From an uncultured Sphingobacteriaceae bacterium (GTDB lineage: Bacteria > Bacteroidota > Bacteroidia > Sphingobacteriales > Sphingobacteriaceae): DNA of 64,000 nt. The notes under the pieces were generated by a model. That model worked only from the letters and a program-made list of their open reading frames with translations. It had not been told where the DNA came from and searched no databases. Of this stretch, positions 1-64,000 are shown in pieces. Made by a program: the position numbers and the translations under genes. The stretch spans positions 36,735 through 100,734 of the forward strand of contig CAMLLO010000016.1 in assembly GCA_946480915.1 (NCBI GenBank). Reading direction: 5' to 3'. Numbering within the stretch: the stretch's first letter is position 1; the number at the start of each line of letters is the position of its first letter.

Positions 1-1
1 A

Positions 2-136
2 CTTAGTACAAAGATTACCTATATTGGATACCCCTGGATAAAAAAGAAAATCTTAAGACACACTCAACAGGATATTCGACTAATTCCGATATATCAAAAT
101 GGCAAGGTTGGCTTTTCATTCCGGCAGCCACTTTAA
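2..136 (+). CDS. Possible 3' end of a gene cut by the left window edge
   Basis: The second forward frame is open from the left edge for 44 codons and closes with TAA at 134-136. The translated tail ends in GKVGFSFRQPL. An open frame of this length in AT-rich DNA is suggestive of coding sequence but not proof. I do not recognise the family and can see no start or domain. It would be convergent with the HD-domain gene, whose stop lies 5 bases downstream. It could be chance open sequence. Confidence 0.3.
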   Translation, partial: LSTKITYIGYPWIKKKILRHTQQDIRLIPIYQNGKVGFSFRQPL

Positions 137-140
137 AATA

Positions 141-734
141 CTAATCGCAAGGAAAGATTTTAAGTTTTTCGAGATTGAGGTCTTTCAGTTCTTGCAAAAT
201 GGTACGTCCGTAGTGAGTGAAATACGTATGTTCTGATAGCATTGAACAATTTTCTTCATTCCAATCCATATCCGAATAACTTTTATTTAGATAGCAACTC
301 CATTCCACTCTTAACTTATCAGCAATCAGTCGGTAGTCAGAAAACGTTAGGTGCATGAAATCTGCGTCGCATAATACTTGCTCTAATAAATTCTGTGGAG
401 TCTGTGGATATTTAGTAGCTTCAATACACCCGATAATTTGCTGGATACGGGCCTGTGGAAAGCTAAACTTTGACAAAAATATTTTTGCAATCCGAATACT
501 TTCTTCTTCATGGCCTTTATATAAATGAAGGTAGCCGGTATCGTGGAGCCATGCTGCAATTTCAACTGTTTCCTGATCTTCTGCAGACAGTTCAGTTCGA
601 ACACCTATTTCTCTCACACCGTTTACAACATCTAGTGTGTGATCCAGATTATGAAACGTTAAGGTGATGGGTAACTTATCTTTTAACAGATAGACCACAT
701 ATGCTGATACTTCTGATAATATTTCTGATTGCAT
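141..734 (-). CDS. HD-domain metal-dependent phosphohydrolase
   Basis: This is a small soluble protein of about 197 residues with the metal-binding pattern of the HD superfamily: H28 in FHNLDH, the H64-D65 doublet in AAWLHDTGY, a further His near residue 75 in YKGHEEES, and a late Asp in CDADFMH. Family members hydrolyse phosphate esters of nucleotides or second messengers; the substrate here cannot be read. I chose the ATG at 734. The frame extends to a GTG at 800 that overlaps the stop of the upstream gene, but those 22 extra residues look unrelated to the fold. The gene follows the outer-membrane protein gene closely on the same strand and may be co-transcribed with it. Confidence 0.75.
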   Translation of the reverse strand: MQSEILSEVSAYVVYLLKDKLPITLTFHNLDHTLDVVNGVREIGVRTELSAEDQETVEIAAWLHDTGYLHLYKGHEEESIRIAKIFLSKFSFPQARIQQIIGCIEATKYPQTPQNLLEQVLCDADFMHLTFSDYRLIADKLRVEWSCYLNKSYSDMDWNEENCSMLSEHTYFTHYGRTILQELKDLNLEKLKIFPCD

Positions 735-799
735 GATACTGGCAGTCTTGCAAATTAAATTTAAATTCTGTGGAGAAGTTGAAGTAAATCTGCCATACA

Positions 800-3211
800 C
801 TAAAGATTGTTATCAAACTGAAGATTATCTTTCTTCTTCTTAGTAGCTGTGCCAAAAGTATAGCTAAAACCAAGGTAAAAGATTCTCGAATTACTTACAG
901 TTTTAGAATGAATTTGCAGTCCGGGTGTATCCAAAGCTTGCTCCTGGCGAAGTGTTTTGAATAAATCTGAAGCAGTAAAGTAGACTGAGCCTTTCTTCTT
1001 CAACACTTCTTGCCGTAAGCCCATATTCATGACATAACTGGGAAGAACCTTGCCTTGAGGAGTTAACCTGGCAGAACGATAATTCGAATTTAATTGTAAA
1101 ATGGTACTGCTTCGTAAAGTAATTATAGAATTGAAGTTTGTGCTCCACGTCACTGTCGACCGTTTATTACTGTACCCCAGGTTAGAGGCGTCAATCTGGT
1201 TGTAAAACAAGTTAGCGGTAAAGTTTGAACTTATCCGGCTATTAATACTGCCAGATACCACTACGTCTGCACCCACAGCCTGATCATTAGACAGGTTCTG
1301 GAAAGATGTTATTAATATTGAGCTGTTTGCTGGCGAGGGTGTTGATACGGACGTGAAGCCATTGTATTTGTAGCGATAGTAAAAGCCCGGAAGAATTGTA
1401 AGTTTATCGTTCTTCCATTGATATCCTAATTCTATCGAATGGATGAGCTCAGGTTTCAAATATGGATTGCCTACTCTGATATTTGTAGGATCTCTGTATT
1501 CTGCAAAAGGATTCAAATCATCACCTTCGGGACGGTTCACGCGTCTGCTATAATTTAACTGCAATTCTCTGCTTTTATTCAGTTTATAAGATAAGTGCAG
1601 GCTCGGATATACTTTAAAATAGCGGCTGGGAATAACCGTTCCCGCAGAAACTAATTTTGATTTGATGTCAGAATACTCTGCACGTAAACCGCTGACAAAG
1701 CCAAATGCACCAAAAGAATGCGAGAAGGTTCCGTAAACGGCATTGATATTTTCATTGTATATAAAGCGATTGGTTTTGGTCAAATCAGTTACAAATCTGG
1801 CTTGAGTGACTTTGTAAGCTTCTCCAAAGAAATCCAGATCCTGTTTGTTAAACTCTCCGTCATAACCAAGTTCAAGTTTGGTTTCATCGTTTATCGGATT
1901 TTCGTAACTAAGGGTAACTTGCTTGTCGTCTGATGTTTGTTTGATGATGGTATTATCTAGAGAATCAGGACGTATGGGAAGCTTATATTGGTTGGTAAAA
2001 TAATTATTCTCCGTTTCGGGCGAATGAGAAATATTCATCTCCAAACGAAGCAAATGATCTTCTTTTTTAAAGTCATGTTCAAAATAAGCCGTAGCATCGG
2101 ATTCAAGTTCGCTCTCGTTGTTAGAGAGGATTCTATTATATCGCTCATTTTGATTGCGTAGAGTTATAATTTTACCGGTAATATCATTCTTTTTTTGACT
2201 CCTCAAGTAATAATTGCCGGATGCTCCAAATGAGTTCTTTTCATTGGGTGTAAAATCAATACCGGCACTTGCTATATTCGAGAAGGGCCGGGCTACTGCT
2301 GCTAAACTGTCGGCAGTATAAACTAAAGGAGTCTGCTGATTTCGGTTATTATAAGACGAGCGGTGCCGATCATCCTGCCGGATACTGTAACTACCAAATA
2401 CATTAAACTTTTTGGGATTATAATTTAAAAAAGCACTGGCATTATAACGTTCGGCAGTTCCGCCGTTTATCGCTATATTTCCATTTAAGCCCAGCTTAGT
2501 ATTTTTCTTTAGAACAATGTTTATAATGCCGCCCTGTCCCTCAGGCTTATACCTTGCAGACGGATTTGTAATAACTTCAATTCGTTCGATGCTATTAGCA
2601 GGCAGTTGCTGCAGAACAGCAGCCTGATTCTTACCCATCAAAGGGTTTTTCTTCCCATTTATCAAAATAGTGACGTTGGAATTTCTGAGACTTACATTCC
2701 CTTCAATGTCTACCTGCACCAAGGGTACATTTTGAAGTACCTGGCTTGCTGTACCGGCCTTGCTCATTACATCCTGATCGACATTATAAACTTTCCGATC
2801 CATCGAATTGGTGAATAGTTGTTTTCTTGCTACTACCACAACTTCATTCAACTTGGCCGGCTCAGGGGGCATGTTTAGGTTTATCTTTACTGAAGTTCTT
2901 TCTGAGTTCACTAAAATATTAGCGCTTTTCGTACTCGAATATCCAACAGTGGTCGCCTCGAGAACATACGTGCCGAACTTTATATCAAAAAAAGAGAAGG
3001 CCCCTGCTTTGTCGCTTATGCTTTTTACTTCAACTCCATCAGATAGACTTCTTAATACAAGTGTAGCCGCCTCCAGTGGTTTGCCGGATGATTTATCATT
3101 TATGGTTCCCGATATAGTTCCCTGAGCATTTACAAAAAATGCCGAGAACAAAAAGAAAAGGGCAATGCCCGTAATTTTATAAAGCTTTCCCATGATTAAA
3201 ACAGAATGCAT
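800..3211 (-). CDS. Outer-membrane beta-barrel protein, TonB-receptor-like, with carboxypeptidase-regulatory-like domain
   Basis: This 803-residue outer-membrane protein has a signal peptide ending near VNAQ, a CarboxypepD_reg-like beta-sandwich (about residues 30-105, starting GTISGTINDKSSGKPLEAA), a plug-like region beginning LNEVVVVARK and containing INGKKNP and IERIEVITNPSARY, and a long barrel ending in an aromatic strand before a Lys-rich tail. This layout fits the Outer_mem_beta-barrel_3 group of Bacteroidota. These are related to TonB receptors but are not SusC proteins. No SusD partner is next to it. A second in-frame ATG at 3193 gives a cleaner signal peptide (MGKLYKITG) and may be the true start. 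The ligand is unknown. Confidence 0.8.
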   Translation of the reverse strand: MHSVLIMGKLYKITGIALFFLFSAFFVNAQGTISGTINDKSSGKPLEAATLVLRSLSDGVEVKSISDKAGAFSFFDIKFGTYVLEATTVGYSSTKSANILVNSERTSVKINLNMPPEPAKLNEVVVVARKQLFTNSMDRKVYNVDQDVMSKAGTASQVLQNVPLVQVDIEGNVSLRNSNVTILINGKKNPLMGKNQAAVLQQLPANSIERIEVITNPSARYKPEGQGGIINIVLKKNTKLGLNGNIAINGGTAERYNASAFLNYNPKKFNVFGSYSIRQDDRHRSSYNNRNQQTPLVYTADSLAAVARPFSNIASAGIDFTPNEKNSFGASGNYYLRSQKKNDITGKIITLRNQNERYNRILSNNESELESDATAYFEHDFKKEDHLLRLEMNISHSPETENNYFTNQYKLPIRPDSLDNTIIKQTSDDKQVTLSYENPINDETKLELGYDGEFNKQDLDFFGEAYKVTQARFVTDLTKTNRFIYNENINAVYGTFSHSFGAFGFVSGLRAEYSDIKSKLVSAGTVIPSRYFKVYPSLHLSYKLNKSRELQLNYSRRVNRPEGDDLNPFAEYRDPTNIRVGNPYLKPELIHSIELGYQWKNDKLTILPGFYYRYKYNGFTSVSTPSPANSSILITSFQNLSNDQAVGADVVVSGSINSRISSNFTANLFYNQIDASNLGYSNKRSTVTWSTNFNSIITLRSSTILQLNSNYRSARLTPQGKVLPSYVMNMGLRQEVLKKKGSVYFTASDLFKTLRQEQALDTPGLQIHSKTVSNSRIFYLGFSYTFGTATKKKKDNLQFDNNL

Positions 3212-3370
3212 AGTTAATTACTTATTCTGTAGCATTTTTGTAGTTGCGCTTCTCTTTAACCACTCGGGGCGAGAAGGATTTAATTACAATTTATTATCTG
3301 TTTATTATTTTGATTTTTCAGCCTAAACTGTTTTAAATTATTTGTAACACCTCGCCTTTTCAAACGTATA

Positions 3371-3391
3371 AGGAGCTCCTCACGCGCTCCT
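3371..3391. promoter_or_regulatory. Short inverted repeat in the 5' leader of the secreted-protein gene
   Basis: AGGAGC (3371-3376) and GCTCCT (3386-3391) are inverted with a 9-base loop and lie 26 bases before the ATG at 3417. The left arm contains an AGGAG sequence, so pairing could affect leader structure. The function is inferred and may be nothing. Confidence 0.25.
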
Positions 3392-3416
3392 CATATTTTA
3401 GTATTGATACCTTGAA

Positions 3417-5429
3417 ATGGAAAGATTTGAACGATTTTCAATCTTAAAGAATTATTACATTACAATTTTTTACCTGCTATTTTTTACGCCACTGGTATTT
3501 GCAGAAGGCAGTAAAGAATTGAGTTCCAATGGGGGGCAAAGAGCTTTCCTTTTTAGTTCCACAACAGGTACCAATGTGGCTCCGTATCCAACGCTTGCAT
3601 TTCCCACGCTGGGAACCATGAAGGTGTATGTAAACGTTGGAGAAACAATTTATTTGGGATCCAGTGCGCAAGGCGTGGGCGGAGGAAGGATGAATTTAAG
3701 GGCGCCGGATGGATCAACCTACACATCCGGAGCTTCAACTACAATAGGACGGATAAGTAACCGGACGCAGGAATCAGCCGGTCCTCTTCCTAACGCCAGT
3801 GGATATACCCCTTACACTCGTTTGGTGGCAGCCGGTCAGGCCGGTGTCTGGGAAATAGATTTCATTTCGCCGAATGTTAATGGGGTAACTACTTTGCCGG
3901 CTGATATTACCGCAAGTTCAAACTGGACCCAAGGAACCACAACCGCTTATGTGACTGCTTTTGATATTACTGTTAGGAATATAGCGAATACTGCATTTTT
4001 AACAGGACGCGCATTTACAAATATCTTTTCAGGATGCCTGGGAGCATCGAATGCGAAATTTTATGGAAAGTTTAAGGTTATAACTAAAGACGGATATATC
4101 TATGATGTAGACAATAACGGTCAGGCCGGATATGTATTCTCATTCTTTGCAAATAACAAAGGTTTCAGAACGGCAGCAGGTGCCGCCAGCTATAAGAGTA
4201 CTACTTCAATTGCAAATCCACCCGTCCAGGATCCACGTGCCGATGATAGCGGTACAGATATCACTCATAAGTTATTTTTCAATACCCCTAATACAGATCT
4301 GCCTACATCCGCAAGCACACCAACAGGAACAACCTGGTTGTTAAATACCCTGTTGAGTCCTATTGTTACAGGTTTCACTTTTAATGGCATAGAAGGCACA
4401 TCGGGATTGGTGGGCTCCAATCCTTTGGGAGGATATCTTGGTTTTAGTGCCAACCAGGCAGGAAGTTATATTATCAACATAGATATTAATCAAAATGGAG
4501 TATTTACAGATGCCGTGGACCGTAAACTAATCGGCTCTGCAGTATCGGGTAATAACCAGATCTATTGGGATGGCTTGAATGGGCTGGGCGCAAAAATAGT
4601 AGGCAGTGTAAGCTTTAGCGCATCTTCCATAAAAATAACTCTGGTAGGAGGAGAGGTGCATTTTCCATTTATTGATGTTGAGAATAATCCCGGCGGTATC
4701 ATTATTACCCGTACCAATGGTATCGGTGCGGGCGACGATATTGTATACTACGACGATACCAATATATCGGGCGGAACAGCTAATCTGGTAGGTGGAAGCA
4801 GTGCTGCCAGTGGTCATAAATGGGGCTCAACTGCTTACGCTTTAGGTGCTTTTGGTAACGACGTCGGTTTAGACACCTGGACGTATATTTTGAGTACACC
4901 GCTTTTACCAGCAACAACTGTCCAGTTTACTGAAGCAGACTTGGAGATAGTAAGCATTACCCCCTCGAAGAGCAACTTTTGCATGGGAGTATCGCAAAGT
5001 TATACCGTTAAGTTAAAGAACAATGGGCCAAGTGCAGCAACTGGTGTTACCTTTGAGTTTGTGTATCCATCAGATTTCAGTTCGGTATCGGTATCGAAGT
5101 CTATATCCGGAACAAGCAGTATAAGTTCGGAGAGTACGACCACCAGTAAGTATACAGCTGTTGTGAACATGAATAATGCGGCAATAATTACGTTCGTAAT
5201 TACTGGCACAGTTGCGAAACTGCCTTCTGCATACAATATTAGTGTGGACGCTAGTGTTTTGCGGCCGGCGGATGTCACAGACCCCGATGCTGTGAACCCT
5301 GATGCTACTGCGCCAACTAACGTGCAGTCCGAATGTGATTCTGCCCCTTCTGGGACAGGGTGTAATAATATTAAAACGGCTACTACTCCGGTAAACAAGG
5401 TGGCTACACCTTCTATTAGTGTAATTTAA
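3417..5429 (+). CDS. Large secreted beta-rich protein with C-terminal DUF11-like domain
   Basis: This 670-residue exported protein has a signal peptide ending LVFAEG. The body is rich in Gly, Ser, Thr and Asn, with no catalytic motif that I recognise. Residues about 500-630 (starting ADLEIVSITPSKSNFCMG, with KLKNNGPSAATGV) look like the DUF11/Ig-like repeat common in very large Bacteroidota surface proteins. Such proteins often continue into more repeats and a type IX secretion C-terminal domain. This one stops soon after a Cys-containing segment, at ATPSISVI, with no sorting domain visible. It may be a shortened form. It stands alone, ahead of the two-component operon but 128 bases away. Its role is probably adhesin or surface layer, but that is a guess. 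Confidence 0.6.
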   Translation: MERFERFSILKNYYITIFYLLFFTPLVFAEGSKELSSNGGQRAFLFSSTTGTNVAPYPTLAFPTLGTMKVYVNVGETIYLGSSAQGVGGGRMNLRAPDGSTYTSGASTTIGRISNRTQESAGPLPNASGYTPYTRLVAAGQAGVWEIDFISPNVNGVTTLPADITASSNWTQGTTTAYVTAFDITVRNIANTAFLTGRAFTNIFSGCLGASNAKFYGKFKVITKDGYIYDVDNNGQAGYVFSFFANNKGFRTAAGAASYKSTTSIANPPVQDPRADDSGTDITHKLFFNTPNTDLPTSASTPTGTTWLLNTLLSPIVTGFTFNGIEGTSGLVGSNPLGGYLGFSANQAGSYIINIDINQNGVFTDAVDRKLIGSAVSGNNQIYWDGLNGLGAKIVGSVSFSASSIKITLVGGEVHFPFIDVENNPGGIIITRTNGIGAGDDIVYYDDTNISGGTANLVGGSSAASGHKWGSTAYALGAFGNDVGLDTWTYILSTPLLPATTVQFTEADLEIVSITPSKSNFCMGVSQSYTVKLKNNGPSAATGVTFEFVYPSDFSSVSVSKSISGTSSISSESTTTSKYTAVVNMNNAAIITFVITGTVAKLPSAYNISVDASVLRPADVTDPDAVNPDATAPTNVQSECDSAPSGTGCNNIKTATTPVNKVATPSISVI

Positions 5430-5557
5430 AAATGTAATAGATAAAGTCTGAAGACTGCTTCACTAGCACTTTTACTCACCTGATTCTAAAAATCGGTAGG
5501 AAACTTGTTCTTATATCTCCAGAATTTCTACATATTCAATAACTACCTTTATAAATC

Positions 5558-6235
5558 GTGAAAATATTAATTGTTGAAGACGAGCCTTCCCTCAGGGAGA
5601 GCATATTGGCGTATTTTACTGAAGAAGGTAACATTTGCGAGACCGCAACCAATTATGCAGATGCAATGGAAAAAATTGCAATATATGCCTATGATTGCAT
5701 TCTCCTCGATTTAACCTTACCAGGAGGCGATGGCATTACTCTTCTTAGTAAACTAAAAAAGAGCAACAAAAATGATGGAGTACTCATTATCTCTGCACGC
5801 AACTCTCTCGACGATAAAATAGCTGGCCTCAATCTGGGTGCCGATGATTACATGGTAAAACCTTTTCATCTTTCAGAATTGAAAGCAAGAGTAACCGCCA
5901 TTGTGCGCAGAAAAAGTTTCGATGGCAACAATGTTATTCAGTTTAACGAGATTAACGTAGATACGATGGCTAAGAAAGCATCGGTAAACAGCACTACGTT
6001 GATTTTAACCCGCAAGGAATATGATTTGTTACTCTATTTTCTATCAAATAAGGGTAAAGTAATTACCAAGAATGCCATTGCAGAACACCTTTGGGGCGAT
6101 GAAATGGATTTGACTGACCGGCTGGATTTTATCTACACACACATAAAAAACCTGCGAAAGAAATTGGTGGATAGTGGTTGCAATGACTATATCAAGTCGA
6201 TGTATGGTGTAGGTTATAAGTTTGAAAACCTATGA
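5558..6235 (+). CDS. OmpR-family response regulator
   Basis: This 225-residue DNA-binding regulator begins with a GTG at 5558. The receiver domain (1-115) has the acidic pocket at VEDEP, the phospho-acceptor D51 in LLDLTLPG, S79 in IISA and K101 in MVKPF. A winged-helix Trans_reg_C domain fills about 130-222 and ends in the usual YGVGYKF. The next gene is its sensor kinase, whose ATG overlaps this stop by 4 bases, so the pair is translationally coupled. By context it controls the efflux operon that follows. Confidence 0.93.
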   Translation: MKILIVEDEPSLRESILAYFTEEGNICETATNYADAMEKIAIYAYDCILLDLTLPGGDGITLLSKLKKSNKNDGVLIISARNSLDDKIAGLNLGADDYMVKPFHLSELKARVTAIVRRKSFDGNNVIQFNEINVDTMAKKASVNSTTLILTRKEYDLLLYFLSNKGKVITKNAIAEHLWGDEMDLTDRLDFIYTHIKNLRKKLVDSGCNDYIKSMYGVGYKFENL

Positions 6236-7482
6236 AGTTATCTACGAGGTATACCAGGGTAAATCTGGTGGTGTCGCTGATCATTCTCTTAATTAGTGCT
6301 ATTACATACTATATTGTAATCAGTTATATTTTACTCGGAGTCTTAGATGATAATCTCAAAGTAGAGGAGCAGGAAATCACGCAATTTACTGAGCGCTACC
6401 ATTATTTGCCACCTGCCGGAAATTTTAAAGATCAGATTGTACAGTACCGATTAGTTAATAAACCGGTAAATCGACGGTTCAATGATACTGAATACTTCAA
6501 CGAAGCTGAAAAGGAGGTTGAGCCAGGCAGAAGCCTGACCACGAGCGTTACTCTAAACAGGAAAGTGTATGAAGTTAAAATCATCAAATCAAAAGTTGAA
6601 TCTGAAGATTTGATTCAAATAATATTCTTAATTACCCTGGCAATAACCGGTTTGCTTTTAATTACTCTCGCACTAATCAACCGCTTTGCTCTGAATCATC
6701 TCTGGAAACCATTTTACAATATCCTTTCGCAGATGAAAGCGTTTAATGTCGCGGAAAATAAAGAACTAAATGCAGATAGAACGTCTATTGATGAATTCGT
6801 TGAACTAAATAAAGCCGCATCTACACTTTCCCTTCGTGTAAGAAAAGATTATAGTGAGCTAAAAACCTTTACCGACAATGCTGCTCACGAAATGATGACT
6901 CCTTTAGCTGTGATTAACACTAAACTGGATACTCTTATACAAACCGGAACATTTATACCAGAACAGGGCGAATTGCTGGAAGATATTTATAATGGGGTGA
7001 GCAGGTTATCCAGATTAAATCAATCGCTTTTGCTCATTACCAAAATGGAAAACCAGCTCATTCAAGATAAGGACCGGTTGAGCTTTAAACTTCTGATTGA
7101 GCAAAAGGTTAAGCAGTTTCAGGAGCTATTACTGGCAGAAAATATCAACCTTACGTGTGATTTAGAGGCAGATGGGGAGTTTATCATGAGTAAATATTTA
7201 GCTGATATCTTACTCAATAACTTATTTAGTAACGCTATCAAGCACAACAAAAAGAACGGGTCAATCTCAATCAAGCTAATTGAATCAGAACTTGTTATAC
7301 AAAATACAGGTGAGAAATGCTCAATAGATGCCAAAAAGGCATTTGAGCGTTTTTATAAAAACAGTACCTCGGACGGTATGGGTTTGGGACTGGCTATTTC
7401 AAAGCAAATTTGTGAAGCTTCAGGGCTGTCATTAAGATATAGTTTTGAAGACGATATGCATATTTTTGCTGTCGATCTTTAA
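6232..7482 (+). CDS. Membrane sensor histidine kinase
   Basis: This 416-residue kinase has a transmembrane helix at about 11-35, a roughly 90-residue periplasmic sensor loop, a second helix at about 128-150, and a dimerisation domain with the phospho-acceptor H219 in DNAAHEMMTPLAVI. The ATPase domain has an N box (LLNNLFSNAIKHNKKNG) and a G2 box (SDGMGLGLAISK). The G1 region reads QNTGEKCS, a compact form seen in this phylum. The gene overlaps the response-regulator stop by 4 bases. The periplasmic signal is unknown; the adjacent pump genes suggest a toxic or membrane-stress ligand. Confidence 0.92.
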   Translation: MKLSTRYTRVNLVVSLIILLISAITYYIVISYILLGVLDDNLKVEEQEITQFTERYHYLPPAGNFKDQIVQYRLVNKPVNRRFNDTEYFNEAEKEVEPGRSLTTSVTLNRKVYEVKIIKSKVESEDLIQIIFLITLAITGLLLITLALINRFALNHLWKPFYNILSQMKAFNVAENKELNADRTSIDEFVELNKAASTLSLRVRKDYSELKTFTDNAAHEMMTPLAVINTKLDTLIQTGTFIPEQGELLEDIYNGVSRLSRLNQSLLLITKMENQLIQDKDRLSFKLLIEQKVKQFQELLLAENINLTCDLEADGEFIMSKYLADILLNNLFSNAIKHNKKNGSISIKLIESELVIQNTGEKCSIDAKKAFERFYKNSTSDGMGLGLAISKQICEASGLSLRYSFEDDMHIFAVDL

Positions 7483-7520
7483 CCCACCAACCCTCTCTAC
7501 AGATTTTCTCCAATATTTAA

Positions 7521-7537
7521 GCTTAAGATTGCTTAAA
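7521..7537. promoter_or_regulatory. Candidate response-regulator box: direct repeat with 10-bp period
   Basis: GCTTAAG (7521-7527) and GCTTAAA (7531-7537) repeat with a 10-base period just before the PepSY-like gene. The same stretch is also a near-perfect inverted repeat, AAGCTTAAG / CTTAAAGCTT. OmpR-family regulators typically bind direct repeats about one helical turn apart, so this could be a site for internal control of the pump genes. It lies very close to the ATG at 7547, which weakens the promoter reading. Confidence 0.3.
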
Positions 7538-7546
7538 GCTTATGCC

Positions 7547-7972
7547 ATGAAGACTATCTTATTTGCCATTTTATTGTATATCGGATTACCTGCCAATGCA
7601 CAGATGATAAAGCCAGAGAAGGTTCCGGCAGCTGTAAAATCCGCTTTTTCCAAAAAGCATCCCACTACCCACAGGATCACCTGGGAACTTGAAAAAGGTA
7701 ATTATGAAGCTGGCTTCACTATTGATGGGGTGGCGAATTCTGAATTATACAACCGGGATGGCATGATGCTGGAGTCTGAGAGAGAAATCAATCAATCATT
7801 ATTACCTCGTGCCGTGTTAACCTATGTAAAAAATCATTATAACGGAGTAAAGATAAAAGAAGCCGCAAAAATAGTTGATAGTAAAGGTGTTGTAAAATAT
7901 GAGGCCGCGATTAGAGGTATAGACTTAATCTTTGATAGTAACGGCCGCTTTTTACAGGAGGTAAAAGATTAA
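7547..7972 (+). CDS. PepSY-like periplasmic protein
   Basis: This small exported protein of 141 residues has the signal peptide MKTILFAILLYIGLPANAQ. The mature part has the PepSY-like pattern (KVPAAVKSAFSKKHPTTHRITWELEKG, shown here as a motif region at residues 25-50, then YEAGFTIDG). Related proteins sit beside two-component systems and are thought to bind or modulate partners in the periplasm. I chose the ATG at 7547; a longer frame reaches back into the kinase gene but would hide the signal peptide. It lies between the kinase and the efflux genes and probably acts with one of them. Confidence 0.75.
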   Translation: MKTILFAILLYIGLPANAQMIKPEKVPAAVKSAFSKKHPTTHRITWELEKGNYEAGFTIDGVANSELYNRDGMMLESEREINQSLLPRAVLTYVKNHYNGVKIKEAAKIVDSKGVVKYEAAIRGIDLIFDSNGRFLQEVKD

Positions 7973-7988
7973 TTAGTATTCAGGGAAT

Positions 7989-9242
7989 ATGAGGAAAGTA
8001 AAAGATATTTATATTCTATGCTTGTTAACAAGCCTAATCCTGGTAACATCTTTTGCGCACTCCCAAACTGCAACTATCGATGATTATATTGAACAGGCTA
8101 CGAGAAATAGCCCATTATTAAAAGATCTTAATAACCAGGTGCTGATCAATAAGCTCGACAGTGCCATCATTCTTGCCAACTACAAACCGCAAGTCGGTTT
8201 TAATTCTACCGGAACGTATGCGCCTGTAATTCGGGGATTCGGGTACGATGAAGCTTTATCAAACGGGAAAACATTTAGTGCTTTGGTTACAGTAAATCAA
8301 TCCCTGTCGGGTAAGAACAGGATGAATAATGACATTCTTGGCCTGAGTCTACTCACTGATTCTATCCACAACGCGATACGGCTCTCACAACAGGACCTTC
8401 GTAAAACAATCATCTCACAATATATTACTACATATGCCAGCCAGCTACAGGCTGGCTTTGGTAAAGATGTTTACAATTTATTAAAGAATGAAGATGAGAT
8501 CCTTAAGAAACTAACCCGTGCCAATGTATATAAGCAAACGGATTACCTTTCCTTTTTAGTTACGCTTAATCAGCAGGAGATTCAGTTGAAGCAGGATCAG
8601 ATGGCTTATCTCAACAATCTGGCAACCCTTAATTATCTGAGTGGTATCCGGGGTACGGACTCTGTTAAATTATTTGAGCCTAAACTCAATCTGCAGGTAG
8701 CAGAACAAACAAATCAAAGTATCTTCCTCAAGCAGTACCAGTTGGATAGTTTAAGGATCGAAAATAGTCGCCATGTGATCGATTTAAATTACAAACCTCA
8801 GGTGGGCGTATATGCTGATGCCGGATATAATAGTTCTTTTATATTGGATGCCTACAAAAATTTTGGTTTTAGTGCCGGATTTACGGTTTCGGTCCCTATT
8901 TATGACGGGCATCAAAAGAAACTGCAATACAGTAAACTTGATCTGCAAGAGCGAACCCGCAGTAATTACAGGGACTATTACCTGCGGCAATATAGTCAGC
9001 AGCTTGCTCAATTGCGGCAGCAATTGCAACAGTCCGAAAGCTTATTCAGCAAGATCAAAGAGCAGATAAAATTTACAGAGGGTTTGATGAAGGTAGACAG
9101 TAAGCTTCTTCAAACAGGTGATATCCTGATATCTGATTACATTTTAGCCATCCGTAATTACCTGGATGCACAGAATGCGCTGCGTCAAACCAATATTACC
9201 CGTTTAGAACTTATCAACCAGTTAAACTACTGGAATCAATAG
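7989..9242 (+). CDS. TolC-family outer-membrane efflux protein
   Basis: This 417-residue protein has a signal peptide ending SFAHSQ. The sequence is dominated by long Gln/Leu-rich helices in two similar halves (TATIDDYIEQATRNSPLL near the start; the second half starts near LDSLRIENSRHVIDLNYKPQVGV), the duplicated layout of TolC/OprM channels. It forms the outer-membrane duct of the pump encoded with the next two genes. It starts 16 bases after the PepSY-like gene and ends 6 bases before the adaptor gene. Length is normal for the family. Confidence 0.88.
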   Translation: MRKVKDIYILCLLTSLILVTSFAHSQTATIDDYIEQATRNSPLLKDLNNQVLINKLDSAIILANYKPQVGFNSTGTYAPVIRGFGYDEALSNGKTFSALVTVNQSLSGKNRMNNDILGLSLLTDSIHNAIRLSQQDLRKTIISQYITTYASQLQAGFGKDVYNLLKNEDEILKKLTRANVYKQTDYLSFLVTLNQQEIQLKQDQMAYLNNLATLNYLSGIRGTDSVKLFEPKLNLQVAEQTNQSIFLKQYQLDSLRIENSRHVIDLNYKPQVGVYADAGYNSSFILDAYKNFGFSAGFTVSVPIYDGHQKKLQYSKLDLQERTRSNYRDYYLRQYSQQLAQLRQQLQQSESLFSKIKEQIKFTEGLMKVDSKLLQTGDILISDYILAIRNYLDAQNALRQTNITRLELINQLNYWNQ

Positions 9243-9248
9243 AGCATT

Positions 9249-10169
9249 ATGAAACTGAGAATCATCTTTTATTTCTTTACGGTTGCCATGCTTAGTGCCT
9301 GTCATTCAGGTTCTGGTCAAGAAGAAGTTGAAGTAACTACTCAAACTCCTGTGACGATAACTGAGGTAAGCACTTCTCCGATGGAAGATGTGGTAGAGCT
9401 AAACGCCACTTCCAGTTATATGGATAAAAGCATCATCAAGGCCAGTATAAACGGCTATATTCAGTCTGAGAATATAAAGAAGGGCCAGTTTGTAAAGGCG
9501 GGACAAACCTTATACACCCTGATTACAAAAGAAGCACGCGCTATTGGCAATACAGTAAACAAGCTGGACCCGACTTTCAGATTTTCAGGAATAAGCGCCA
9601 TCCGAGCTACAAAAAGCGGCTTTATCAGCGATGTTAATCACCAGAAAGGCGATTTTGTTCAGGAAGGTGAGCAACTGGCAGTCATCAGTAATTCCAACAG
9701 TTTTGTATTTTTATTGGACCTGCCATACGAGTTAAAAAGAAGTCTTGGCAATCAGGGTACGGTGCGTGTAACCCTTCCGGATGGCGAAAATCTTACAGGG
9801 TATATTTCATCGGCTTTGCCAGATGTCGATTCTGTATCCCAAACCCAGAGGATCATTATTAAAGTAAATGCCTCGCATACTATTCCCGAAAATCTGATCG
9901 CGAAAGTTCGCATCGTAAAAAACAGAAGCAGCAATTCCATCTCGCTTCCTAAAGCAGCAGTACTTGCCAACGAAACACAGGATGAGTTTTGGGTAATGAA
10001 ACTCTTAAATGATACTACCGCTGTGCGGGTAGATGTAGAAAAAGGAATGGAAACCCAAGATAGGGTAGAGATTGTGCGACCTGCGTTTAGCTTAAAAGAT
10101 AGAATCCTGCTAAGCGGTAATTACGGATTGGAAGATACCGCAAAAGTGAAAATCGTTAATCCAAAATAA
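9249..10169 (+). CDS. RND efflux membrane-fusion (HlyD-like) lipoprotein
   Basis: This 306-residue periplasmic adaptor is predicted to be lipid-anchored at C18 (MLSAC). A split biotinyl-lipoyl-like domain is visible as INGYIQSENIKKGQFVKAGQ and, after a very short hairpin, SGFISDVNHQKGDFVQEGEQ. The barrel and membrane-proximal domains follow. The usual long coiled-coil between the lipoyl halves is almost absent, so it is a short-hairpin type. It links the TolC-like channel to the RND pump encoded 2 bases downstream. Confidence 0.87.
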   Translation: MKLRIIFYFFTVAMLSACHSGSGQEEVEVTTQTPVTITEVSTSPMEDVVELNATSSYMDKSIIKASINGYIQSENIKKGQFVKAGQTLYTLITKEARAIGNTVNKLDPTFRFSGISAIRATKSGFISDVNHQKGDFVQEGEQLAVISNSNSFVFLLDLPYELKRSLGNQGTVRVTLPDGENLTGYISSALPDVDSVSQTQRIIIKVNASHTIPENLIAKVRIVKNRSSNSISLPKAAVLANETQDEFWVMKLLNDTTAVRVDVEKGMETQDRVEIVRPAFSLKDRILLSGNYGLEDTAKVKIVNPK

Positions 10170-10171
10170 GG

Positions 10172-13100
10172 ATGAAGAACTTTTTTATCTCATATAAAAA
10201 TCCGCTTATTGTAGTACTGGTACTCATTCTTTCGGGCGGACTTTTTGCCTATAAGGCTATGAAAACTTCGCTTTTTCCTGAGATTACTTTTCCAAAGATC
10301 AAAGTTATTGCCGATGCGGGTCTACAGCCAGTAGATAAAATGATGGTTACGGTAACCCGTCCCCTGGAAAGCGCCATCAAGCAGGTTCCTGATTTAAAAC
10401 TAATAAGAAGTACTACGAGTAGGGGCAGTTGTGAGATTTCGGCTTATATGGACTGGCAGGCAGATATCGATATTAGTCAGCAACGTATAGAAAGTAAGAT
10501 CAATCAGCTTCGCAGCACACTGCCTCCTGGAGTTGATATTACGGTAGAAAAAATGAATCCCTCCATTTTGCCGGTGAGCGGATACACCTTAGAGAGCCAT
10601 ACCAAATCGCCCATTGAGCTGAAGCAGATAGCCACTTATACCATTAAACCATTTCTCTCGCAGGTAGACGGAGTAGCAGAGATCAGGGTAATTGGCGGCA
10701 AAAACAAAGAATACTGGATCAAGCTGAACAGCCAGAAAATGAGTACGCTTTCTGTAACTCCCGGGATGATCAGTCAGACCTTAAGCGCCACAAACTTTAT
10801 CACCTCTAACGGATATTTATCAGATTACAAATACTTATATCTGACCGTAACAGATGCTACCGTTACCAATAAGGACGATCTTGAAAACCTCATTATTTCA
10901 AACAACGGGAAACGAATTACCCGGATTGGCGACATCGCCGAAGTGCAGATCAATGAAGGTGTGGAGTACACCAAAATAAATGCGAATGGCAAGGATGCGA
11001 TTCTAATAGCAGTAGTAAAGCAACCCAATTCTAACCTGGTGGATGTCTCCTCAGAAATGGGAAAAAAGATAGTAGAGCTTCGCAAAATACTCCCGGAAGG
11101 TGTAACTATTAAACCCTATTATGTTCAGGCAGATTTTGTAAACGAGTCGGTTAAAAGTGTGACCGACGGCTTGTGGATCGGTCTGGCTTTGGCCATTGTC
11201 GTGGCTATCATTTTCCTGCGTTCGGTAAAGGCCAGTGCTACTATCCTTATTACGATTCCAATCACGCTTTCTCTTACTATCATTGTATTATATTCTCTGG
11301 GGTATACTTTCAATATCATGACTCTGGGTGCTATAGCAGCAGCAATAGGATTAATTATTGATGATGCGATAGTCGTGGTTGAGCAAATTCATCGTACCCA
11401 CGAAGAACATCCCGAAGAGCCAACCAGAACGCTGCTGCAAAAAGCAATAAGTTACCTGTTTCCAGCGATGCTGGGTTCTTCCATCAGCACGATTGTAATC
11501 TTTATTCCTTTTATCCTGATGAGCGGGGTAGCTGGGGCATACTTTAAAGTGATGACCGATACCATGATCATCACCTTAATCTGCTCCTTCTTCGTCACCT
11601 GGTTGGGATTGCCTGTTGTCTATTTATTATTAACGAAGAATAGTGAAAGAAATACCAGGGATGTTAAAGTACATGAAGTAAAAAGTCAGAACTGGGTTTC
11701 CTACTTTATTCTGAGGCCATGGATGAGTATTGTAGCAGTGGTAGTGCTCATTATATCGATAGTACTGATCTTACCTTCCCTGCAAACCGGTTTTCTTCCA
11801 GAAATGGACGAAGGGAGCATTGTGCTGGATTATACAACTCCACCCGGAACCTCGTTGGAAGAAACCGACCGGATACTTCGTGAAGTGGAAAAAATTATTA
11901 CAAAAACAGCTGATGTAGAAGCTTATTCCCGCAGAACCGGTACACAAATGGGCTTTTTTATTACCGAACCCAACACAGGGGATTACCTGATTCAGCTTAA
12001 AAAAGATCGTGAAAGAACCACCGAAGAAGTAATAGAAGAGATCCGGCAAAAAGTTGAAGCCACACAGCCTGCTCTCGAAATTGATTTTGGCCAGGTAATA
12101 ACAGATATGTTGGGCGATCTGATGAGTTCGGTACAGCCCATAGAGATTAAGATATTTGGAGACGATCAGCATCAGCTGCAGGAACTTTCCAGGCAGGTGG
12201 CTGATATCGTGACGAATGTTAAAGGTACTGCCGATGTTTTTGACGGGATTGTTATTGCCGGTCCATCAGTAAATATCAGACCAAACAGTGCGGCATTGGC
12301 GCAATACGGATTAGACCCTGCGGCATTTCAAACTCAGTTTCAAACGTCTCTTGAAGGCAATACTGCCGGTGAGATCTTTGAAGGCGAGCAGCTTTCCCCC
12401 ATTCGCATAATCTATCCCGGCAGCCGGAAATTTGGCATTTCCAATATTAATAATCTGACTATGTTTCTCCCAAATGGGAGAACGGTTCCCATAACTCAAT
12501 TAGCAAACATATCGGTAACACCTGGTAATGCTGAAATTGAACGCGAAAATCTTCAATCTATGGGGGTTGTAACCGCACGTTTAGAGAATCGTGATTTAGG
12601 CGGTGTGATAAAAGATATACAGTCTGTTATTGCCACTAAAGTTCATTTACCTCCCGGCTATCATGTGCAATACGGTGGTGCTTATGCAGAACAACAACAA
12701 TCCTTTAAAGAGCTGCTCATGATTTTGATCAGCTCCAGCCTACTGGTTTTTGGCGTGATCTTATTTTTATTTAAAGACTTTAAGATTGCTTTTTTAATAC
12801 TCCTTGTCGCGGTTTTAGGAATTTCCGGAAGCTATATTGCACTGTTTATAACAAATACACCACTAAATGTAGGAAGCTACACCGGACTTATTATGATAGT
12901 CGGGATTATTGGAGAAAATGCAATCTTCACATATCTGCAATATCGTGAGTCGAGGCATGAGAAAAGTGTTGACGATGCTATCATCTTTTCTATTTCTACA
13001 CGCTTGCGTCCTAAGCTAATGACAGCCTTGGGTGCCATTATAGCGCTTGCGCCACTGGCTTTAGGAATAGGTGCCGGAGCTCAGCTTCATCAACCCTTGG

Positions 13101-13240
13101 CTATAGCGGTTATTGGTGGCTTCATTGTAGCCCTGCCATTGCTGCTTATTGTTTTACCGACGGGTATTCGGTTGATTCAGCGCACGGAGTATAAGCAGCG
13201 AGTTGGTGATAGTAGACTGAATACCCTACGATATAAATGA
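10172..13240 (+). CDS. RND-family efflux pump, inner-membrane permease
   Basis: This 1022-residue permease has the standard RND plan: helix 1 at about 11-30, a large periplasmic loop, helices 2-6 from about 332, a second loop, and the last six helices from about 850. The proton-relay pair is D397-D398 in GLIIDDAIVVVEQ, as in drug-exporting AcrB-type pumps; heavy-metal pumps usually have a different helix-4 motif. The second half has the matching GIIGENAIFTYLQYRES region. With the two preceding genes it forms a complete tripartite pump. Its stop overlaps the PAP2 gene start by 4 bases. Substrates are unknown. Confidence 0.92.
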   Translation: MKNFFISYKNPLIVVLVLILSGGLFAYKAMKTSLFPEITFPKIKVIADAGLQPVDKMMVTVTRPLESAIKQVPDLKLIRSTTSRGSCEISAYMDWQADIDISQQRIESKINQLRSTLPPGVDITVEKMNPSILPVSGYTLESHTKSPIELKQIATYTIKPFLSQVDGVAEIRVIGGKNKEYWIKLNSQKMSTLSVTPGMISQTLSATNFITSNGYLSDYKYLYLTVTDATVTNKDDLENLIISNNGKRITRIGDIAEVQINEGVEYTKINANGKDAILIAVVKQPNSNLVDVSSEMGKKIVELRKILPEGVTIKPYYVQADFVNESVKSVTDGLWIGLALAIVVAIIFLRSVKASATILITIPITLSLTIIVLYSLGYTFNIMTLGAIAAAIGLIIDDAIVVVEQIHRTHEEHPEEPTRTLLQKAISYLFPAMLGSSISTIVIFIPFILMSGVAGAYFKVMTDTMIITLICSFFVTWLGLPVVYLLLTKNSERNTRDVKVHEVKSQNWVSYFILRPWMSIVAVVVLIISIVLILPSLQTGFLPEMDEGSIVLDYTTPPGTSLEETDRILREVEKIITKTADVEAYSRRTGTQMGFFITEPNTGDYLIQLKKDRERTTEEVIEEIRQKVEATQPALEIDFGQVITDMLGDLMSSVQPIEIKIFGDDQHQLQELSRQVADIVTNVKGTADVFDGIVIAGPSVNIRPNSAALAQYGLDPAAFQTQFQTSLEGNTAGEIFEGEQLSPIRIIYPGSRKFGISNINNLTMFLPNGRTVPITQLANISVTPGNAEIERENLQSMGVVTARLENRDLGGVIKDIQSVIATKVHLPPGYHVQYGGAYAEQQQSFKELLMILISSSLLVFGVILFLFKDFKIAFLILLVAVLGISGSYIALFITNTPLNVGSYTGLIMIVGIIGENAIFTYLQYRESRHEKSVDDAIIFSISTRLRPKLMTALGAIIALAPLALGIGAGAQLHQPLAIAVIGGFIVALPLLLIVLPTGIRLIQRTEYKQRVGDSRLNTLRYK

Positions 13241-13878
13241 AAGAACTAAGCTATCCGAGGAAAAAAAATCTTTTTTACATCCTAGGAGGTATACTTATAG
13301 GCTTTATTGTTTTAACACTGCTTATATATGCTTTTCCTAATTCTATTATAGACCTGGAGTTTTCAGAAGAAGTTCAGGAACATCAGAATCCCGTCCTAGA
13401 TTTCCTTATGAAATCAATAAGTTCTATCGGAACTTTTCCATTTTCTCTTTTTTTTGTCCTTGTAACCGCCTTTATCTTCTATATTTCAAAATTTAAGAAG
13501 GAAGCTTTTTATGTTTGTTTAACTCTTTTATCTGGAGTAGTAAGCGCTTCGTTAAAAATCCTTATTAATCGACCTCGGCCAACGGAAAGCGTAGTCAGGA
13601 TAGTAGAAAAGGCGAAATATCAGAGTTTTCCTAGCGGACACGTGTTGTTCTATGTATTCTTTTTTGGATTTCTAACTCTTCTGATGTATCAACTAAAGCA
13701 GGTTCCTTGTATTTTACGGAAAGTTACAATCGGAGTATGCGTTTTTCTGATCTTTACCGTTCCGTTTTCACGAGTTTATTTAGGAGCTCATTGGTTTACC
13801 GACGTGCTTGGAGGTTTCTTACTTGGCATATTTTGTTTAGCAATATTAAGTTATTTTTACCTGAAGAAACCTAACTAA
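13237..13878 (+). CDS. PAP2-family membrane phosphatase
   Basis: This 213-residue integral membrane protein carries the three PAP2 signature motifs: KILINRPRP, PSGH and SRVYLGAHWFTD. The catalytic His residues lie in the last two. Such enzymes remove phosphate from phosphatidate, undecaprenyl pyrophosphate or lipid A at the outer face of the inner membrane. It overlaps the pump gene by 4 bases, so it belongs to the same transcript, pointing to an envelope-maintenance role next to efflux. The exact lipid substrate is not readable. Confidence 0.9.
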   Translation: MKELSYPRKKNLFYILGGILIGFIVLTLLIYAFPNSIIDLEFSEEVQEHQNPVLDFLMKSISSIGTFPFSLFFVLVTAFIFYISKFKKEAFYVCLTLLSGVVSASLKILINRPRPTESVVRIVEKAKYQSFPSGHVLFYVFFFGFLTLLMYQLKQVPCILRKVTIGVCVFLIFTVPFSRVYLGAHWFTDVLGGFLLGIFCLAILSYFYLKKPN

Positions 13879-13886
13879 TCAGAATT

Positions 13887-14303
13887 ATGATGTGGTGGAT
13901 CTACGCTTTACTATCGGCTCTCTTTGCTGCTTTAACCGCCATATTTGCTAAAATTGGGATTAAAGGCGTTGATTCTGATCTGGCAACCGCTATAAGAACG
14001 GTCATTATACTCCTCATCGCCTGGGGCATGGTATTATTTAAAGGAGCGCTTTCAGGTATTCATACCCTCTCAAAGATTAACCTGTTGTTTATAATTCTTT
14101 CAGGCCTTGCCACTGGCTTGTCCTGGATATTTTATTTCAAAGCGCTGCAACTTGGGCCGGTTTCTAAAGTTGCCCCAGTAGATAAACTAAGCGTTGCAAT
14201 AGCCATATTGCTTGCAGTAATCTTTTTAGGAGAACCCTTAACCTGGAAAACAGCATTAGCAGCTTCGTTGATTATCGCGGGAACTCTCGTGATGATTTAT
14301 TGA
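13887..14303 (+). CDS. EamA-type small permease (single DMT half)
   Basis: This 138-residue protein has five hydrophobic helices and ends in EPLTWKTALAASLIIAGT, the typical close of one EamA (drug/metabolite transporter) unit. Most EamA carriers have two such units; single-unit proteins work as dimers. It begins with ATG-ATG 8 bases after the PAP2 gene and is the last gene of the efflux operon. No terminator hairpin is visible in the 51 bases before the convergent HTH gene. Confidence 0.82.
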   Translation: MMWWIYALLSALFAALTAIFAKIGIKGVDSDLATAIRTVIILLIAWGMVLFKGALSGIHTLSKINLLFIILSGLATGLSWIFYFKALQLGPVSKVAPVDKLSVAIAILLAVIFLGEPLTWKTALAASLIIAGTLVMIY

Positions 14304-14354
14304 TAAATGTATTCTTACCTATAAATACCAAGTATAATGGCAATTTGGCAACCT

Positions 14355-14612
14355 TCATTGCTTTAAAAGGTCTTGAATCTCTTGGTAACCATATAAGTAA
14401 ATCCCACCTACCTTCTTTGCATATAAGACACCATTCTCTCGATACTTATGCAAAGTGTTTTTAGTTATGTTCAGCATCTTCATTACTTCTACTGACTTTA
14501 ACCATTTGTTTTTATCAGGCTCAAGTCGACTGTTTAATAAGAGCTTTACATCTTCTAAAAGTTTGATTCGAAAATCGTCCAAGTCGTCAAGAGTTATAAT
14601 TTGAGTTGCCAT
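14355..14612 (-). CDS. Small helix-turn-helix DNA-binding protein (HTH_17 / excisionase-like)
   Basis: This protein of about 85 residues starts at the ATG at 14612 (MATQIITLDD). A longer frame to 14666 would run into the palindrome described next and is less likely. The C-terminal half reads WLKSVEVMKMLNITKNTLHK then YRENGVLYAKKVGGIYLY, the helix-turn-helix plus wing of the MerR-like HTH_17 family used by Bacteroidota excisionase-like proteins of mobile elements. It is divergent from a second small gene across a 38-bp perfect palindrome. Its likely role is repressor or recombination accessory factor. Confidence 0.72.
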   Translation of the reverse strand: MATQIITLDDLDDFRIKLLEDVKLLLNSRLEPDKNKWLKSVEVMKMLNITKNTLHKYRENGVLYAKKVGGIYLYGYQEIQDLLKQ

Positions 14613-14651
14613 AGGTCTAATTATTTTATACAAAAGTGAGGTGCACATTTT

Positions 14652-14689
14652 ATTCTTATGGTACATTTTTAAAAATGTACCATAAGAAT
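14652..14689. promoter_or_regulatory. 38-bp perfect palindrome between divergent small genes
   Basis: The left arm ATTCTTATGGTACATTTTT (14652-14670) is followed at once by its exact reverse complement (14671-14689), with no mismatch and no spacer. It lies 40 bases upstream of the HTH gene start and 39 bases upstream of the 64-codon gene. The position suggests an operator for the HTH protein covering both promoters. A cruciform-forming recombination or transfer site is the main alternative. Confidence 0.7.
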
Positions 14690-14728
14690 TTTCATTTCTT
14701 TTGACCTTGCACCTTTAATCTTATAGCT

Positions 14729-14923
14729 ATGATAACCGAAAGAATTTGTATCTACCCAAAAGATGTGATGATAATTACAGGAAGAAGTGAACGGTCTGGT
14801 TGCAGACTATTGCAAACCATTAAAAAGAAGTATAATAAAACCAAGCACCAGTTTGTATCTATTTTTGAGTTCTCAGAATATACCGGCTTGCAAATCGACC
14901 AAATTAGAGAATATTTAAATTAA
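14729..14923 (+). CDS. Small conserved-looking protein, element-associated
   Basis: This 64-residue basic protein reads ICIYPKDVMIITGRSE, then a Lys-rich turn (KKKYNKTKHQ), then FVSIFEFSEYTGLQ. The two halves resemble two helix-turn-helix-like segments, and I recall similar short proteins in Sphingobacteria, but I cannot name a function. It is divergent from the HTH gene, with the palindrome between them, which supports a real gene controlled by that site. No catalytic residues are evident. Confidence 0.55.
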   Translation: MITERICIYPKDVMIITGRSERSGCRLLQTIKKKYNKTKHQFVSIFEFSEYTGLQIDQIREYLN

Positions 14924-14966
14924 GAATAACTGCTTGACAGCTAATACAATTTGGTGCATTTTGTGC

Positions 14967-14995
14967 TTGTTTCACCTCAAAAACTGGTATATTTG
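14967..14995 (+). promoter_or_regulatory. Candidate Bacteroidota promoter (TTG - 18 bp - TATATTTG)
   Basis: TTG at 14967-14969 and TATATTTG at 14988-14995 match the Bacteroidota sigma pattern (-33 TTG, -7 TAnnTTTG) with 18 bases between. Transcription would begin near 15001 and run into the structured unit that ends at the terminator around 15150. Confidence 0.45.
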
Positions 14996-15000
14996 TATTA

Positions 15001-15155
15001 TCACTCAGGTGCAGTACCTCCTAGAGTACCCAAGATAAATTGTTCTTGGTAAAGATTTGAAAATCAGCATGTTACTGTAAGTCGTTCGAGCCCAGCTGGG
15101 CGCACGTAAAATAAATTATTTAGCCTATAAATGCTTCGTTCACAGGCTTTTTTGT
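15001..15155 (+). ncRNA. Candidate structured non-coding RNA or eroded tRNA 3' end
   Basis: Between the promoter above and a T-tailed hairpin there is no reading frame, but there is local pairing: CCAAGA/TCTTGG around 15030-15055, and the perfect GCCCAGCTGGGC at 15090-15101. The stretch GTTCGAGCCCAGC (15084-15096) looks like a tRNA T-loop and 3' T-stem, but no matching 5' T-stem or acceptor strand is present, so it cannot be an intact tRNA. It fits either a small RNA or a tRNA 3' fragment left by integration of a mobile element. The small HTH genes next door favour the second reading. Confidence 0.35.
15122..15153 (+). terminator. Rho-independent-type terminator
   Basis: AGCCT (15122-15126) pairs with AGGCT (15044 bases further along the unit, at 15144-15148), with partial extension of the stem around a GCTTC loop. 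It is followed directly by a run of T residues broken by single G residues. It would end the transcript from the promoter at 14967-14995. Confidence 0.55.
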
Positions 15156-15261
15156 TTTTGTTTTTCAGCGATCTCTTACACTAAGACCAAAAGATTATTG
15201 GTCTTTACCTCCTTGAACAGGAATCTGCATTTGGGCTAAATGTCAATATTTTGAGGCGTTT

Positions 15262-15435
15262 TTAAAAGATCTGTTCTCCTTTTTGGATAATATCTTGAGT
15301 AGAATAATCCAAAGCCGTCACAAACATGTAACAGGATTTTTGTTCTCTCGTCGCTAGCTGTTGGAGTTTCTCTATCGCAAACAAAGTGATGACTTGCTTT
15401 TTTCGATCCAAGGCGATCCGGTAAATTGAAGATAA
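15262..15435 (-). pseudogene. Possible eroded reading frame upstream of the utilisation locus
   Basis: On the minus strand a 57-codon frame contains YRIALDRKKQVITLF and YMFVTALDYSTQDI and ends in TAA at 15262-15264. It has no plausible start, and an in-frame TAG at 15436-15438 separates it from further protein-like sequence in the same frame that runs upstream to about 15545. This looks like an inactivated gene remnant, but the family is not recognised and chance cannot be excluded. The remainder of 15156-15557 holds nothing else that I can support, apart from the leader of the next gene. Confidence 0.25.
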
Positions 15436-15557
15436 CTACTGCAATTGTCCTATTGTAACGATACCGTGACTGCCAACTAAAGAGAATAACAAGTCAATCC
15501 AGCATAATCTATGCACCCTAGAAACCGGATATTTGATTAGCCAATTGAACCCTTATA

Positions 15558-17048
15558 ATGTCACGTAAAATTTATATCATAATAGGTATTTCCATTTCCT
15601 GTGGAAGTGTTTTAGCACAGATTAACGACAGTGGGTCGACAAAAGCTGAACATCAAATGATTGAAATAGCTGAGGACAGATCGTTGCAATCGACTCACAC
15701 ACTCCACCATGATGCACAATGGTATCCCGATGCAGGATTAGGCTTATTTATCCATTGGGGGCTTTCTTCAGTAAAAAACGTAGATGCGTCCTGGCCTATG
15801 ATAACTGGTTGGGGCTTATCTTCAATAAAGTTAGATTCTGTGGAGATGGCGAGGGTGATTCGTGAAAGGCAGTACAATATTAATAACGATCGTCCGGTGC
15901 TTAGTCCCAACGAATACTGGTCATGGGCAAAAGAATTTAATCCTGATAAGTATGATCCTTATAAATGGATGAAGGCCGCTAAGGAGGCTGGATTTACTTA
16001 TGTGGTATTAACCACTAAACATCATGAAGGCTTTGCAATGTGGCCAAGTAATTATGGTAATTTCAGTACTAAAAATTATATGGGAGGTAAAGATTTAGTA
16101 AAGCCTTTTATAGACGCTTGCCGAAAATATGGTCTAAAAGTTGGTCTTTATTTTTCACCGCCCGACTGGTATTTCGAACGTGAGTTTAAAAGTTTCAGAA
16201 GACCTAGTCCCAATAATCCTGATTTTCCTGAACTGGATGCTGACCTTAATCCGCGCACAACGAAACCTGATCCTGGAAAGCTAAAACAGAACCGGGCTGA
16301 ATATAGTGCAATGATCAGAGGGCAGATTTTAGAATTGCTAACTAACTATGGTAAAATAGATTTGCTGTGGTTTGACGGAAAAGCCCCCATTGAGAACCCT
16401 TCGTCGGTTGTAACTCAGGAGGAGATAAGAAAATTGCAGCCTGGTATTGTGATAAATCCCCGAATGCATGGAAAGGGCGATTTTAAAACTTTCGAACGTA
16501 CCCCTCCAGCAAAAGATCCGGGCGATATTTGGGCTGAGTTTTGCAATCCCTGGACAAACAGCTGGTCTAATAGTAATACTATACCTTTTCGTTCTAATGG
16601 TTTTATACTTGGGCAATTTGTTACAATGCGCTCATGGAATGTAAACTATTTACCTAGTATTGGACCCAAAGCTGATGGCTCAATGTCCGACGCCGTATAC
16701 AAAAATTTGAAAGTGTTTGAGAACTGGATGAAATTAAACGGAAAATCAGTTAGAAATACGAAACAATTACCTGCAGGCGAATCTGCCTCTGTACCAGCCA
16801 CTGCCGATGGAAATTTCCGTTACCTTTTTGCGATTCCTGAATTTAAAAAGGATGGCATGTATGAAGAAGACAGACAGCCTGCAAAGGATATTGTAGTAAC
16901 TTTAAAAGCAGCTACCAGGCCTCAGTCGGTTAAAATGTTGGGAACCGGACGAACAGTTTCATTTAACTATACACAAGGTATAGTTTCGATTGCTTTGCCT
17001 GCGAGTATCAGGACAAATCTTGTTGATGTTTTGCAAGTCGAGTTATAG
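15558..17048 (+). CDS. GH29 alpha-L-fucosidase (1)
   Basis: This 496-residue exported glycosidase has a signal peptide ending SVLAQ. The GH29 barrel shows LGLFIHWGLSSV (60-72), TTKHHEGFAMWPS (152-164), KVGLYFSPPDWY (194-205) and the retaining nucleophile D273 in LLWFDG. The family hydrolyses terminal alpha-L-fucose with retention. The segment usually reading W-E-T-C-M is replaced by IWAEFCNPWTNSW, so this is a divergent subfamily with possibly different linkage preference. A C-terminal beta-sandwich follows from about 400. It is the first gene of the plus-strand enzyme run and is followed 35 bases later by GH27. Confidence 0.85.
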   Translation: MSRKIYIIIGISISCGSVLAQINDSGSTKAEHQMIEIAEDRSLQSTHTLHHDAQWYPDAGLGLFIHWGLSSVKNVDASWPMITGWGLSSIKLDSVEMARVIRERQYNINNDRPVLSPNEYWSWAKEFNPDKYDPYKWMKAAKEAGFTYVVLTTKHHEGFAMWPSNYGNFSTKNYMGGKDLVKPFIDACRKYGLKVGLYFSPPDWYFEREFKSFRRPSPNNPDFPELDADLNPRTTKPDPGKLKQNRAEYSAMIRGQILELLTNYGKIDLLWFDGKAPIENPSSVVTQEEIRKLQPGIVINPRMHGKGDFKTFERTPPAKDPGDIWAEFCNPWTNSWSNSNTIPFRSNGFILGQFVTMRSWNVNYLPSIGPKADGSMSDAVYKNLKVFENWMKLNGKSVRNTKQLPAGESASVPATADGNFRYLFAIPEFKKDGMYEEDRQPAKDIVVTLKAATRPQSVKMLGTGRTVSFNYTQGIVSIALPASIRTNLVDVLQVEL

Positions 17049-17083
17049 TAAAAAAAAATTAACCAATTTTATAAAAGAAATCA

Positions 17084-18643
17084 ATGATTCTTAATACCAA
17101 AAAATCTTTACTCTTATTTGTTACTGTACTTAATATTTGCTTATTAACAGCTAATACAATTCAGGCGCAAGATTCAAATCCAGCTGTAATTCTTACCCCA
17201 AAAGCAGGTCCGAAACCTCGTATTAACGGTCCTAAAGTATTTGGAGTTCGGCCTGGGCATCCAATTCTTTTTACCATACCTGCTTCAGGGAACAGGCCAA
17301 TGACTTTCTCTGCTGAGAGATTACCTAAAGGAGTCCATTTGGATGCAAAAACAGGTCAGCTTTCGGGGTCCATAGAGAAAAATGGAACCTATACAATTAA
17401 ATTGATAGCGGCCAATTCGGTAGGTAATACGAGCCGTGATTTTAAACTAGTAGTTGGCGAAGAAATAGCGCTTACCCCTCCAATGGGCTGGAATCATTAT
17501 AATATTTATGGTACCAGAATTACTCAGGAACAAGTATTAACCCAGGCAAAAGCTATGGCAAGTACTGGTCTGATTAATTATGGATGGTCTTATATGAATA
17601 TTGATGATGGGTGGCAAGGTAATAGAGGAGGAAAGTACCATGCTATTCTACCGGATAGTACACGCTTCCCTGACATGCAGGCACTCGTGGATAAGGTGCA
17701 TAGCTTAGGTCTTAAAATTGGCACTTATTCTACTCCTTGGGTAGAATCGTATGGTCATAGAGTTGGAGGATCGGCAATGAATGCTGAAGGAACTTTTGAA
17801 CGTACAAAGGAAAAGATAACAAGAAATAAAAAGCTGCTTCCTTATGCTATTGGAACTTATCATTTTTGGGATAATGATGCCCGGCAAATTGCTGACTGGG
17901 GCTTTGATTACTTAAAATACGATTGGAATCCTATAGAACTTTCTGAAACCAAAGCGATGTACGATGCTTTGCGAAATAGCGGACGGGATGTTGTGTATAG
18001 TTTGTCTAACAGTACACCTTTCGCGACAATAGGAGATTTATCAAAAGTGTCGAACGCATGGCGTACTGGCGGAGATATAAAAGACAATTGGAAAAGCCTA
18101 AAAAGTAGGATTTTTACTCAGGATAAATGGGCGTCTTATGCACGTCCGGGCCACTGGAACGATCCCGATATGATGATCTTAGGTGTTGTAGGTTGGAATT
18201 CGGCAGAAAAATGGCCCTCGAAACTAACTCCCGATGAACAATATACCCATATGAGTGCATGGTGTTTAATGTCTGTGCCTCTCCTTTTAGGGAATGATAT
18301 TTCTAAACTAGACGACTTTACCCTGGCTCTGTTAACCAACGATGAGGTAAATGCTGTAAATCAGGACCCATTAGGAAAACAAGCCACCATAATTTCAAGA
18401 AACGAAGATATTGGTGTGATGGCTAAAGATATGGAGGATGGATCAAAAGCAGCCGGATTGTTTAATCTTGCTGATAACGGAACTCAGAAGGTTGTATTAA
18501 AGTGGTCTGATCTTGGAATTAAAGGAAAGTACATTGTTCGTGATTTATGGAGACAAAAAGACCTTGGAACTTTTGAAAATGAATTTTCATCTGATGTTAA
18601 GCAGCATGGAGTACTATTGGTAAGCTTGAGAAGATTTAAATAA
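17084..18643 (+). CDS. GH27 alpha-galactosidase-type enzyme with N-terminal Ig domain (1)
   Basis: This 519-residue secreted protein has a signal to about AQ29, a He_PIG-associated segment (PRINGPKVFGVRPGHP, 45-60), a short Ig-like domain to about 125, then a GH27 TIM barrel from TPPMGWNHYN. Nucleophile D280 is in YLKYDWNP and the acid/base D331 in WRTGGD; GHWNDPDM follows. The family cleaves alpha-galactosides or, in some branches, beta-L-arabinopyranosides. The usual Cys after the nucleophile (KYDNC type) is Trp-Asn here, which marks a distinct branch. The next gene is a close paralogue 15 bases downstream. Confidence 0.85.
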   Translation: MILNTKKSLLLFVTVLNICLLTANTIQAQDSNPAVILTPKAGPKPRINGPKVFGVRPGHPILFTIPASGNRPMTFSAERLPKGVHLDAKTGQLSGSIEKNGTYTIKLIAANSVGNTSRDFKLVVGEEIALTPPMGWNHYNIYGTRITQEQVLTQAKAMASTGLINYGWSYMNIDDGWQGNRGGKYHAILPDSTRFPDMQALVDKVHSLGLKIGTYSTPWVESYGHRVGGSAMNAEGTFERTKEKITRNKKLLPYAIGTYHFWDNDARQIADWGFDYLKYDWNPIELSETKAMYDALRNSGRDVVYSLSNSTPFATIGDLSKVSNAWRTGGDIKDNWKSLKSRIFTQDKWASYARPGHWNDPDMMILGVVGWNSAEKWPSKLTPDEQYTHMSAWCLMSVPLLLGNDISKLDDFTLALLTNDEVNAVNQDPLGKQATIISRNEDIGVMAKDMEDGSKAAGLFNLADNGTQKVVLKWSDLGIKGKYIVRDLWRQKDLGTFENEFSSDVKQHGVLLVSLRRFK

Positions 18644-18658
18644 AGAAAAAGATTAAGA

Positions 18659-20245
18659 ATGATTTTAGCAAAAAAGCAATTTTCAATGGAGCAGAAATTT
18701 GTCCTCCGTTTAACAGCCATAAGTATATGCTGTTTAGTATTAATAAATGCGGTTAAGGCGCAAACCCTTGGCCCAGATTCCCTCACCAGGGATATTATTT
18801 CACCTAAGCCAGCTAAAATACCCCGGATAAATGGTCCGAAAGTCTTTGGAGTTCGGCCCAATCATCCAATTGTTTTTACTATTCCTGTTTCTGGTGACAG
18901 ACCAATAAAATACAGTGTGAAAAATCTACCGAAAGGAGTAAAGTTTGATGAAAAAAAAGGAAGGGTTTATGGTTCTGTATCCATTCCCGGAACGTATACT
19001 TTAGCTCTTACTGCAGAAAATAAACTTGGTAAAGCCTCACGCGATCTTAAACTTATTATAGGAGAAGAAATAGCGTTAACACCACCAATGGGATGGAACA
19101 GCTGGAATGTTTACGGAAATAAAGTTACACAGGAAACCGTATTGGCGAATGTTAGAGCAATGGAGAGTTCCGGGTTAATCAATCACGGATGGTCATATAT
19201 GAATATTGATGATGCATGGCAGGGAAAACGTGGTGGAGAATTTAACGCTATCCAGCCCGATCCGGTAACATTTCCAAATATTCAAGGGTTAATTAATGAG
19301 GCCCACGATTTAGGATTAAAGATAGGTATCTATTCTTCTCCATGGATAGAGACATATGCAAAACGAATCGGCGGATCCGCAATGAATGCAGAAGGGCTAT
19401 TTAAACCAACTAAAGAAAAAGTTCCTCATAGAGAAAAAAAGGTGCCTTACGCAATTGGTCAATATGTTTTTGTTGATAATGATGTTAAGCAATGGGCAAA
19501 ATGGGGCTTCGATTATCTAAAATATGATTGGAATCCGATTGAATATCCTGAAACTAAATTAATGTATGATGCCCTTAGAAACAGTGGTCGTGATATAGTG
19601 TTCAGTTTATCTAATAGTACTCCTTTTGCATCGATAGGCGAACTTTCGAAGGTTTCTAATACCTGGCGCACGGGTGGCGATATTAGAGATGAATGGAAGA
19701 GTTTAAAAAGCCGCTTATTTACCCAGGATAAATGGGCACCTTTTGCACGTCCCGGTCATTGGAACGATCCGGACATGATGATACTGGGATGGTTGGGCTG
19801 GGGAAAAGGCCTGCGGCCCTCAAGGCTTACAGCCGACGAACAATATACGCACATGAGTGCCTGGTGTCTTATGTCTGTGCCCTTGTTATTAGGTAATGAT
19901 CTGACAAAGCTAGATGAGTTTACCCTAAGTCTTCTTACTAACGATGAGGTAATAGAAATAAACCAGGATCCATCCGGCAGGCAAGCAACTGTTGTGTCGC
20001 GGCAGGGGGAAAGTGGAGTAATGGCTAAAACGCTGGAAGATGGAACTAAAGCTGCAGGCTTATTTAATCCCGGTGATGCCGGAACTCAAAAGGTTACTCT
20101 TAAATGGTCAGATCTGGGAATTACAGGAAAATACATTGTCAGGGATCTTTGGCGCCAAAAGGATTTGGGAACGTTTGAAGATGAGTTTTCTGTTGACGTA
20201 AAACAGCACGGCGTTGTAATTGTACGGTTGCGCCCGGTTGAATGA
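18659..20245 (+). CDS. GH27 alpha-galactosidase-type enzyme with N-terminal Ig domain (2)
   Basis: This 528-residue paralogue of the preceding protein is nearly collinear with it: He_PIG-associated segment PRINGPKVFGVRPNHP (55-70), Ig-like domain, barrel from TPPMGWNSWN, nucleophile D290 in YLKYDWNP, acid/base D341 in WRTGGD. The first-strand motif keeps the common MGWNSWN, while the upstream copy has MGWNHYN. The pair arose by tandem duplication and may have split substrates. An ATG at 18686 gives a more usual signal peptide (MEQKFVLRL). It is probably the last gene of this operon; a weak hairpin follows at 20257-20279. Confidence 0.86.
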   Translation: MILAKKQFSMEQKFVLRLTAISICCLVLINAVKAQTLGPDSLTRDIISPKPAKIPRINGPKVFGVRPNHPIVFTIPVSGDRPIKYSVKNLPKGVKFDEKKGRVYGSVSIPGTYTLALTAENKLGKASRDLKLIIGEEIALTPPMGWNSWNVYGNKVTQETVLANVRAMESSGLINHGWSYMNIDDAWQGKRGGEFNAIQPDPVTFPNIQGLINEAHDLGLKIGIYSSPWIETYAKRIGGSAMNAEGLFKPTKEKVPHREKKVPYAIGQYVFVDNDVKQWAKWGFDYLKYDWNPIEYPETKLMYDALRNSGRDIVFSLSNSTPFASIGELSKVSNTWRTGGDIRDEWKSLKSRLFTQDKWAPFARPGHWNDPDMMILGWLGWGKGLRPSRLTADEQYTHMSAWCLMSVPLLLGNDLTKLDEFTLSLLTNDEVIEINQDPSGRQATVVSRQGESGVMAKTLEDGTKAAGLFNPGDAGTQKVTLKWSDLGITGKYIVRDLWRQKDLGTFEDEFSVDVKQHGVVIVRLRPVE

Positions 20246-20406
20246 TTTAACAGATTATACTCAATATTCAATGGAGTATTCATGTAAAAAACTTATTACA
20301 ACTCATTTATGTCAAAATAGTTGAATACATGGGTAATTTCTAGTATTACAATCCTTTCAATTATTGCTTAGTTGCATATACCAATTAAAACAATATTCTT
20401 ATTAAA

Positions 20407-21831
20407 ATGAAGAAATTATTTATCGCAATTATCGCATTGCTGTGTTCCGCCAATATCTCTTTTTCGCAAACATTAAACAGCAAAGATGAACGAATGGAGT
20501 GGTGGAGAGAAGCCCGTTTCGGAATGTTTATCCATTGGGGTGTTTATGCCCAAATGGCCGGTGTTTATAAAGACCACCAGCAAGCAAGAGGTGGAGCAGA
20601 ATGGATCATGAACAGGATGAAAGTTCCTGTAGGCGAGTATAAGGCAGTTGCAAAACAGTTTAACCCTACAAAGTACAATCCTGACGAATGGGTGAGAATG
20701 GCCAAAGATGCTGGTATGAAATATATTATTATTACCGCCAAGCATCATGACGGATTTGCTTTATTCGACTCAAAGGCAAGCGATTGGGACATAATGGATG
20801 CTACACCTTATGGTAAAGATTTATTAAAGCCACTCGCTGAAGCCTGTAAAAAGCATGGCTTAAAGTTGGGATTTTATTACTCACAGGCTCAGGATTGGGG
20901 TAATCCGGGTGGGGCTGTTGCAAGAAAGTTAATGGCCGAAGGCTGGCCCAACCCTGATAGTACAAAGATTAACGCCTACACTCAGGAACATAAAGGACAT
21001 TGGGATCCAGCGCAGGAAACATCAAGTTTTGCACAATATATTGATAGAGTAGCAGTACCTCAGGTAAAAGAGATACTTTCCAATTATGGTGAAATTTCCG
21101 TTTTATGGTGGGATACTCCAACTAATATGACTGATGAAGCCGCATTGAAACTTCAAGAAGTTTTAAAGCTTCAGCCTAACATTATTACTAATGATCGTTT
21201 AAAGCGACCTAACTTTCCGGGAGATACCAGGACTCCTGAACAAAAGATTCCTGCTCAGGGCGATGGAAGCGACTGGGAAACTTGCATGACCATGAATGGC
21301 ACATGGGGATTCAGAACATCAGATCATAATTGGAAATCTACAGAAACCCTCATCCGTAACCTAGTTGATATAGCTTCTAAAGGCGGAAATTACCTGTTAA
21401 ATGTTGGACCTAAACCGGATGGAACTTTTCCTCAGGAAAGTATAGACCGACTTAAGTCGGTTGGAGATTGGATGAAGGTGAATAGTGAGGCCATCTACGC
21501 TACTAAAGCTAATCCTTTAACTCCCGTAAACTGGGGACGTATAACTGCTAAATCAGACGGAAAAAATACGATTCTTTATTTAAATGTTTTCGAATGGCCC
21601 AAAGATGGGAAATTAGTAGTTCCCGGCTTAAGCAGTAAAATTAAGTCTGCGCGTTTACTTGCAAATGGTGAAAAAGTGAAAGCCAAAAAGACTATTGGCG
21701 GAACAGAGATAATGCTTCCGATGCAGGCACCAGATGAGGTCGCATCTGTAATAAAAATTACGGTAAAAGGTGCGATCGCTTCCAAAGCCATTGAAACAAC
21801 GGGCAAGATGAAAACGGGCGAGTTAGATTAA
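20407..21831 (+). CDS. GH29 alpha-L-fucosidase (2)
   Basis: This 474-residue exported enzyme has a signal peptide ending NISFSQ. GH29 motifs are clear: RFGMFIHWGVYA (38-49), TAKHHDGFALFDS (110-122), KLGFYYSQAQDW (153-164), nucleophile D236 in VLWWDTP, and WETCMTMNGTWGF later. It is closer to the canonical GH29 type than the first copy. It starts a new plus-strand run, 161 bases after GH27, and is followed 27 bases later by GH28. It probably removes alpha-L-fucose from side chains in the periplasm. Confidence 0.9.
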   Translation: MKKLFIAIIALLCSANISFSQTLNSKDERMEWWREARFGMFIHWGVYAQMAGVYKDHQQARGGAEWIMNRMKVPVGEYKAVAKQFNPTKYNPDEWVRMAKDAGMKYIIITAKHHDGFALFDSKASDWDIMDATPYGKDLLKPLAEACKKHGLKLGFYYSQAQDWGNPGGAVARKLMAEGWPNPDSTKINAYTQEHKGHWDPAQETSSFAQYIDRVAVPQVKEILSNYGEISVLWWDTPTNMTDEAALKLQEVLKLQPNIITNDRLKRPNFPGDTRTPEQKIPAQGDGSDWETCMTMNGTWGFRTSDHNWKSTETLIRNLVDIASKGGNYLLNVGPKPDGTFPQESIDRLKSVGDWMKVNSEAIYATKANPLTPVNWGRITAKSDGKNTILYLNVFEWPKDGKLVVPGLSSKIKSARLLANGEKVKAKKTIGGTEIMLPMQAPDEVASVIKITVKGAIASKAIETTGKMKTGELD

Positions 21832-21858
21832 TCCTTTCTAAATATAACTAGAATAATT

Positions 21859-23454
21859 ATGGCAATTTATTGGAAAAGCGCACTCAGTCTCGTCCTGTTT
21901 ATCACATACGCCACCTTTTTAAAAGCCGCAGATTTTGATATTACTAAATATGGGGCTATTGGTAATGGCACAACGTTAAATACAGATGCAATTCAAAAAG
22001 CAATTGATGAATGCAATAAAACTGGCGGTGGGAAGGTGAATTTTCCTGCCGGAAAATTCCTTTCAGGAACAATAGTTCTAAAAGACAACGTAACGCTTCA
22101 CTTTAAAAAAGACGCGGTGTTATTGGGCAGTATTCATCTGAAGGATTACAGGAATTTAGATCCGTTTACCGAAGGATTGGGTATTCACGTCGGCTGGGCG
22201 CTCTTAGTTGCCGTAGATGCAAAAAATATCGGCATCGAGGGTGAAGGCACTATTGACGGTCAGGGGTCTGCTTTAAAAGCAAAACATATTGAAACAGACA
22301 CTCGTTCTGAAGGGCAACGTTGGGGGTTAAGACCTTTTCTGGTACGGATTGTTCGTTGTACAGGAGTAACTGTAAAAGATGTCACACTGAAATATGCTGG
22401 TGCCTGGACATCACATTATTTTCAAAGTCGCCAAATACTTATTGAAAATGTCAAGATAATGAGTGAGGGTGTTGCCCATAATGACGGAATTGGAATTGAT
22501 GGGTGCCAAAATGTGCGTATTAAAAATTGCGATGTAGTGAGTGGCGATGACGCGCTTGTATTCAAAACTACATCAAGTAAAATGGCCAATAGCGATATTG
22601 AAGTAAGTGGTATGCGGCTGAAAAGCAACCAGGCAGGGATCAAAATGGGAACCGAGTCTATGGCGCCTTTTGAAAATATCAAGATATCTAATTGTTATAT
22701 TTATGATACTAAGAACGGTGGAATAAAGTTGCTTACTGTTGATGGGGCGCATTTACGCAACATAGAGATTTCCAATATCACCATGGAAAATGTAAGAACC
22801 CCAATGCTTTTCCGTCTGGGTTCAAGATTAAGTGTTTTTCGTAAGGATCAGGATACCAAACAAGCCACCGGAACTTTCGAAAATGTTGTAGTCAAAAATG
22901 TGAAGGCTCAGGCCTCTGCCAATGCGCAGTTAATGCCTTCGTCTGGTATTCTTATTACCGGTGTGCCCGGACATTATATTACTAATCTAACACTTGAAAA
23001 TATTGAAATTAGTCTTGCTGGCGGTGGTAAAGCAGAACATGCACGTCAGGTTGTACCCGAGGCCATTGATCAATATCCTGAAGTCAAAACTTTTGGTCCG
23101 CGTGTGCCCGCTTATGGCATATGGGCACGCCATGTAAAGGGGCTAAAGCTTAAAAATATTAAGTTCAATCTTGATTCTAACGATGTTCGACCTGCACTTG
23201 TGTGTGAAGATGGCAAGGATATTCTGGTAGATGATTGGGAGATCCCCCAAACAAATGACGCAGAGGCAATTATCCGATTCGAGAACGTAGAAAATGCAAT
23301 AGTTAAAGATATAGATGTAAACAGATCATCGGCTCAGGCATTTGTTCGTGTAGAGGGAGTAAATAGTAAAGGCATACAATTATCAGGTAATGACATTTCG
23401 GGTATCAGACCGGTGAAATCAACCACAGAAGTTTTATCAGGAACCAAACCGTAA
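21859..23454 (+). CDS. GH28 polygalacturonase-type hydrolase (1)
   Basis: This 531-residue exported right-handed beta-helix has a signal peptide ending LKAAD. The N-terminal pectate-lyase-3-like turn (FDITKYGAIGNGTTLNTDAI) leads into the GH28 catalytic region with HNDGIGIDGC and SGDDALVFK supplying the catalytic Asp residues. GIKLL may replace the RIK substrate-binding motif, and the usual GHG motif is not obvious. GH28 enzymes cleave alpha-galacturonic acid linkages with inversion. The altered motifs suggest an exo-acting or decorated-pectin specificity. It is in the same run as GH29 and the next beta-helix gene. Confidence 0.82.
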   Translation: MAIYWKSALSLVLFITYATFLKAADFDITKYGAIGNGTTLNTDAIQKAIDECNKTGGGKVNFPAGKFLSGTIVLKDNVTLHFKKDAVLLGSIHLKDYRNLDPFTEGLGIHVGWALLVAVDAKNIGIEGEGTIDGQGSALKAKHIETDTRSEGQRWGLRPFLVRIVRCTGVTVKDVTLKYAGAWTSHYFQSRQILIENVKIMSEGVAHNDGIGIDGCQNVRIKNCDVVSGDDALVFKTTSSKMANSDIEVSGMRLKSNQAGIKMGTESMAPFENIKISNCYIYDTKNGGIKLLTVDGAHLRNIEISNITMENVRTPMLFRLGSRLSVFRKDQDTKQATGTFENVVVKNVKAQASANAQLMPSSGILITGVPGHYITNLTLENIEISLAGGGKAEHARQVVPEAIDQYPEVKTFGPRVPAYGIWARHVKGLKLKNIKFNLDSNDVRPALVCEDGKDILVDDWEIPQTNDAEAIIRFENVENAIVKDIDVNRSSAQAFVRVEGVNSKGIQLSGNDISGIRPVKSTTEVLSGTKP

Positions 23455-23455
23455 A

Positions 23456-23485
23456 AAATAAGTAGCGTGTACTCAACACTTATTT
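23456..23485. terminator. Hairpin between GH28 and beta-helix genes
   Basis: AAATAAGT (23456-23463) and ACTTATTT (23478-23485) form an 8-bp stem with an internal GTG/CAC in the loop. There is no T tract, so it is more likely an intra-operon processing or attenuation hairpin than a full terminator. Confidence 0.3.
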
Positions 23486-23498
23486 GAAGTAAATAATC

Positions 23499-25043
23499 AT
23501 GATCAAAAAAATACTAACAGTACTATTACAGGTAGCAGTTTTATCGGTAAGCGCACAGCAAACGACGGTTCCTTTATGGGAGGACTTTGTAGAAGCTAAA
23601 AAATTTGGAAGAACCCCGGTTTTACCTGACTTTTCCTTTGCGGGATATTATTTTTCTGAGAAAGAGATACCCGATGTTTCTACGCGCAAATATTTTAAAG
23701 TCACTGATTTTGGTGCGCTACCTAATGATGATAAATTTGATGGTGATGCTATTCAGGCAGCAGTAAATGCTGCCGAAAAGAATGTTAATGGAGGTGTTGT
23801 GTTTTTTCCTGCTGGAAAATATATTATAGCGGCAGATTCCAATAACACTAAACAAATTCGAATCTCAAAAAGTAATATCGTTCTCAAAGGCAGTGGCAGC
23901 GGTCCCGGAGGTACTGAGATTTACCAGGCTACCATGCGCATCAACGGCCGGCAGATTATGTTTATGCCCGACAATAATGCTGTGAAGAACCTTACCACAA
24001 TTACTCAAAATGCATCCCGGGAAAGTTTTTCTGTAACAGTTGCAGATGCATCGAAGCTTAAAGTAGGTCAGGATATAATTATACATCATCGCAGTGAAGA
24101 ATATACCCGCCAATATTTTGCTCCGCTTGATTTAAAACCTGTTTGGACCCGCTTATTTGGACCCAACGGAGGTATGCAAATAAATGAAATACACACCATT
24201 GCAAAGATCGAAGGGAACAAAGTTACTTTCAAAAATCCATTACATCTGGATGTAATAATGGTTAAAAGTGCTAACTGGGATATTCAGTCGAAAAGCTTTC
24301 TGACAGAATGTGGGATAGAGGATATCCTGTTTACAAGTAACTGGAAAACCTATCCTGAAGAGTTTATCCATCATAAAAACGCAATTCACGACTATGCTTA
24401 TGAAGCCGTAGGAATGGAATATGTAAAAAATAGTTGGGTTAGAAATTGTGAATTTCATGATTGGAATGAAGGAATATATGTTAAAGGAGGTTATCAGGTA
24501 AGCATTTTAAATACTCATTTCAGAGGTAAAAAGGGCCATGCTTCGATACATGCCCGTACAGGATATGGGGTTTTGATAAAAAACTGCACATTTAATGGAG
24601 CACAACATCATGGTGCTGGTACAGGATATGGTGCCTCTGGTACCGTAGTCACTCAATGTTCTCTGGGCCGCGACCAAAATTTCGACATCCACTCAGGTCA
24701 GCCCTACGCAACTCTTTATGATAATGTTGATGGAGGTGTTTTCTATAATTTGGGCGGACCCGAACCCGGGCATCCTCATCATGGAAAGCAACTGGTTCTC
24801 TGGAACTTTTATCATAAGTCAGCCACTGAACAGAAGTATAATTTTTGGGATATGAGCCGGAGAAGAAATTATACGATAGCCTCACCAATACTGGTAGGAT
24901 TTCAGTCGGACAACAAGGTTTCCTTTCAAAATGCCGGTATTAATATGATGCAGGGGCAAATGGTACAGCCCAAATCCTTATTCGAAGCCCAACTTCGCTT
25001 ACGCTTATCAGGAACAGATATCGCCGCGGTTAAGAATAAATAA
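23499..25043 (+). CDS. Secreted right-handed beta-helix protein (DUF4955-like), putative pectin-active enzyme
   Basis: This 514-residue exported protein has a signal peptide ending SVSAQ. After a short N-terminal segment with DFSFAGY (44-50) comes a pectate-lyase-3-like entry (YFKVTDFGALPNDDKFDGDA) and a long beta-helix of Asn- and Gly-rich coils. The late part (GRDQNFDIHSGQPYATLYDN, HPHHGKQ) resembles DUF4955-containing proteins of polysaccharide loci. No GH28 catalytic set (paired Asp, RIK) is visible, so a lyase or a new hydrolase type is possible. It sits between GH28 and a second beta-helix gene with the same N-terminal motif, 17 bases downstream. Confidence 0.65.
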   Translation: MIKKILTVLLQVAVLSVSAQQTTVPLWEDFVEAKKFGRTPVLPDFSFAGYYFSEKEIPDVSTRKYFKVTDFGALPNDDKFDGDAIQAAVNAAEKNVNGGVVFFPAGKYIIAADSNNTKQIRISKSNIVLKGSGSGPGGTEIYQATMRINGRQIMFMPDNNAVKNLTTITQNASRESFSVTVADASKLKVGQDIIIHHRSEEYTRQYFAPLDLKPVWTRLFGPNGGMQINEIHTIAKIEGNKVTFKNPLHLDVIMVKSANWDIQSKSFLTECGIEDILFTSNWKTYPEEFIHHKNAIHDYAYEAVGMEYVKNSWVRNCEFHDWNEGIYVKGGYQVSILNTHFRGKKGHASIHARTGYGVLIKNCTFNGAQHHGAGTGYGASGTVVTQCSLGRDQNFDIHSGQPYATLYDNVDGGVFYNLGGPEPGHPHHGKQLVLWNFYHKSATEQKYNFWDMSRRRNYTIASPILVGFQSDNKVSFQNAGINMMQGQMVQPKSLFEAQLRLRLSGTDIAAVKNK

Positions 25044-25059
25044 GCGAAACAAGCAGGAA

Positions 25060-26640
25060 ATGATGACCGATATTAAAAAACTTTTAAGAATTGAACTTGG
25101 CATGAATTTATATCCTGTGTTTTTAAGTCTGATATTTATTAACGCTTCGGTGAATGCTCAGTCCACTACTAGTTCTGCAACAAGCCAATGGGTTCACCAG
25201 GATCCCAGCGGAAAGCTTATGTATAAAACTTTGCCTGCCGGCGATAAAATAATGGATTTTTCTTATGCCGGATATATGGGAGGAGGTGTTAACATTCCGT
25301 CCCTCGCAGTTAGAACCACTCTTAGTCCTATTGCTGGCGATAATACCGAAGCGATTCAAAACGCTATTGACGAGGTCTCTAAAATGACTCCTGTAAATGG
25401 GTTCAGAGGGGCCGTTTTGCTAAAACCAGGTAGGTACAATTGCGAAAAACCAATTTTAATCAAGGCCAGCGGTGTTACATTACGGGGAAGCGGTTCTGGT
25501 GAAAATGGAAGCATTATAAACATGACCGGCAGTCCGCATGCTTGTATCGTAGTCAGAGGAACAGTCGCCTCCAGGGTACAGGAGCTCCCAATAACATTTT
25601 CCGATTCTTATGTTCCCTCTGGTGCCTCTTCTATTAATCTCACTAATGTCTCTGGCTTAGCCGTCGGCGACACAATTCGTATAAGTCGACCGGTTACAGC
25701 GGCCTGGGTAAAACTGATGGGGATGGATACGCTTGTGCGGGACGGGAAAAAGCAGACTTGGTTAACCGGAGAGATCCCAACCGATAGGGTGGTAAAAAGG
25801 ATATCAAATAAAAACATCATGCTGGATATTCCGCTAACTGACAATTATGATGCTAAGTATCTAAGTACTTCAGGAGTATCTATTTCAAAAGTTTCTTCAT
25901 CGGGTGAGCTTTCTCAAATTGGAATTGAAAACCTTCGAATCGTTTCTCCCGACCAGTCGGTCACCATTTCAGAAGGTCATAACCGTGCATTTACTATGAG
26001 CGGCCTTAGCGACGGATGGGCCAGAAATATTACGGTCTTAAATACTGTAAATAGTGTTAGTGTTACTGGTAAGCGGATCACCATAGAAAATGTGAGCATC
26101 ATGCACAATCAGCCTACAAAAGGTGCTGCAAAACCTGCAGATCTTAATGGCAGCGGACAGCAATTATTTTTCAATCGCTGCAGCATTACGGGAGATAACC
26201 TTTTCTTTTTTGGCACTGGTGCAAAGGTAACCGGACCGGTCGTGTTGCTTAATTGTGTGTTTCTTGGTAACGGCTGGATTCAGCCACACCAAAGATGGGC
26301 TACCGGATTATTAATAGATAATTGCCGGGTGCCCGATGGCGGCATAGATTTTATGAACCGGGGTATAATGGGTTCGGGGCATGGCTGGACTATTGGTTGG
26401 GCTGTAGCCTGGAATTCGGAAGCTAAATCTTTTTTAAACCAACAGCCTCCGGGCGCTGCGAACTGGGTTATTGGGAGCACCGGCGATAAAAAGCAACAAG
26501 CCATGCCATTTTATAAACAGCCTAATCTTAAGGAAGGAATTTACGATTCGCACAATAAACCTGTAGCTCCTTATAGTTTGTATCTGGCGCAACTTTCCGA
26601 ACGCCTTGGCAAGGTAGCACTATCAAATATTGGATATTAA
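25060..26640 (+). CDS. Secreted right-handed beta-helix protein, putative pectin-active enzyme
   Basis: This 526-residue exported protein has DFSYAGY at 66-72, followed by GGGVNIPSLAVRTTLSP and a beta-helix entry with AIQNAIDEVSKM. Its closest partner in the window is the minus-strand protein at 41098-42621, which shares IDEVSKM, the repeated GSGHGW region and the RWA-TG/GTL-DN turn. Such proteins often carry family labels of unknown function inside pectin loci. No catalytic residues can be assigned. An ATG at 25102 would give a compact signal peptide; the ATG at 25060 has an AGGAA sequence just before it and was kept. Confidence 0.62.
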   Translation: MMTDIKKLLRIELGMNLYPVFLSLIFINASVNAQSTTSSATSQWVHQDPSGKLMYKTLPAGDKIMDFSYAGYMGGGVNIPSLAVRTTLSPIAGDNTEAIQNAIDEVSKMTPVNGFRGAVLLKPGRYNCEKPILIKASGVTLRGSGSGENGSIINMTGSPHACIVVRGTVASRVQELPITFSDSYVPSGASSINLTNVSGLAVGDTIRISRPVTAAWVKLMGMDTLVRDGKKQTWLTGEIPTDRVVKRISNKNIMLDIPLTDNYDAKYLSTSGVSISKVSSSGELSQIGIENLRIVSPDQSVTISEGHNRAFTMSGLSDGWARNITVLNTVNSVSVTGKRITIENVSIMHNQPTKGAAKPADLNGSGQQLFFNRCSITGDNLFFFGTGAKVTGPVVLLNCVFLGNGWIQPHQRWATGLLIDNCRVPDGGIDFMNRGIMGSGHGWTIGWAVAWNSEAKSFLNQQPPGAANWVIGSTGDKKQQAMPFYKQPNLKEGIYDSHNKPVAPYSLYLAQLSERLGKVALSNIGY

Positions 26641-26718
26641 ATAACTTTAATTCAGAATGTACTGCTTCGCTATTTTCTATTGGTCAAGCACAGGAAGATT
26701 GCATTCCTAACTAATCAA

Positions 26719-28539
26719 ATGAATATTTTAAGTAAGCCAATAAGTTTAACATCGCCGCGTAAAGTAATTCCGATTGTTTTGACAGCTCTTTTCATTAGTT
26801 TTTCTGCTGCATCTCAAACTATGGACGAAATGTGGGATAATACATCTTCAGGCAAGGAGCATCCTAATATTCAATGGTTTAAAGATGCTAAGTTTGGGAT
26901 GTTTATCCATTGGGGTTTGTATTCAAAACTAGCCGGAGAGTGGAAAGGAAAGCGCTATTATGGAAGTGGTGAATGGATTATGAATCAGGCAAAAATTCCA
27001 GTTTCTGAATATAAAAAGGTTGCATCAGAATTTAACCCTGTAAATTTTAATGCTGATGAATGGGCGCAGATAGCCGAAGATGCCGGAATAAAATACATGG
27101 TAATTACAGCCAAACACCACGAAGGCTTTGCTATGTACGATTCGAAAGTGACCGATTATGATATTGTGGATGCGAGTCCTTATAAAAAGGATCCCATGAA
27201 AGCTCTGTCGGAGGCAACACGCAAACGGGGTATTCAATTCGGATTTTATTATTCGCAGTTTCAGGATTGGTATGAACCTAATGGTGGCAGAAATTCATGG
27301 GACTTTGATGAATCGAAGAAAGATTATCAATCGTATTATAAAGAAAAAGCCATTCCTCAGCTGAAAGAATTAATGACCAATTACGGCCCTTTGGGTATCG
27401 TTTGGTTTGATACTCCAGGCGGAATGACAAAACCACAAACGCAGGCATTTATAAATGAATTAAGGGTTTTACAACCTAAGAGTTTATTCAGCAGTCGGGT
27501 GGGACAGGGCTTGGGCGATTACCGTGATTTCGGAGATTCAGAAGTGCCAGCTACTCCAATTAAAGGTGCCTGGGAATCGATCTATACACATAACGATTCA
27601 TGGGGATATATCAGGCATGATATGAATTTCAAATCGACCACCGAAATTATCCGTTTATTAGCAAATGTAGCATCAAAAGGCGGCAACCTGATGATAAATG
27701 TTGGCCCTGACGGCAATGGAAACATACCAGAATACTCAGTAAAATACTTAAGGGAAACAGGCAAATGGCTGCAAAAAAATGGTGAAAGTATCTATTCTAC
27801 CACTTATGGGTTAGTTCCGGCGCAACCCTGGGGAGTAAGTACTTCAAAGCCGGGTAAACAGTTTCTTCATGTTTTAAACCGGCCTGCCAATGGTAAGCTG
27901 CTGGTGCCCAACTTTAATGTACAAATTAGTAAAGTCTATTCTTTATCGGATAAGCGCAACTTAACCTGGAAAAAAGCAGGAACTGATATCTGGATTGATC
28001 TTCCTGAATTTGATCAGAATGCCGCCAATACTGTTTTTGTGATAGAATATTCGGGGAAGGTTGCTGCATATAGTTTAAACACTCCTGTAACCGTATCCTC
28101 TCAATTTAAAATCAATACTGTTGACGCTGTTTTTGCCAGGCCATCCGGAAATGCCAAAGTAAAAAGTTTAACCTACAGCCATTACTATGGAGATTGGAAG
28201 CATGCTACCTGCCTAACAGATATGAAAGATAGCACAGATAAAGCAACTTTCTTAATCCGTGTTACCGATCCCGGCGATTATCATATTATTGCTGAATATG
28301 CGTGTCCGCAGGAAAGTGTTAAACAGGAAGGAAGCCTTTCAGTAAATAATAAAGAGTTTCTGTTCAGAACCCTTCGTACCTCCGAATTTGATAAAAGTTC
28401 GCCTTTAATGTTTATTAAACATACTATAGCAACAACCACTTTCTCTAAACCAGGGGAGTTCTCTATAATAGTTCATCCATTGAAAAATGGAAAAGAGCTT
28501 TTTAAATTAAGATCAATCATTATTGAACCCATAAAATAA
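26719..28539 (+). CDS. GH29 alpha-L-fucosidase (3) with C-terminal accessory domain
   Basis: This protein has about 606 residues from the ATG at 26719; the open frame extends to a TTG at 26680, but the ATG gives a normal signal peptide ending SAASQ. GH29 motifs are KFGMFIHWGLYS (58-69), TAKHHEGFAMYDS (130-142), QFGFYYSQFQDW (173-184) and nucleophile D231 in IVWFDTP. After the usual C-terminal sandwich there is an extra domain of about 130 residues (TYSHYYGDWKHATCLTD through IIIEP) that looks like a beta-sandwich carbohydrate-binding module. It differs enough from the other two GH29 enzymes to suggest a separate linkage target. Confidence 0.88.
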   Translation: MNILSKPISLTSPRKVIPIVLTALFISFSAASQTMDEMWDNTSSGKEHPNIQWFKDAKFGMFIHWGLYSKLAGEWKGKRYYGSGEWIMNQAKIPVSEYKKVASEFNPVNFNADEWAQIAEDAGIKYMVITAKHHEGFAMYDSKVTDYDIVDASPYKKDPMKALSEATRKRGIQFGFYYSQFQDWYEPNGGRNSWDFDESKKDYQSYYKEKAIPQLKELMTNYGPLGIVWFDTPGGMTKPQTQAFINELRVLQPKSLFSSRVGQGLGDYRDFGDSEVPATPIKGAWESIYTHNDSWGYIRHDMNFKSTTEIIRLLANVASKGGNLMINVGPDGNGNIPEYSVKYLRETGKWLQKNGESIYSTTYGLVPAQPWGVSTSKPGKQFLHVLNRPANGKLLVPNFNVQISKVYSLSDKRNLTWKKAGTDIWIDLPEFDQNAANTVFVIEYSGKVAAYSLNTPVTVSSQFKINTVDAVFARPSGNAKVKSLTYSHYYGDWKHATCLTDMKDSTDKATFLIRVTDPGDYHIIAEYACPQESVKQEGSLSVNNKEFLFRTLRTSEFDKSSPLMFIKHTIATTTFSKPGEFSIIVHPLKNGKELFKLRSIIIEPIK

Positions 28540-28552
28540 GCAAGCTCAAAAA

Positions 28553-30688
28553 ATGAAGAAATTCAACATGATAAAGTATATAGCAATTGTTTGTCTTTTT
28601 TTAAGCTCCGGACTTAGTGCGCAAACCATTAAAGAATCAATGAAGCCGGCAGTTAAAAAGGGGGGATTTAAGATGGAGGGATTTATTCTTTGGTGCCCCT
28701 CTGTTATTAAGGTTGGCAAAACGTATCACATGTTTGCTTCCCGCTGGCCCGAAAAATACGGACTGGGCGGCTGGACGAAATATTCTGAAGTAGTGCGGGC
28801 AACATCTGATAATCTCTTTGGCCCTTATAAGTTTCAGGAAGTAATTATTCAGAAGCGGGAAGGCTTTTGGGATAATGACAGGGCGCACAATCCGAAAATT
28901 GTAAAGGCTGGGAATATGTTTGTGCTTTATTATATTTCTTCTGCTAATGAAACCGGTTATGCTTACAGCAAATCGATAACAGGGCCCTGGACACGGATTG
29001 ATGCACTTGCAATGCCTTTTTCTAATCCTGCCCCGCTGGTTAAAAAGGATGGAAGTATTTATGTATTTGGCCGTAAATCAATTAATGATATCAGGATCGC
29101 GCAAGGGTATACAGCACCTGCTTTCAACGCTAAATACACACTTTTAAATTCGGGCAAAAACCTGTTACCTGGAAATAATCAACTGGAAGATCCAACCATT
29201 TGGTGGACTTCCAACCAATATAATGTTATACTAAGCGATTTCCGCGGAGATCTGACCGGAACAGGCAAAAATGGCGCACAATATTATTCCATTGATGGGA
29301 TAAATTATAAACCGGTTTCCAGAGAATCAGTTTACACCAAGACTGTTAACTATGACGATGGATCTTCTTATACCTTCAGGCGCCGGGAACGTCCTTTTGT
29401 ATATGTAAATGAGAAAGGCGCGGTTACTGCTTTTTTCACATCATGTCTTACTCAGGATGCGAACGGGCATGAACAGTCGTGGATCGAGGTTCAACCCGTG
29501 GATAATTACGTGCCCAAAGAGTTTCAAAAGAACCCTTCCGGCCTATCGTACTCGCAATTATGGGGAGAAAATGGAGAGAAATGGGATAGCACAAGAATTC
29601 CTGATTTTACCAACGCCGGCTATAAAGGCGGTAAAGTAAAAATACCTGTTTTTCCAGTTGGAGTAAATGTTGTTGATTATGGGGCAGTAGGAGATGGTAT
29701 TACTGATAATACTGCCGCATTTAAAAAAGCTATTGCAAAATGCGGCAGTAACCAGGCAGTATATGTGCCTGCCGGTACTTACCTTATAAAAGATACGCTT
29801 CAAATAAAGAAAGGTGGGATTAGCATTAGAGGCGATAAAAAGAAACCTTCAATAATTTACTTTGAAAAAGGCATAGAAGAGCTTTACCCAAATTATAATA
29901 TTCAAAATAAAAATCAAACGGCCTGGTCATGGAGCGGGGCTATGATTTTATTTTCAGGAAACAGTAGTGATGTCGGGATAGAGGATATTACTGTAATGTT
30001 CCCGGACAATCCGTGGACCAAGCATGATTTTCATGAAAAAGGATACAATGGCGTTGGCTTTGGCGATGGCGTGCATGACGGCTGGCTAAGAAACGTTACC
30101 ATTACGGGTTCTGACCTTGGAATTTGGATTGCACGCAAAGCACATCATATTACAGCAGAAAATTGGACGCTCGACTTTGGGCCGCTACGCAAAACAGGAA
30201 AAATAAATGGCCATCATGGTGTAAATATTTATGGCGGGTATAATCTCTTACAGAACTTTACTCTAAAAGGGAAATTTCAGCACGACCTTTCGGTAGAAAG
30301 TGCAAACAGTATATACAATGTTTTTAGTAGTGGCGAAGGTGAAGATATTTGTATCGATCATCATAATCATGCACAATCGCATAATCTGTTTACTGATATC
30401 AATGCCGGACTTGGTTCCAGAATCTATGCGTCGGGCGGAAATGATACTCCAAGAGGAATCTGTACTTATGAAACATTTTGGAATATTATTTCTCAAAACC
30501 CTATGGTTTATTGCAATCAGTTTGATACAAACGATGCACATTCAAAAAATAATATCACCGTTGCGATTAATACTAACCTGCCGTCGGTATTCAAAGATGT
30601 TTATAGCAACTGGTTTGAATCTATAGCACCTTCGAAAATTTATCCGGCAAACCTCTATAAGGCGCAAATGCTTTTAAAAATTGAATGA
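28553..30688 (+). CDS. Two-domain enzyme: five-bladed beta-propeller (GH43-like) fused to right-handed beta-helix
   Basis: This 711-residue exported protein has a signal peptide ending GLSAQ. Residues about 40-320 form a GH43/GH117-like propeller (EGFILWCPSVIKVGKTYHMF, AHNPKIVKAGNMFVLYY, LEDPTIWW), with acidic residues near the start of several blades. The linker holds DFTNAGY at 351-357. Residues about 368-711 are a pectate-lyase-3-like beta-helix (VNVVDYGAVGDGITDNTAAF onward). Both halves look complete, so this may be a two-activity enzyme acting on a backbone and its substituent. It lies between GH29 and the GH141-like gene in the same operon. Which acids are catalytic cannot be settled from sequence alone. 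Confidence 0.72.
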   Translation: MKKFNMIKYIAIVCLFLSSGLSAQTIKESMKPAVKKGGFKMEGFILWCPSVIKVGKTYHMFASRWPEKYGLGGWTKYSEVVRATSDNLFGPYKFQEVIIQKREGFWDNDRAHNPKIVKAGNMFVLYYISSANETGYAYSKSITGPWTRIDALAMPFSNPAPLVKKDGSIYVFGRKSINDIRIAQGYTAPAFNAKYTLLNSGKNLLPGNNQLEDPTIWWTSNQYNVILSDFRGDLTGTGKNGAQYYSIDGINYKPVSRESVYTKTVNYDDGSSYTFRRRERPFVYVNEKGAVTAFFTSCLTQDANGHEQSWIEVQPVDNYVPKEFQKNPSGLSYSQLWGENGEKWDSTRIPDFTNAGYKGGKVKIPVFPVGVNVVDYGAVGDGITDNTAAFKKAIAKCGSNQAVYVPAGTYLIKDTLQIKKGGISIRGDKKKPSIIYFEKGIEELYPNYNIQNKNQTAWSWSGAMILFSGNSSDVGIEDITVMFPDNPWTKHDFHEKGYNGVGFGDGVHDGWLRNVTITGSDLGIWIARKAHHITAENWTLDFGPLRKTGKINGHHGVNIYGGYNLLQNFTLKGKFQHDLSVESANSIYNVFSSGEGEDICIDHHNHAQSHNLFTDINAGLGSRIYASGGNDTPRGICTYETFWNIISQNPMVYCNQFDTNDAHSKNNITVAINTNLPSVFKDVYSNWFESIAPSKIYPANLYKAQMLLKIE

Positions 30689-30739
30689 GCATGAACTTAA
30701 AAAAGTTGCATCGCTAATAAAATAATAATTTATACACGG

Positions 30740-33109
30740 ATGAAAGCTCTTGTTTTATTCCTCGTTTTTGCTTTCTTAAGCCCTGTTTTACGGGCTGCCG
30801 ATTTTTATATATCTCCTTCAGGAAATGATAACAATAATGGAACGCTTCACCATCCTTTTGCAACATTGGAGCGTGCGAAACAAGAAATAATAAAAGCTAA
30901 GAAACTAAAACCAGTAACTTTTTATCTTAGAAAAGGTACGTATTATTTACCTCAAACATTAGTGTTTACTTCCCTTTATTCAGGTAGTAGCCAGGCCCCG
31001 GTCACTTTTATGCCGTATGGCGATGAAACGCCGGTAATGAGCGGAGGAATAGCTCTCCGTTTAAATTGGAAGCCTTTCAGGAATGGAATAATGATGGCGG
31101 TGGTGCCAAAAGAATTCGCTACTGATCAATTTTTTGTAAACGGGAAACGCCAAAATATGGCACGATACCCTAATTATAACCCCGATGCGCAATACTATAA
31201 CGGCTTTGCCGCAGATGCGTTCAGCAAAGAAAGGGCTAAACGGTGGAATAATCCTGTGGGAGGATATATTCATGCCATGCATAAAGCGATGTGGGGTGAT
31301 TATCATTACAGGATAACAGGGAAAGATACGGCTGGAAATGTTACCTATATTGGAGGATGGCAGAATAACCGGCAGATGGGAATGCATCCCGAACGCAGAT
31401 ATGTAGAAAATATTTTTGAAGAAGTTGATGCACCCGGAGAATGGTATCTGGACAAGAAAAGTCATATTTTATATTTTTATCCTCCTCAAAATATCAATCT
31501 TAAAAATTCGCTTATCGAAGCTGTTCGTCTGAACCATTTAATAGAATTTAATGGTTCAGAAAAGAAACCTGTAAAGTATATTGCTTTTCAAGGCATTACC
31601 TTCAAGCACTCCAAACGTACTTTTATGGAGAATAAAGAACCCTTGTTGCGCAGCGACTGGACTACCTATCGTGGAGGGATGATCTTTTTTAATGGGGCAG
31701 AAAACTGTGCAATTAAAGATTGTTTTATTGATCAGGCTGGTGGAAATGCCGTGTTTATTAATAATTATAACAGGCATATCACTATCTCAGGTTGTCATAT
31801 CTTTAAAACGGGAGCTAGCGGCATTGCATTTATCGGTGATCCGAAAGCGGTAAGAAGCCCGCTTTTTGAATATAACCAGGTTCGGGATCTAAAAGATATA
31901 GATAAAACACCTGGCCCGAAAAGCTCCAATTATCCGTCTGATTGCCTGGTGGAAGATTGTCTTATTAATGAAACAGGTCGCATAGAGAAGCAAACCGCAG
32001 GTGTACAGATAGAAATGTCGCAAAATATTACGGTTAGACATTGTTCAATCTATGATGTGCCCCGTGCTGGTATTAATATAGGCAGCGGTGCATGGGGCGG
32101 GCATATAATTGAATGGAACGATGTTTTTGATACTGTTGAAGAAACCGGTGATCACGGTTCATTCAATGCCTGGGGCAGAGACCGGTTCTGGCGGCCCAAA
32201 CGTCCTGAAGTAAATAATTGGGTAAAAGAAGTTCCTCAGCTTCCATTTCTGGATGCGGTTAAAACGACAATTATTCGTAACAATCGCTTCAGATGTGATC
32301 ATGGCTGGGACATTGATTTGGATGATGGATCTTCAAATTATCTCATACGGAATAATCTATGTTTAAATGGCGGCATTAAAAACCGGGAGGGCTATAATAG
32401 AACGGTCGAGAATAATATTACAGTTAACAATTCTTTTCATCCTCATGTATGGTATGAAAACAGCGGCGATGTTTTCCAGAGCAATATTATTTTTACTTCA
32501 TATAAGCCGGTGGGTATGCCCAAAATATGGGGCCGACAAATAGATTATAATTTTCTTCACCGGCCAGCCGAGGCTTTAAAACAAGCTCCAGAAATTAAGA
32601 ACCAAAGCGGTCAGGATCAGCATTCTCTAACCGGTGATGCCTTATTTAATAATACTTTAGAAGGCGATTATCGTGTGAAGGAAAATTCACCCGTACTTAA
32701 TCTCGGATTTATAAATTTCCCTATGGATAAATTTGGGGTGCAAAAAAGTGCCTTAAAGAAAATAGCCCGAACTCCGCCAATGTCTAAACCAGCTCCAGTA
32801 TCTACAATTCCTGGGCGTAGTAATACTATTTACTCCTGGTTGGGGGCAAGCGTCCGGAATATTGCAGGAGACGGCGAAGTATCAGCTTACGGCTTACCCG
32901 GAGAAGCCGGGGTTTTAGTGCTGGATGTGCCGCATGGAAGCTCTTTAATAAAGAGTGGTATAGAAAAAGATGATGTTATTGTTTCTTGTAATTTAAAGGA
33001 GATAAAGAATGTTAGCGAATTATTAAACAGTCAAACGGCTTCTCAAGGAATGAAGATGAAAGTAGGAATAATTAGAAATCAGAAATTGTTGTTTTATGAG
33101 ATAAATTAA
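30740..33109 (+). CDS. GH141-like right-handed beta-helix hydrolase with C-terminal PDZ domain
   Basis: This 789-residue exported protein begins after its signal with ADFYISPSGNDNNNGT and PFATLERAKQEI, the hallmark of GH141-type beta-helix proteins. The helix runs to about 620, with conserved acidic turns such as WDIDLDDGSSNYL and VEETGDHGSFNAWGRD. Residues about 693-789 form a PDZ-like domain (GVLVLDVPHGSSLIKSGIEK). Characterised GH141 members include an alpha-L-fucosidase from a rhamnogalacturonan-II locus and a xylanase, so fucose removal fits the context here. It is the last gene of the second enzyme run; no terminator hairpin is evident after it. Confidence 0.7.
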   Translation: MKALVLFLVFAFLSPVLRAADFYISPSGNDNNNGTLHHPFATLERAKQEIIKAKKLKPVTFYLRKGTYYLPQTLVFTSLYSGSSQAPVTFMPYGDETPVMSGGIALRLNWKPFRNGIMMAVVPKEFATDQFFVNGKRQNMARYPNYNPDAQYYNGFAADAFSKERAKRWNNPVGGYIHAMHKAMWGDYHYRITGKDTAGNVTYIGGWQNNRQMGMHPERRYVENIFEEVDAPGEWYLDKKSHILYFYPPQNINLKNSLIEAVRLNHLIEFNGSEKKPVKYIAFQGITFKHSKRTFMENKEPLLRSDWTTYRGGMIFFNGAENCAIKDCFIDQAGGNAVFINNYNRHITISGCHIFKTGASGIAFIGDPKAVRSPLFEYNQVRDLKDIDKTPGPKSSNYPSDCLVEDCLINETGRIEKQTAGVQIEMSQNITVRHCSIYDVPRAGINIGSGAWGGHIIEWNDVFDTVEETGDHGSFNAWGRDRFWRPKRPEVNNWVKEVPQLPFLDAVKTTIIRNNRFRCDHGWDIDLDDGSSNYLIRNNLCLNGGIKNREGYNRTVENNITVNNSFHPHVWYENSGDVFQSNIIFTSYKPVGMPKIWGRQIDYNFLHRPAEALKQAPEIKNQSGQDQHSLTGDALFNNTLEGDYRVKENSPVLNLGFINFPMDKFGVQKSALKKIARTPPMSKPAPVSTIPGRSNTIYSWLGASVRNIAGDGEVSAYGLPGEAGVLVLDVPHGSSLIKSGIEKDDVIVSCNLKEIKNVSELLNSQTASQGMKMKVGIIRNQKLLFYEIN

Positions 33110-33186
33110 CATATTTCAGAGCAGTAAATAATGACTCTTCTAGTTTTGCCAGATTAAAATTAATAACTTTTTAATTAATGTAGTTT

Positions 33187-33654
33187 ATGAAATTGTATAT
33201 AACAATTGTACTTGTAGCCATACTCGCCGCAGGATGCAAAAAAGAATCCGAATTGGCTAAATTTAATGAGAGCATACAGGGAAGCTGGACTTTGCAATCT
33301 AATAAGCTCGAATACTACAACAGCAGCAATGAAAAACAATACGAAGAAGTGTTAAGCGGACAAGGATCATTTAAAGAAATCACTTTCGCCCAGAATTTAA
33401 TGGCAAGTATCAAAACCTACGATGATACAAACATTAACTCAAAATACGACATTATTAATAATGACGGGAGTAAGTATATAGAGTTTAATGATGCAATGGT
33501 TTTTGACGCACAATATTTCCAGATTGTATCAGCCTCGGAGTCTGCAATGACCTGGAAAATTAAATTTAATAGTATACAATATGAAGATACCCAAACTGGA
33601 GAGGCTGTGATAGCCCCTTTTGCTATATTGACTTTGCAATTGATAAAAAAATAA
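33187..33654 (+). CDS. Small lipocalin-like lipoprotein of unknown function
   Basis: This 155-residue predicted lipoprotein is anchored at C17 (ILAAGCKK). The mature region starts with SIQGSWTL and alternates beta-strands ending in FAILTLQLIKK, the general look of a lipocalin-like fold common in Bacteroidota. It lies 77 bases after the GH141-like gene on the same strand. No enzyme motif is present, and its role in the locus is unknown. Confidence 0.6.
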   Translation: MKLYITIVLVAILAAGCKKESELAKFNESIQGSWTLQSNKLEYYNSSNEKQYEEVLSGQGSFKEITFAQNLMASIKTYDDTNINSKYDIINNDGSKYIEFNDAMVFDAQYFQIVSASESAMTWKIKFNSIQYEDTQTGEAVIAPFAILTLQLIKK

Positions 33655-33995
33655 CCAAATAGTTTTGTGGCCATTCCTACGCTGGCAGAATTGTAATCTG
33701 AGACATTTGAACCTATTATCGTATTACGATTGCCGGTGATTCGGCACGATTCGAGTGGGGCCGAACCGCGTCGAATTTTAATGCGGATTTTATACACCAT
33801 TTATGCGGTTTACTATATCTCAACTTGACAAGCATATTGAACAATTAGTAAATAGCGTTTAACTTTTGACCAATATAGAAGGTACCTTAGTATACCATAA
33901 CCATAAAAAATATATAACTATTAAACGCTTTACTGGGTTAATTTTGACTGCCGAATTTTGGCAGCCAGGCCATATATTTTAAATCAATTTAATAA
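33655..33995. other. 341-base gap with interleaved inverted repeats
   Basis: No gene is supported here. Visible structure is TTCGGC (33740-33745) facing GCCGAA (33760-33765), interleaved with ATTCGA (33749-33754) facing TCGAAT (33771-33776). Further on, AGCGTTTAA (33854-33862) faces TTAAACGCT (33921-33929), 58 bases apart, upstream of the GH28 gene. The latter pair could be a regulator half-site pair. A CTGCC/GGCAG hairpin near 33951-33965 follows. Confidence 0.3.
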
Positions 33996-35735
33996 ATGAA
34001 GAGAGTATCTGATAAGCTTCAGCATAATGAAAATCCTGGAGAAAGTATTGATTTATCACGCCGACAATGGTTAGGACGGGTATCTGTTCCTGCATTAGTA
34101 GCAGTGGGTGCAAGTTTTGTTGGTACACCTGCAGTTGCAGCTAACGTCTTAAGCTCCATTCCTTCAGATGAAGCAATGTTTGGAGCAAATGTCTATAATA
34201 TTCGAAGCTTTGGAGCCAAGGGAGATGGCAAATCCTTAGATTCAAAGGCTGTACAGAATGCTATTGATACCTGCAATAAAGAAAGAGGTGGAATCGTATT
34301 AGTGCCGGCGGGAGATTTTGTAATAGGTACATTAGAACTAAAAAGTAACGTAACACTTCACCTTTCCAGCCAGGGACGTTTGTTAGGAAGCCCTGATAAG
34401 AATGATTATTATGCCGGAAAAGGAATTCCTGCTGGTAATGGTAATATCGTGTTGCTTTTTGCTGCAAATGCGGATAATATATCAATTGAAGGCCGTGGGA
34501 CAATTGATGGAAACGGAACTGCTTTTTACACCGGGCAAGGAGATAACACAGGACCCAATTCACCAGGCGGCGGTTACTTCGACCGGCCGCATCTTGTAAT
34601 CTTTTACAAATGTAATAACCTGCTTTTACGCGATTCATTCTTTACAAGGAGTGCTTATCATTGTTTTCGGATTTTACAGTGTGAACAGGTAAACATAGAC
34701 GGTGTTCGTATCTATAATCGTGTAAATAAAAACAATGATGGTTTTCACTTCAACAGTTGTAAATATGTTCATATTACGAATTGCGATGTAAGATGCCAGG
34801 ATGATGCCTGCGCTTTATTTGGGAGCAACCAGTTTGTAACGGTTACTAATTGCTCGTTCAGTACCCGATGGTCGATTTTTCGTTTTGGTGGAGGAGAGGC
34901 ACAAAATATTGCAGTTTCTAATTGCCTTATCTACGAAACTTACGGTTGCCCAATTAAAATCAGCTCGGGAAGGGCCCGCCTGGAGAATCTGTCGTTTTCA
35001 AATATTATCATGAGAAATGTTACCGGACCAATAGGTATTGGTTTTAGTGGGAGCTCAAACAATAATAGCGGCAGCACCAACAATGCACCAGAACAGGCTT
35101 CTTTCGTAAGAAATATATCTTTTAATGGAATACGGGCGACTGTAGTGCCTTTTCCAGTAAACCATCCGGATATTCCATTTGATGTTAAAATGTATCCTGG
35201 CGAACAGTTTAGTTGTATTACCCTAAATGCATTAGGTGATAATTTCATAGAAAATATCAGTTTTACTGATGTACATGTAACTTATGCTGGCGGTGGTTCA
35301 AAAGAATTAGCTGCCAAGCATGAAATTCCTCAAACCGCCCGTGAATATTTTACTGTTTGGGATCCTGAACCTTCTGGTCCGCCAGCCTATGGAATGTACG
35401 CCCGCAATGTGAAGGGACTTACAATGCAAAATGTACGTTTTGAGTATGAAAATCAGGAAGCAAGGCCAGCAATTATATTTGATAATGTTCATGATGCTGC
35501 AATTACTAATCTTAGTGTACAGGGGAGTGTTCTCGCAGAATCTACAATACGAATGGTTAGTAGCAGTGATGTTTTTTTAGGCAGCACCCGACTGTTAAGT
35601 CCTGCACAATCTTTCATTAAAATAGAGGGCGAAAGTGTGGGAATAACAATAGACGGAGGGGATTTACAAAAAGCTGAAAAACCTGTTGTATATGGCTCCG
35701 GAGCTAGTCAAAAGTCGGTTAGGTTTCGGGTATAA
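33996..35735 (+). CDS. GH28 polygalacturonase-type hydrolase (2) with twin-arginine signal
   Basis: This 579-residue protein has an N-terminus reading LSRRQWLGRVSVPALVAV, a twin-arginine export signal, unlike the ordinary signals of its neighbours. The beta-helix starts with YNIRSFGAKGDGKSLDSKAV. The catalytic region has NNDGFHFNSC and CQDDACALF, which supply the GH28 acids, and PIKISS near the place of the RIK motif. It is monocistronic by position: a 341-base gap lies before it and terminator hairpins after it. Tat export implies folding in the cytoplasm, perhaps with a bound ligand. Confidence 0.82.
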   Translation: MKRVSDKLQHNENPGESIDLSRRQWLGRVSVPALVAVGASFVGTPAVAANVLSSIPSDEAMFGANVYNIRSFGAKGDGKSLDSKAVQNAIDTCNKERGGIVLVPAGDFVIGTLELKSNVTLHLSSQGRLLGSPDKNDYYAGKGIPAGNGNIVLLFAANADNISIEGRGTIDGNGTAFYTGQGDNTGPNSPGGGYFDRPHLVIFYKCNNLLLRDSFFTRSAYHCFRILQCEQVNIDGVRIYNRVNKNNDGFHFNSCKYVHITNCDVRCQDDACALFGSNQFVTVTNCSFSTRWSIFRFGGGEAQNIAVSNCLIYETYGCPIKISSGRARLENLSFSNIIMRNVTGPIGIGFSGSSNNNSGSTNNAPEQASFVRNISFNGIRATVVPFPVNHPDIPFDVKMYPGEQFSCITLNALGDNFIENISFTDVHVTYAGGGSKELAAKHEIPQTAREYFTVWDPEPSGPPAYGMYARNVKGLTMQNVRFEYENQEARPAIIFDNVHDAAITNLSVQGSVLAESTIRMVSSSDVFLGSTRLLSPAQSFIKIEGESVGITIDGGDLQKAEKPVVYGSGASQKSVRFRV

Positions 35736-35820
35736 TAGCAATGATATTGATTTTCTCTTCTTGTAACCACAGTAGGATTACTCCTGCCTCACCATTGGTT
35801 ACAATTTTTGGTTTTTAGTG

Positions 35821-35842
35821 CGGCAAATTTGCCGTGCCTTTT
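35821..35842 (+). terminator. Terminator after GH28 (2)
   Basis: CGGCAAATTTGCCG (35821-35834) is a perfect 14-bp palindrome able to fold with an AATT loop. It is followed by TGCC and a T run. It lies 86 bases after the GH28 stop. Confidence 0.6.
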
Positions 35843-35863
35843 TGTAAACTTATTCAAAGGATG

Positions 35864-35890
35864 AACAAGAATCGGCGGGCGATTCTTGTT
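35864..35890. terminator. Perfect 11-bp hairpin between convergent genes
   Basis: AACAAGAATCG (35864-35874) and CGATTCTTGTT (35880-35890) pair perfectly around a GCGGG loop. It lies between the GH28 stop and the convergent cytochrome c stop and probably serves as a transcription end for the minus-strand operon. Confidence 0.65.
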
Positions 35891-35912
35891 ATAGTCACAG
35901 ATCATCAATTTT

Positions 35913-36353
35913 TTACTTACTATTTCTTACTGTTTTTACCTGCGATGGCGTAATAATACTTGCCTTATTCTGAAAATTGTTTCTTACATAAGATAACACA
36001 TCTGCTATCTGCACATCAGTTAAGAATGGCAGAGGTGGCATCGGATTTGAATACACTTCACCATCAATTTCCACCCCTTTATTAAAACCCTTCAGGACAA
36101 TATTAATCAGGCGGATTTTATCTCCAAGTACATACTCGGTTTTAATTAATGGAGGGTTTAAGCCAGTTACACCACCTCCGTCAGCTTGATGGCAAGACAA
36201 ACAATATTGACCATAAATATTTTTTCCTCTTAGAATTGAAGCTTTTGGGGTAGTTGCTGCTGTCGCAGTTTTTGTGGTATTCGTTTTTGTTTGAGCTGAA
36301 ACATTAAACGCAAATGGAATAATAAAAGCTATTATGCAGATTGATTTTTTCAT
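35913..36353 (-). CDS. Class I cytochrome c
   Basis: This 146-residue periplasmic haem protein has a signal peptide ending NVSAQ and a Thr/Ala-rich linker. The haem site is C51-L-S-C54-H55 in QYCLSCHQADGGG, and the likely axial Met is M105 in NPMPP. The fold ends with VQIADVLSYVRNNF, typical of single-haem class I cytochromes. The gene is 3 bases downstream of the PQQ-type dehydrogenase gene, so it is the probable electron acceptor for that enzyme, feeding the respiratory chain. Confidence 0.88.
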   Translation of the reverse strand: MKKSICIIAFIIPFAFNVSAQTKTNTTKTATAATTPKASILRGKNIYGQYCLSCHQADGGGVTGLNPPLIKTEYVLGDKIRLINIVLKGFNKGVEIDGEVYSNPMPPLPFLTDVQIADVLSYVRNNFQNKASIITPSQVKTVRNSK

Positions 36354-36356
36354 TTT

Positions 36357-37649
36357 TTATTTGTTGTAGGTTATCTTATAAATCGTGCCTTTTACATCGT
36401 CTGAGACGTAAAGTGATCCATCTGGCCCGAGGGCGAGTCCACAAGGGCGATGTTGAGCTTCTCTTGGCGACATAACTGCATCAACTCCAGAAAATCCATC
36501 TGCAAATACTTCCCATTCACCTGCTGGCTTTCCATTTTTAAATGGAACAAAAGCTACGAAATATCCCTCTTGTTTTTCGGGAGAGCGATTCCATGAGCCA
36601 TGGAACGCTATAAAAGCACCATTTTTATACTTTTCAGGAAATTGGCTGCCAGTATACAAAAGCAATCCATTGGGTGCCATATGCCCCGGGAAAGCAACAA
36701 CAGGATCTATAAATTCTTTATTTCCTTCTTTTTTTCCATCTCCGCCATATTCAGGAGCAAGTATTTTTTTCTTTTGCAGATGATCATAATAGATATAAGG
36801 CCAGCCTGCATTATCACCTTTCTTGATCATATACATTGCTTCTGAGGGCAATTCTGCCGATTGTTGGGGGGTGTAAAGCTCAGGCCAGGAAGAATTAAGA
36901 TTGTCTCTTCCATGCTGCATCACATATAGAGTATTGTTCTCCACGTTCCAGTCTAAACCCATTACATTTCGTAAACCTGTGGCATAACGTTCACCTTCAC
37001 CGTAAGACTGATTTAGTTTATTTGCGTTGAATCGCCAGATGCCACCTGCAGAATCTAAGATGGGACAGTTTGGAATTCCTTTAGAATTCAGCCCTCGGTC
37101 TTGTTCCTGGCAGGAATTCGAATAGGCTCCAATATTTACATAAATATTGTCGTCGTTATCTAATACAATTGATTTCGTTTGATGCTGCCGGCCAGCTTTT
37201 AAGCCTGTTATAATCTTCTCGGGATTTATAGAGTCAATCACGTGTTCGTTATCATCCAGTTTATAACGATAAACTTCCTGATCGGAAGAAGCATATAGAT
37301 AGCCATTTTTTATGGTGATACCCGTGCCCGCGAAATTTCCAAAGCTGGATTTTATGGTAAATTTTCCATCTTTATCATTGTCTTCTAAAAGAAGAATCCC
37401 TTTGCCATTAAGCAAACGTTGCATTTTAACATAAATCTCTCCGTGCTTTGTTAAAACCAAATGTCTTGGGCGGCCAGTGTTTTCTATTACTTTGCTTGCT
37501 CCAAATCCTTCAGGGAGCTTTAAACCTGCATTGTCTGGATCAGATACAGGCTTTGGGAATTGTGTGCTTTGGTTTTGGGCATCACTATTTAACGGATGAA
37601 AGCTTAAGGCCCCGGCAATCACAACTGAAAAAAGGATTGATCTTTTCAT
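36357..37649 (-). CDS. PQQ-dependent sugar dehydrogenase (glucose/sorbosone dehydrogenase type)
   Basis: This 430-residue exported six-bladed propeller has a signal peptide ending NSDAQ. Landmarks are LPEGFGASKVIENTGRPRHL, the calcium/PQQ-face segments YATGLRNVMGLDWN and GHMAPNGLLLYTG, HGSWNR, and the closing HRPCGLALGPDGSLYVSDD. Family enzymes oxidise aldoses or sorbosone in the periplasm using pyrroloquinoline quinone. PQQ is usually taken from outside by this phylum. The gene lies between the BNR_4 propeller and cytochrome c genes in one minus-strand operon, suggesting direct oxidation of a sugar released by the locus. Confidence 0.85.
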   Translation of the reverse strand: MKRSILFSVVIAGALSFHPLNSDAQNQSTQFPKPVSDPDNAGLKLPEGFGASKVIENTGRPRHLVLTKHGEIYVKMQRLLNGKGILLLEDNDKDGKFTIKSSFGNFAGTGITIKNGYLYASSDQEVYRYKLDDNEHVIDSINPEKIITGLKAGRQHQTKSIVLDNDDNIYVNIGAYSNSCQEQDRGLNSKGIPNCPILDSAGGIWRFNANKLNQSYGEGERYATGLRNVMGLDWNVENNTLYVMQHGRDNLNSSWPELYTPQQSAELPSEAMYMIKKGDNAGWPYIYYDHLQKKKILAPEYGGDGKKEGNKEFIDPVVAFPGHMAPNGLLLYTGSQFPEKYKNGAFIAFHGSWNRSPEKQEGYFVAFVPFKNGKPAGEWEVFADGFSGVDAVMSPREAQHRPCGLALGPDGSLYVSDDVKGTIYKITYNK

Positions 37650-37670
37650 AATACTTTAAAATAATCGGAT

Positions 37671-39011
37671 TTATTTGTGTTGATAAGGATTGTAAGGGGG
37701 GACATAACCGGATACTACTTTTCCAATAAAAACATCCCTTTTTGCGGTTTGTATGTCACCATCTCCCGCCTCCGTGATAAATAGTTTGGCATCTTTATGA
37801 GCATTCTGAATTACTTCGATACGGTCTACCTGCTGGCCAACAGATAACACACTTTCGAGTTCCCATTTCAATCCGCCATTGGTTGTTACATAAATTCTAA
37901 TCTTATCTTCTGCTGGCATATAAACCCTAAAGGATTCTGATCCGAATTTTTCCAGTTCTCTCGGATCTCTTAAATCACGAATACTGTTCCCCGGAGATTC
38001 GATTGTGGAGAAAATCCATTTTGAACCATCCCAGGTTGATGAGCCCGGGCCGCCCTGAGTTTGATTGTCGAAATAGATTAATGGAAATCCATTATCTTTA
38101 TAATGAACAGAAACCTGTAAGCCAGCCATGTGGCCCTTATCGGGAATACTGGTGTCTAATACAAGACAAAACTCGTCCATTTCCTTATTGTCAATTGTTT
38201 CGCCTAAATCTTTTCCATGAATATTATATAAATGATCGTTAGACGGATCAAGGTAGGCATAGTACACATTTCGGCCATAAGTAGCATGTGCATGTTTACC
38301 AAGTTTCTCTCCAGCTATTGTCCATGCTAAATGTATTCGGGCTGCTTTTCCATTCATCGCAGGCTGGTAAGTCACTTTTCCGTTATAAATTTCCATCATA
38401 TTATCCGTAGATCGTGGGTAAGGATCAATTGCCATCTGCTTGGTCCACGTTTTTCCATTGTCAATAGATTTAACAAACTGGTATGGCCGGTCATCAGAAT
38501 AACCGTGTGTTTGTCGTGTATCCCGATAAAACACATAAAAAGTTCCATCTGTAGTAATTATTGGGGCAGGATAAGAAGCTCGTTCTGCGATGTCAATAAA
38601 TTTATCCTCCCATGAACCTTCAATGCTTAAAGGGTGGGGAGAAACTGCCATTTTTAATGTAGAGTTATGGCATCCGTAGAATATATAAATTCTATTATCC
38701 TTCCCCTTTAACATTCCCGGATAATTGTGTTTATCCACAAAAGATGAAGTGCCGACAATTTTATTTTCGGTCCAGGTATTGGTGGCGTGATCTAATGATT
38801 TAACCACAGCAGTGCTTTTGGCACCCATCCAGGTAATAAAGGTTTTATTTACACCTGCATCATAAAAACCAATGTTAATTGGGCGTTGGTCTGAACGAAT
38901 GTTGGCTTCCTCACTGATCTTTTGAACGGAAAACCTTTGCTGGGCAAATGCAGCTCCTGCAAGTCCGTAAATGAGTATTAAGGTTTTAATTTGGTTATAT
39001 CTGGTGAGCAT
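37671..39011 (-). CDS. BNR_4-type seven-bladed propeller, putative polysaccharide lyase or rhamnosidase-like enzyme
   Basis: This 446-residue exported protein has a signal peptide ending AFAQQ. Blade repeats with ITTDGTFYVFYRDTR, SIDNGKTWTKQ and VTTNGGLKWELES are BNR-like. The central HNYPGML and IFYGCHNSTLKMAVSPHP segments, with several His residues, resemble the BNR_4 group, which includes ulvan lyases (PL24/PL25) and the GH145 alpha-L-rhamnosidases acting next to uronic acid. I cannot choose between these. It is the first gene of the minus-strand operon with the PQQ enzyme and cytochrome c. Confidence 0.72.
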   Translation of the reverse strand: MLTRYNQIKTLILIYGLAGAAFAQQRFSVQKISEEANIRSDQRPINIGFYDAGVNKTFITWMGAKSTAVVKSLDHATNTWTENKIVGTSSFVDKHNYPGMLKGKDNRIYIFYGCHNSTLKMAVSPHPLSIEGSWEDKFIDIAERASYPAPIITTDGTFYVFYRDTRQTHGYSDDRPYQFVKSIDNGKTWTKQMAIDPYPRSTDNMMEIYNGKVTYQPAMNGKAARIHLAWTIAGEKLGKHAHATYGRNVYYAYLDPSNDHLYNIHGKDLGETIDNKEMDEFCLVLDTSIPDKGHMAGLQVSVHYKDNGFPLIYFDNQTQGGPGSSTWDGSKWIFSTIESPGNSIRDLRDPRELEKFGSESFRVYMPAEDKIRIYVTTNGGLKWELESVLSVGQQVDRIEVIQNAHKDAKLFITEAGDGDIQTAKRDVFIGKVVSGYVPPYNPYQHK

Positions 39012-39116
39012 ATTATTAAATAATCAAATTTAACTAATATGCTGATGCTGAATTGTTTTCTGTTGGCGAATCATACAACTCAATTGGCAAAGCTTCAAGC
39101 GCTTTCGTACTGGGGG

Positions 39117-39141
39117 ATTGCTAAAAGAGCTGAATACTTAG
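39117..39141 (+). promoter_or_regulatory. 25-bp regulatory motif, copy 1
   Basis: This is one of three ungapped copies of a 25-base motif (core GCTAAAAGAGCTGAATACTT here). It lies 106 bases upstream of the minus-strand BNR_4 operon and 145 bases upstream of the plus-strand gene at 39286. It matches copy 2 at 20 of 25 positions. It is probably a site for the AraC regulator encoded at 49984-50859. Confidence 0.55.
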
Positions 39142-39285
39142 GTAAAAAGCAATACTTACTTTACTTGTTATTGTGGATATTAGTATTAACTAATTATTAA
39201 ACTCTTCGATACATATCACGGGATTCGAGTTTTATAGCCATTTGTATTATTATTTGTTTTCCAGGCCAACACTAATCTATCATTT

Positions 39286-39765
39286 ATGAGAAAGTTGCTC
39301 CTTATTCTGCTTTTATTCCCATTTGTTTCGTCCTCTCAAAGCAGGAGTACAGTACCAGTGAAAAAGACGAATAAGATTGTGGTTAGAAATGATAAATCTG
39401 GTCGTGAGAATTTTGTTCTTCTTCAATCTGTTTTATTAAGCAAAAACTATACATTAATAATAAACCGTCGTGATTTTACAGTGAATACAAGAGATTCATC
39501 AATTGAATCAGGGAGTTCTTCTTATATCATCAATGGCGTTGCAAAACATGATTCCGTTATTTTGACGGGTAAATATAAGTCGCGGGTAGTGACCTCTATT
39601 TTTGGGCAGGAAGAAGAAATTTACACGTATGATATTACAAATACTGGCTCAAAGGGAACCTTACCTCAAATGATGTTTCTTTTATTAGATAATATAGCTA
39701 AAGAAATTAAGGGTGATCGGGTTTATATTTATGAAAAGAAGAAAAGAAAAGGGGCAATATTTTAA
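39286..39765 (+). CDS. Small exported protein of unknown function
   Basis: This 159-residue protein has a signal peptide ending SSSQS. The mature part is Ser/Thr/Lys-rich with alternating strands (NYTLIINRRDFTVNTRDS, VILTGKYKSRVVTSIFG) and a basic tail. I do not recognise a family. It is alone on the plus strand between two minus-strand operons and shares a divergent promoter region with the BNR_4 operon. Confidence 0.5.
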   Translation: MRKLLLILLLFPFVSSSQSRSTVPVKKTNKIVVRNDKSGRENFVLLQSVLLSKNYTLIINRRDFTVNTRDSSIESGSSSYIINGVAKHDSVILTGKYKSRVVTSIFGQEEEIYTYDITNTGSKGTLPQMMFLLLDNIAKEIKGDRVYIYEKKKRKGAIF

Positions 39766-39890
39766 TGTAGATCATGTAACACTAAATGTAACATGAAAGA
39801 CTGCCGCTAATGTTTATAATAGATATGAACGAAAATGTTTGAATTTGACGAAGGTTTCTAATGTTTTACGGTAGGTGCACCCTGGAATAA

Positions 39891-39922
39891 AAAAAAGCAC
39901 CTGCTCTCATTTGAGCAGATGC
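39891..39922 (-). terminator. Rho-independent terminator for the GH105 operon
   Basis: Read on the minus strand, GCATCTGCTC and GAGCAGGTGC (39897-39922) pair with one mismatch around an AAATGA loop and are followed by seven T residues. It lies 21 bases beyond the GH105 stop. Confidence 0.8.
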
Positions 39923-39942
39923 AAAAATACCATTGAATTTAT

Positions 39943-41079
39943 TTAACGAAGTAGGGCAGTGGCACACCATAAAACTGGTGCCTGACCATGCATATCTCCT
40001 GTAAGACGCTCGCGGTCTAAGTAATACTGGCGGTCATTCTTTTTATTAGTACCCTGACAAACTTCGCGCATATCGGCATTTTCATCCAGATAAGTAATCA
40101 GAGCTAACCATCCTTTTCTTGCTGCTGTGCCATAAAGCTTTTTATCAAGCCAGCCATTTTTAACCCCTGTAATCATTGCAAAGGTAAACATACCCGTTGA
40201 TGATGTTTCTGGCCATGATTCAGGATCGTCAATAAGTTGGCGCCACATTCCGCTCTCAGCCTGGTATTTTAATAGCGATGCCATCATGTTTTTGTATCCC
40301 TGCATAATACGTGCTCGACTAGGGTTATTTTCTGGTAATGAGCGTAGAAGTTCAGCCATACCCACGGCCATCCATCCATCGCCACGACCCCAAAAAAATG
40401 GCACATCGGGAGCATGGTAAAAAAGCCCATTGGGTTTTTGAAGCTGGTCCAGATAGAAAACCATTTCCTTTGCCCCTCTGTCGATATATTTTTGATCACC
40501 TGTAGCACGGAAAGCCTGAGCCTGTAAAGCGGTAATCATAAACATGTCGTCTATCCAGAGGCGTGTTTGCCATGTATAACCCTGGTCATAAAATTTACGC
40601 GATTGGTCGGTTACACGCGGTCCTTCGGGTGGTCCCCATTGTTTATCGGCAATGGATTTGCCTAAGGTAAGGTACTTCTCATTTTTGGTTTGAATATAAA
40701 GTTCTAATGGAACTGCACCAAAAACACTGTAATCAACATGGTCCGCAACGGGAATCATTTTGGCTTCTTCTCCAAAAAGGGGTTCAAAACGTTGGATCAG
40801 ACTTTCTGTTAATTTTTTATTGTTGCTTTCTTTAGCAAATGTTAAAGCGCCATACCATGCGCATGTTTCTGGATAAGTGATAACCTTAGGAGGAGTTGAG
40901 CGGCCAAAATTAGGGTGAGGTGTAGCGATAAATCTTTCAGCTACACGTTGGCCTATTTCCTGAGGTGTGGCACCTTTTGGGAATTTTTTTAGATTAGACG
41001 ATTGCGCATTTACACCAGTACTTGCTGCTTGTATTATTCCTAATGAGCATACAAATAGTTTAAATAGGTTTTTTTTCAT
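39943..41079 (-). CDS. GH105 unsaturated rhamnogalacturonyl / glucuronyl hydrolase
   Basis: This 378-residue exported enzyme has a signal peptide ending GVNAQS. The (alpha/alpha)6 barrel is recognised by WIDDMFM (175-181, carrying the catalytic Asp), FFWGRGDGWMAVGMAELL and WETSSTGMF-like sequence (WPETSSTGMF). The family removes the unsaturated uronic acid left by pectin lyases through hydration of its double bond. Its presence shows that lyase products arise in this locus although no classic pectate lyase is seen. It is transcribed after the beta-helix gene at 41098-42621, whose stop is 18 bases upstream. Confidence 0.88.
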   Translation of the reverse strand: MKKNLFKLFVCSLGIIQAASTGVNAQSSNLKKFPKGATPQEIGQRVAERFIATPHPNFGRSTPPKVITYPETCAWYGALTFAKESNNKKLTESLIQRFEPLFGEEAKMIPVADHVDYSVFGAVPLELYIQTKNEKYLTLGKSIADKQWGPPEGPRVTDQSRKFYDQGYTWQTRLWIDDMFMITALQAQAFRATGDQKYIDRGAKEMVFYLDQLQKPNGLFYHAPDVPFFWGRGDGWMAVGMAELLRSLPENNPSRARIMQGYKNMMASLLKYQAESGMWRQLIDDPESWPETSSTGMFTFAMITGVKNGWLDKKLYGTAARKGWLALITYLDENADMREVCQGTNKKNDRQYYLDRERLTGDMHGQAPVLWCATALLR

Positions 41080-41097
41080 GTTTGTCTATATAAGGGT

Positions 41098-42621
41098 CTA
41101 TTTTTTTAGTTTTTTACGGGCGGTCAGTTGCGAGATATATAATGACTCGGGTTGCAGATTTGGTTTGTTCTGCCCTTCCCAAACGCCATCCGGCCGGTCT
41201 GGAAATGCTCCTGCACCTTTTTTGCCTTGTAAGCCAATGCAGTAATTTTGGGCAGATGCCCATGGGTTTTGTACTGTAGCGGATTTTGCTGTGCAATTCC
41301 AAACAACCTGAGTTGCTCCAGACCATCCATGTCCGCTCCCCATTTTACCCCTATCCTGAACATTTATTTCTCCATCGGTTACAATATTATCATACAAAGT
41401 GCCTACAGCCCAGCGATGGTGCGGGCCTATATCTGCATGTGTTTTAGAAGCCTTACAGTTATAAAATACATTCGGACCCAAAACCCTTGCCCCAGTAACA
41501 TAGTCATGTCGCCCTTCGGTCGTCTCCAAATTCATAAAGAGATTTAGCTGTCCATTATTATTAAAAGAATAACGTTTTCCGCCGGTAATAACGGACTTTG
41601 GGTCCAAGCATTTAGAATCAATAACAGTGATGTTCTTAGAATCATTTTCAAGACTTACAGCGGCGTATCCAAAGTGTTTTGAGGTTATGTTTTTTACCCA
41701 GCAATTTTCTGCTTTATTGATATCTATAGCAATCCACCCATGATCTTCATCCGTATCGTGCGCATATTCCGATTCAAATAAAATATTTTCAATTCCAACC
41801 TCATTGATACGTCCGTCGAAACTATACTTGTAAATTTCTCCGCCGCCATAGTTTGTCTCCATGGCCATCACCACAGGATTATCGATGTAAATTTTATTTC
41901 CCTCAATTTTGGTTATGTTTCTCTCGAAATGCAGATTGTATTCTTCTGGCTGCCATTGTTTCGTTCCGGCACGCTCAACGATCTGGTCCATTTTTAAGTC
42001 ATGGATCCAGTTCTTAGTCCCAGGCCTGAATAGTACTATCTTATCTCCAGGCTTCAAACCATCAGTGGAGGTTATTTCAAGCGAAAATGATCCTACAGGA
42101 ACATAAGAGTTCTTGATTTTCTTCCGTGTACCTGCTATCTCTTTCCTTGATCCGCTACCTGAAATCTCCAATAAACTTCTGTTGCCTTTCCCAACTGCAA
42201 TTAAACGTGTGCCTGTTTCATGGTCGCCTTCCCCGCGAAGAATAACTCCGCTTGTATTTATTTTCAGTGTTCCCGGAATTTTGTAGGCGCCGCTTTTTAA
42301 TAAGATGGTTCCTCTGCAACCGGTTGCGTCAGGAGCCATTTTAGAAACTTCATCTATCGCGTCCTGTATTAATTTCTGGCTGTCATCTTTGAGAGGAGAA
42401 AGAGTTTTAACCACTGGTACGTTTGGTATATTTCTATCACCCTGGTGATACCCAACTCTGCTAAAGTCAGGGATAATATTTCCCTTCTCATCAGGAGAGT
42501 ACTTCAATAAACCCTCTTTATTAATCTTTACGTGAGCAGATTCCCAAAAAGGTGGCTTATAGCTGAATAAAAACAAACTTGCACAAATTATTAGTGCAAT
42601 TTTAACTGCCTTAAATGTCAT
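41098..42621 (-). CDS. Secreted right-handed beta-helix protein, possible pectin lyase partner of GH105
   Basis: This 507-residue protein has an N-terminal hydrophobic signal (LIICASLFLFSY). DFSRVGY lies at 52-58, followed by IPNVPVVKTLSP and a beta-helix with ILLKSGAYKIPG and GRINEVGIENILFESEY. The late GKMGSGHGWSGATQVVWN region matches the plus-strand protein at 25060-26640. It is operonic with GH105, which needs unsaturated products, so a lyase role is attractive but not shown. An exact 12-base copy of the LacI operator core lies inside the gene at 42316-42327. Confidence 0.62.
   Translation of the reverse strand: MTFKAVKIALIICASLFLFSYKPPFWESAHVKINKEGLLKYSPDEKGNIIPDFSRVGYHQGDRNIPNVPVVKTLSPLKDDSQKLIQDAIDEVSKMAPDATGCRGTILLKSGAYKIPGTLKINTSGVILRGEGDHETGTRLIAVGKGNRSLLEISGSGSRKEIAGTRKKIKNSYVPVGSFSLEITSTDGLKPGDKIVLFRPGTKNWIHDLKMDQIVERAGTKQWQPEEYNLHFERNITKIEGNKIYIDNPVVMAMETNYGGGEIYKYSFDGRINEVGIENILFESEYAHDTDEDHGWIAIDINKAENCWVKNITSKHFGYAAVSLENDSKNITVIDSKCLDPKSVITGGKRYSFNNNGQLNLFMNLETTEGRHDYVTGARVLGPNVFYNCKASKTHADIGPHHRWAVGTLYDNIVTDGEINVQDRGKMGSGHGWSGATQVVWNCTAKSATVQNPWASAQNYCIGLQGKKGAGAFPDRPDGVWEGQNKPNLQPESLYISQLTARKKLKK
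42316..42327. promoter_or_regulatory. Intragenic copy of the LacI-type operator core
   Basis: GCAACCGGTTGC is a perfect palindrome identical to the centre of the operator at 54164-54177. It lies about 300 bases inside the minus-strand beta-helix gene. It could act as a roadblock or auxiliary operator, or be a coincidence of the codons for Ala-Thr-Gly-Cys. Confidence 0.3.
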
Positions 42622-42737
42622 ATCTGGAATTTATTTAAAATTGGTTTTTTTAAAGGTAGTATTTATTTGTTTTTTTTAAGCTGGGAAGAAAAATGATAAG
42701 TTCAATATTCTTCATTTAAGAGTGCATTGGGCGGGGT

Positions 42738-42762
42738 GATGCTAATATAGCTGAATACTAAG
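42738..42762 (+). promoter_or_regulatory. 25-bp regulatory motif, copy 2
   Basis: This motif copy (core GCTAATATAGCTGAATACTA) lies 117 bases upstream of the minus-strand beta-helix/GH105 operon and 131 bases upstream of GH97. It matches copy 1 at 20 of 25 positions and copy 3 at 18 of 25 without gaps. Confidence 0.58.
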
Positions 42763-42892
42763 CCAAAAATGCAAAACAAATAATAATGTTTTATTAGTCC
42801 CTTGCGATAACCAATTTATACAGACATAGACAGTTTTCTCCAAAAAGGTATCGTTTGAATAATGCCGTTCTAATTAATATAAATTAAATATT

Positions 42893-44803
42893 ATGAAGTT
42901 TTCTCGCATGTATTTTATATGCATGGTATTCTTTGCAGCATTTTTAACCCAGTCCTTTGCTCAAGGAGGCTTTGTTAAAAGTCCCAATGGCAAAGTTCAG
43001 CTTGTTTACGGCTTGGGGAATAACCATTTGATATACTCAGTACGTCTTAATAATAAAGCAGTGCTGGAAACAGGCCCGTTAATTATGAAAGTTAACGATG
43101 CCGATGTTTCTGAATCGGTATTGATTAACAACCGGAAAAATTATAAGCACCATGAAACTTATCCATGGTATGGTGTCCATTCTTTCGCAACAAATAATTT
43201 TAATGGTGCTAAAATTGAAATAAAGGATAGAAATTCTGAGCTTACTTATACATTAGACATCAGGGTATTTAATGATGGGGCAGCCTATAGGTTGGTTTTA
43301 CCGGGTAGCCCATCAGCAAAGCGAATTCCTGATGAATCAACTGAGTTTAATGTTCCTGCAGGAAGCACGGTTTGGTATCACGATTTAAACGGACACTATG
43401 AATCCACTTATTCAAAAAAAGCGATTTCGGAAATTAAAGCTCATGAATGGGCCGGACCTCCGCTGACTTATAAGTTGCCAGAAAACAGAGGATATGTGTC
43501 TATTACAGAAGCGGATTTAAAAAATTATAGCGGAATGGCACTTCAGGCGAATGGTAAAAATGGTTTTATACTTCGCCTGGCTCATAATCATCCTACATCG
43601 CATCCCTATAAGTTAAGATATTCGCCCGAAGATACCTTGCGCTTACATCAGCCAGCTGTAGTAAACGGAGACATCATAACTCCCTGGAGGGTAATAATGG
43701 TTGGGGAAGATTTAAATACCATGTTAAATAACGATATGGTTCATAGTCTGTGCGCGGCGCCCGATAAGGTGCTGTTTCCCCAGGGGATAAACACTGATTG
43801 GATTAAACCGGGTCGTGCTGTATGGAAATATTTGGGCAATCCTTCTCAGGAAAACACTCCAGAGGTGTTGAAAGAGTTCTCTAAAAATGCGGCAGACTTA
43901 GGATTTGAATATAATATTCTCGAAGGATTTTGGTCGCGATGGACTGATCAGCAAATAAAGGAACTTATTTCTTATTCCAAAGCCAGGAATGTGAGTATTT
44001 GGTTTTGGAAACACTCTAAAAGCCTTTGGAAAACTGAAGAGCGACAGGCATTTTTTAAGCGCTGTCAGGATTTAGGTGTTGCAGGTGTAAAACTCGATTT
44101 TTTTGATCACGAGCATAAAGAAGTTGTTGACTTTTATCAAACTATTCTTAGGGAAACTGCAGAGCATAAGTTGATGGTCGATTTTCATGGCTCAAATAAA
44201 CCAACAGGAGAATCTCGTACATGGCCGAACGAGTTAACACGCGAATCTGTAAAAGGTATGGAAACGCGTAGCATAGTTGACAGAGCTACACATCATACGA
44301 CTATCCCTTTTACGCGCTGGCTTGCAGGTCCGGCAGAATACACCCCGGTTCATTTTGCAGAGGAACGCCGGAAGAATACTACGTGGGCTCATCAGATTGC
44401 CAGTGCTGCAATTTTAAGCGCACCACTTTTAACCTATGCAGCAAATCCTAAAAGTCTTCTCGAAAATACTGCAGTCGAGATGATAAAAAGCATACCTTCT
44501 GTATGGGACGAAACAATTGTGCTTCCACCTTCCGAAATTGGTGAAGCGGCAGTTATGGCTCGAAGGAAAGGAGATACTTGGTTTTTGGTTGCTATAAATG
44601 GAGCCCGGCAAAAGGCGTTTTCCATCCCTCTAAGATTTTTAAGTAAAGCTTCTTATGATATGTATACCATCAAAGATGATCCATCCAATGATACTAATAT
44701 ATTGGAGGAGCGGAGTGTTAAAAATAATAAGGATAGTATTCAATTGGACCTTCAGGTAGGAGGAGGATATCTAGCCAGGTTTTCAATAAATAGAGTTAAG
44801 TAA
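42893..44803 (+). CDS. GH97 glycosidase, retaining (alpha-galactosidase-like) type
   Basis: This 636-residue exported enzyme has a signal peptide ending SFAQGG. The N-terminal sandwich has SPNGKVQLVYGL and the barrel begins near GRAVWKYLGNP. The catalytic stretch GVKLDFFDHEH places a carboxylate at D402, the position of the nucleophile in retaining GH97 alpha-galactosidases; inverting SusB-type enzymes use Glu residues elsewhere. VDFHGSNKPTGESRTWPNELTRE (described by its position about 429-451) is the conserved following strand. It begins the plus-strand run that continues with the six-hairpin-like protein, GH36 and the SMP-30-like protein. Confidence 0.87.
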   Translation: MKFSRMYFICMVFFAAFLTQSFAQGGFVKSPNGKVQLVYGLGNNHLIYSVRLNNKAVLETGPLIMKVNDADVSESVLINNRKNYKHHETYPWYGVHSFATNNFNGAKIEIKDRNSELTYTLDIRVFNDGAAYRLVLPGSPSAKRIPDESTEFNVPAGSTVWYHDLNGHYESTYSKKAISEIKAHEWAGPPLTYKLPENRGYVSITEADLKNYSGMALQANGKNGFILRLAHNHPTSHPYKLRYSPEDTLRLHQPAVVNGDIITPWRVIMVGEDLNTMLNNDMVHSLCAAPDKVLFPQGINTDWIKPGRAVWKYLGNPSQENTPEVLKEFSKNAADLGFEYNILEGFWSRWTDQQIKELISYSKARNVSIWFWKHSKSLWKTEERQAFFKRCQDLGVAGVKLDFFDHEHKEVVDFYQTILRETAEHKLMVDFHGSNKPTGESRTWPNELTRESVKGMETRSIVDRATHHTTIPFTRWLAGPAEYTPVHFAEERRKNTTWAHQIASAAILSAPLLTYAANPKSLLENTAVEMIKSIPSVWDETIVLPPSEIGEAAVMARRKGDTWFLVAINGARQKAFSIPLRFLSKASYDMYTIKDDPSNDTNILEERSVKNNKDSIQLDLQVGGGYLARFSINRVK

Positions 44804-44827
44804 TACCATAAGGAGTCAGTAAGCAAT

Positions 44828-46888
44828 ATGAATAAGTATTTAAAGATTTTTGCCTTTTTAGTTTCTGCAGCGAGTTTTACCACTGCACTAAAAGCACAGG
44901 GTTTATTAAGTCCTCAGATTGACAGATGGGAGATTCAATCCAACGGTAGTATTAAATGGAATGTTCACGATCGATTGCCCCATACGGATCATATTGAGAT
45001 GGCTGGCGAAAAAGTTGCTTTATGGGTGAAATATGGTTTAGATAAATCCGGGAAATCAACTATTTACCGGACCGTAGTTTTTCCAACTTTTCGTACGCTT
45101 CCCGATGCCACAAGAAGCCATATTTCTCAATCTTTTTCCGATGATGACCTTCCAAGATTCTATATAGATAACAGGCAAGTTAGGTTAGATTCAGCAATAA
45201 ATGGAAAGGGAAGGTCGGGAGATCTCTCTTATAATATAAAGAATATCACTCATAAAGGAGTAATGAGCATCAATGCTATGGTTGGAACTCCTGCATTTGT
45301 AAATATAGAGCGCACTCTGTTTCCATCGGTAGATAAGCCTATGGCTTTAGAGAGGTTTACTTTTACAAATATAACCGACAAAGCTGTTACCGTATTTATG
45401 GAATACCTTAAGCGGGAAGTAAGAACTGATCCGAAACGCAGTAAGGGAAGCCAGCACTCCATTATTATGGGAACAGTGAATGATGGCAGTTATATCCTTG
45501 ATCCCGGAAAAACTGTATCATTTGCTGTTTACTACCTTGCTACAGATAGTCTTGCAGAATTGCCAGCCATAAATGCGGAAGCAGAAGAAAAAGCTCGTGA
45601 AAACCGGGTTGCTGGTATTTTGGATCGCTTACAATTGGTTACCCCCGATAAAGTATTGAATACAGGATTCAATTTCGCTAAAATACGCGCAACCGAAAGT
45701 ATCTATAAAACCAAAGGGGGCTATATGCATAGTCCCGGTGGACTGGCGTACTATGCTGCGATATGGGCTAATGACCAGGCCGAGTATATTAATCCCTTCT
45801 TTGCATTTCTTGGTGATAAAGTAGGCAATCTTTCGGCGATGAATGCTTATAGACATTTTGCTCGCTATATGAATCCTGAATACAAACCCATTCCAAGCTC
45901 TATTGTAGCAGAGGGCGATCATTTTTGGCATGGTGCAAAAGATAGAGGAGATATGGCAATGATAGCATACGGTGCATCCAGGTATGCTTTAGCGTTTGGA
46001 AATATTGATTCAGCCAAAGTCCTCTGGCCTTTAATTGAATGGAGCTTAGAATACAGTAATCGTAAACTTAATAATTCGGGCGTTGTAACTTCAGACAGCG
46101 ATGAATTAGAAAATCGTTTTTCTGCTGGTAAAGCTAATTTATCTACCAATACTTTGTATTATGATGCATTACGGTCCGCAGCAATGCTTGGCAGTCAACT
46201 TGGAAAACCAAAAAATTTAACAGATGCATATATACAGCGGGCAGCAACATTACGTAATAATATCTCCAAATATTTTGCCGCAAATATTGAAGGATATGAA
46301 ACTTACAGATATCACGAAGGTTTAAATGTTCTTCGGGCCTGGATCTGTTTACCTCTTACGGTCGGCATTTTTGATCGTAAAGAAGGAACTATTGATGCTT
46401 TATTCTCCCCAAAATTGTGGACAGAAGATGGTCTTGCTACAGAAGCTGGTAAAAGTACTTTTTGGGACAGATCTACTTTATATGCGCTGAGAGGTGTATT
46501 GGAAGCAGGTGAAACAGAAAAGGCAATGGATTTCATCCGTTATTATTCTCGACGCAGACTACTGGGAGAACATGTTCCTTACCCGGTTGAGGCCTATCCG
46601 GAAGGCAACCAACGACATTTATCAGCAGAAAGTGGATTGTATTGTCGAATATTTACAGAAGGCTTATTCGGAATCCGGCCCACAGGCTTTAATACATTCA
46701 ATTGTACCCCGCGTCTTCCCAAAAGCTGGAAAACAATGTCCTTAAACAAGATTAATGCTTTTAACCAGGAATTTGATATGACTGTGAACAGGGTCGGCAG
46801 TGATAAGCTTTCAGTTGTAATTAACAGACGCGGAAAGAAACAAAAATATACTATCAAAGATGGTAGCACACAAATTATCAAACTTTAG
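44828..46888 (+). CDS. Exported six-hairpin (alpha/alpha)-barrel-like protein, unassigned glycosidase
   Basis: This 686-residue protein has a signal peptide ending ALKAQG. An N-terminal beta-sandwich (to about 250) is followed by a helical region with the look of a six-hairpin barrel: NFAKIRATESIYKTKGGYMH, YYAAIWANDQAEYINPFF, EGDHFWHGAKDRGDMAMIAYG and DELENRFSAGKANL, closed by GLFGIRPTGFNTFNCTPRLP. The close resembles GH78/GH95-type C-terminal sandwiches. I cannot match a numbered family. Candidate catalytic acids are in WANDQAE, EGDHFW and DSDELENRF. It lies between GH97 and GH36, 24 bases after the former. Confidence 0.55.
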   Translation: MNKYLKIFAFLVSAASFTTALKAQGLLSPQIDRWEIQSNGSIKWNVHDRLPHTDHIEMAGEKVALWVKYGLDKSGKSTIYRTVVFPTFRTLPDATRSHISQSFSDDDLPRFYIDNRQVRLDSAINGKGRSGDLSYNIKNITHKGVMSINAMVGTPAFVNIERTLFPSVDKPMALERFTFTNITDKAVTVFMEYLKREVRTDPKRSKGSQHSIIMGTVNDGSYILDPGKTVSFAVYYLATDSLAELPAINAEAEEKARENRVAGILDRLQLVTPDKVLNTGFNFAKIRATESIYKTKGGYMHSPGGLAYYAAIWANDQAEYINPFFAFLGDKVGNLSAMNAYRHFARYMNPEYKPIPSSIVAEGDHFWHGAKDRGDMAMIAYGASRYALAFGNIDSAKVLWPLIEWSLEYSNRKLNNSGVVTSDSDELENRFSAGKANLSTNTLYYDALRSAAMLGSQLGKPKNLTDAYIQRAATLRNNISKYFAANIEGYETYRYHEGLNVLRAWICLPLTVGIFDRKEGTIDALFSPKLWTEDGLATEAGKSTFWDRSTLYALRGVLEAGETEKAMDFIRYYSRRRLLGEHVPYPVEAYPEGNQRHLSAESGLYCRIFTEGLFGIRPTGFNTFNCTPRLPKSWKTMSLNKINAFNQEFDMTVNRVGSDKLSVVINRRGKKQKYTIKDGSTQIIKL

Positions 46889-46907
46889 AACTCTATTAGA
46901 AAATAAT

Positions 46908-49067
46908 ATGAAGCGATATTTATCGATCTTACTGTTAATACTTGCTGGTTTTTTCAATGCCGCAGCCCAAACAGAGGCTTTAATTAACATTGAAACAAAG
47001 AACTCGACGCTTTTGCTAACTGTTGCCAATCAAAAAGTATATCAAAGTTATTTGGGGCAAAAGCTAAATAGTCCGGAGGATATTAAATTATTACGTTCTA
47101 CCCGACGTGAAGCGTATATCGGGGCCGGAATGCAAGATTTGTTTGAACCTGCTATTCGTATGATTCATTCAGATGGTAATCCGTCTCTACAATTGAATTA
47201 TGTAAAGCATACTGTGGTTAAAAAGGATAATAATATCTCGGAGATTTCAATTTTTCTAAAGGATCCTAAATATCCGGTGGAAGTAGTTTTGCATTATGCG
47301 ACACATTTCAATGAAGATATTATCAGAACATGGACCGAAATAAAGAATAATGAGAAAAAGGCTGTGACATTATCAAACTATGCTTCTTCCATGCTGCATT
47401 TCGATGCTGCTAAATATTTTCTCACACAATTTGATGGTGATTATATGACCGAGATGCGAATGAAAGAAAATCAACTGAGCACTGGTATTAAAATTCTGGA
47501 TAGTAAACTTGGAACCAGGGCTCATATGTATCGTACTCCTGTGTTTTTTCTTTCATTAAATAAACCATCAGATGAAGTGAGTGGAGAGCTTATAGCGGGC
47601 ACACTTGCATGGTCAGGAAATTTTCAACTTGCGTTTGAGATTGATCAGTCAAATGGTTTGCGCGTAATTTCTGGAATAAATCCCTACGCTTCCGAGTATA
47701 AATTACAAGCTGGTAAAACCTTTGTAACCCCCGAATTTATTTTTACCTATTCAAATCAGGGCAAAGGTCAGGCAAGCAGAAATTTGCATCGGTGGGCTCG
47801 TAACTTTGGTGTTCTTGAAGGCGATAAGCCTAAACTAACACTGTTAAATAATTGGGAAGCCACTCATATGGATTTCAATGAAAAGCTGTTGGTAGAGCTT
47901 TTTGAAGGGGCTAAGCAATTGGGGGTTGATTTATTTTTATTGGATGACGGGTGGTTTGGAAATAAATTCCCCAGAGATAATGATAAGGCAGGTTTAGGCG
48001 ACTGGCAAGTAGATAAAAAGAAACTGCCAAGTGGTATAGGTTATCTTGTAAAGGAAGCGACTGACAAAGGTTTAAAGTTCGGAATTTGGATTGAGCCCGA
48101 GATGGTTAATCCGAAAAGTGAATTATATACAAAACATCCCGACTGGATACTAAGACTTCCTAACCGGGATGAACATTATTCACGAAATCAGTTGGTGCTT
48201 GATCTTACCAATCCCAAAGTACAGCAATTTGTATACAATATGGTGAACGACTTACTTGTTGAAAATCCAGGTATTTCCTTCATAAAATGGGATTGTAATC
48301 GTATGCTGACTAATACTTACTCACCTTATTTAAAAGATAATCAATCAAATCTTTTTATTGATTATACAAGAAGTTTCTATAGTGTTTTGAAACGTTTACG
48401 CGAAAAATACCCAACTTTGCCTATAATGCTGTGTGCTGGCGGTGGGGGCCGAACTGACTATGGAGCATTAAAATATTTTACTGAGTTTTGGCCCAGCGAT
48501 AATACCGATGGATTTGAACGCATATTTATTCAATGGGGTTATCTTAACTTTTTTCCATCCGTTACTGTGTCCAGTCATGTAACTTCTATGGGAAAACAAC
48601 CCATTAAATTTCGGACAGATGTAGCGATGATGGGTAAAATGGGTTATGATATCAGGGTGAATAATATGACCGAGCAAGAGCTTAAGTTTAGCTCTGAGGC
48701 AGTTAAAACCTATAAAAGAATTAGCAATATCATATGGTTTGGCGATCTGTTTAGATTGGTGTCTCCTTATGAAGAAAATCGTGCTGTCCTTATGTATGTA
48801 GCTGAGGATAAAAAGAAGGCCATTCTATTTAATTATATATTGAACTACAGAAGGAAGGAGTATATGGGAAAAGTTGCTTTACAAGGTTTGGATCCACAAA
48901 AACGATATAAGATTGAAGAAATAAATTTGATGCCCGACACAAAATCTACCCATCCCGATAATGGGAAAACGTTTAGTGGCGATTATTTAATGAAAATAGG
49001 ATTAAATCTTGCCCCCGGACGTATCACACCAGTTACAAGTTCTGTATTTGAAATAACTGAGCAATAA
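46908..49067 (+). CDS. GH36 alpha-galactosidase
   Basis: This exported enzyme has 719 residues from the ATG at 46908; a longer frame overlaps the preceding gene, and the ATG gives the signal peptide MKRYLSILLL...NAAAQ. The N-terminal super-sandwich leads to the barrel with FLLDDGWFGNK (343-353), FGIWIEPEMVNP (391-402), nucleophile D462 in IKWDCNR, and acid/base D531 in PSDNTDGFER. The usual ENCSSGGGR motif reads LCAGGGGRTD. GH36 enzymes remove terminal alpha-galactose with retention. The start lies 19 bases after the preceding stop, in the same operon. Confidence 0.9.
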   Translation: MKRYLSILLLILAGFFNAAAQTEALINIETKNSTLLLTVANQKVYQSYLGQKLNSPEDIKLLRSTRREAYIGAGMQDLFEPAIRMIHSDGNPSLQLNYVKHTVVKKDNNISEISIFLKDPKYPVEVVLHYATHFNEDIIRTWTEIKNNEKKAVTLSNYASSMLHFDAAKYFLTQFDGDYMTEMRMKENQLSTGIKILDSKLGTRAHMYRTPVFFLSLNKPSDEVSGELIAGTLAWSGNFQLAFEIDQSNGLRVISGINPYASEYKLQAGKTFVTPEFIFTYSNQGKGQASRNLHRWARNFGVLEGDKPKLTLLNNWEATHMDFNEKLLVELFEGAKQLGVDLFLLDDGWFGNKFPRDNDKAGLGDWQVDKKKLPSGIGYLVKEATDKGLKFGIWIEPEMVNPKSELYTKHPDWILRLPNRDEHYSRNQLVLDLTNPKVQQFVYNMVNDLLVENPGISFIKWDCNRMLTNTYSPYLKDNQSNLFIDYTRSFYSVLKRLREKYPTLPIMLCAGGGGRTDYGALKYFTEFWPSDNTDGFERIFIQWGYLNFFPSVTVSSHVTSMGKQPIKFRTDVAMMGKMGYDIRVNNMTEQELKFSSEAVKTYKRISNIIWFGDLFRLVSPYEENRAVLMYVAEDKKKAILFNYILNYRRKEYMGKVALQGLDPQKRYKIEEINLMPDTKSTHPDNGKTFSGDYLMKIGLNLAPGRITPVTSSVFEITEQ

Positions 49068-49068
49068 T

Positions 49069-49902
49069 ATGAACATGAAAAAAACTTTAGTTGCTTTCGC
49101 ATTGCTGTCGTTTTGCATTAATGCATTTAGTCAGCAACCAAAACTTCTAAAAATCTGGCAGACAGATAGTATAATTAATCTGCCTGAATCGGTTTTGCCT
49201 GATTCTGAGCTTAAAGTATTATTTGTTTCGCAAATGGGAAATAATCCTAACGATAAAGATGGGATTGGCGGCATTGCTAAAATAGGTTTTGACGGGAAGC
49301 CCATAGATTTGAATTGGATAACAGGTCTTAATTCTCCTAAGGGACTGGCACGTTATGGAAATAAATTGTTCGTTGCCGATTTGACGGATGTTGTTGTGAT
49401 AAATATAAAAGAGGGAAAGGTAGAAGATAGAATTGCAATAGATAGTTCTTTATTTTTGAATGATATAACTGTGAACCCTAGGGGTGTGGTATTTGTTTCG
49501 GATTCCAAAACGAAGAAAATACATAAGATTGAGGATAATAAATCAAGTGTGTATTTAACAAATATTAGCGGTGTGAATGGATTGAAATATATAAATACTG
49601 ATTTATATATTGCCGCAGGAAAAATACTTTGGAAGTCTAATGCCGAAAAACAGCTTAGTAAAATTGCCGAATTGCCTCAGGGCGGCGATGGAATAGAGCC
49701 GGTAGGAAATGGTGATTTCTTATTCTCGAGTTGGAGCGGATATCTTTTTTATGTGTATTCTGACGGAAAAACCCAAGTTTTATTAGATACCCATCTTGAA
49801 AAAATAAATGCGGCTGACATTGGCTTTGATCCAAAAACACAAACAATATATGTACCCACTTTCTGGAAAAAATCAATTATTGCTTATAAACTTAAGCGAT
49901 AA
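49069..49902 (+). CDS. SMP-30/gluconolactonase-like propeller protein
   Basis: This 277-residue exported protein has a signal peptide ending NAFSQQ. Blades include GLNSPKGLARYGNKLFVAD, NDITVNPRGVVFVSDSKT and NAADIGFDPKTQTIYVPTF, the pattern of SMP-30/gluconolactonase-like six-bladed propellers. Related enzymes hydrolyse sugar lactones, which would fit downstream of a PQQ sugar dehydrogenase, but catalytic residues are not clear and the assignment is by fold only. It starts 1 base after the GH36 stop and ends the operon. Confidence 0.65.
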   Translation: MNMKKTLVAFALLSFCINAFSQQPKLLKIWQTDSIINLPESVLPDSELKVLFVSQMGNNPNDKDGIGGIAKIGFDGKPIDLNWITGLNSPKGLARYGNKLFVADLTDVVVINIKEGKVEDRIAIDSSLFLNDITVNPRGVVFVSDSKTKKIHKIEDNKSSVYLTNISGVNGLKYINTDLYIAAGKILWKSNAEKQLSKIAELPQGGDGIEPVGNGDFLFSSWSGYLFYVYSDGKTQVLLDTHLEKINAADIGFDPKTQTIYVPTFWKKSIIAYKLKR

Positions 49903-49928
49903 ACTTGTGGCAAGGGGCATAAGTTCAC

Positions 49929-49975
49929 CCAATAAGAAAAGCTGTTATTTTTTCGAATAACAACTTTTTTATTGG
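49929..49975. terminator. Bidirectional terminator between SMP-30-like and AraC genes
   Basis: GTTATT/AATAAC (49944-49961) forms the inner stem. AAAAG/CTTTT and CCAATAA/TTATTGG extend it outward, with a two-base internal loop and one bulged G, and A- and T-rich arms on both sides. It sits between convergent stops at 49902 and 49984. Confidence 0.65.
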
Positions 49976-49983
49976 TGATTTTT

Positions 49984-50859
49984 TTAAATAGTGGATTTTA
50001 TAAATTCTTTTTGGTAGTTAAGAGGACTTTTTCCTGTAATTATTTTGAAGTATTTGTGGAAGCTTGCAAAATTATTAAAGCCACTTTCATAGCAAAGCTG
50101 TTTAATGCTCAATTTATTTTCAATTAACAATTTACAAGCATGTCCGACTTTTAATTCAATAAGAAATTGCGAATACGTTTTCCTTGTTCGTGATTTGAAA
50201 TACCTGCAAAACGAATTTGGGCTTATTCTAGCTATCGATGCTATTTCTTCTAACTGAATTTTTTGTTTAAAGTTTACCATTGAGTATTCATATATGGCAT
50301 TTATGCGGTCATTTTCTTCATCATTGTAATTATACTGGAAACCTAAGGAGGATAAAGATTGAGTTTGTTCGCACTGAGAAATAGCCAGTAACGCCTCCAT
50401 CAGATAAATAATTCTTTTAGGTCCTTCCTGCGCGAGCATATCTTCCATTATTTCAGCAACCTGTTTCTTAGTTCTACCGACAACTTTAATACCACGTTTA
50501 GATTTTTCAAGTACACTTTTTAAAGGCTTATTTTCTGGTAGGCATAAAAATTTCTCGCCCCAAAAACTGTCACAGAAATGAGCTACTCTAATATCTGCAG
50601 TGCATTCCATTTTCTCTTCAAAATATACATCATCAAACCGCCAGTAATGAGGAAGATGAGCACCGACTAGAATAACATCTCCATGTTTAAATCGCTTTAT
50701 GCTGTCTCCAATAAACTGAGTTCCAGTGCCTTTTTTAAAATGAATCAATTCCACTTCGGGATGATAATGCCATTTATTATTAACATAAGGAACAAGGTCT
50801 TGCCTGACATTAAATGAATGTGCAGGCGCTGTCGAAACTTTTAGTAACTGTGGTTTCAT
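49984..50859 (-). CDS. AraC-family transcriptional regulator
   Basis: This 291-residue regulator has an N-terminal cupin-like sensor (WHYHPEVELIHFKKGTGTQF, HGDVILVGAHLPHYW) and a C-terminal double helix-turn-helix (LEEIASIARISPNSFCRYFK, LIENKLSIKQLCYESGFNNF ahead of FHKYFKIITGKSPLNYQ). Such proteins sense sugars or uronides. Copies of a 25-bp motif lie upstream of its own gene and of two other minus-strand units, so it probably autoregulates and controls those operons. It is divergent from uxaA across 379 bases. Confidence 0.88.
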   Translation of the reverse strand: MKPQLLKVSTAPAHSFNVRQDLVPYVNNKWHYHPEVELIHFKKGTGTQFIGDSIKRFKHGDVILVGAHLPHYWRFDDVYFEEKMECTADIRVAHFCDSFWGEKFLCLPENKPLKSVLEKSKRGIKVVGRTKKQVAEIMEDMLAQEGPKRIIYLMEALLAISQCEQTQSLSSLGFQYNYNDEENDRINAIYEYSMVNFKQKIQLEEIASIARISPNSFCRYFKSRTRKTYSQFLIELKVGHACKLLIENKLSIKQLCYESGFNNFASFHKYFKIITGKSPLNYQKEFIKSTI

Positions 50860-50862
50860 TCA

Positions 50863-50924
50863 ACTAAGTATTCAGTAAGTGGTTATAAAAGGTTTTAATA
50901 ATGCCAATATAGCTTAATAAGTTG
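50863..50924. promoter_or_regulatory. Regulatory motif copy 3 plus inverted half-site before the AraC gene
   Basis: Bases 50900-50924 (core ATGCCAATATAGCTTAATA) match motif copy 2 at 18 of 25 positions. CTAAGTATTCAG at 50863-50874 is the exact reverse complement of the last 12 bases of copy 1. Thus two sites face each other 41 and 4 bases from the araC-type start, as expected for an autoregulated promoter. Confidence 0.55.
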
Positions 50925-51119
50925 TAAAAACCTCGAATTTTTTTATCGAAAACCTTTCTTTCTTTGTATTATATGACTAATGTTATTTTAAAGCAAATTA
51001 TAAACTTATTTAGTGGTTAATTAAATAACCGTGCTACTTTCTCCCAATTCATTACATCGAATAATTTCGTGTATTGCTCACGCTTTTATAGTAATACTAC
51101 TTGCAAAAAAAAAAAATTG

Positions 51120-51166
51120 AAGTGTTAGTTTGACACTTTAACTTCGCAATTCAGCTTTTTTACGAT
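51120..51166. promoter_or_regulatory. Inverted repeat and possible motif relative upstream of uxaA
   Basis: AAGTGT (51120-51125) and ACACTT (51133-51138) are inverted around TAGTTTG, following a long A tract. Further on, ATTCAGCTTTTTTACGAT (51149-51166) resembles the reverse complement of the 25-bp motif (ATTCAGCT plus a T-rich stretch), 73 bases before the uxaA start and correctly oriented for a plus-strand gene. The rest of 50925-51238 shows no gene. Confidence 0.35.
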
Positions 51167-51238
51167 ATCTGTTAGGGGGAGGAACTCGTTGATTTTCGCT
51201 TCAAAATACCATTGATGTAACAAAAAACCTAAGCTTTT

Positions 51239-52924
51239 ATGGATTCAGATATTATAACGAAAGGAAAAATTAAAAAAAAATATTTACAGATTGATAGTTT
51301 AGATAACGTCCTTGTGGCACTTCAGGATCTCAAACAGGGGGATGAGATAATTGTTGGAGGGAAATCTTTTAATTTATCGGATGATGTAAGAGCAAAGCAT
51401 AAGTTCTCTCTTACGCATTTAGAAAAAGGAGATAATGTTATTATGTATGGAGTTTTAGTCGGTAAAGCTTCAATAAGCATAGCTCAAGGTGCATTATTGT
51501 CGCAAGAAAATACAACCCATGCAACAAATAATTTTGAGCTTGGTAAGCGGAAATTAGACTGGACTAAGCCGGATGTCTCGTCCTATCTTCACCGGTCTTT
51601 TTTAGGTTTTCATCGATCTGACGGTTCTGTAGGTACTGCCAATTATTGGGTGGTAATTCCTTTAGTTTTTTGTGAAAATAGGAATGTAACTGTTCTTACA
51701 GAAGCTTTAATTAACCGTTTAGGATATAAGAAAGCGCAAACTTATGAAAATGAGGTGAATGAGCTGGTGAACTTTTATAATGCAGGAAAATCTGTTGAGG
51801 AGATCTTGAATACAGATTTTAACACCTCTTATTCGGAGGATATAGATAAAAAAAGGTTATTTGAAAATGTGGATGGTGTAAAGCTGTTAACGCATGATAT
51901 GGGATGCGGAAGTACTCGAATGGACTCTGATGCATTATGTGGACTGCTTGCGGGATACATAACCCATCCAAATGTTGCAGGAGCAACTGTCTTGAGTTTA
52001 GGCTGCCAGCATTCCCAAATAAGTATTCTAAATGACGAGATCTTTAAACGAGATCCGCACTTCAGCAAACCTCTGGTTATTGTTGAACAACAGACAATGG
52101 GAACAGAGAGTAATATGTTGAAGACAGCTCTTAAACAAACTTTTGCGGGGCTGATGGAAATAAATAAACAACATCGACAGCCAGCATCTCTATCAAAGCT
52201 CTGCATTGGCCTAGAGTGCGGTGGTTCTGATGGATTCTCAGGCATCTCTGCGAACCCAGCTATCGGGCAGGTTTCAGATATGGTGGTGGCTTTAGGCGGT
52301 TCAGTAATTCTTTCAGAGTTCCCGGAACTTTGTGGGGTTGAACAAAATTTAAGTGACAGATGCGTCGATGAACAAATTGCAACTCGTTTTATGGAATTGA
52401 TGCGCTCGTATAATGCAAGGGCTGAATCTGATGGTTCAGGATTTTATGCTAATCCATCACCTGGTAATATAAAAGATGGTTTAATTACCGATGCTATTAA
52501 ATCTGCCGGCGCCGCAACAAAGGGAGGCAGTTCACCAATAGTGGATGTTTTAGATTACCCGGAGAAAGTAAAAAAACAGGGATTGAATTTGTTATGCACT
52601 CCTGGTAATGATGTGGAGAGTACTACTGCAGAAGTTGCATCGGGCGCAAATATTGTTTTGTTTACTACGGGCTTGGGAACACCAACAGGAAATCCTGTGG
52701 CGCCAGTAATAAAACTATCAACAAATACTAAAATATATCTTAATATGCCTGATATAATAGATATCGACTGTGGCACTATAATTAGTGGGGAAGAAAATAT
52801 CGAAGGTGCAGCTAAGAAGATCCTTGATTATATTATTAAAGTTGCTAGTGGAGAAGTTAAACCTAAAGCAACTTTATTAGAGCAGGACGATTTCATTCCC
52901 TGGAGAAGAGGGATTTCATTGTAG
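51239..52924 (+). CDS. uxaA: Altronate dehydratase
   Basis: This 561-residue cytoplasmic enzyme has an N-terminal SAF domain (about 12-95, with ALQDLKQGDEI and KFSLTHLEKGDNVIMYG). The large catalytic domain of the altronate/galactarate dehydratase family has FLGFHRSDGSVGTANYW, THDMGCGS, GLECGGSDGFSGISANPAIG and the closing DIIDIDCGTIISGEENI. It converts D-altronate to 2-keto-3-deoxygluconate in galacturonate catabolism. The other pathway genes are not in this window. Regulators of AraC and LacI type lie on either side, linking uronic acid use to locus control. Confidence 0.93.
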   Translation: MDSDIITKGKIKKKYLQIDSLDNVLVALQDLKQGDEIIVGGKSFNLSDDVRAKHKFSLTHLEKGDNVIMYGVLVGKASISIAQGALLSQENTTHATNNFELGKRKLDWTKPDVSSYLHRSFLGFHRSDGSVGTANYWVVIPLVFCENRNVTVLTEALINRLGYKKAQTYENEVNELVNFYNAGKSVEEILNTDFNTSYSEDIDKKRLFENVDGVKLLTHDMGCGSTRMDSDALCGLLAGYITHPNVAGATVLSLGCQHSQISILNDEIFKRDPHFSKPLVIVEQQTMGTESNMLKTALKQTFAGLMEINKQHRQPASLSKLCIGLECGGSDGFSGISANPAIGQVSDMVVALGGSVILSEFPELCGVEQNLSDRCVDEQIATRFMELMRSYNARAESDGSGFYANPSPGNIKDGLITDAIKSAGAATKGGSSPIVDVLDYPEKVKKQGLNLLCTPGNDVESTTAEVASGANIVLFTTGLGTPTGNPVAPVIKLSTNTKIYLNMPDIIDIDCGTIISGEENIEGAAKKILDYIIKVASGEVKPKATLLEQDDFIPWRRGISL

Positions 52925-53037
52925 TGGAAGAATAGTGTTAATATTTATTAGGTATAGGTCGTTTATTGTTTTAAAAAATCAGTTTATTGAAAAAATTATG
53001 GTTATTTTATCCTTAATGTTGTATACATACTAAATAA

Positions 53038-54075
53038 GTGAAAAATACAGAGAATCTTAGGCCCGTTACAATAAGCGATATAGCAAAAGAGCTATCTGTT
53101 TCTAAATCGACCGTTTCCCGAGCACTACACGATCATCATTCCATTAGTGAATCAATGAAACAGGCGGTAAGAGCACTGGTGAAAAAGTATAACTATCATC
53201 CTAATGCCATTGCTTCAAGTCTATTTAAAAAGTCGACTAAAACGATCGGTGTAATAGTGCCTATTCTATCACATCATTTTTTCTCAACCGCTATTGCAGG
53301 AATAGAAGAAGTAGCTTACAAAGCGGGATATAAAGTTATTATTTGTCAGTCTAACGAATCATATAAAAGAGAAGTTTCTGTTGTAAAGACTCTATTAAGT
53401 GCGCAGGTAGATGGTTTAATAGTTTCAGTATCACGTACATCACACAGAATGGATCATTTTGAACTCTTTCTAAACAAAAGTATTCCAGTAGTGTTTTTTG
53501 ATCGCCTTCCAAATGGTATTGAAAGCAATAGTGTATCTGTTGATGATTATAAAGGGGCATACCTGGTTGTGGAGCATCTGATCAAACAAGGATTTAAAAA
53601 AATAGCTCATTTTTCAGGCCCCCTTAACGTTAATGTGTCAAAAAATCGCCTGCGCGGATATATAGATGCCTTAGAAAGTTATAAAATCCCCTATGATCCT
53701 CAACTGGTGTTTGAAGCTGGTTTTGAACGAAAACATGGAGTAGAAACAGCAGAACGCCTTTTAGCAAATGGGAATCTGCCGGATGCAATTTTTGCGGTAT
53801 GCGACCCTGTTGCAATTGGATTAATGTTAACACTAAAAAGCAGAGGCTTGAGAATACCTGAAGATATTGCCGTAGCTGGATTCAATGATGAACCTATTGC
53901 AACCATCATAGATCCCCCACTTACAACCATAGTTCAGCCTGCTTTTGAAATGGGAGTATCTGCAGCTAATATACTTTTGCAAAAAATAAGTCCGAACGCT
54001 AATAAAAGCTTTGTAAAAGAAATCCATAATACCATTCTGAAGGTAAGGGCGTCGAGTGCTAAAAGATCACTTTAA
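53038..54075 (+). CDS. LacI-family transcriptional regulator
   Basis: This 345-residue repressor begins with a GTG at 53038. The DNA-binding headpiece has VTISDIAKELSVSKSTVSRAL (described as residues 10-30) and a hinge helix HPNAIASSLF. The periplasmic-binding-protein-like sensor domain begins TKTIGVIVPILSHHFFS and includes VVFFDRLP and VAGFNDEPIATIIDPPLTT. A perfect CGCAACCGGTTGCG palindrome, typical of LacI operators, lies 88 bases after its stop and upstream of susC, making the susCD unit the likely target. The inducer is probably a uronide or its catabolite, given uxaA upstream. Confidence 0.92.
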   Translation: MKNTENLRPVTISDIAKELSVSKSTVSRALHDHHSISESMKQAVRALVKKYNYHPNAIASSLFKKSTKTIGVIVPILSHHFFSTAIAGIEEVAYKAGYKVIICQSNESYKREVSVVKTLLSAQVDGLIVSVSRTSHRMDHFELFLNKSIPVVFFDRLPNGIESNSVSVDDYKGAYLVVEHLIKQGFKKIAHFSGPLNVNVSKNRLRGYIDALESYKIPYDPQLVFEAGFERKHGVETAERLLANGNLPDAIFAVCDPVAIGLMLTLKSRGLRIPEDIAVAGFNDEPIATIIDPPLTTIVQPAFEMGVSAANILLQKISPNANKSFVKEIHNTILKVRASSAKRSL

Positions 54076-54163
54076 GATTAAGATTCTTTAACGGCCTTCG
54101 CAATTTTTTTTATTTGTTGGCAATTTCATTTTTATAAAATTAAAACCTGTCCTTTGCAAATTT

Positions 54164-54177
54164 CGCAACCGGTTGCG
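54164..54177. promoter_or_regulatory. LacI-type operator upstream of susC
   Basis: CGCAACCGGTTGCG is a perfect 14-bp palindrome with the CG-centred form expected for LacI-family operators. It lies 315 bases before the susC ATG at 54492, in a 416-base region that otherwise holds only AT-rich leader. A stretch at 54254-54274 begins ATGCCAATA like motif copy 3 and may be a weak relative. No clear -7 element could be fixed. Confidence 0.75.
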
Positions 54178-54491
54178 TTATTGATTGCGAGGATATGAAA
54201 AATAACAATTATTCAGTTGTATGTACATAAAAGTGAATATATTGTGGCTGTGCATGCCAATAAGATTGAATATTTCGCTAATCCGGCGAACTAAAGAATT
54301 GAGATTTATTAGTCAATTGCACTAACCAATACGAACTTAATTATTTACTATTTAATTGTTGTACCCGATGATTTAACGATAGTCGATTATCCAGTTTTAC
54401 CTGTTAAGAATAGTTGAAAGCAGGAATTTGTTTTTTAATTCTCAATCATTTAAAGGGCTTAAGCAAGCCGCCAATTAAAACAATAATCCAT

Positions 54492-57400
54492 ATGAATAAA
54501 AATTGTACTCAGGCAATTTCATTTAAAATGAAAGCTTTTGTAAAACCGCGGAAGGTGAAGCTATTCGTGCTCATGATAATACTGCAATTGATATCAATAG
54601 TTGTGTATTCTCAAACACTAAGGGTTACGGGCACTGTATCTGATTCCAAAGGTGAACCGTTGCCCGGAGTCGGCATCAAAGTAAAAGGAAACAATATCGG
54701 AGTATCCACATCTGTTGAGGGAAAATATGTTATAGATGTTCCTGATGCAAAAGCTGTACTGGTTTTTACCTATATAGGTTTTGCAACAGAAGAAAAAACT
54801 GTAGGAGGAAATAAAGTACTAAATGTTAAACTCACTGAAAATGAAAATGCATTGAATGAAGTGGTAATAACCGGCTATGGACAGGCCGTCAAGCGACGTG
54901 ATTTAACTGGTTCAATTTCCAGTGTTTCAGCAAAACAGATCGAAGAGCGGCAACCGGTTACCTTATATGACGCTTTACAAGGGCAGGCCGCTGGTGTATT
55001 GGTAACAAATGATAGTGGTGATCCTGCAGGACAAGGGACAATTCAAATCCGAAATGCCTCTACTATTGGTGGATCAACAGGTCCGTTGTATGTAATAGAT
55101 GGTGCACTTAGTGAAAACGCAAATTTTGTAAACCCTCAGGATATTGCTTCAATAGAAGTTTTAAAAGATGCCTCATCAGCGGCTATTTACGGTGCGCGTG
55201 GAGCTAATGGTGTTATTCTGATTACCACAAAAAGAGGAAAGGAGGGTAGACCCTTAATAACAGCTAATTATACTCATACGATAGGAAAATTGGCGCACCA
55301 ACTCCGTACAACCTCGGCAGATGAATTACGTCTTTACCGTTCTATTCGTGGTGCTGGAAATGGAGGCGCTTCTACAGATTCAGTAAATCCTTACTTGAAT
55401 GCTGATAATGATTATCAGGAGCTTTTATTTAAAACAGCACATAAACAAGTGGCGTCGTTGAGTTTAAGCGGAGGTACAAAAGGAGCCAGCTACTATGCAG
55501 GCTTTACATATACTGATGATAAAGCTATTATACTTAATAGTTGGATGAAAAGGATTCAAACATCCATTAATGCGGATTTTCAGATATCACCAAAATTGAA
55601 AATTGCTAATAGCCTTGCTTTTGCATATCAAAATGGAAATAATGTTCCTATTGGTACAAGTGCTAAGCAAATTTTTGAAAGAAATCCATGGACTTCAATA
55701 TATAGGCCAGATGGGACTTTGGCCAGTTACGTTGAATCTAAACGAAATCCAATAGCCTTTGCCTTATTGGCCGAGGATGTAGATAACAATTATACGACAA
55801 AGTTTAATACCACTTTGAATTATGATTTTAATAAGAATCTAAAATTTACAACCGTTTTTAATTCACAGCTGGATAATGAATCCAATAACCAGTTTGAAAC
55901 TTCTCAGTTAACTTCAGGAGGAAATGGAAATGCTGTAGGATCTAATGAATTTGGAAAAGAAATGAGATGGGAAACTCAAGCTTTATTAAACTACAATAAA
56001 ACATTTGGAAAATCTCATAATGTTTCTGCGCTTTTAGGAGTCGGTGCAGATAAAAGAAAAGAAAATAGTTATCTGATATCAATGGATGGTTATCTAACAG
56101 AGGAGATTAACACTTCCAATGCAGGTACCATAGATCTTACCGAAACAAGCACAGATGCAAATGCAAACTCGAGTGCTAATTTGTTTGGTAGGGTAAATTA
56201 TAGTTATTTATCCCGATACATTCTACAAGGCTCTTTCAGACGCGATGGTTCTTCAAGATTTGGAGCTAACAATCGATGGGGTAATTTCCTGTCGGCATCT
56301 GCAGCATGGAGGTTTTCTGATGAAAAATTCATGGATTGGTCTAAGGGTTTTCTTGAAGATGCAAAGCTTCGGTTCAGTGTAGGTTCGGTTGGCAATGATA
56401 ATATTGGAAACTATCCATCTCGGACCTCCATAGAATTTAATAATTATTATGCAGGCCAGGGAGCAGCCTATCAAAGCACCAGTCTGGGTAATCCTAATAT
56501 TAAATGGGAAACCACAACTACTGCAGATTATGGGTTGGAATTAACCCTTTTCAAAGGTAAAATGACTTTTAACAGCAGTTACTACACAAAAACTACAAAA
56601 GATCTCTTATATGCAAAAGAGATACCTAAAGAAACGGGGGCAAGAACAACTACCATCAATTTAGGAACAATTGCAAACAGGGGCTTAGAGTTTGAACTAT
56701 ACGGTAATCCCATTACTAAAAGAAACTTTAGTTGGAATGCACGAGGAAACATTTCGTTTCAAAACGGAAAAATTAAAGAACTCGCCAATCATACATCACA
56801 AATTGTAGGTAACATTTTCTTCCTTCAGGAAGGTGGAAAAATCGGCGATATGCTTGTGTGGAAAAATCTTGGTGTCTATCAGTACGACGTTTCGAATGCA
56901 TACGACGCTCAGGGAAACAAACTTACTCCTGAAGGTATAACTGTGAACGAAGCCACTAATACTTCGACTGCCGCTGGTTATTCACTAAACGGGCAAACCT
57001 ATTCAGGAACCGTGTATCAAAAAACCAGAAATGGTATTGTACTCCAGGGTGGTGATACAGAGTGGTTTGATTCAAATAATGACAATGTTATAGATGACAA
57101 TGACTTAATTATTGGTGGCAACGCGCTTCCTGATTTCTATTTTGGTTTTACAAATGATTTCAGGTATAAAGCTTTTACATTAAACTTTACTTTCAACGGT
57201 CAGTTTGGTAACAGTGTATATAATTCTGTTAAAAACGGACAAAATACCAATAGTTCGACATATAGCCCACCGAGCTGGGACGCTGCAATAGGTTCTTGGC
57301 AACAACAGGGTGATATTTCTCAATATCCACTTTTTACCCGCAAAGATACTAGAGGAAGCATTAAGAATGGCTACAACAGTCTTTATATTGAAGATGGCTC

Positions 57401-57635
57401 TTTCATCCGTTTAGCGAGCATGAGATTAGCCTATCAGTTGAAACCTGAATTAGCTCAGAAAATAAAGATGAAACATGCTCAGCTATATATTTTTGGGACC
57501 AATCTAGCCATGTGGACAGATTATAGTTGGTATGACCCTGAATTTAGTTCAAGCAATCCTTTAGTTAAAGGGGTAGACAATGGGAAATATCCTAAAAGAA
57601 GAGAATTGGGTTTAGGATTAAATTTAAATTTTTAA
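54492..57635 (+). CDS. SusC-like TonB-dependent outer-membrane receptor
   Basis: This transporter has 1047 residues from the ATG at 54492; the frame extends to a TTG at 54414, but the extra 26 residues are not signal-like. The signal ends near VVYSQ40. A carboxypeptidase-regulatory-like domain (VTGTVSDSKGEPLPGVGIKV, about 44-120) is followed by LNEVVITGYG, the plug with LQGQAAGVLV and IEVLKDASSAAIYGARGANG, and a long barrel ending GLGLNLNF. It imports oligosaccharides through the outer membrane with its SusD partner, encoded 4 bases downstream. Length is normal for the family. Confidence 0.93.
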   Translation: MNKNCTQAISFKMKAFVKPRKVKLFVLMIILQLISIVVYSQTLRVTGTVSDSKGEPLPGVGIKVKGNNIGVSTSVEGKYVIDVPDAKAVLVFTYIGFATEEKTVGGNKVLNVKLTENENALNEVVITGYGQAVKRRDLTGSISSVSAKQIEERQPVTLYDALQGQAAGVLVTNDSGDPAGQGTIQIRNASTIGGSTGPLYVIDGALSENANFVNPQDIASIEVLKDASSAAIYGARGANGVILITTKRGKEGRPLITANYTHTIGKLAHQLRTTSADELRLYRSIRGAGNGGASTDSVNPYLNADNDYQELLFKTAHKQVASLSLSGGTKGASYYAGFTYTDDKAIILNSWMKRIQTSINADFQISPKLKIANSLAFAYQNGNNVPIGTSAKQIFERNPWTSIYRPDGTLASYVESKRNPIAFALLAEDVDNNYTTKFNTTLNYDFNKNLKFTTVFNSQLDNESNNQFETSQLTSGGNGNAVGSNEFGKEMRWETQALLNYNKTFGKSHNVSALLGVGADKRKENSYLISMDGYLTEEINTSNAGTIDLTETSTDANANSSANLFGRVNYSYLSRYILQGSFRRDGSSRFGANNRWGNFLSASAAWRFSDEKFMDWSKGFLEDAKLRFSVGSVGNDNIGNYPSRTSIEFNNYYAGQGAAYQSTSLGNPNIKWETTTTADYGLELTLFKGKMTFNSSYYTKTTKDLLYAKEIPKETGARTTTINLGTIANRGLEFELYGNPITKRNFSWNARGNISFQNGKIKELANHTSQIVGNIFFLQEGGKIGDMLVWKNLGVYQYDVSNAYDAQGNKLTPEGITVNEATNTSTAAGYSLNGQTYSGTVYQKTRNGIVLQGGDTEWFDSNNDNVIDDNDLIIGGNALPDFYFGFTNDFRYKAFTLNFTFNGQFGNSVYNSVKNGQNTNSSTYSPPSWDAAIGSWQQQGDISQYPLFTRKDTRGSIKNGYNSLYIEDGSFIRLASMRLAYQLKPELAQKIKMKHAQLYIFGTNLAMWTDYSWYDPEFSSSNPLVKGVDNGKYPKRRELGLGLNLNF

Positions 57636-57639
57636 AGAC

Positions 57640-59190
57640 ATGATAAAAAAGATATTTCAAGTTTCTGCTCTAAGTATGATCATACTTTTAGGTGGCAGCT
57701 GTAAAAAATTTTTAGATGAAAAACCTCTTTCTAGTGTAGAGCTTCCATCGTTTTATAAAACTGAAAAAGATATTAATTCAGGGTTGGCAGGTATTTATTC
57801 TTCATTCCAAACTGAAATGACCGGACCTGGAAATAATTTCAATGGTAAATATTTTTATTGGGGGGAGCTGCGGTCGGATAACTTTGATAAAAATGGTTAT
57901 GGTGGCTCAAGGGAAGATGAGCTTGTTACCAATAATCTTACATCTGGTAACTCAGTCAGTAATTGGGAGGGTTTATACCGTACGATCGCCCGCTGTAATC
58001 TTGCCATAAAGTATATACCGCGTGTTCAGGAAAGTGATCCGAATGTAACCCCCGATATTATCAATACTGCATTAGCTGAGGCCTATGCTATGAGAGCGAT
58101 GTGTTATTTTTATATAGTGAGGTTATGGGGTGATGCTCCGATTCGTGTTGAACCATATGAGGATGTGACTTTAGATCCGACACAAGCGAGAGATCCTAAA
58201 GCTAAAGTAATCAGTGACGTGATTATACCAGATTTGGAGAAGGCATATTTAATAATTCCCAAAGCGAAAACTCCGGTAGTTTGGAAAATTGGTGAAGGCG
58301 CGATAACCGCAATGCTTGCAGATGTCTATATGTGGAGAGCAGGTACTACAAACAATGCGGCCGATTATACTACAGCGATCACCTGGTTTCAGAAACTTTT
58401 TGGCGCTAAGGGCGCGACTGGTACTGTGTATGGAAGTACAAGTGCAAATCTCGAACCTACTGCAACCTGGAAACAATTATTTTTAAATCCTGATAAGACC
58501 AAAGAATCCATTTGGAGTATTCACTGGGATCCTGCTATAAACGGTTGTGCCTGTATTCCAGTGTCTATAGGAAAAAGCAATAGCCCGGTTCGTGTAGATA
58601 CGTTGATACATGCAAACTGGCCAAAAAACACCGCTGATATTCGTGTAAGGCAAACCTTTGACATAGCTAACGGGCTTGGACATGAAGACAGAGTGTTTAA
58701 GTACTATGTGACAAATGCAGCAAATACTTCCATTTCCACAACAGCCGATTTAAGTCCGATATATTTGGTAATGTATCGTCTAGGCGATATGTTTTTATTG
58801 TATGCAGAAGCATTAAATAAAACAGGTCAAAGATCAGAAGCCTTGAAGTATTTAAATTATATTCATCAGCGTGCAGGCTTGCCGGCAATTTCGGCCACAG
58901 ATGCTTCTGTTTCTACAGCAGGTGTTTTAGAGGAATATAAATTGGAAAGTACCATCCTACAGGAGAGACAATGGGAAACCTTTGCAGAAGGCAAGAGATG
59001 GTTTGATTTGGTTCGTACAAATCGTGTAAATCTGGTTATGGATCCAATAATTAATTATAGATACCATCGACTAACAGGACAAACAAGTACCTTAGGTTTT
59101 GGTACAGATGCGGGCAAAATTTTATGGCCTTTATATAAAACCCTGCTTGAAGAGAATCCTAAATTAATTCAAAACCCTTCTTACGACTAA
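57640..59190 (+). CDS. SusD/RagB-like surface glycan-binding lipoprotein
   Basis: This 516-residue lipoprotein is anchored at C21 (LLGGSCKKFLDEKP). The N-terminal SusD-like TPR region has LAEAYAMRAMCYFYIVRLWG and the RagB/SusD C-terminal part has LYAEALNKTGQRSEALKYLN and ERQWETFAEGKRWFDLVR. It forms the lid on the SusC channel and binds glycans. It is cotranscribed with susC and with the fasciclin lipoprotein gene 4 bases downstream. Confidence 0.93.
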   Translation: MIKKIFQVSALSMIILLGGSCKKFLDEKPLSSVELPSFYKTEKDINSGLAGIYSSFQTEMTGPGNNFNGKYFYWGELRSDNFDKNGYGGSREDELVTNNLTSGNSVSNWEGLYRTIARCNLAIKYIPRVQESDPNVTPDIINTALAEAYAMRAMCYFYIVRLWGDAPIRVEPYEDVTLDPTQARDPKAKVISDVIIPDLEKAYLIIPKAKTPVVWKIGEGAITAMLADVYMWRAGTTNNAADYTTAITWFQKLFGAKGATGTVYGSTSANLEPTATWKQLFLNPDKTKESIWSIHWDPAINGCACIPVSIGKSNSPVRVDTLIHANWPKNTADIRVRQTFDIANGLGHEDRVFKYYVTNAANTSISTTADLSPIYLVMYRLGDMFLLYAEALNKTGQRSEALKYLNYIHQRAGLPAISATDASVSTAGVLEEYKLESTILQERQWETFAEGKRWFDLVRTNRVNLVMDPIINYRYHRLTGQTSTLGFGTDAGKILWPLYKTLLEENPKLIQNPSYD

Positions 59191-59194
59191 TATT

Positions 59195-59935
59195 ATGAAA
59201 ATGATAAAAATCATAACCGGAAAGTGTCTTTTTCTTTTAGGTATTATCCTTTCTTTATCCGGGTGCTCCCTGGTAGGCTTAGACCTTCAGGAAGATTATA
59301 CCCGTACCCCCCATACACTCGATCCTCATATTTATAAGAATGCATGGGAATATCTTGAATCTCGAGCTAAAACGGATGCTACAGCATCGGCTAACGACAA
59401 GATTTTCACTAGGATGATGGAAGCAATCGTTTACTCAGAAATAGATATTGAGGAATATAAGAAACCCGGTAGGACTTATATATTTCTCCATAATGATGCC
59501 ATCCTGCGGGGGACCAATAACGATGCATTTTTTAGAGTGAACTATGTAGCAAACGCACCTGCGACTTCATGGTCAGCTTATCCAAAGGAGTTTGTAAAAA
59601 ATTATTTAAAATACCTTATAATCGATGGCGTCTATGATCATTATACCTTACCTCCGATAGCGCAGGTTAAAGTTAAAACATTGGCTCCCGAGGGTAGTTT
59701 TACTGCATTGCCGGCTGGTGTTACAAGAAATCCTGCAGCTGCAACTGCTTTCCCTTTCTTTGCTAACTCAACGTCTGAGATGGCTCTTCAGATATTGAAT
59801 AACTCGCCTTCCAATACGGCGGACTATCCTATAAGGATAAACGATTCCCAAAATGTTAGGACGAATAGTTTATTAGCAACAAATGGTACAATACACGTTG
59901 TAGATAGATATATTACTACTTCACTGCCTCAATAA
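59195..59935 (+). CDS. Fasciclin-domain lipoprotein
   Basis: This 246-residue predicted lipoprotein is anchored at C24 (LSLSGCSLVG). The mature region shows a fasciclin-like layout: YTIFLHNDA-like strand (RTYIFLHNDAILRG), a YLKYLIIDGVYDHYTL helix, and the closing LLATNGTIHVVDRYI. Fasciclin lipoproteins often occupy the third position of Bacteroidota susCD operons and may bind glycan or stabilise the complex. It ends just before a strong terminator, so it is the last gene of the uptake operon. Confidence 0.8.
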   Translation: MKMIKIITGKCLFLLGIILSLSGCSLVGLDLQEDYTRTPHTLDPHIYKNAWEYLESRAKTDATASANDKIFTRMMEAIVYSEIDIEEYKKPGRTYIFLHNDAILRGTNNDAFFRVNYVANAPATSWSAYPKEFVKNYLKYLIIDGVYDHYTLPPIAQVKVKTLAPEGSFTALPAGVTRNPAAATAFPFFANSTSEMALQILNNSPSNTADYPIRINDSQNVRTNSLLATNGTIHVVDRYITTSLPQ

Positions 59936-59944
59936 ATGAAGTTA

Positions 59945-59987
59945 AAACAGGTTTATTACAGAACTGATTGTTGTAATAAACCTGTTT
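59945..59987 (+). terminator. Strong terminator after the susCD operon
   Basis: AAACAGGTTTATTACA (59945-59960) pairs perfectly over 16 bases with TGTAATAAACCTGTTT (59972-59987) around an 11-base loop. It begins 10 bases after the fasciclin gene stop. Confidence 0.85.
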
Positions 59988-60020
59988 CTATTATTAATCC
60001 GTCGCTCCTAATCCAATCCT

Positions 60021-60301
60021 ATGAATAGGTATATTCTTAGTTTTTTAATTATAGGGATAGTATTTCCCCTTTTTTCATGCAAAAAGAGGAAAGTTGTTTC
60101 AAGCAAGATTATCAACAGTCCGATAATACCTTCAGAAAATAGATCATCACTCATTTATATCGCGTCAAATGATAGGTTGGCTTATAATACATATGCGAAT
60201 GCAGGAGATCTGATCAACAGAATTCCTGATTTCTCAAACGTTGGATATAAGGCGGAGTCGCTGTTAGTTCAGAAGTACGCGTAAAAAAAAATATCTCACC
60301 T
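60021..60301 (+). pseudogene. Frameshifted N-terminal remnant of a beta-helix lipoprotein
   Basis: The open frame (87 codons, 60021-60284) encodes a lipoprotein signal with C20 (FPLFSCKK) and then DFSNVGY at 70-76, the motif shared by four other beta-helix proteins here. Right after GY the frame diverges. Reading the next phase from 60251 restores GGVAVSSEVRVKKNISP, which aligns with IPNVPVVKTLSP of the minus-strand paralogue. One base, probably an A in the AAG at 60249-60251, appears to be lost. The remaining roughly 400 residues are absent, because the GH95 gene starts at 60325. The gene is therefore broken twice, by frameshift and by deletion. Confidence 0.75.
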
Positions 60302-60324
60302 ATAAATCACTATAAATTTTATAA

Positions 60325-62598
60325 ATGCAGAAATTAATTTTAGGGCTCTCTATTTTGTTTATTGTTTTTGGTTTAAAATCTCAGGGACAAGTAAAAAACA
60401 CAACTAATTACACCTCTTATTTCTCAAAACAAGATATAATTTTCGACTCCCTACCTAATAATTGGGAAGAAGGTGCTTTTCTTGGCAACGGCCTGCTTGG
60501 TGTAATGGTTTATGGGGAAGATGCTAACAGTATTCGCTTCGACTTGGGGCGGACCGATGTGGTAGATCATTTAGAAGGTGTAAACCCATCCATTGGACGG
60601 GCAAGAATGCCAATAGGGAAATTCCTGCTTAGTACAAGTGGTGCTATTAAAAAGATAAATCTTCGACTGGACCTATATAATGCCGAACTTAACGGCACAA
60701 TTACTACCGATAAGGGAACTATCCAGTTTCAGGGCTTAATTGCAGCTGGCCAAGACGTAATTATATTTAATACCTCTTCGGAAAAGAATGAAAAGTTATT
60801 CAGTTGGGAATGGCGGCCCGAAAAAGCTATAAGTCCTTTTTTAACACTTGGACGTGATGATACTTTAAAATATAAAGCTAATCCACCTTTTAAGACAATT
60901 AAGGAAGATAATATAAACTATAACTACCAGGCTTTGCTTGCCGGGGGAAGTTATACTACAGCCTGGAAAGAAATACAAAATAACAATAGGCACACCCTGT
61001 TAATTACTATTGCCAATACCTATCCAGTTGATGAATCTAAAATGCAGGCGGCGAAAGTATTAAACTCGGTTAAGCTGGAATCCTTACCCGAAATAATTTC
61101 AGACCATAGAGCTCATTGGAACCGTTTTTACGAAAAGAGTTTTATTTCTCTCCCAGATAGGCGCCTAGAAAGTTTTTGGTGGATCCAGCAATATAAAATG
61201 GCTTCTGCTACGCGAGTTGGGGCCTATCCAATTGATTTAATGGGCCCCTGGTATAGAATAACTCCCTGGCCGAAATACTGGTGGAACTTAAATGCTCAGC
61301 TCACATACTATCCTTTTTTTAGTTCAAATCATATTGAACTGGTAAAGCCATTTATGAAAATGATTAACGATAACCTGGACAACCTTATAAAGAATGCTCC
61401 TGAACCTTATCAATACAATTCTGCGGCCTTAGCGAGGTCTGGGCCATATACCATGACCTCAGGGATACGTGTATTAAAAGGTAATGATGGTTCCAGCGCT
61501 AGTGCATCTTCTATGGAACTGGGGAATTTAACATGGTTGCTTCACGTTTACTGGCAAGCTTATGAGTATACAATGGATAAAGAAGTAATGAGCAATATTT
61601 ACCCTGTTCTAAAACGGGCCATTAATTATTATCTTAATATAATGGATAAAGAAAAGGACGGAAAATACCATCTGCCTTATACCTATTCTCCCGAGTATCC
61701 TAAAGGAATTACAAGAGATGCTAATTATGATTTATCAAGTTTAAGATGGGGAGCAAAAACCTTGCTTTATATCAATGAACAATTGCATTTAAAGGATCCA
61801 TTAGTCCCGGGATGGAAGGATGTCTTACAGAATTTAACTCCTTATCCTCAGGATGAAAAAGGATACAGGATTGGTCGCGATGCCGATTTTTCAATATCTC
61901 ACAGACATTATTCACATTTATTGCAAATCTATCCTTATTATGACATTAACTGGGATCAGATGGAAAATAGAGATTTGATTACACGGTCGTTGGAGCAATG
62001 GGAAAAAGATGATTCTGCATGGAGGGGTTATTCCTATACTGGCTCGGGATCTATTTATGCTATGATGGGCAATGGAAATAAAACCCATCAACTTTTGAAT
62101 AAAATGATGGTGGGAAGATTTGCAATTAAGCCAAATACTATGTATTTGGAAGCGGGACCGGTAATTGAAACCCCGCTTTCTGCTGTTACTACCATCAATG
62201 AAATGTTAATACAAAGCTGGAATGGAACCATACGGGTGTTTCCGGCAGTTCCGGATGCCTGGAAAGAAGCATCCTTTGATAATTTACGTGCAAAGGGTGC
62301 CTTTTTGGTAAGTGCGGTTCGTAAAAATGGTAGAACAGAATTCATCCGCATCAAAAGCCTTGCTGGTTCGGCTTGCCTGATAAAAAGCGATTTAACAACT
62401 AACGCGGTGGCGAAAGGTAATAGAAAGTTTTCCCTGACACATAAGGGAAATGGAGTGATTGCGATTGACTTAAGGAAAGGTGAAGAAGTAATTCTTCATC
62501 AGTCAGACTACACAGGAAACTTTGTGATTCAGCCCGTTGGCAGTAAAGATGAAATTAACACATGGGGCTTACTCAGAGTTCCTTCCACAAATAATTAA
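60325..62598 (+). CDS. GH95-like alpha-L-fucosidase / alpha-L-galactosidase
   Basis: This 757-residue exported protein has a signal peptide ending KSQGQ. The N-terminal domain has WEEGAFLGNGLLGVMVYG, diagnostic of GH95-type proteins. The (alpha/alpha)6 barrel has WWNLNAQLTYYPFF, and HRHYSHLLQIYPYYD matches the conserved His-containing closing helix; a beta-sandwich with NGTIRVFPAVPDAW follows. GH95 enzymes remove alpha-1,2-L-fucose or L-galactose by inversion. The sequence is divergent, so substrate is uncertain. It follows the broken beta-helix gene and precedes GH2 by 9 bases. Confidence 0.8.
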   Translation: MQKLILGLSILFIVFGLKSQGQVKNTTNYTSYFSKQDIIFDSLPNNWEEGAFLGNGLLGVMVYGEDANSIRFDLGRTDVVDHLEGVNPSIGRARMPIGKFLLSTSGAIKKINLRLDLYNAELNGTITTDKGTIQFQGLIAAGQDVIIFNTSSEKNEKLFSWEWRPEKAISPFLTLGRDDTLKYKANPPFKTIKEDNINYNYQALLAGGSYTTAWKEIQNNNRHTLLITIANTYPVDESKMQAAKVLNSVKLESLPEIISDHRAHWNRFYEKSFISLPDRRLESFWWIQQYKMASATRVGAYPIDLMGPWYRITPWPKYWWNLNAQLTYYPFFSSNHIELVKPFMKMINDNLDNLIKNAPEPYQYNSAALARSGPYTMTSGIRVLKGNDGSSASASSMELGNLTWLLHVYWQAYEYTMDKEVMSNIYPVLKRAINYYLNIMDKEKDGKYHLPYTYSPEYPKGITRDANYDLSSLRWGAKTLLYINEQLHLKDPLVPGWKDVLQNLTPYPQDEKGYRIGRDADFSISHRHYSHLLQIYPYYDINWDQMENRDLITRSLEQWEKDDSAWRGYSYTGSGSIYAMMGNGNKTHQLLNKMMVGRFAIKPNTMYLEAGPVIETPLSAVTTINEMLIQSWNGTIRVFPAVPDAWKEASFDNLRAKGAFLVSAVRKNGRTEFIRIKSLAGSACLIKSDLTTNAVAKGNRKFSLTHKGNGVIAIDLRKGEEVILHQSDYTGNFVIQPVGSKDEINTWGLLRVPSTNN

Positions 62599-62607
62599 TA
62601 AATAAAA

Positions 62608-63953
62608 TTGAAACGATTTAGCTTTATTTTCTTTTTCGCTGCACTCATTTGCAGTCAGGTATCAGTTGCACAACAGAAAAGACGTTTAATTAATGATTGG
62701 CAGTTTGTTAAACAGGACTTAGGTGGAATATGGGAAGCAGTGAGGCCTGTAAAAGTTGGCAATCCTGAAGATGTGCCCGCATGGCAAAAAGTAACCTTAC
62801 CACATTGTGTAAATGCCGAAGATGCCGTTGATCCGGATTTGAATTATTATCAGGGGCCAGCCTGGTATCGTACACAACTAGAAATAAACAATCCTAACCG
62901 GAAGGGGAGAACTCTTTTGCATTTTGAAGGTGCTGGTCAAAAAACCGAAGTGTATGTTTATACGACCAAGGTAGGGTCGCATGTTGGTGGGTATGATGAG
63001 TGGACAGTAGATATTACAGATGCCGTTGAGTCATTCAAAAAAACGGATGTTTTTAAGGATCAGTTTAAAGGAAAGATTCCCGTTTCTATTCGTACGGATA
63101 ACAGCAGAGATTTGGAAATGATGCCTTCCGACCTATCTGATTTTAATTTATATGGCGGACTTTATCGTTATGTAAATCTCATTTATGCGCCTGCTCTTTC
63201 TATTGATAAAGTGTTTGCTACTGCAGAAGTAGATAAAGCCGGGAGAAATGGAAGTCTATCCGTAAAAACGCGATTGTATAATCCAATAAATGTTTCTTCA
63301 GCCACAGCTGAAATCAGGCTTATTGATCCAAAAGGAAAAGTAATTCATCGAGCAACTAATAAATTATCTTCCTTAAATGGAGATATTTCTCTTGCTAATT
63401 TTCATGTAAAAAACCCGCAGCTTTGGTCTACTTATCAACCTGTGCTGTACGCTGTTGAAGTTAGTATTAAAAGTCCTCAGGGTATATTTACTCAAAGAGA
63501 GAAAATTGGTTTCCGCAATTTTGAATTTGTGGAGAAGGGTCCTTTTATGTTAAACGGAAAACGTCTTTTATTAAGAGGAACCCACCGACATGAGGATCAT
63601 GCCGGAGTAGCTGCGGCCATGACAGAGGAACAGATTCGTACCGAAATGAAGATGATGAAGGAGATGGGTATTAATTTTATCCGTTTAGCACATTATCAAC
63701 AATCACGAATTGTTCTCGAATTGTGTGATAGTCTCGGAATAACTGTATGGGAAGAAATTCCCTGGTGTCGGGGTGGTTTAGGTGGCGAAGTTTATAAAAA
63801 TCAGGGCCGCAGAATGTTAACCAACATGATTGAACAACATTACAATCATCCATCGGTAATTATCTGGGGTTTAGGCAATGAAAACGACTGGCCCGGAGAT
63901 TTTCCCACTTTTGATCAAGAGGCAATCAGAACTTACATGACCGAATTGAATGA
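62608..63953 (+). CDS. GH2 beta-glycosidase (beta-galactosidase type), truncated by contig end
   Basis: The first roughly 449 residues of a GH2 enzyme are present, from a TTG at 62608 with a signal peptide ending SVAQQ. The sugar-binding jelly-roll (WQKVTLPHCVN, YQGPAWYRTQL, LHFEGAGQKTEVYV) and the immunoglobulin-like domain are complete. The TIM barrel starts at MLNGKRLLLRGTHRHEDH and reaches the acid/base Glu in IIWGLGNENDW. The nucleophile and C-terminal domains are missing. The frame then runs into adapter sequence, giving a false tail DRKSTRLNSSHDE and a false stop at 63994. The true gene is probably 800 or more codons long. Confidence 0.9.
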
Positions 63954-64000
63954 AGATCGGAAGAGCACACGTCTGAACTCCAGTCACGACGAATGATCTC
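63954..64000 (+). other. Illumina adapter contamination, not genomic
   Basis: From 63954 the sequence reads AGATCGGAAGAGC and continues through the TruSeq read-1 adapter to 63987. An 8-base index position (63988-63995, GACGAATG) and the first bases of the flow-cell primer (ATCTC) follow. It is assembly residue at a contig end and should be trimmed. Confidence 0.97.

Follow-up and report, generated by a model that had tools for sequence, protein, structure and literature searches.

The GH2 gene and its setting

The window (the whole 64,000-nucleotide stretch of DNA analysed here) ends within a gene of glycoside hydrolase family 2 (GH2) whose open frame continues into bases of a synthetic sequencing adapter. 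The features at this end are as follows.

60325-62598: GH95-like gene, identified by a Pfam search, between the SusD-side genes and the GH2 gene
62608-63953, plus strand: genuine part of the truncated GH2 gene, 448 whole codons and the first two bases of codon 449; its start resembles a signal peptide (Pfam GH2 domains; homology to 80 loci up to codon 448)
63952-63993, plus strand: false C-terminal residues 449-462, EDRKSTRLNSSHDE (translation; comparison with relatives)
63954-63987, plus strand: TruSeq i7-side adapter stem, 34 bases, synthetic, its first A at the A-tail position (34/34 identity to the oligonucleotide)
63988-63995, plus strand: index-sized 8-mer GACGAATG, a probable i7 sample index in the slot between the stem and P7
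63994-63996, plus strand: false stop codon TGA, composed of two bases from the end of the index and the base that opens P7 (sequence and translation)
63996-64000, plus strand: first five P7 bases, ATCTC (match to the start of the P7 sequence)

A Pfam search started with the window protein identifies Glyco_hydro_2_N (34.6 bits, cut-off 28), Glyco_hydro_2 (50.7 bits, cut-off 23) and Glyco_hydro_2_C (86.7 bits, cut-off 21), all above their thresholds, which places the fragment in glycoside hydrolase family 2; the match to the TIM barrel (Glyco_hydro_2_C) covers only profile positions 3-137 of 302. The motif GNEN, which we take to be the GH2 acid/base site, is found at residue 423. The motif HVEWGG, presumably the candidate nucleophile region, occupies position 507 in the closest relative, from Paradesertivirga mongoliensis (L121), and thus would lie beyond the break in the window copy. 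Assignment to NCBIfam NF050095 (beta-glucuronidase LacZ4) was rejected, with scores of 241.8 bits for the fragment and 318.7 bits for the intact P. mongoliensis protein, both below the curated cut-off of 950 bits.

The gene order in the window, putative SusC-like and SusD-like genes, a gene for a 246-aa protein without a Pfam match and then the GH2 gene, is the same in P. mongoliensis (protein identities 74%, 78% and 75%), which indicates that the GH2 gene is genuine and stands in its expected setting up to the join. A tblastn search finds no relative of the GH95-like gene at the P. mongoliensis locus; such a relative is present in 5 of 80 related loci, including one (L128, 68% identity) where it immediately precedes the GH2 gene.

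The stretch from 15558 to 64000 is a long run of genes for the degradation of plant polysaccharides of a pectin-like kind, with three Alpha_L_fucos proteins, two GH28, one GH88, one GH97, a GH36-type and an alpha-galactosidase-type melibiase, an altronate/galactarate dehydratase and the GH95-like and GH2 genes; the whole has the appearance of a single large utilisation locus from a Sphingobacteriaceae-like bacterium. No tRNA genes and no Rfam families at the gathering threshold were found in the window.

The adapter string and the false end of the gene

Comparison of positions 63954-63987 with the TruSeq i7-side adapter oligonucleotide AGATCGGAAGAGCACACGTCTGAACTCCAGTCAC shows identity at 34 of 34 bases. 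The 34-mer has a single exact match within the window, the next best placements having 15 mismatches on the plus strand and 13 on the minus strand, and about 1.2e-16 chance copies are expected given the window base composition. The window ends in the layout ...GAATTGAATGA / AGATCGGAAGAGCACACGTCTGAACTCCAGTCAC / GACGAATG / ATCTC, the stem being oriented outwards and the string extending to the window edge at 64000, so that five bases of P7 are visible after the 8-mer. The sequence-only reading of the last 47 bases as TruSeq adapter, index-sized 8-mer and primer bases is therefore borne out, with all three parts present in that order. By established library design, this order, spacing and orientation of stem, index and P7 are those of a Read 1 that leaves a short insert. 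The other probes (the i5-side adapter, the full 24-base P7 tail, P5, Nextera, small-RNA and one PhiX sequence) have no exact match on either strand of the window. The right edge of the window is very likely the end of the contig.

Translation of the frame from TTG 62608 across the join yields 462 residues ending in ...MTELN-E-DRKSTRLNSSH-DE-stop, and so verifies the in-frame false tail DRKSTRLNSSH that had been read from the sequence. Since the adapter does not close the frame and index and P7 bases together form TGA, gene-calling software would report a complete protein of 462 residues, the gene looking complete even though its end and its stop codon are both synthetic. The break falls inside codon 449 (63952-63954), which consists of genomic GA and one A that belongs to the adapter, so the last fully genomic codon is 448. 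Among the best 80 of 272 related loci, the corresponding codon begins with GA in 56 and encodes D in 54 and E in 2, which suggests that E449 is probably false as well. The earlier statement that annotation is wrong past residue 449 accordingly stands with regard to the false tail and needs correction in its starting point, because annotation is unreliable from residue 449 itself onward.

Tracing of the index did not tie GACGAATG to any library in viral contigs or in the literature searched. The end of the stem followed by GACGAATG and ATCTC occurs in 0 viral contigs, and the corresponding primer string has no match in the literature searched; the 8-mer alone matches 26 papers, and the 20 of these that were listed look unrelated as far as titles and the beginnings of abstracts indicate.

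Continuation of the gene in intact relatives

A genome scan with the 448 genuine residues yields 348 matches to the pattern; related loci number 272, and the 80 best of them form the comparison set. The closest of these 80 is the P. mongoliensis locus, with 82% identity over residues 1-448, and the alignment extends to residue 448 in 80/80. After codon 448, the relatives continue with ordinary GH2 sequence (e.g., DLSHKLDPSRKTAI and variants; for one locus, L180, no continuation was read). The ungapped residue agreement over the 80 loci falls from a mean of 9.2/14 before the join to 0.1/14 (maximum 2) after it, and the terminal 47-mer agrees with the corresponding bases of the relatives at 9.5 of 47 positions on average and at no more than 14. 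Thus, homology ends at the join where the relatives go on in GH2 sequence, in agreement with the sequence-only description of the protein as a truncated chimera.

The continuation that this reading had proposed to look for in related genomes is a gene of 819 in-frame codons from the aligned start in P. mongoliensis (821 residues from an upstream GTG); the median read-through length of the 80 relatives is likewise 819. In addition to DUF4982 (59.0 bits against a cut-off of 23.9), the P. mongoliensis protein shows a weak C5 match that, at 28.7 bits, falls short of the cut-off of 32; both are absent from the window copy, from which about 370 residues, including DUF4982, are therefore missing.

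When the fused protein is aligned by MAFFT with 79 relatives (L180 was left out of this set of 80, its frame reading having stopped early), residues 449-462 show an average agreement of 0.335, with the tail spread over distant columns; we read this value as an effect of global alignment and prefer the ungapped count of 0.1/14. One locus (L160) shares a 14-mer with the 47-mer, which is taken as chance. The adapter tail is present in 0 of the 120 homologous GH2 proteins listed (120 of 2302).

Two of the relatives have peculiarities of their own. At the Hymenobacter roseosalivarius locus (L180), the reading of the GH2 frame stops at about residue 215, yet the tblastn match reaches residue 448, as would be the case with a frameshift, a stop or a gap. 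A GH2 protein whose name assigns it to Candidatus Dadabacteria (P0012) is 68% identical to the Sphingobacteriaceae-like gene of the window, which suggests that the respective metagenome-assembled genome contains a misassigned contig.

Adapters elsewhere and the origin of the tail

Viral contigs carry the stem in 120 stretches or more, with 121 matches (80 of the 120 are listed, and 62 of those listed are whole contigs). No more than 50 bases follow the stem in 92/121 matches and no more than 250 in 120/121; the post-stem stretch is shorter than the pre-stem one in 120/121, the exception being a 280-base locus (L069). On the 62 whole contigs, the contig end is no more than 50 bases away for 48 of the 63 matches and no more than 250 away for 62. 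Among the 81 viral-contig matches followed by 13 or more bases, 71 show exact ATCTC after a spacer of 6-8 bases and 10 do not show it exactly. One match (L013:3889-3922) is internal, with 1257 bases after the stem, the sole such case among the listed whole viral contigs; this contig may be a chimera joined through the adapter.

The stem is rare in the genomes searched (0/2; 3/395 in the phylum of P. mongoliensis; 1/301 in its family; 4/685 distinct genomes in total). All 11 matches in Bacteroidota genomes have 10-42 bases after the stem; within their length, these bases comprise a spacer resembling an index and sequence resembling P7 (with mismatches in L211). Eight contigs of a single genome (G068, L203-L210) end in the same adapter with the same 8-mer, ACTGATAT, which points to an untrimmed library.

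The tail peptide recurs in proteins. Among the 121 viral-contig matches, open frames of at least 100 codons enter the stem 18 times each in the DRKSTRLNSSH and RSEEHTSELQ phases and 14 times in the early-stop phase. A protein database search with the tail in its 6-base-index form, padded with X (E up to 10; one size range), matched 3011 proteins, and all of the 120 listed contain DRKSTRLNSSH, in accord with the earlier remark that such a tail can be recognised in protein databases. The tail is preceded by 118 different 10-letter strings in these 120 proteins, at least two of which (P0127 and P0129) begin with it, and many carry unrelated Pfam domains. One database protein (P0121) contains the tail peptide several times in tandem. 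Among the papers searched with adapter-derived peptides, none naming the tail was found.

These observations are best compatible with adapter read-through left in the assembly as the source of the last 47 bases, at a probability of roughly 0.96. The library fragment would have been shorter than the read, with its end at 63953 within the GH2 gene; Read 1 would then have continued over the A-tail and into the TruSeq i7 adapter, the index and the start of P7, and, if left untrimmed, could have been used by the assembler to extend the edge of the contig, which presumably coincides with that of the window. The sequence identity, the order of the parts and the frame are directly observed, as are the end of homology at the join and the recurrence of this arrangement at the ends of other contigs; counted against read-through are the lack of a library link for the index and the L013 contig, which demonstrates that internal adapters do occur.

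The latter case bears on a different reading, in which the adapter is artefactual and internal, the contig continuing past the window edge as two unrelated fragments joined through it. The window is a fixed 64,000-base cut, and 1 of the 63 stem matches on whole contigs (those among the 80 listed) is of this kind, but 62 of the 63 lie within 250 bases of a contig end, all 11 genome matches are followed by 42 bases or fewer, and the window, like many of those contigs, breaks off partway through P7, so that such a join appears quite improbable. Genuine genomic sequence, with a naturally truncated GH2 gene and a tail that is adapter-like by chance, would agree with an open frame closed by a stop codon; it is at odds with the exact 34-base match to a synthetic oligonucleotide (about 1.2e-16 chance copies expected), the break inside the TIM barrel, a 47-mer unlike any of the 80 relatives (at most 14/47 bases) and the absence of the tail from all 120 homologues listed among 2302 proteins. 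Its probability is vanishingly small, and natural truncation is refuted for practical purposes.

With read-through as the preferred reading, the feature belongs to a well-known type of sequencing artefact, already explained and without biological novelty. Its importance is limited to data hygiene: the GH2 model should be treated as partial, the last 47 bases should be trimmed and no function should be assigned to the tail, the peptide serving as a quick flag for the same fault elsewhere. It appears likely that in-frame adapter tails, in the window closed by a stop of index and P7 bases, give truncated proteins a complete look and are numerous in protein collections (3011 matches for one tail form in one size range) and that the tail could systematically flag broken gene models and their source libraries. 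Adapter contamination and screening have long been known, VecScreen and NCBI screening being mentioned in PMC10898089 and PMC7218494.

Among GH2 proteins of known structure, PDB entries 6d7j and 6dxu (deposited as Beta-Glucuronidase and as glycosyl hydrolase family 2, TIM barrel domain protein) are close to the window protein; residues 21-447 of the window protein align with 6d7j_A (E 1.4e-187). The sugar-binding, Ig-like and TIM-barrel Pfam domains follow in the same order, but the window copy ends inside the TIM barrel and has lost the remainder of the barrel and DUF4982, both present in the intact P. mongoliensis protein. The terminal 47 bases share with Illumina TruSeq adapter read-through at the ends of other contigs the same stem, the outward direction and the stem-index-P7 order, and with the known read-through tails the in-frame DRKSTRLNSSH. 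The window differs from those cases only by its index, the 8 bases GACGAATG, which shift the frame into TGA; the tail form with a 6-base index that was used in the search reads on into P7, whereas the tail in the window stops at TGA.
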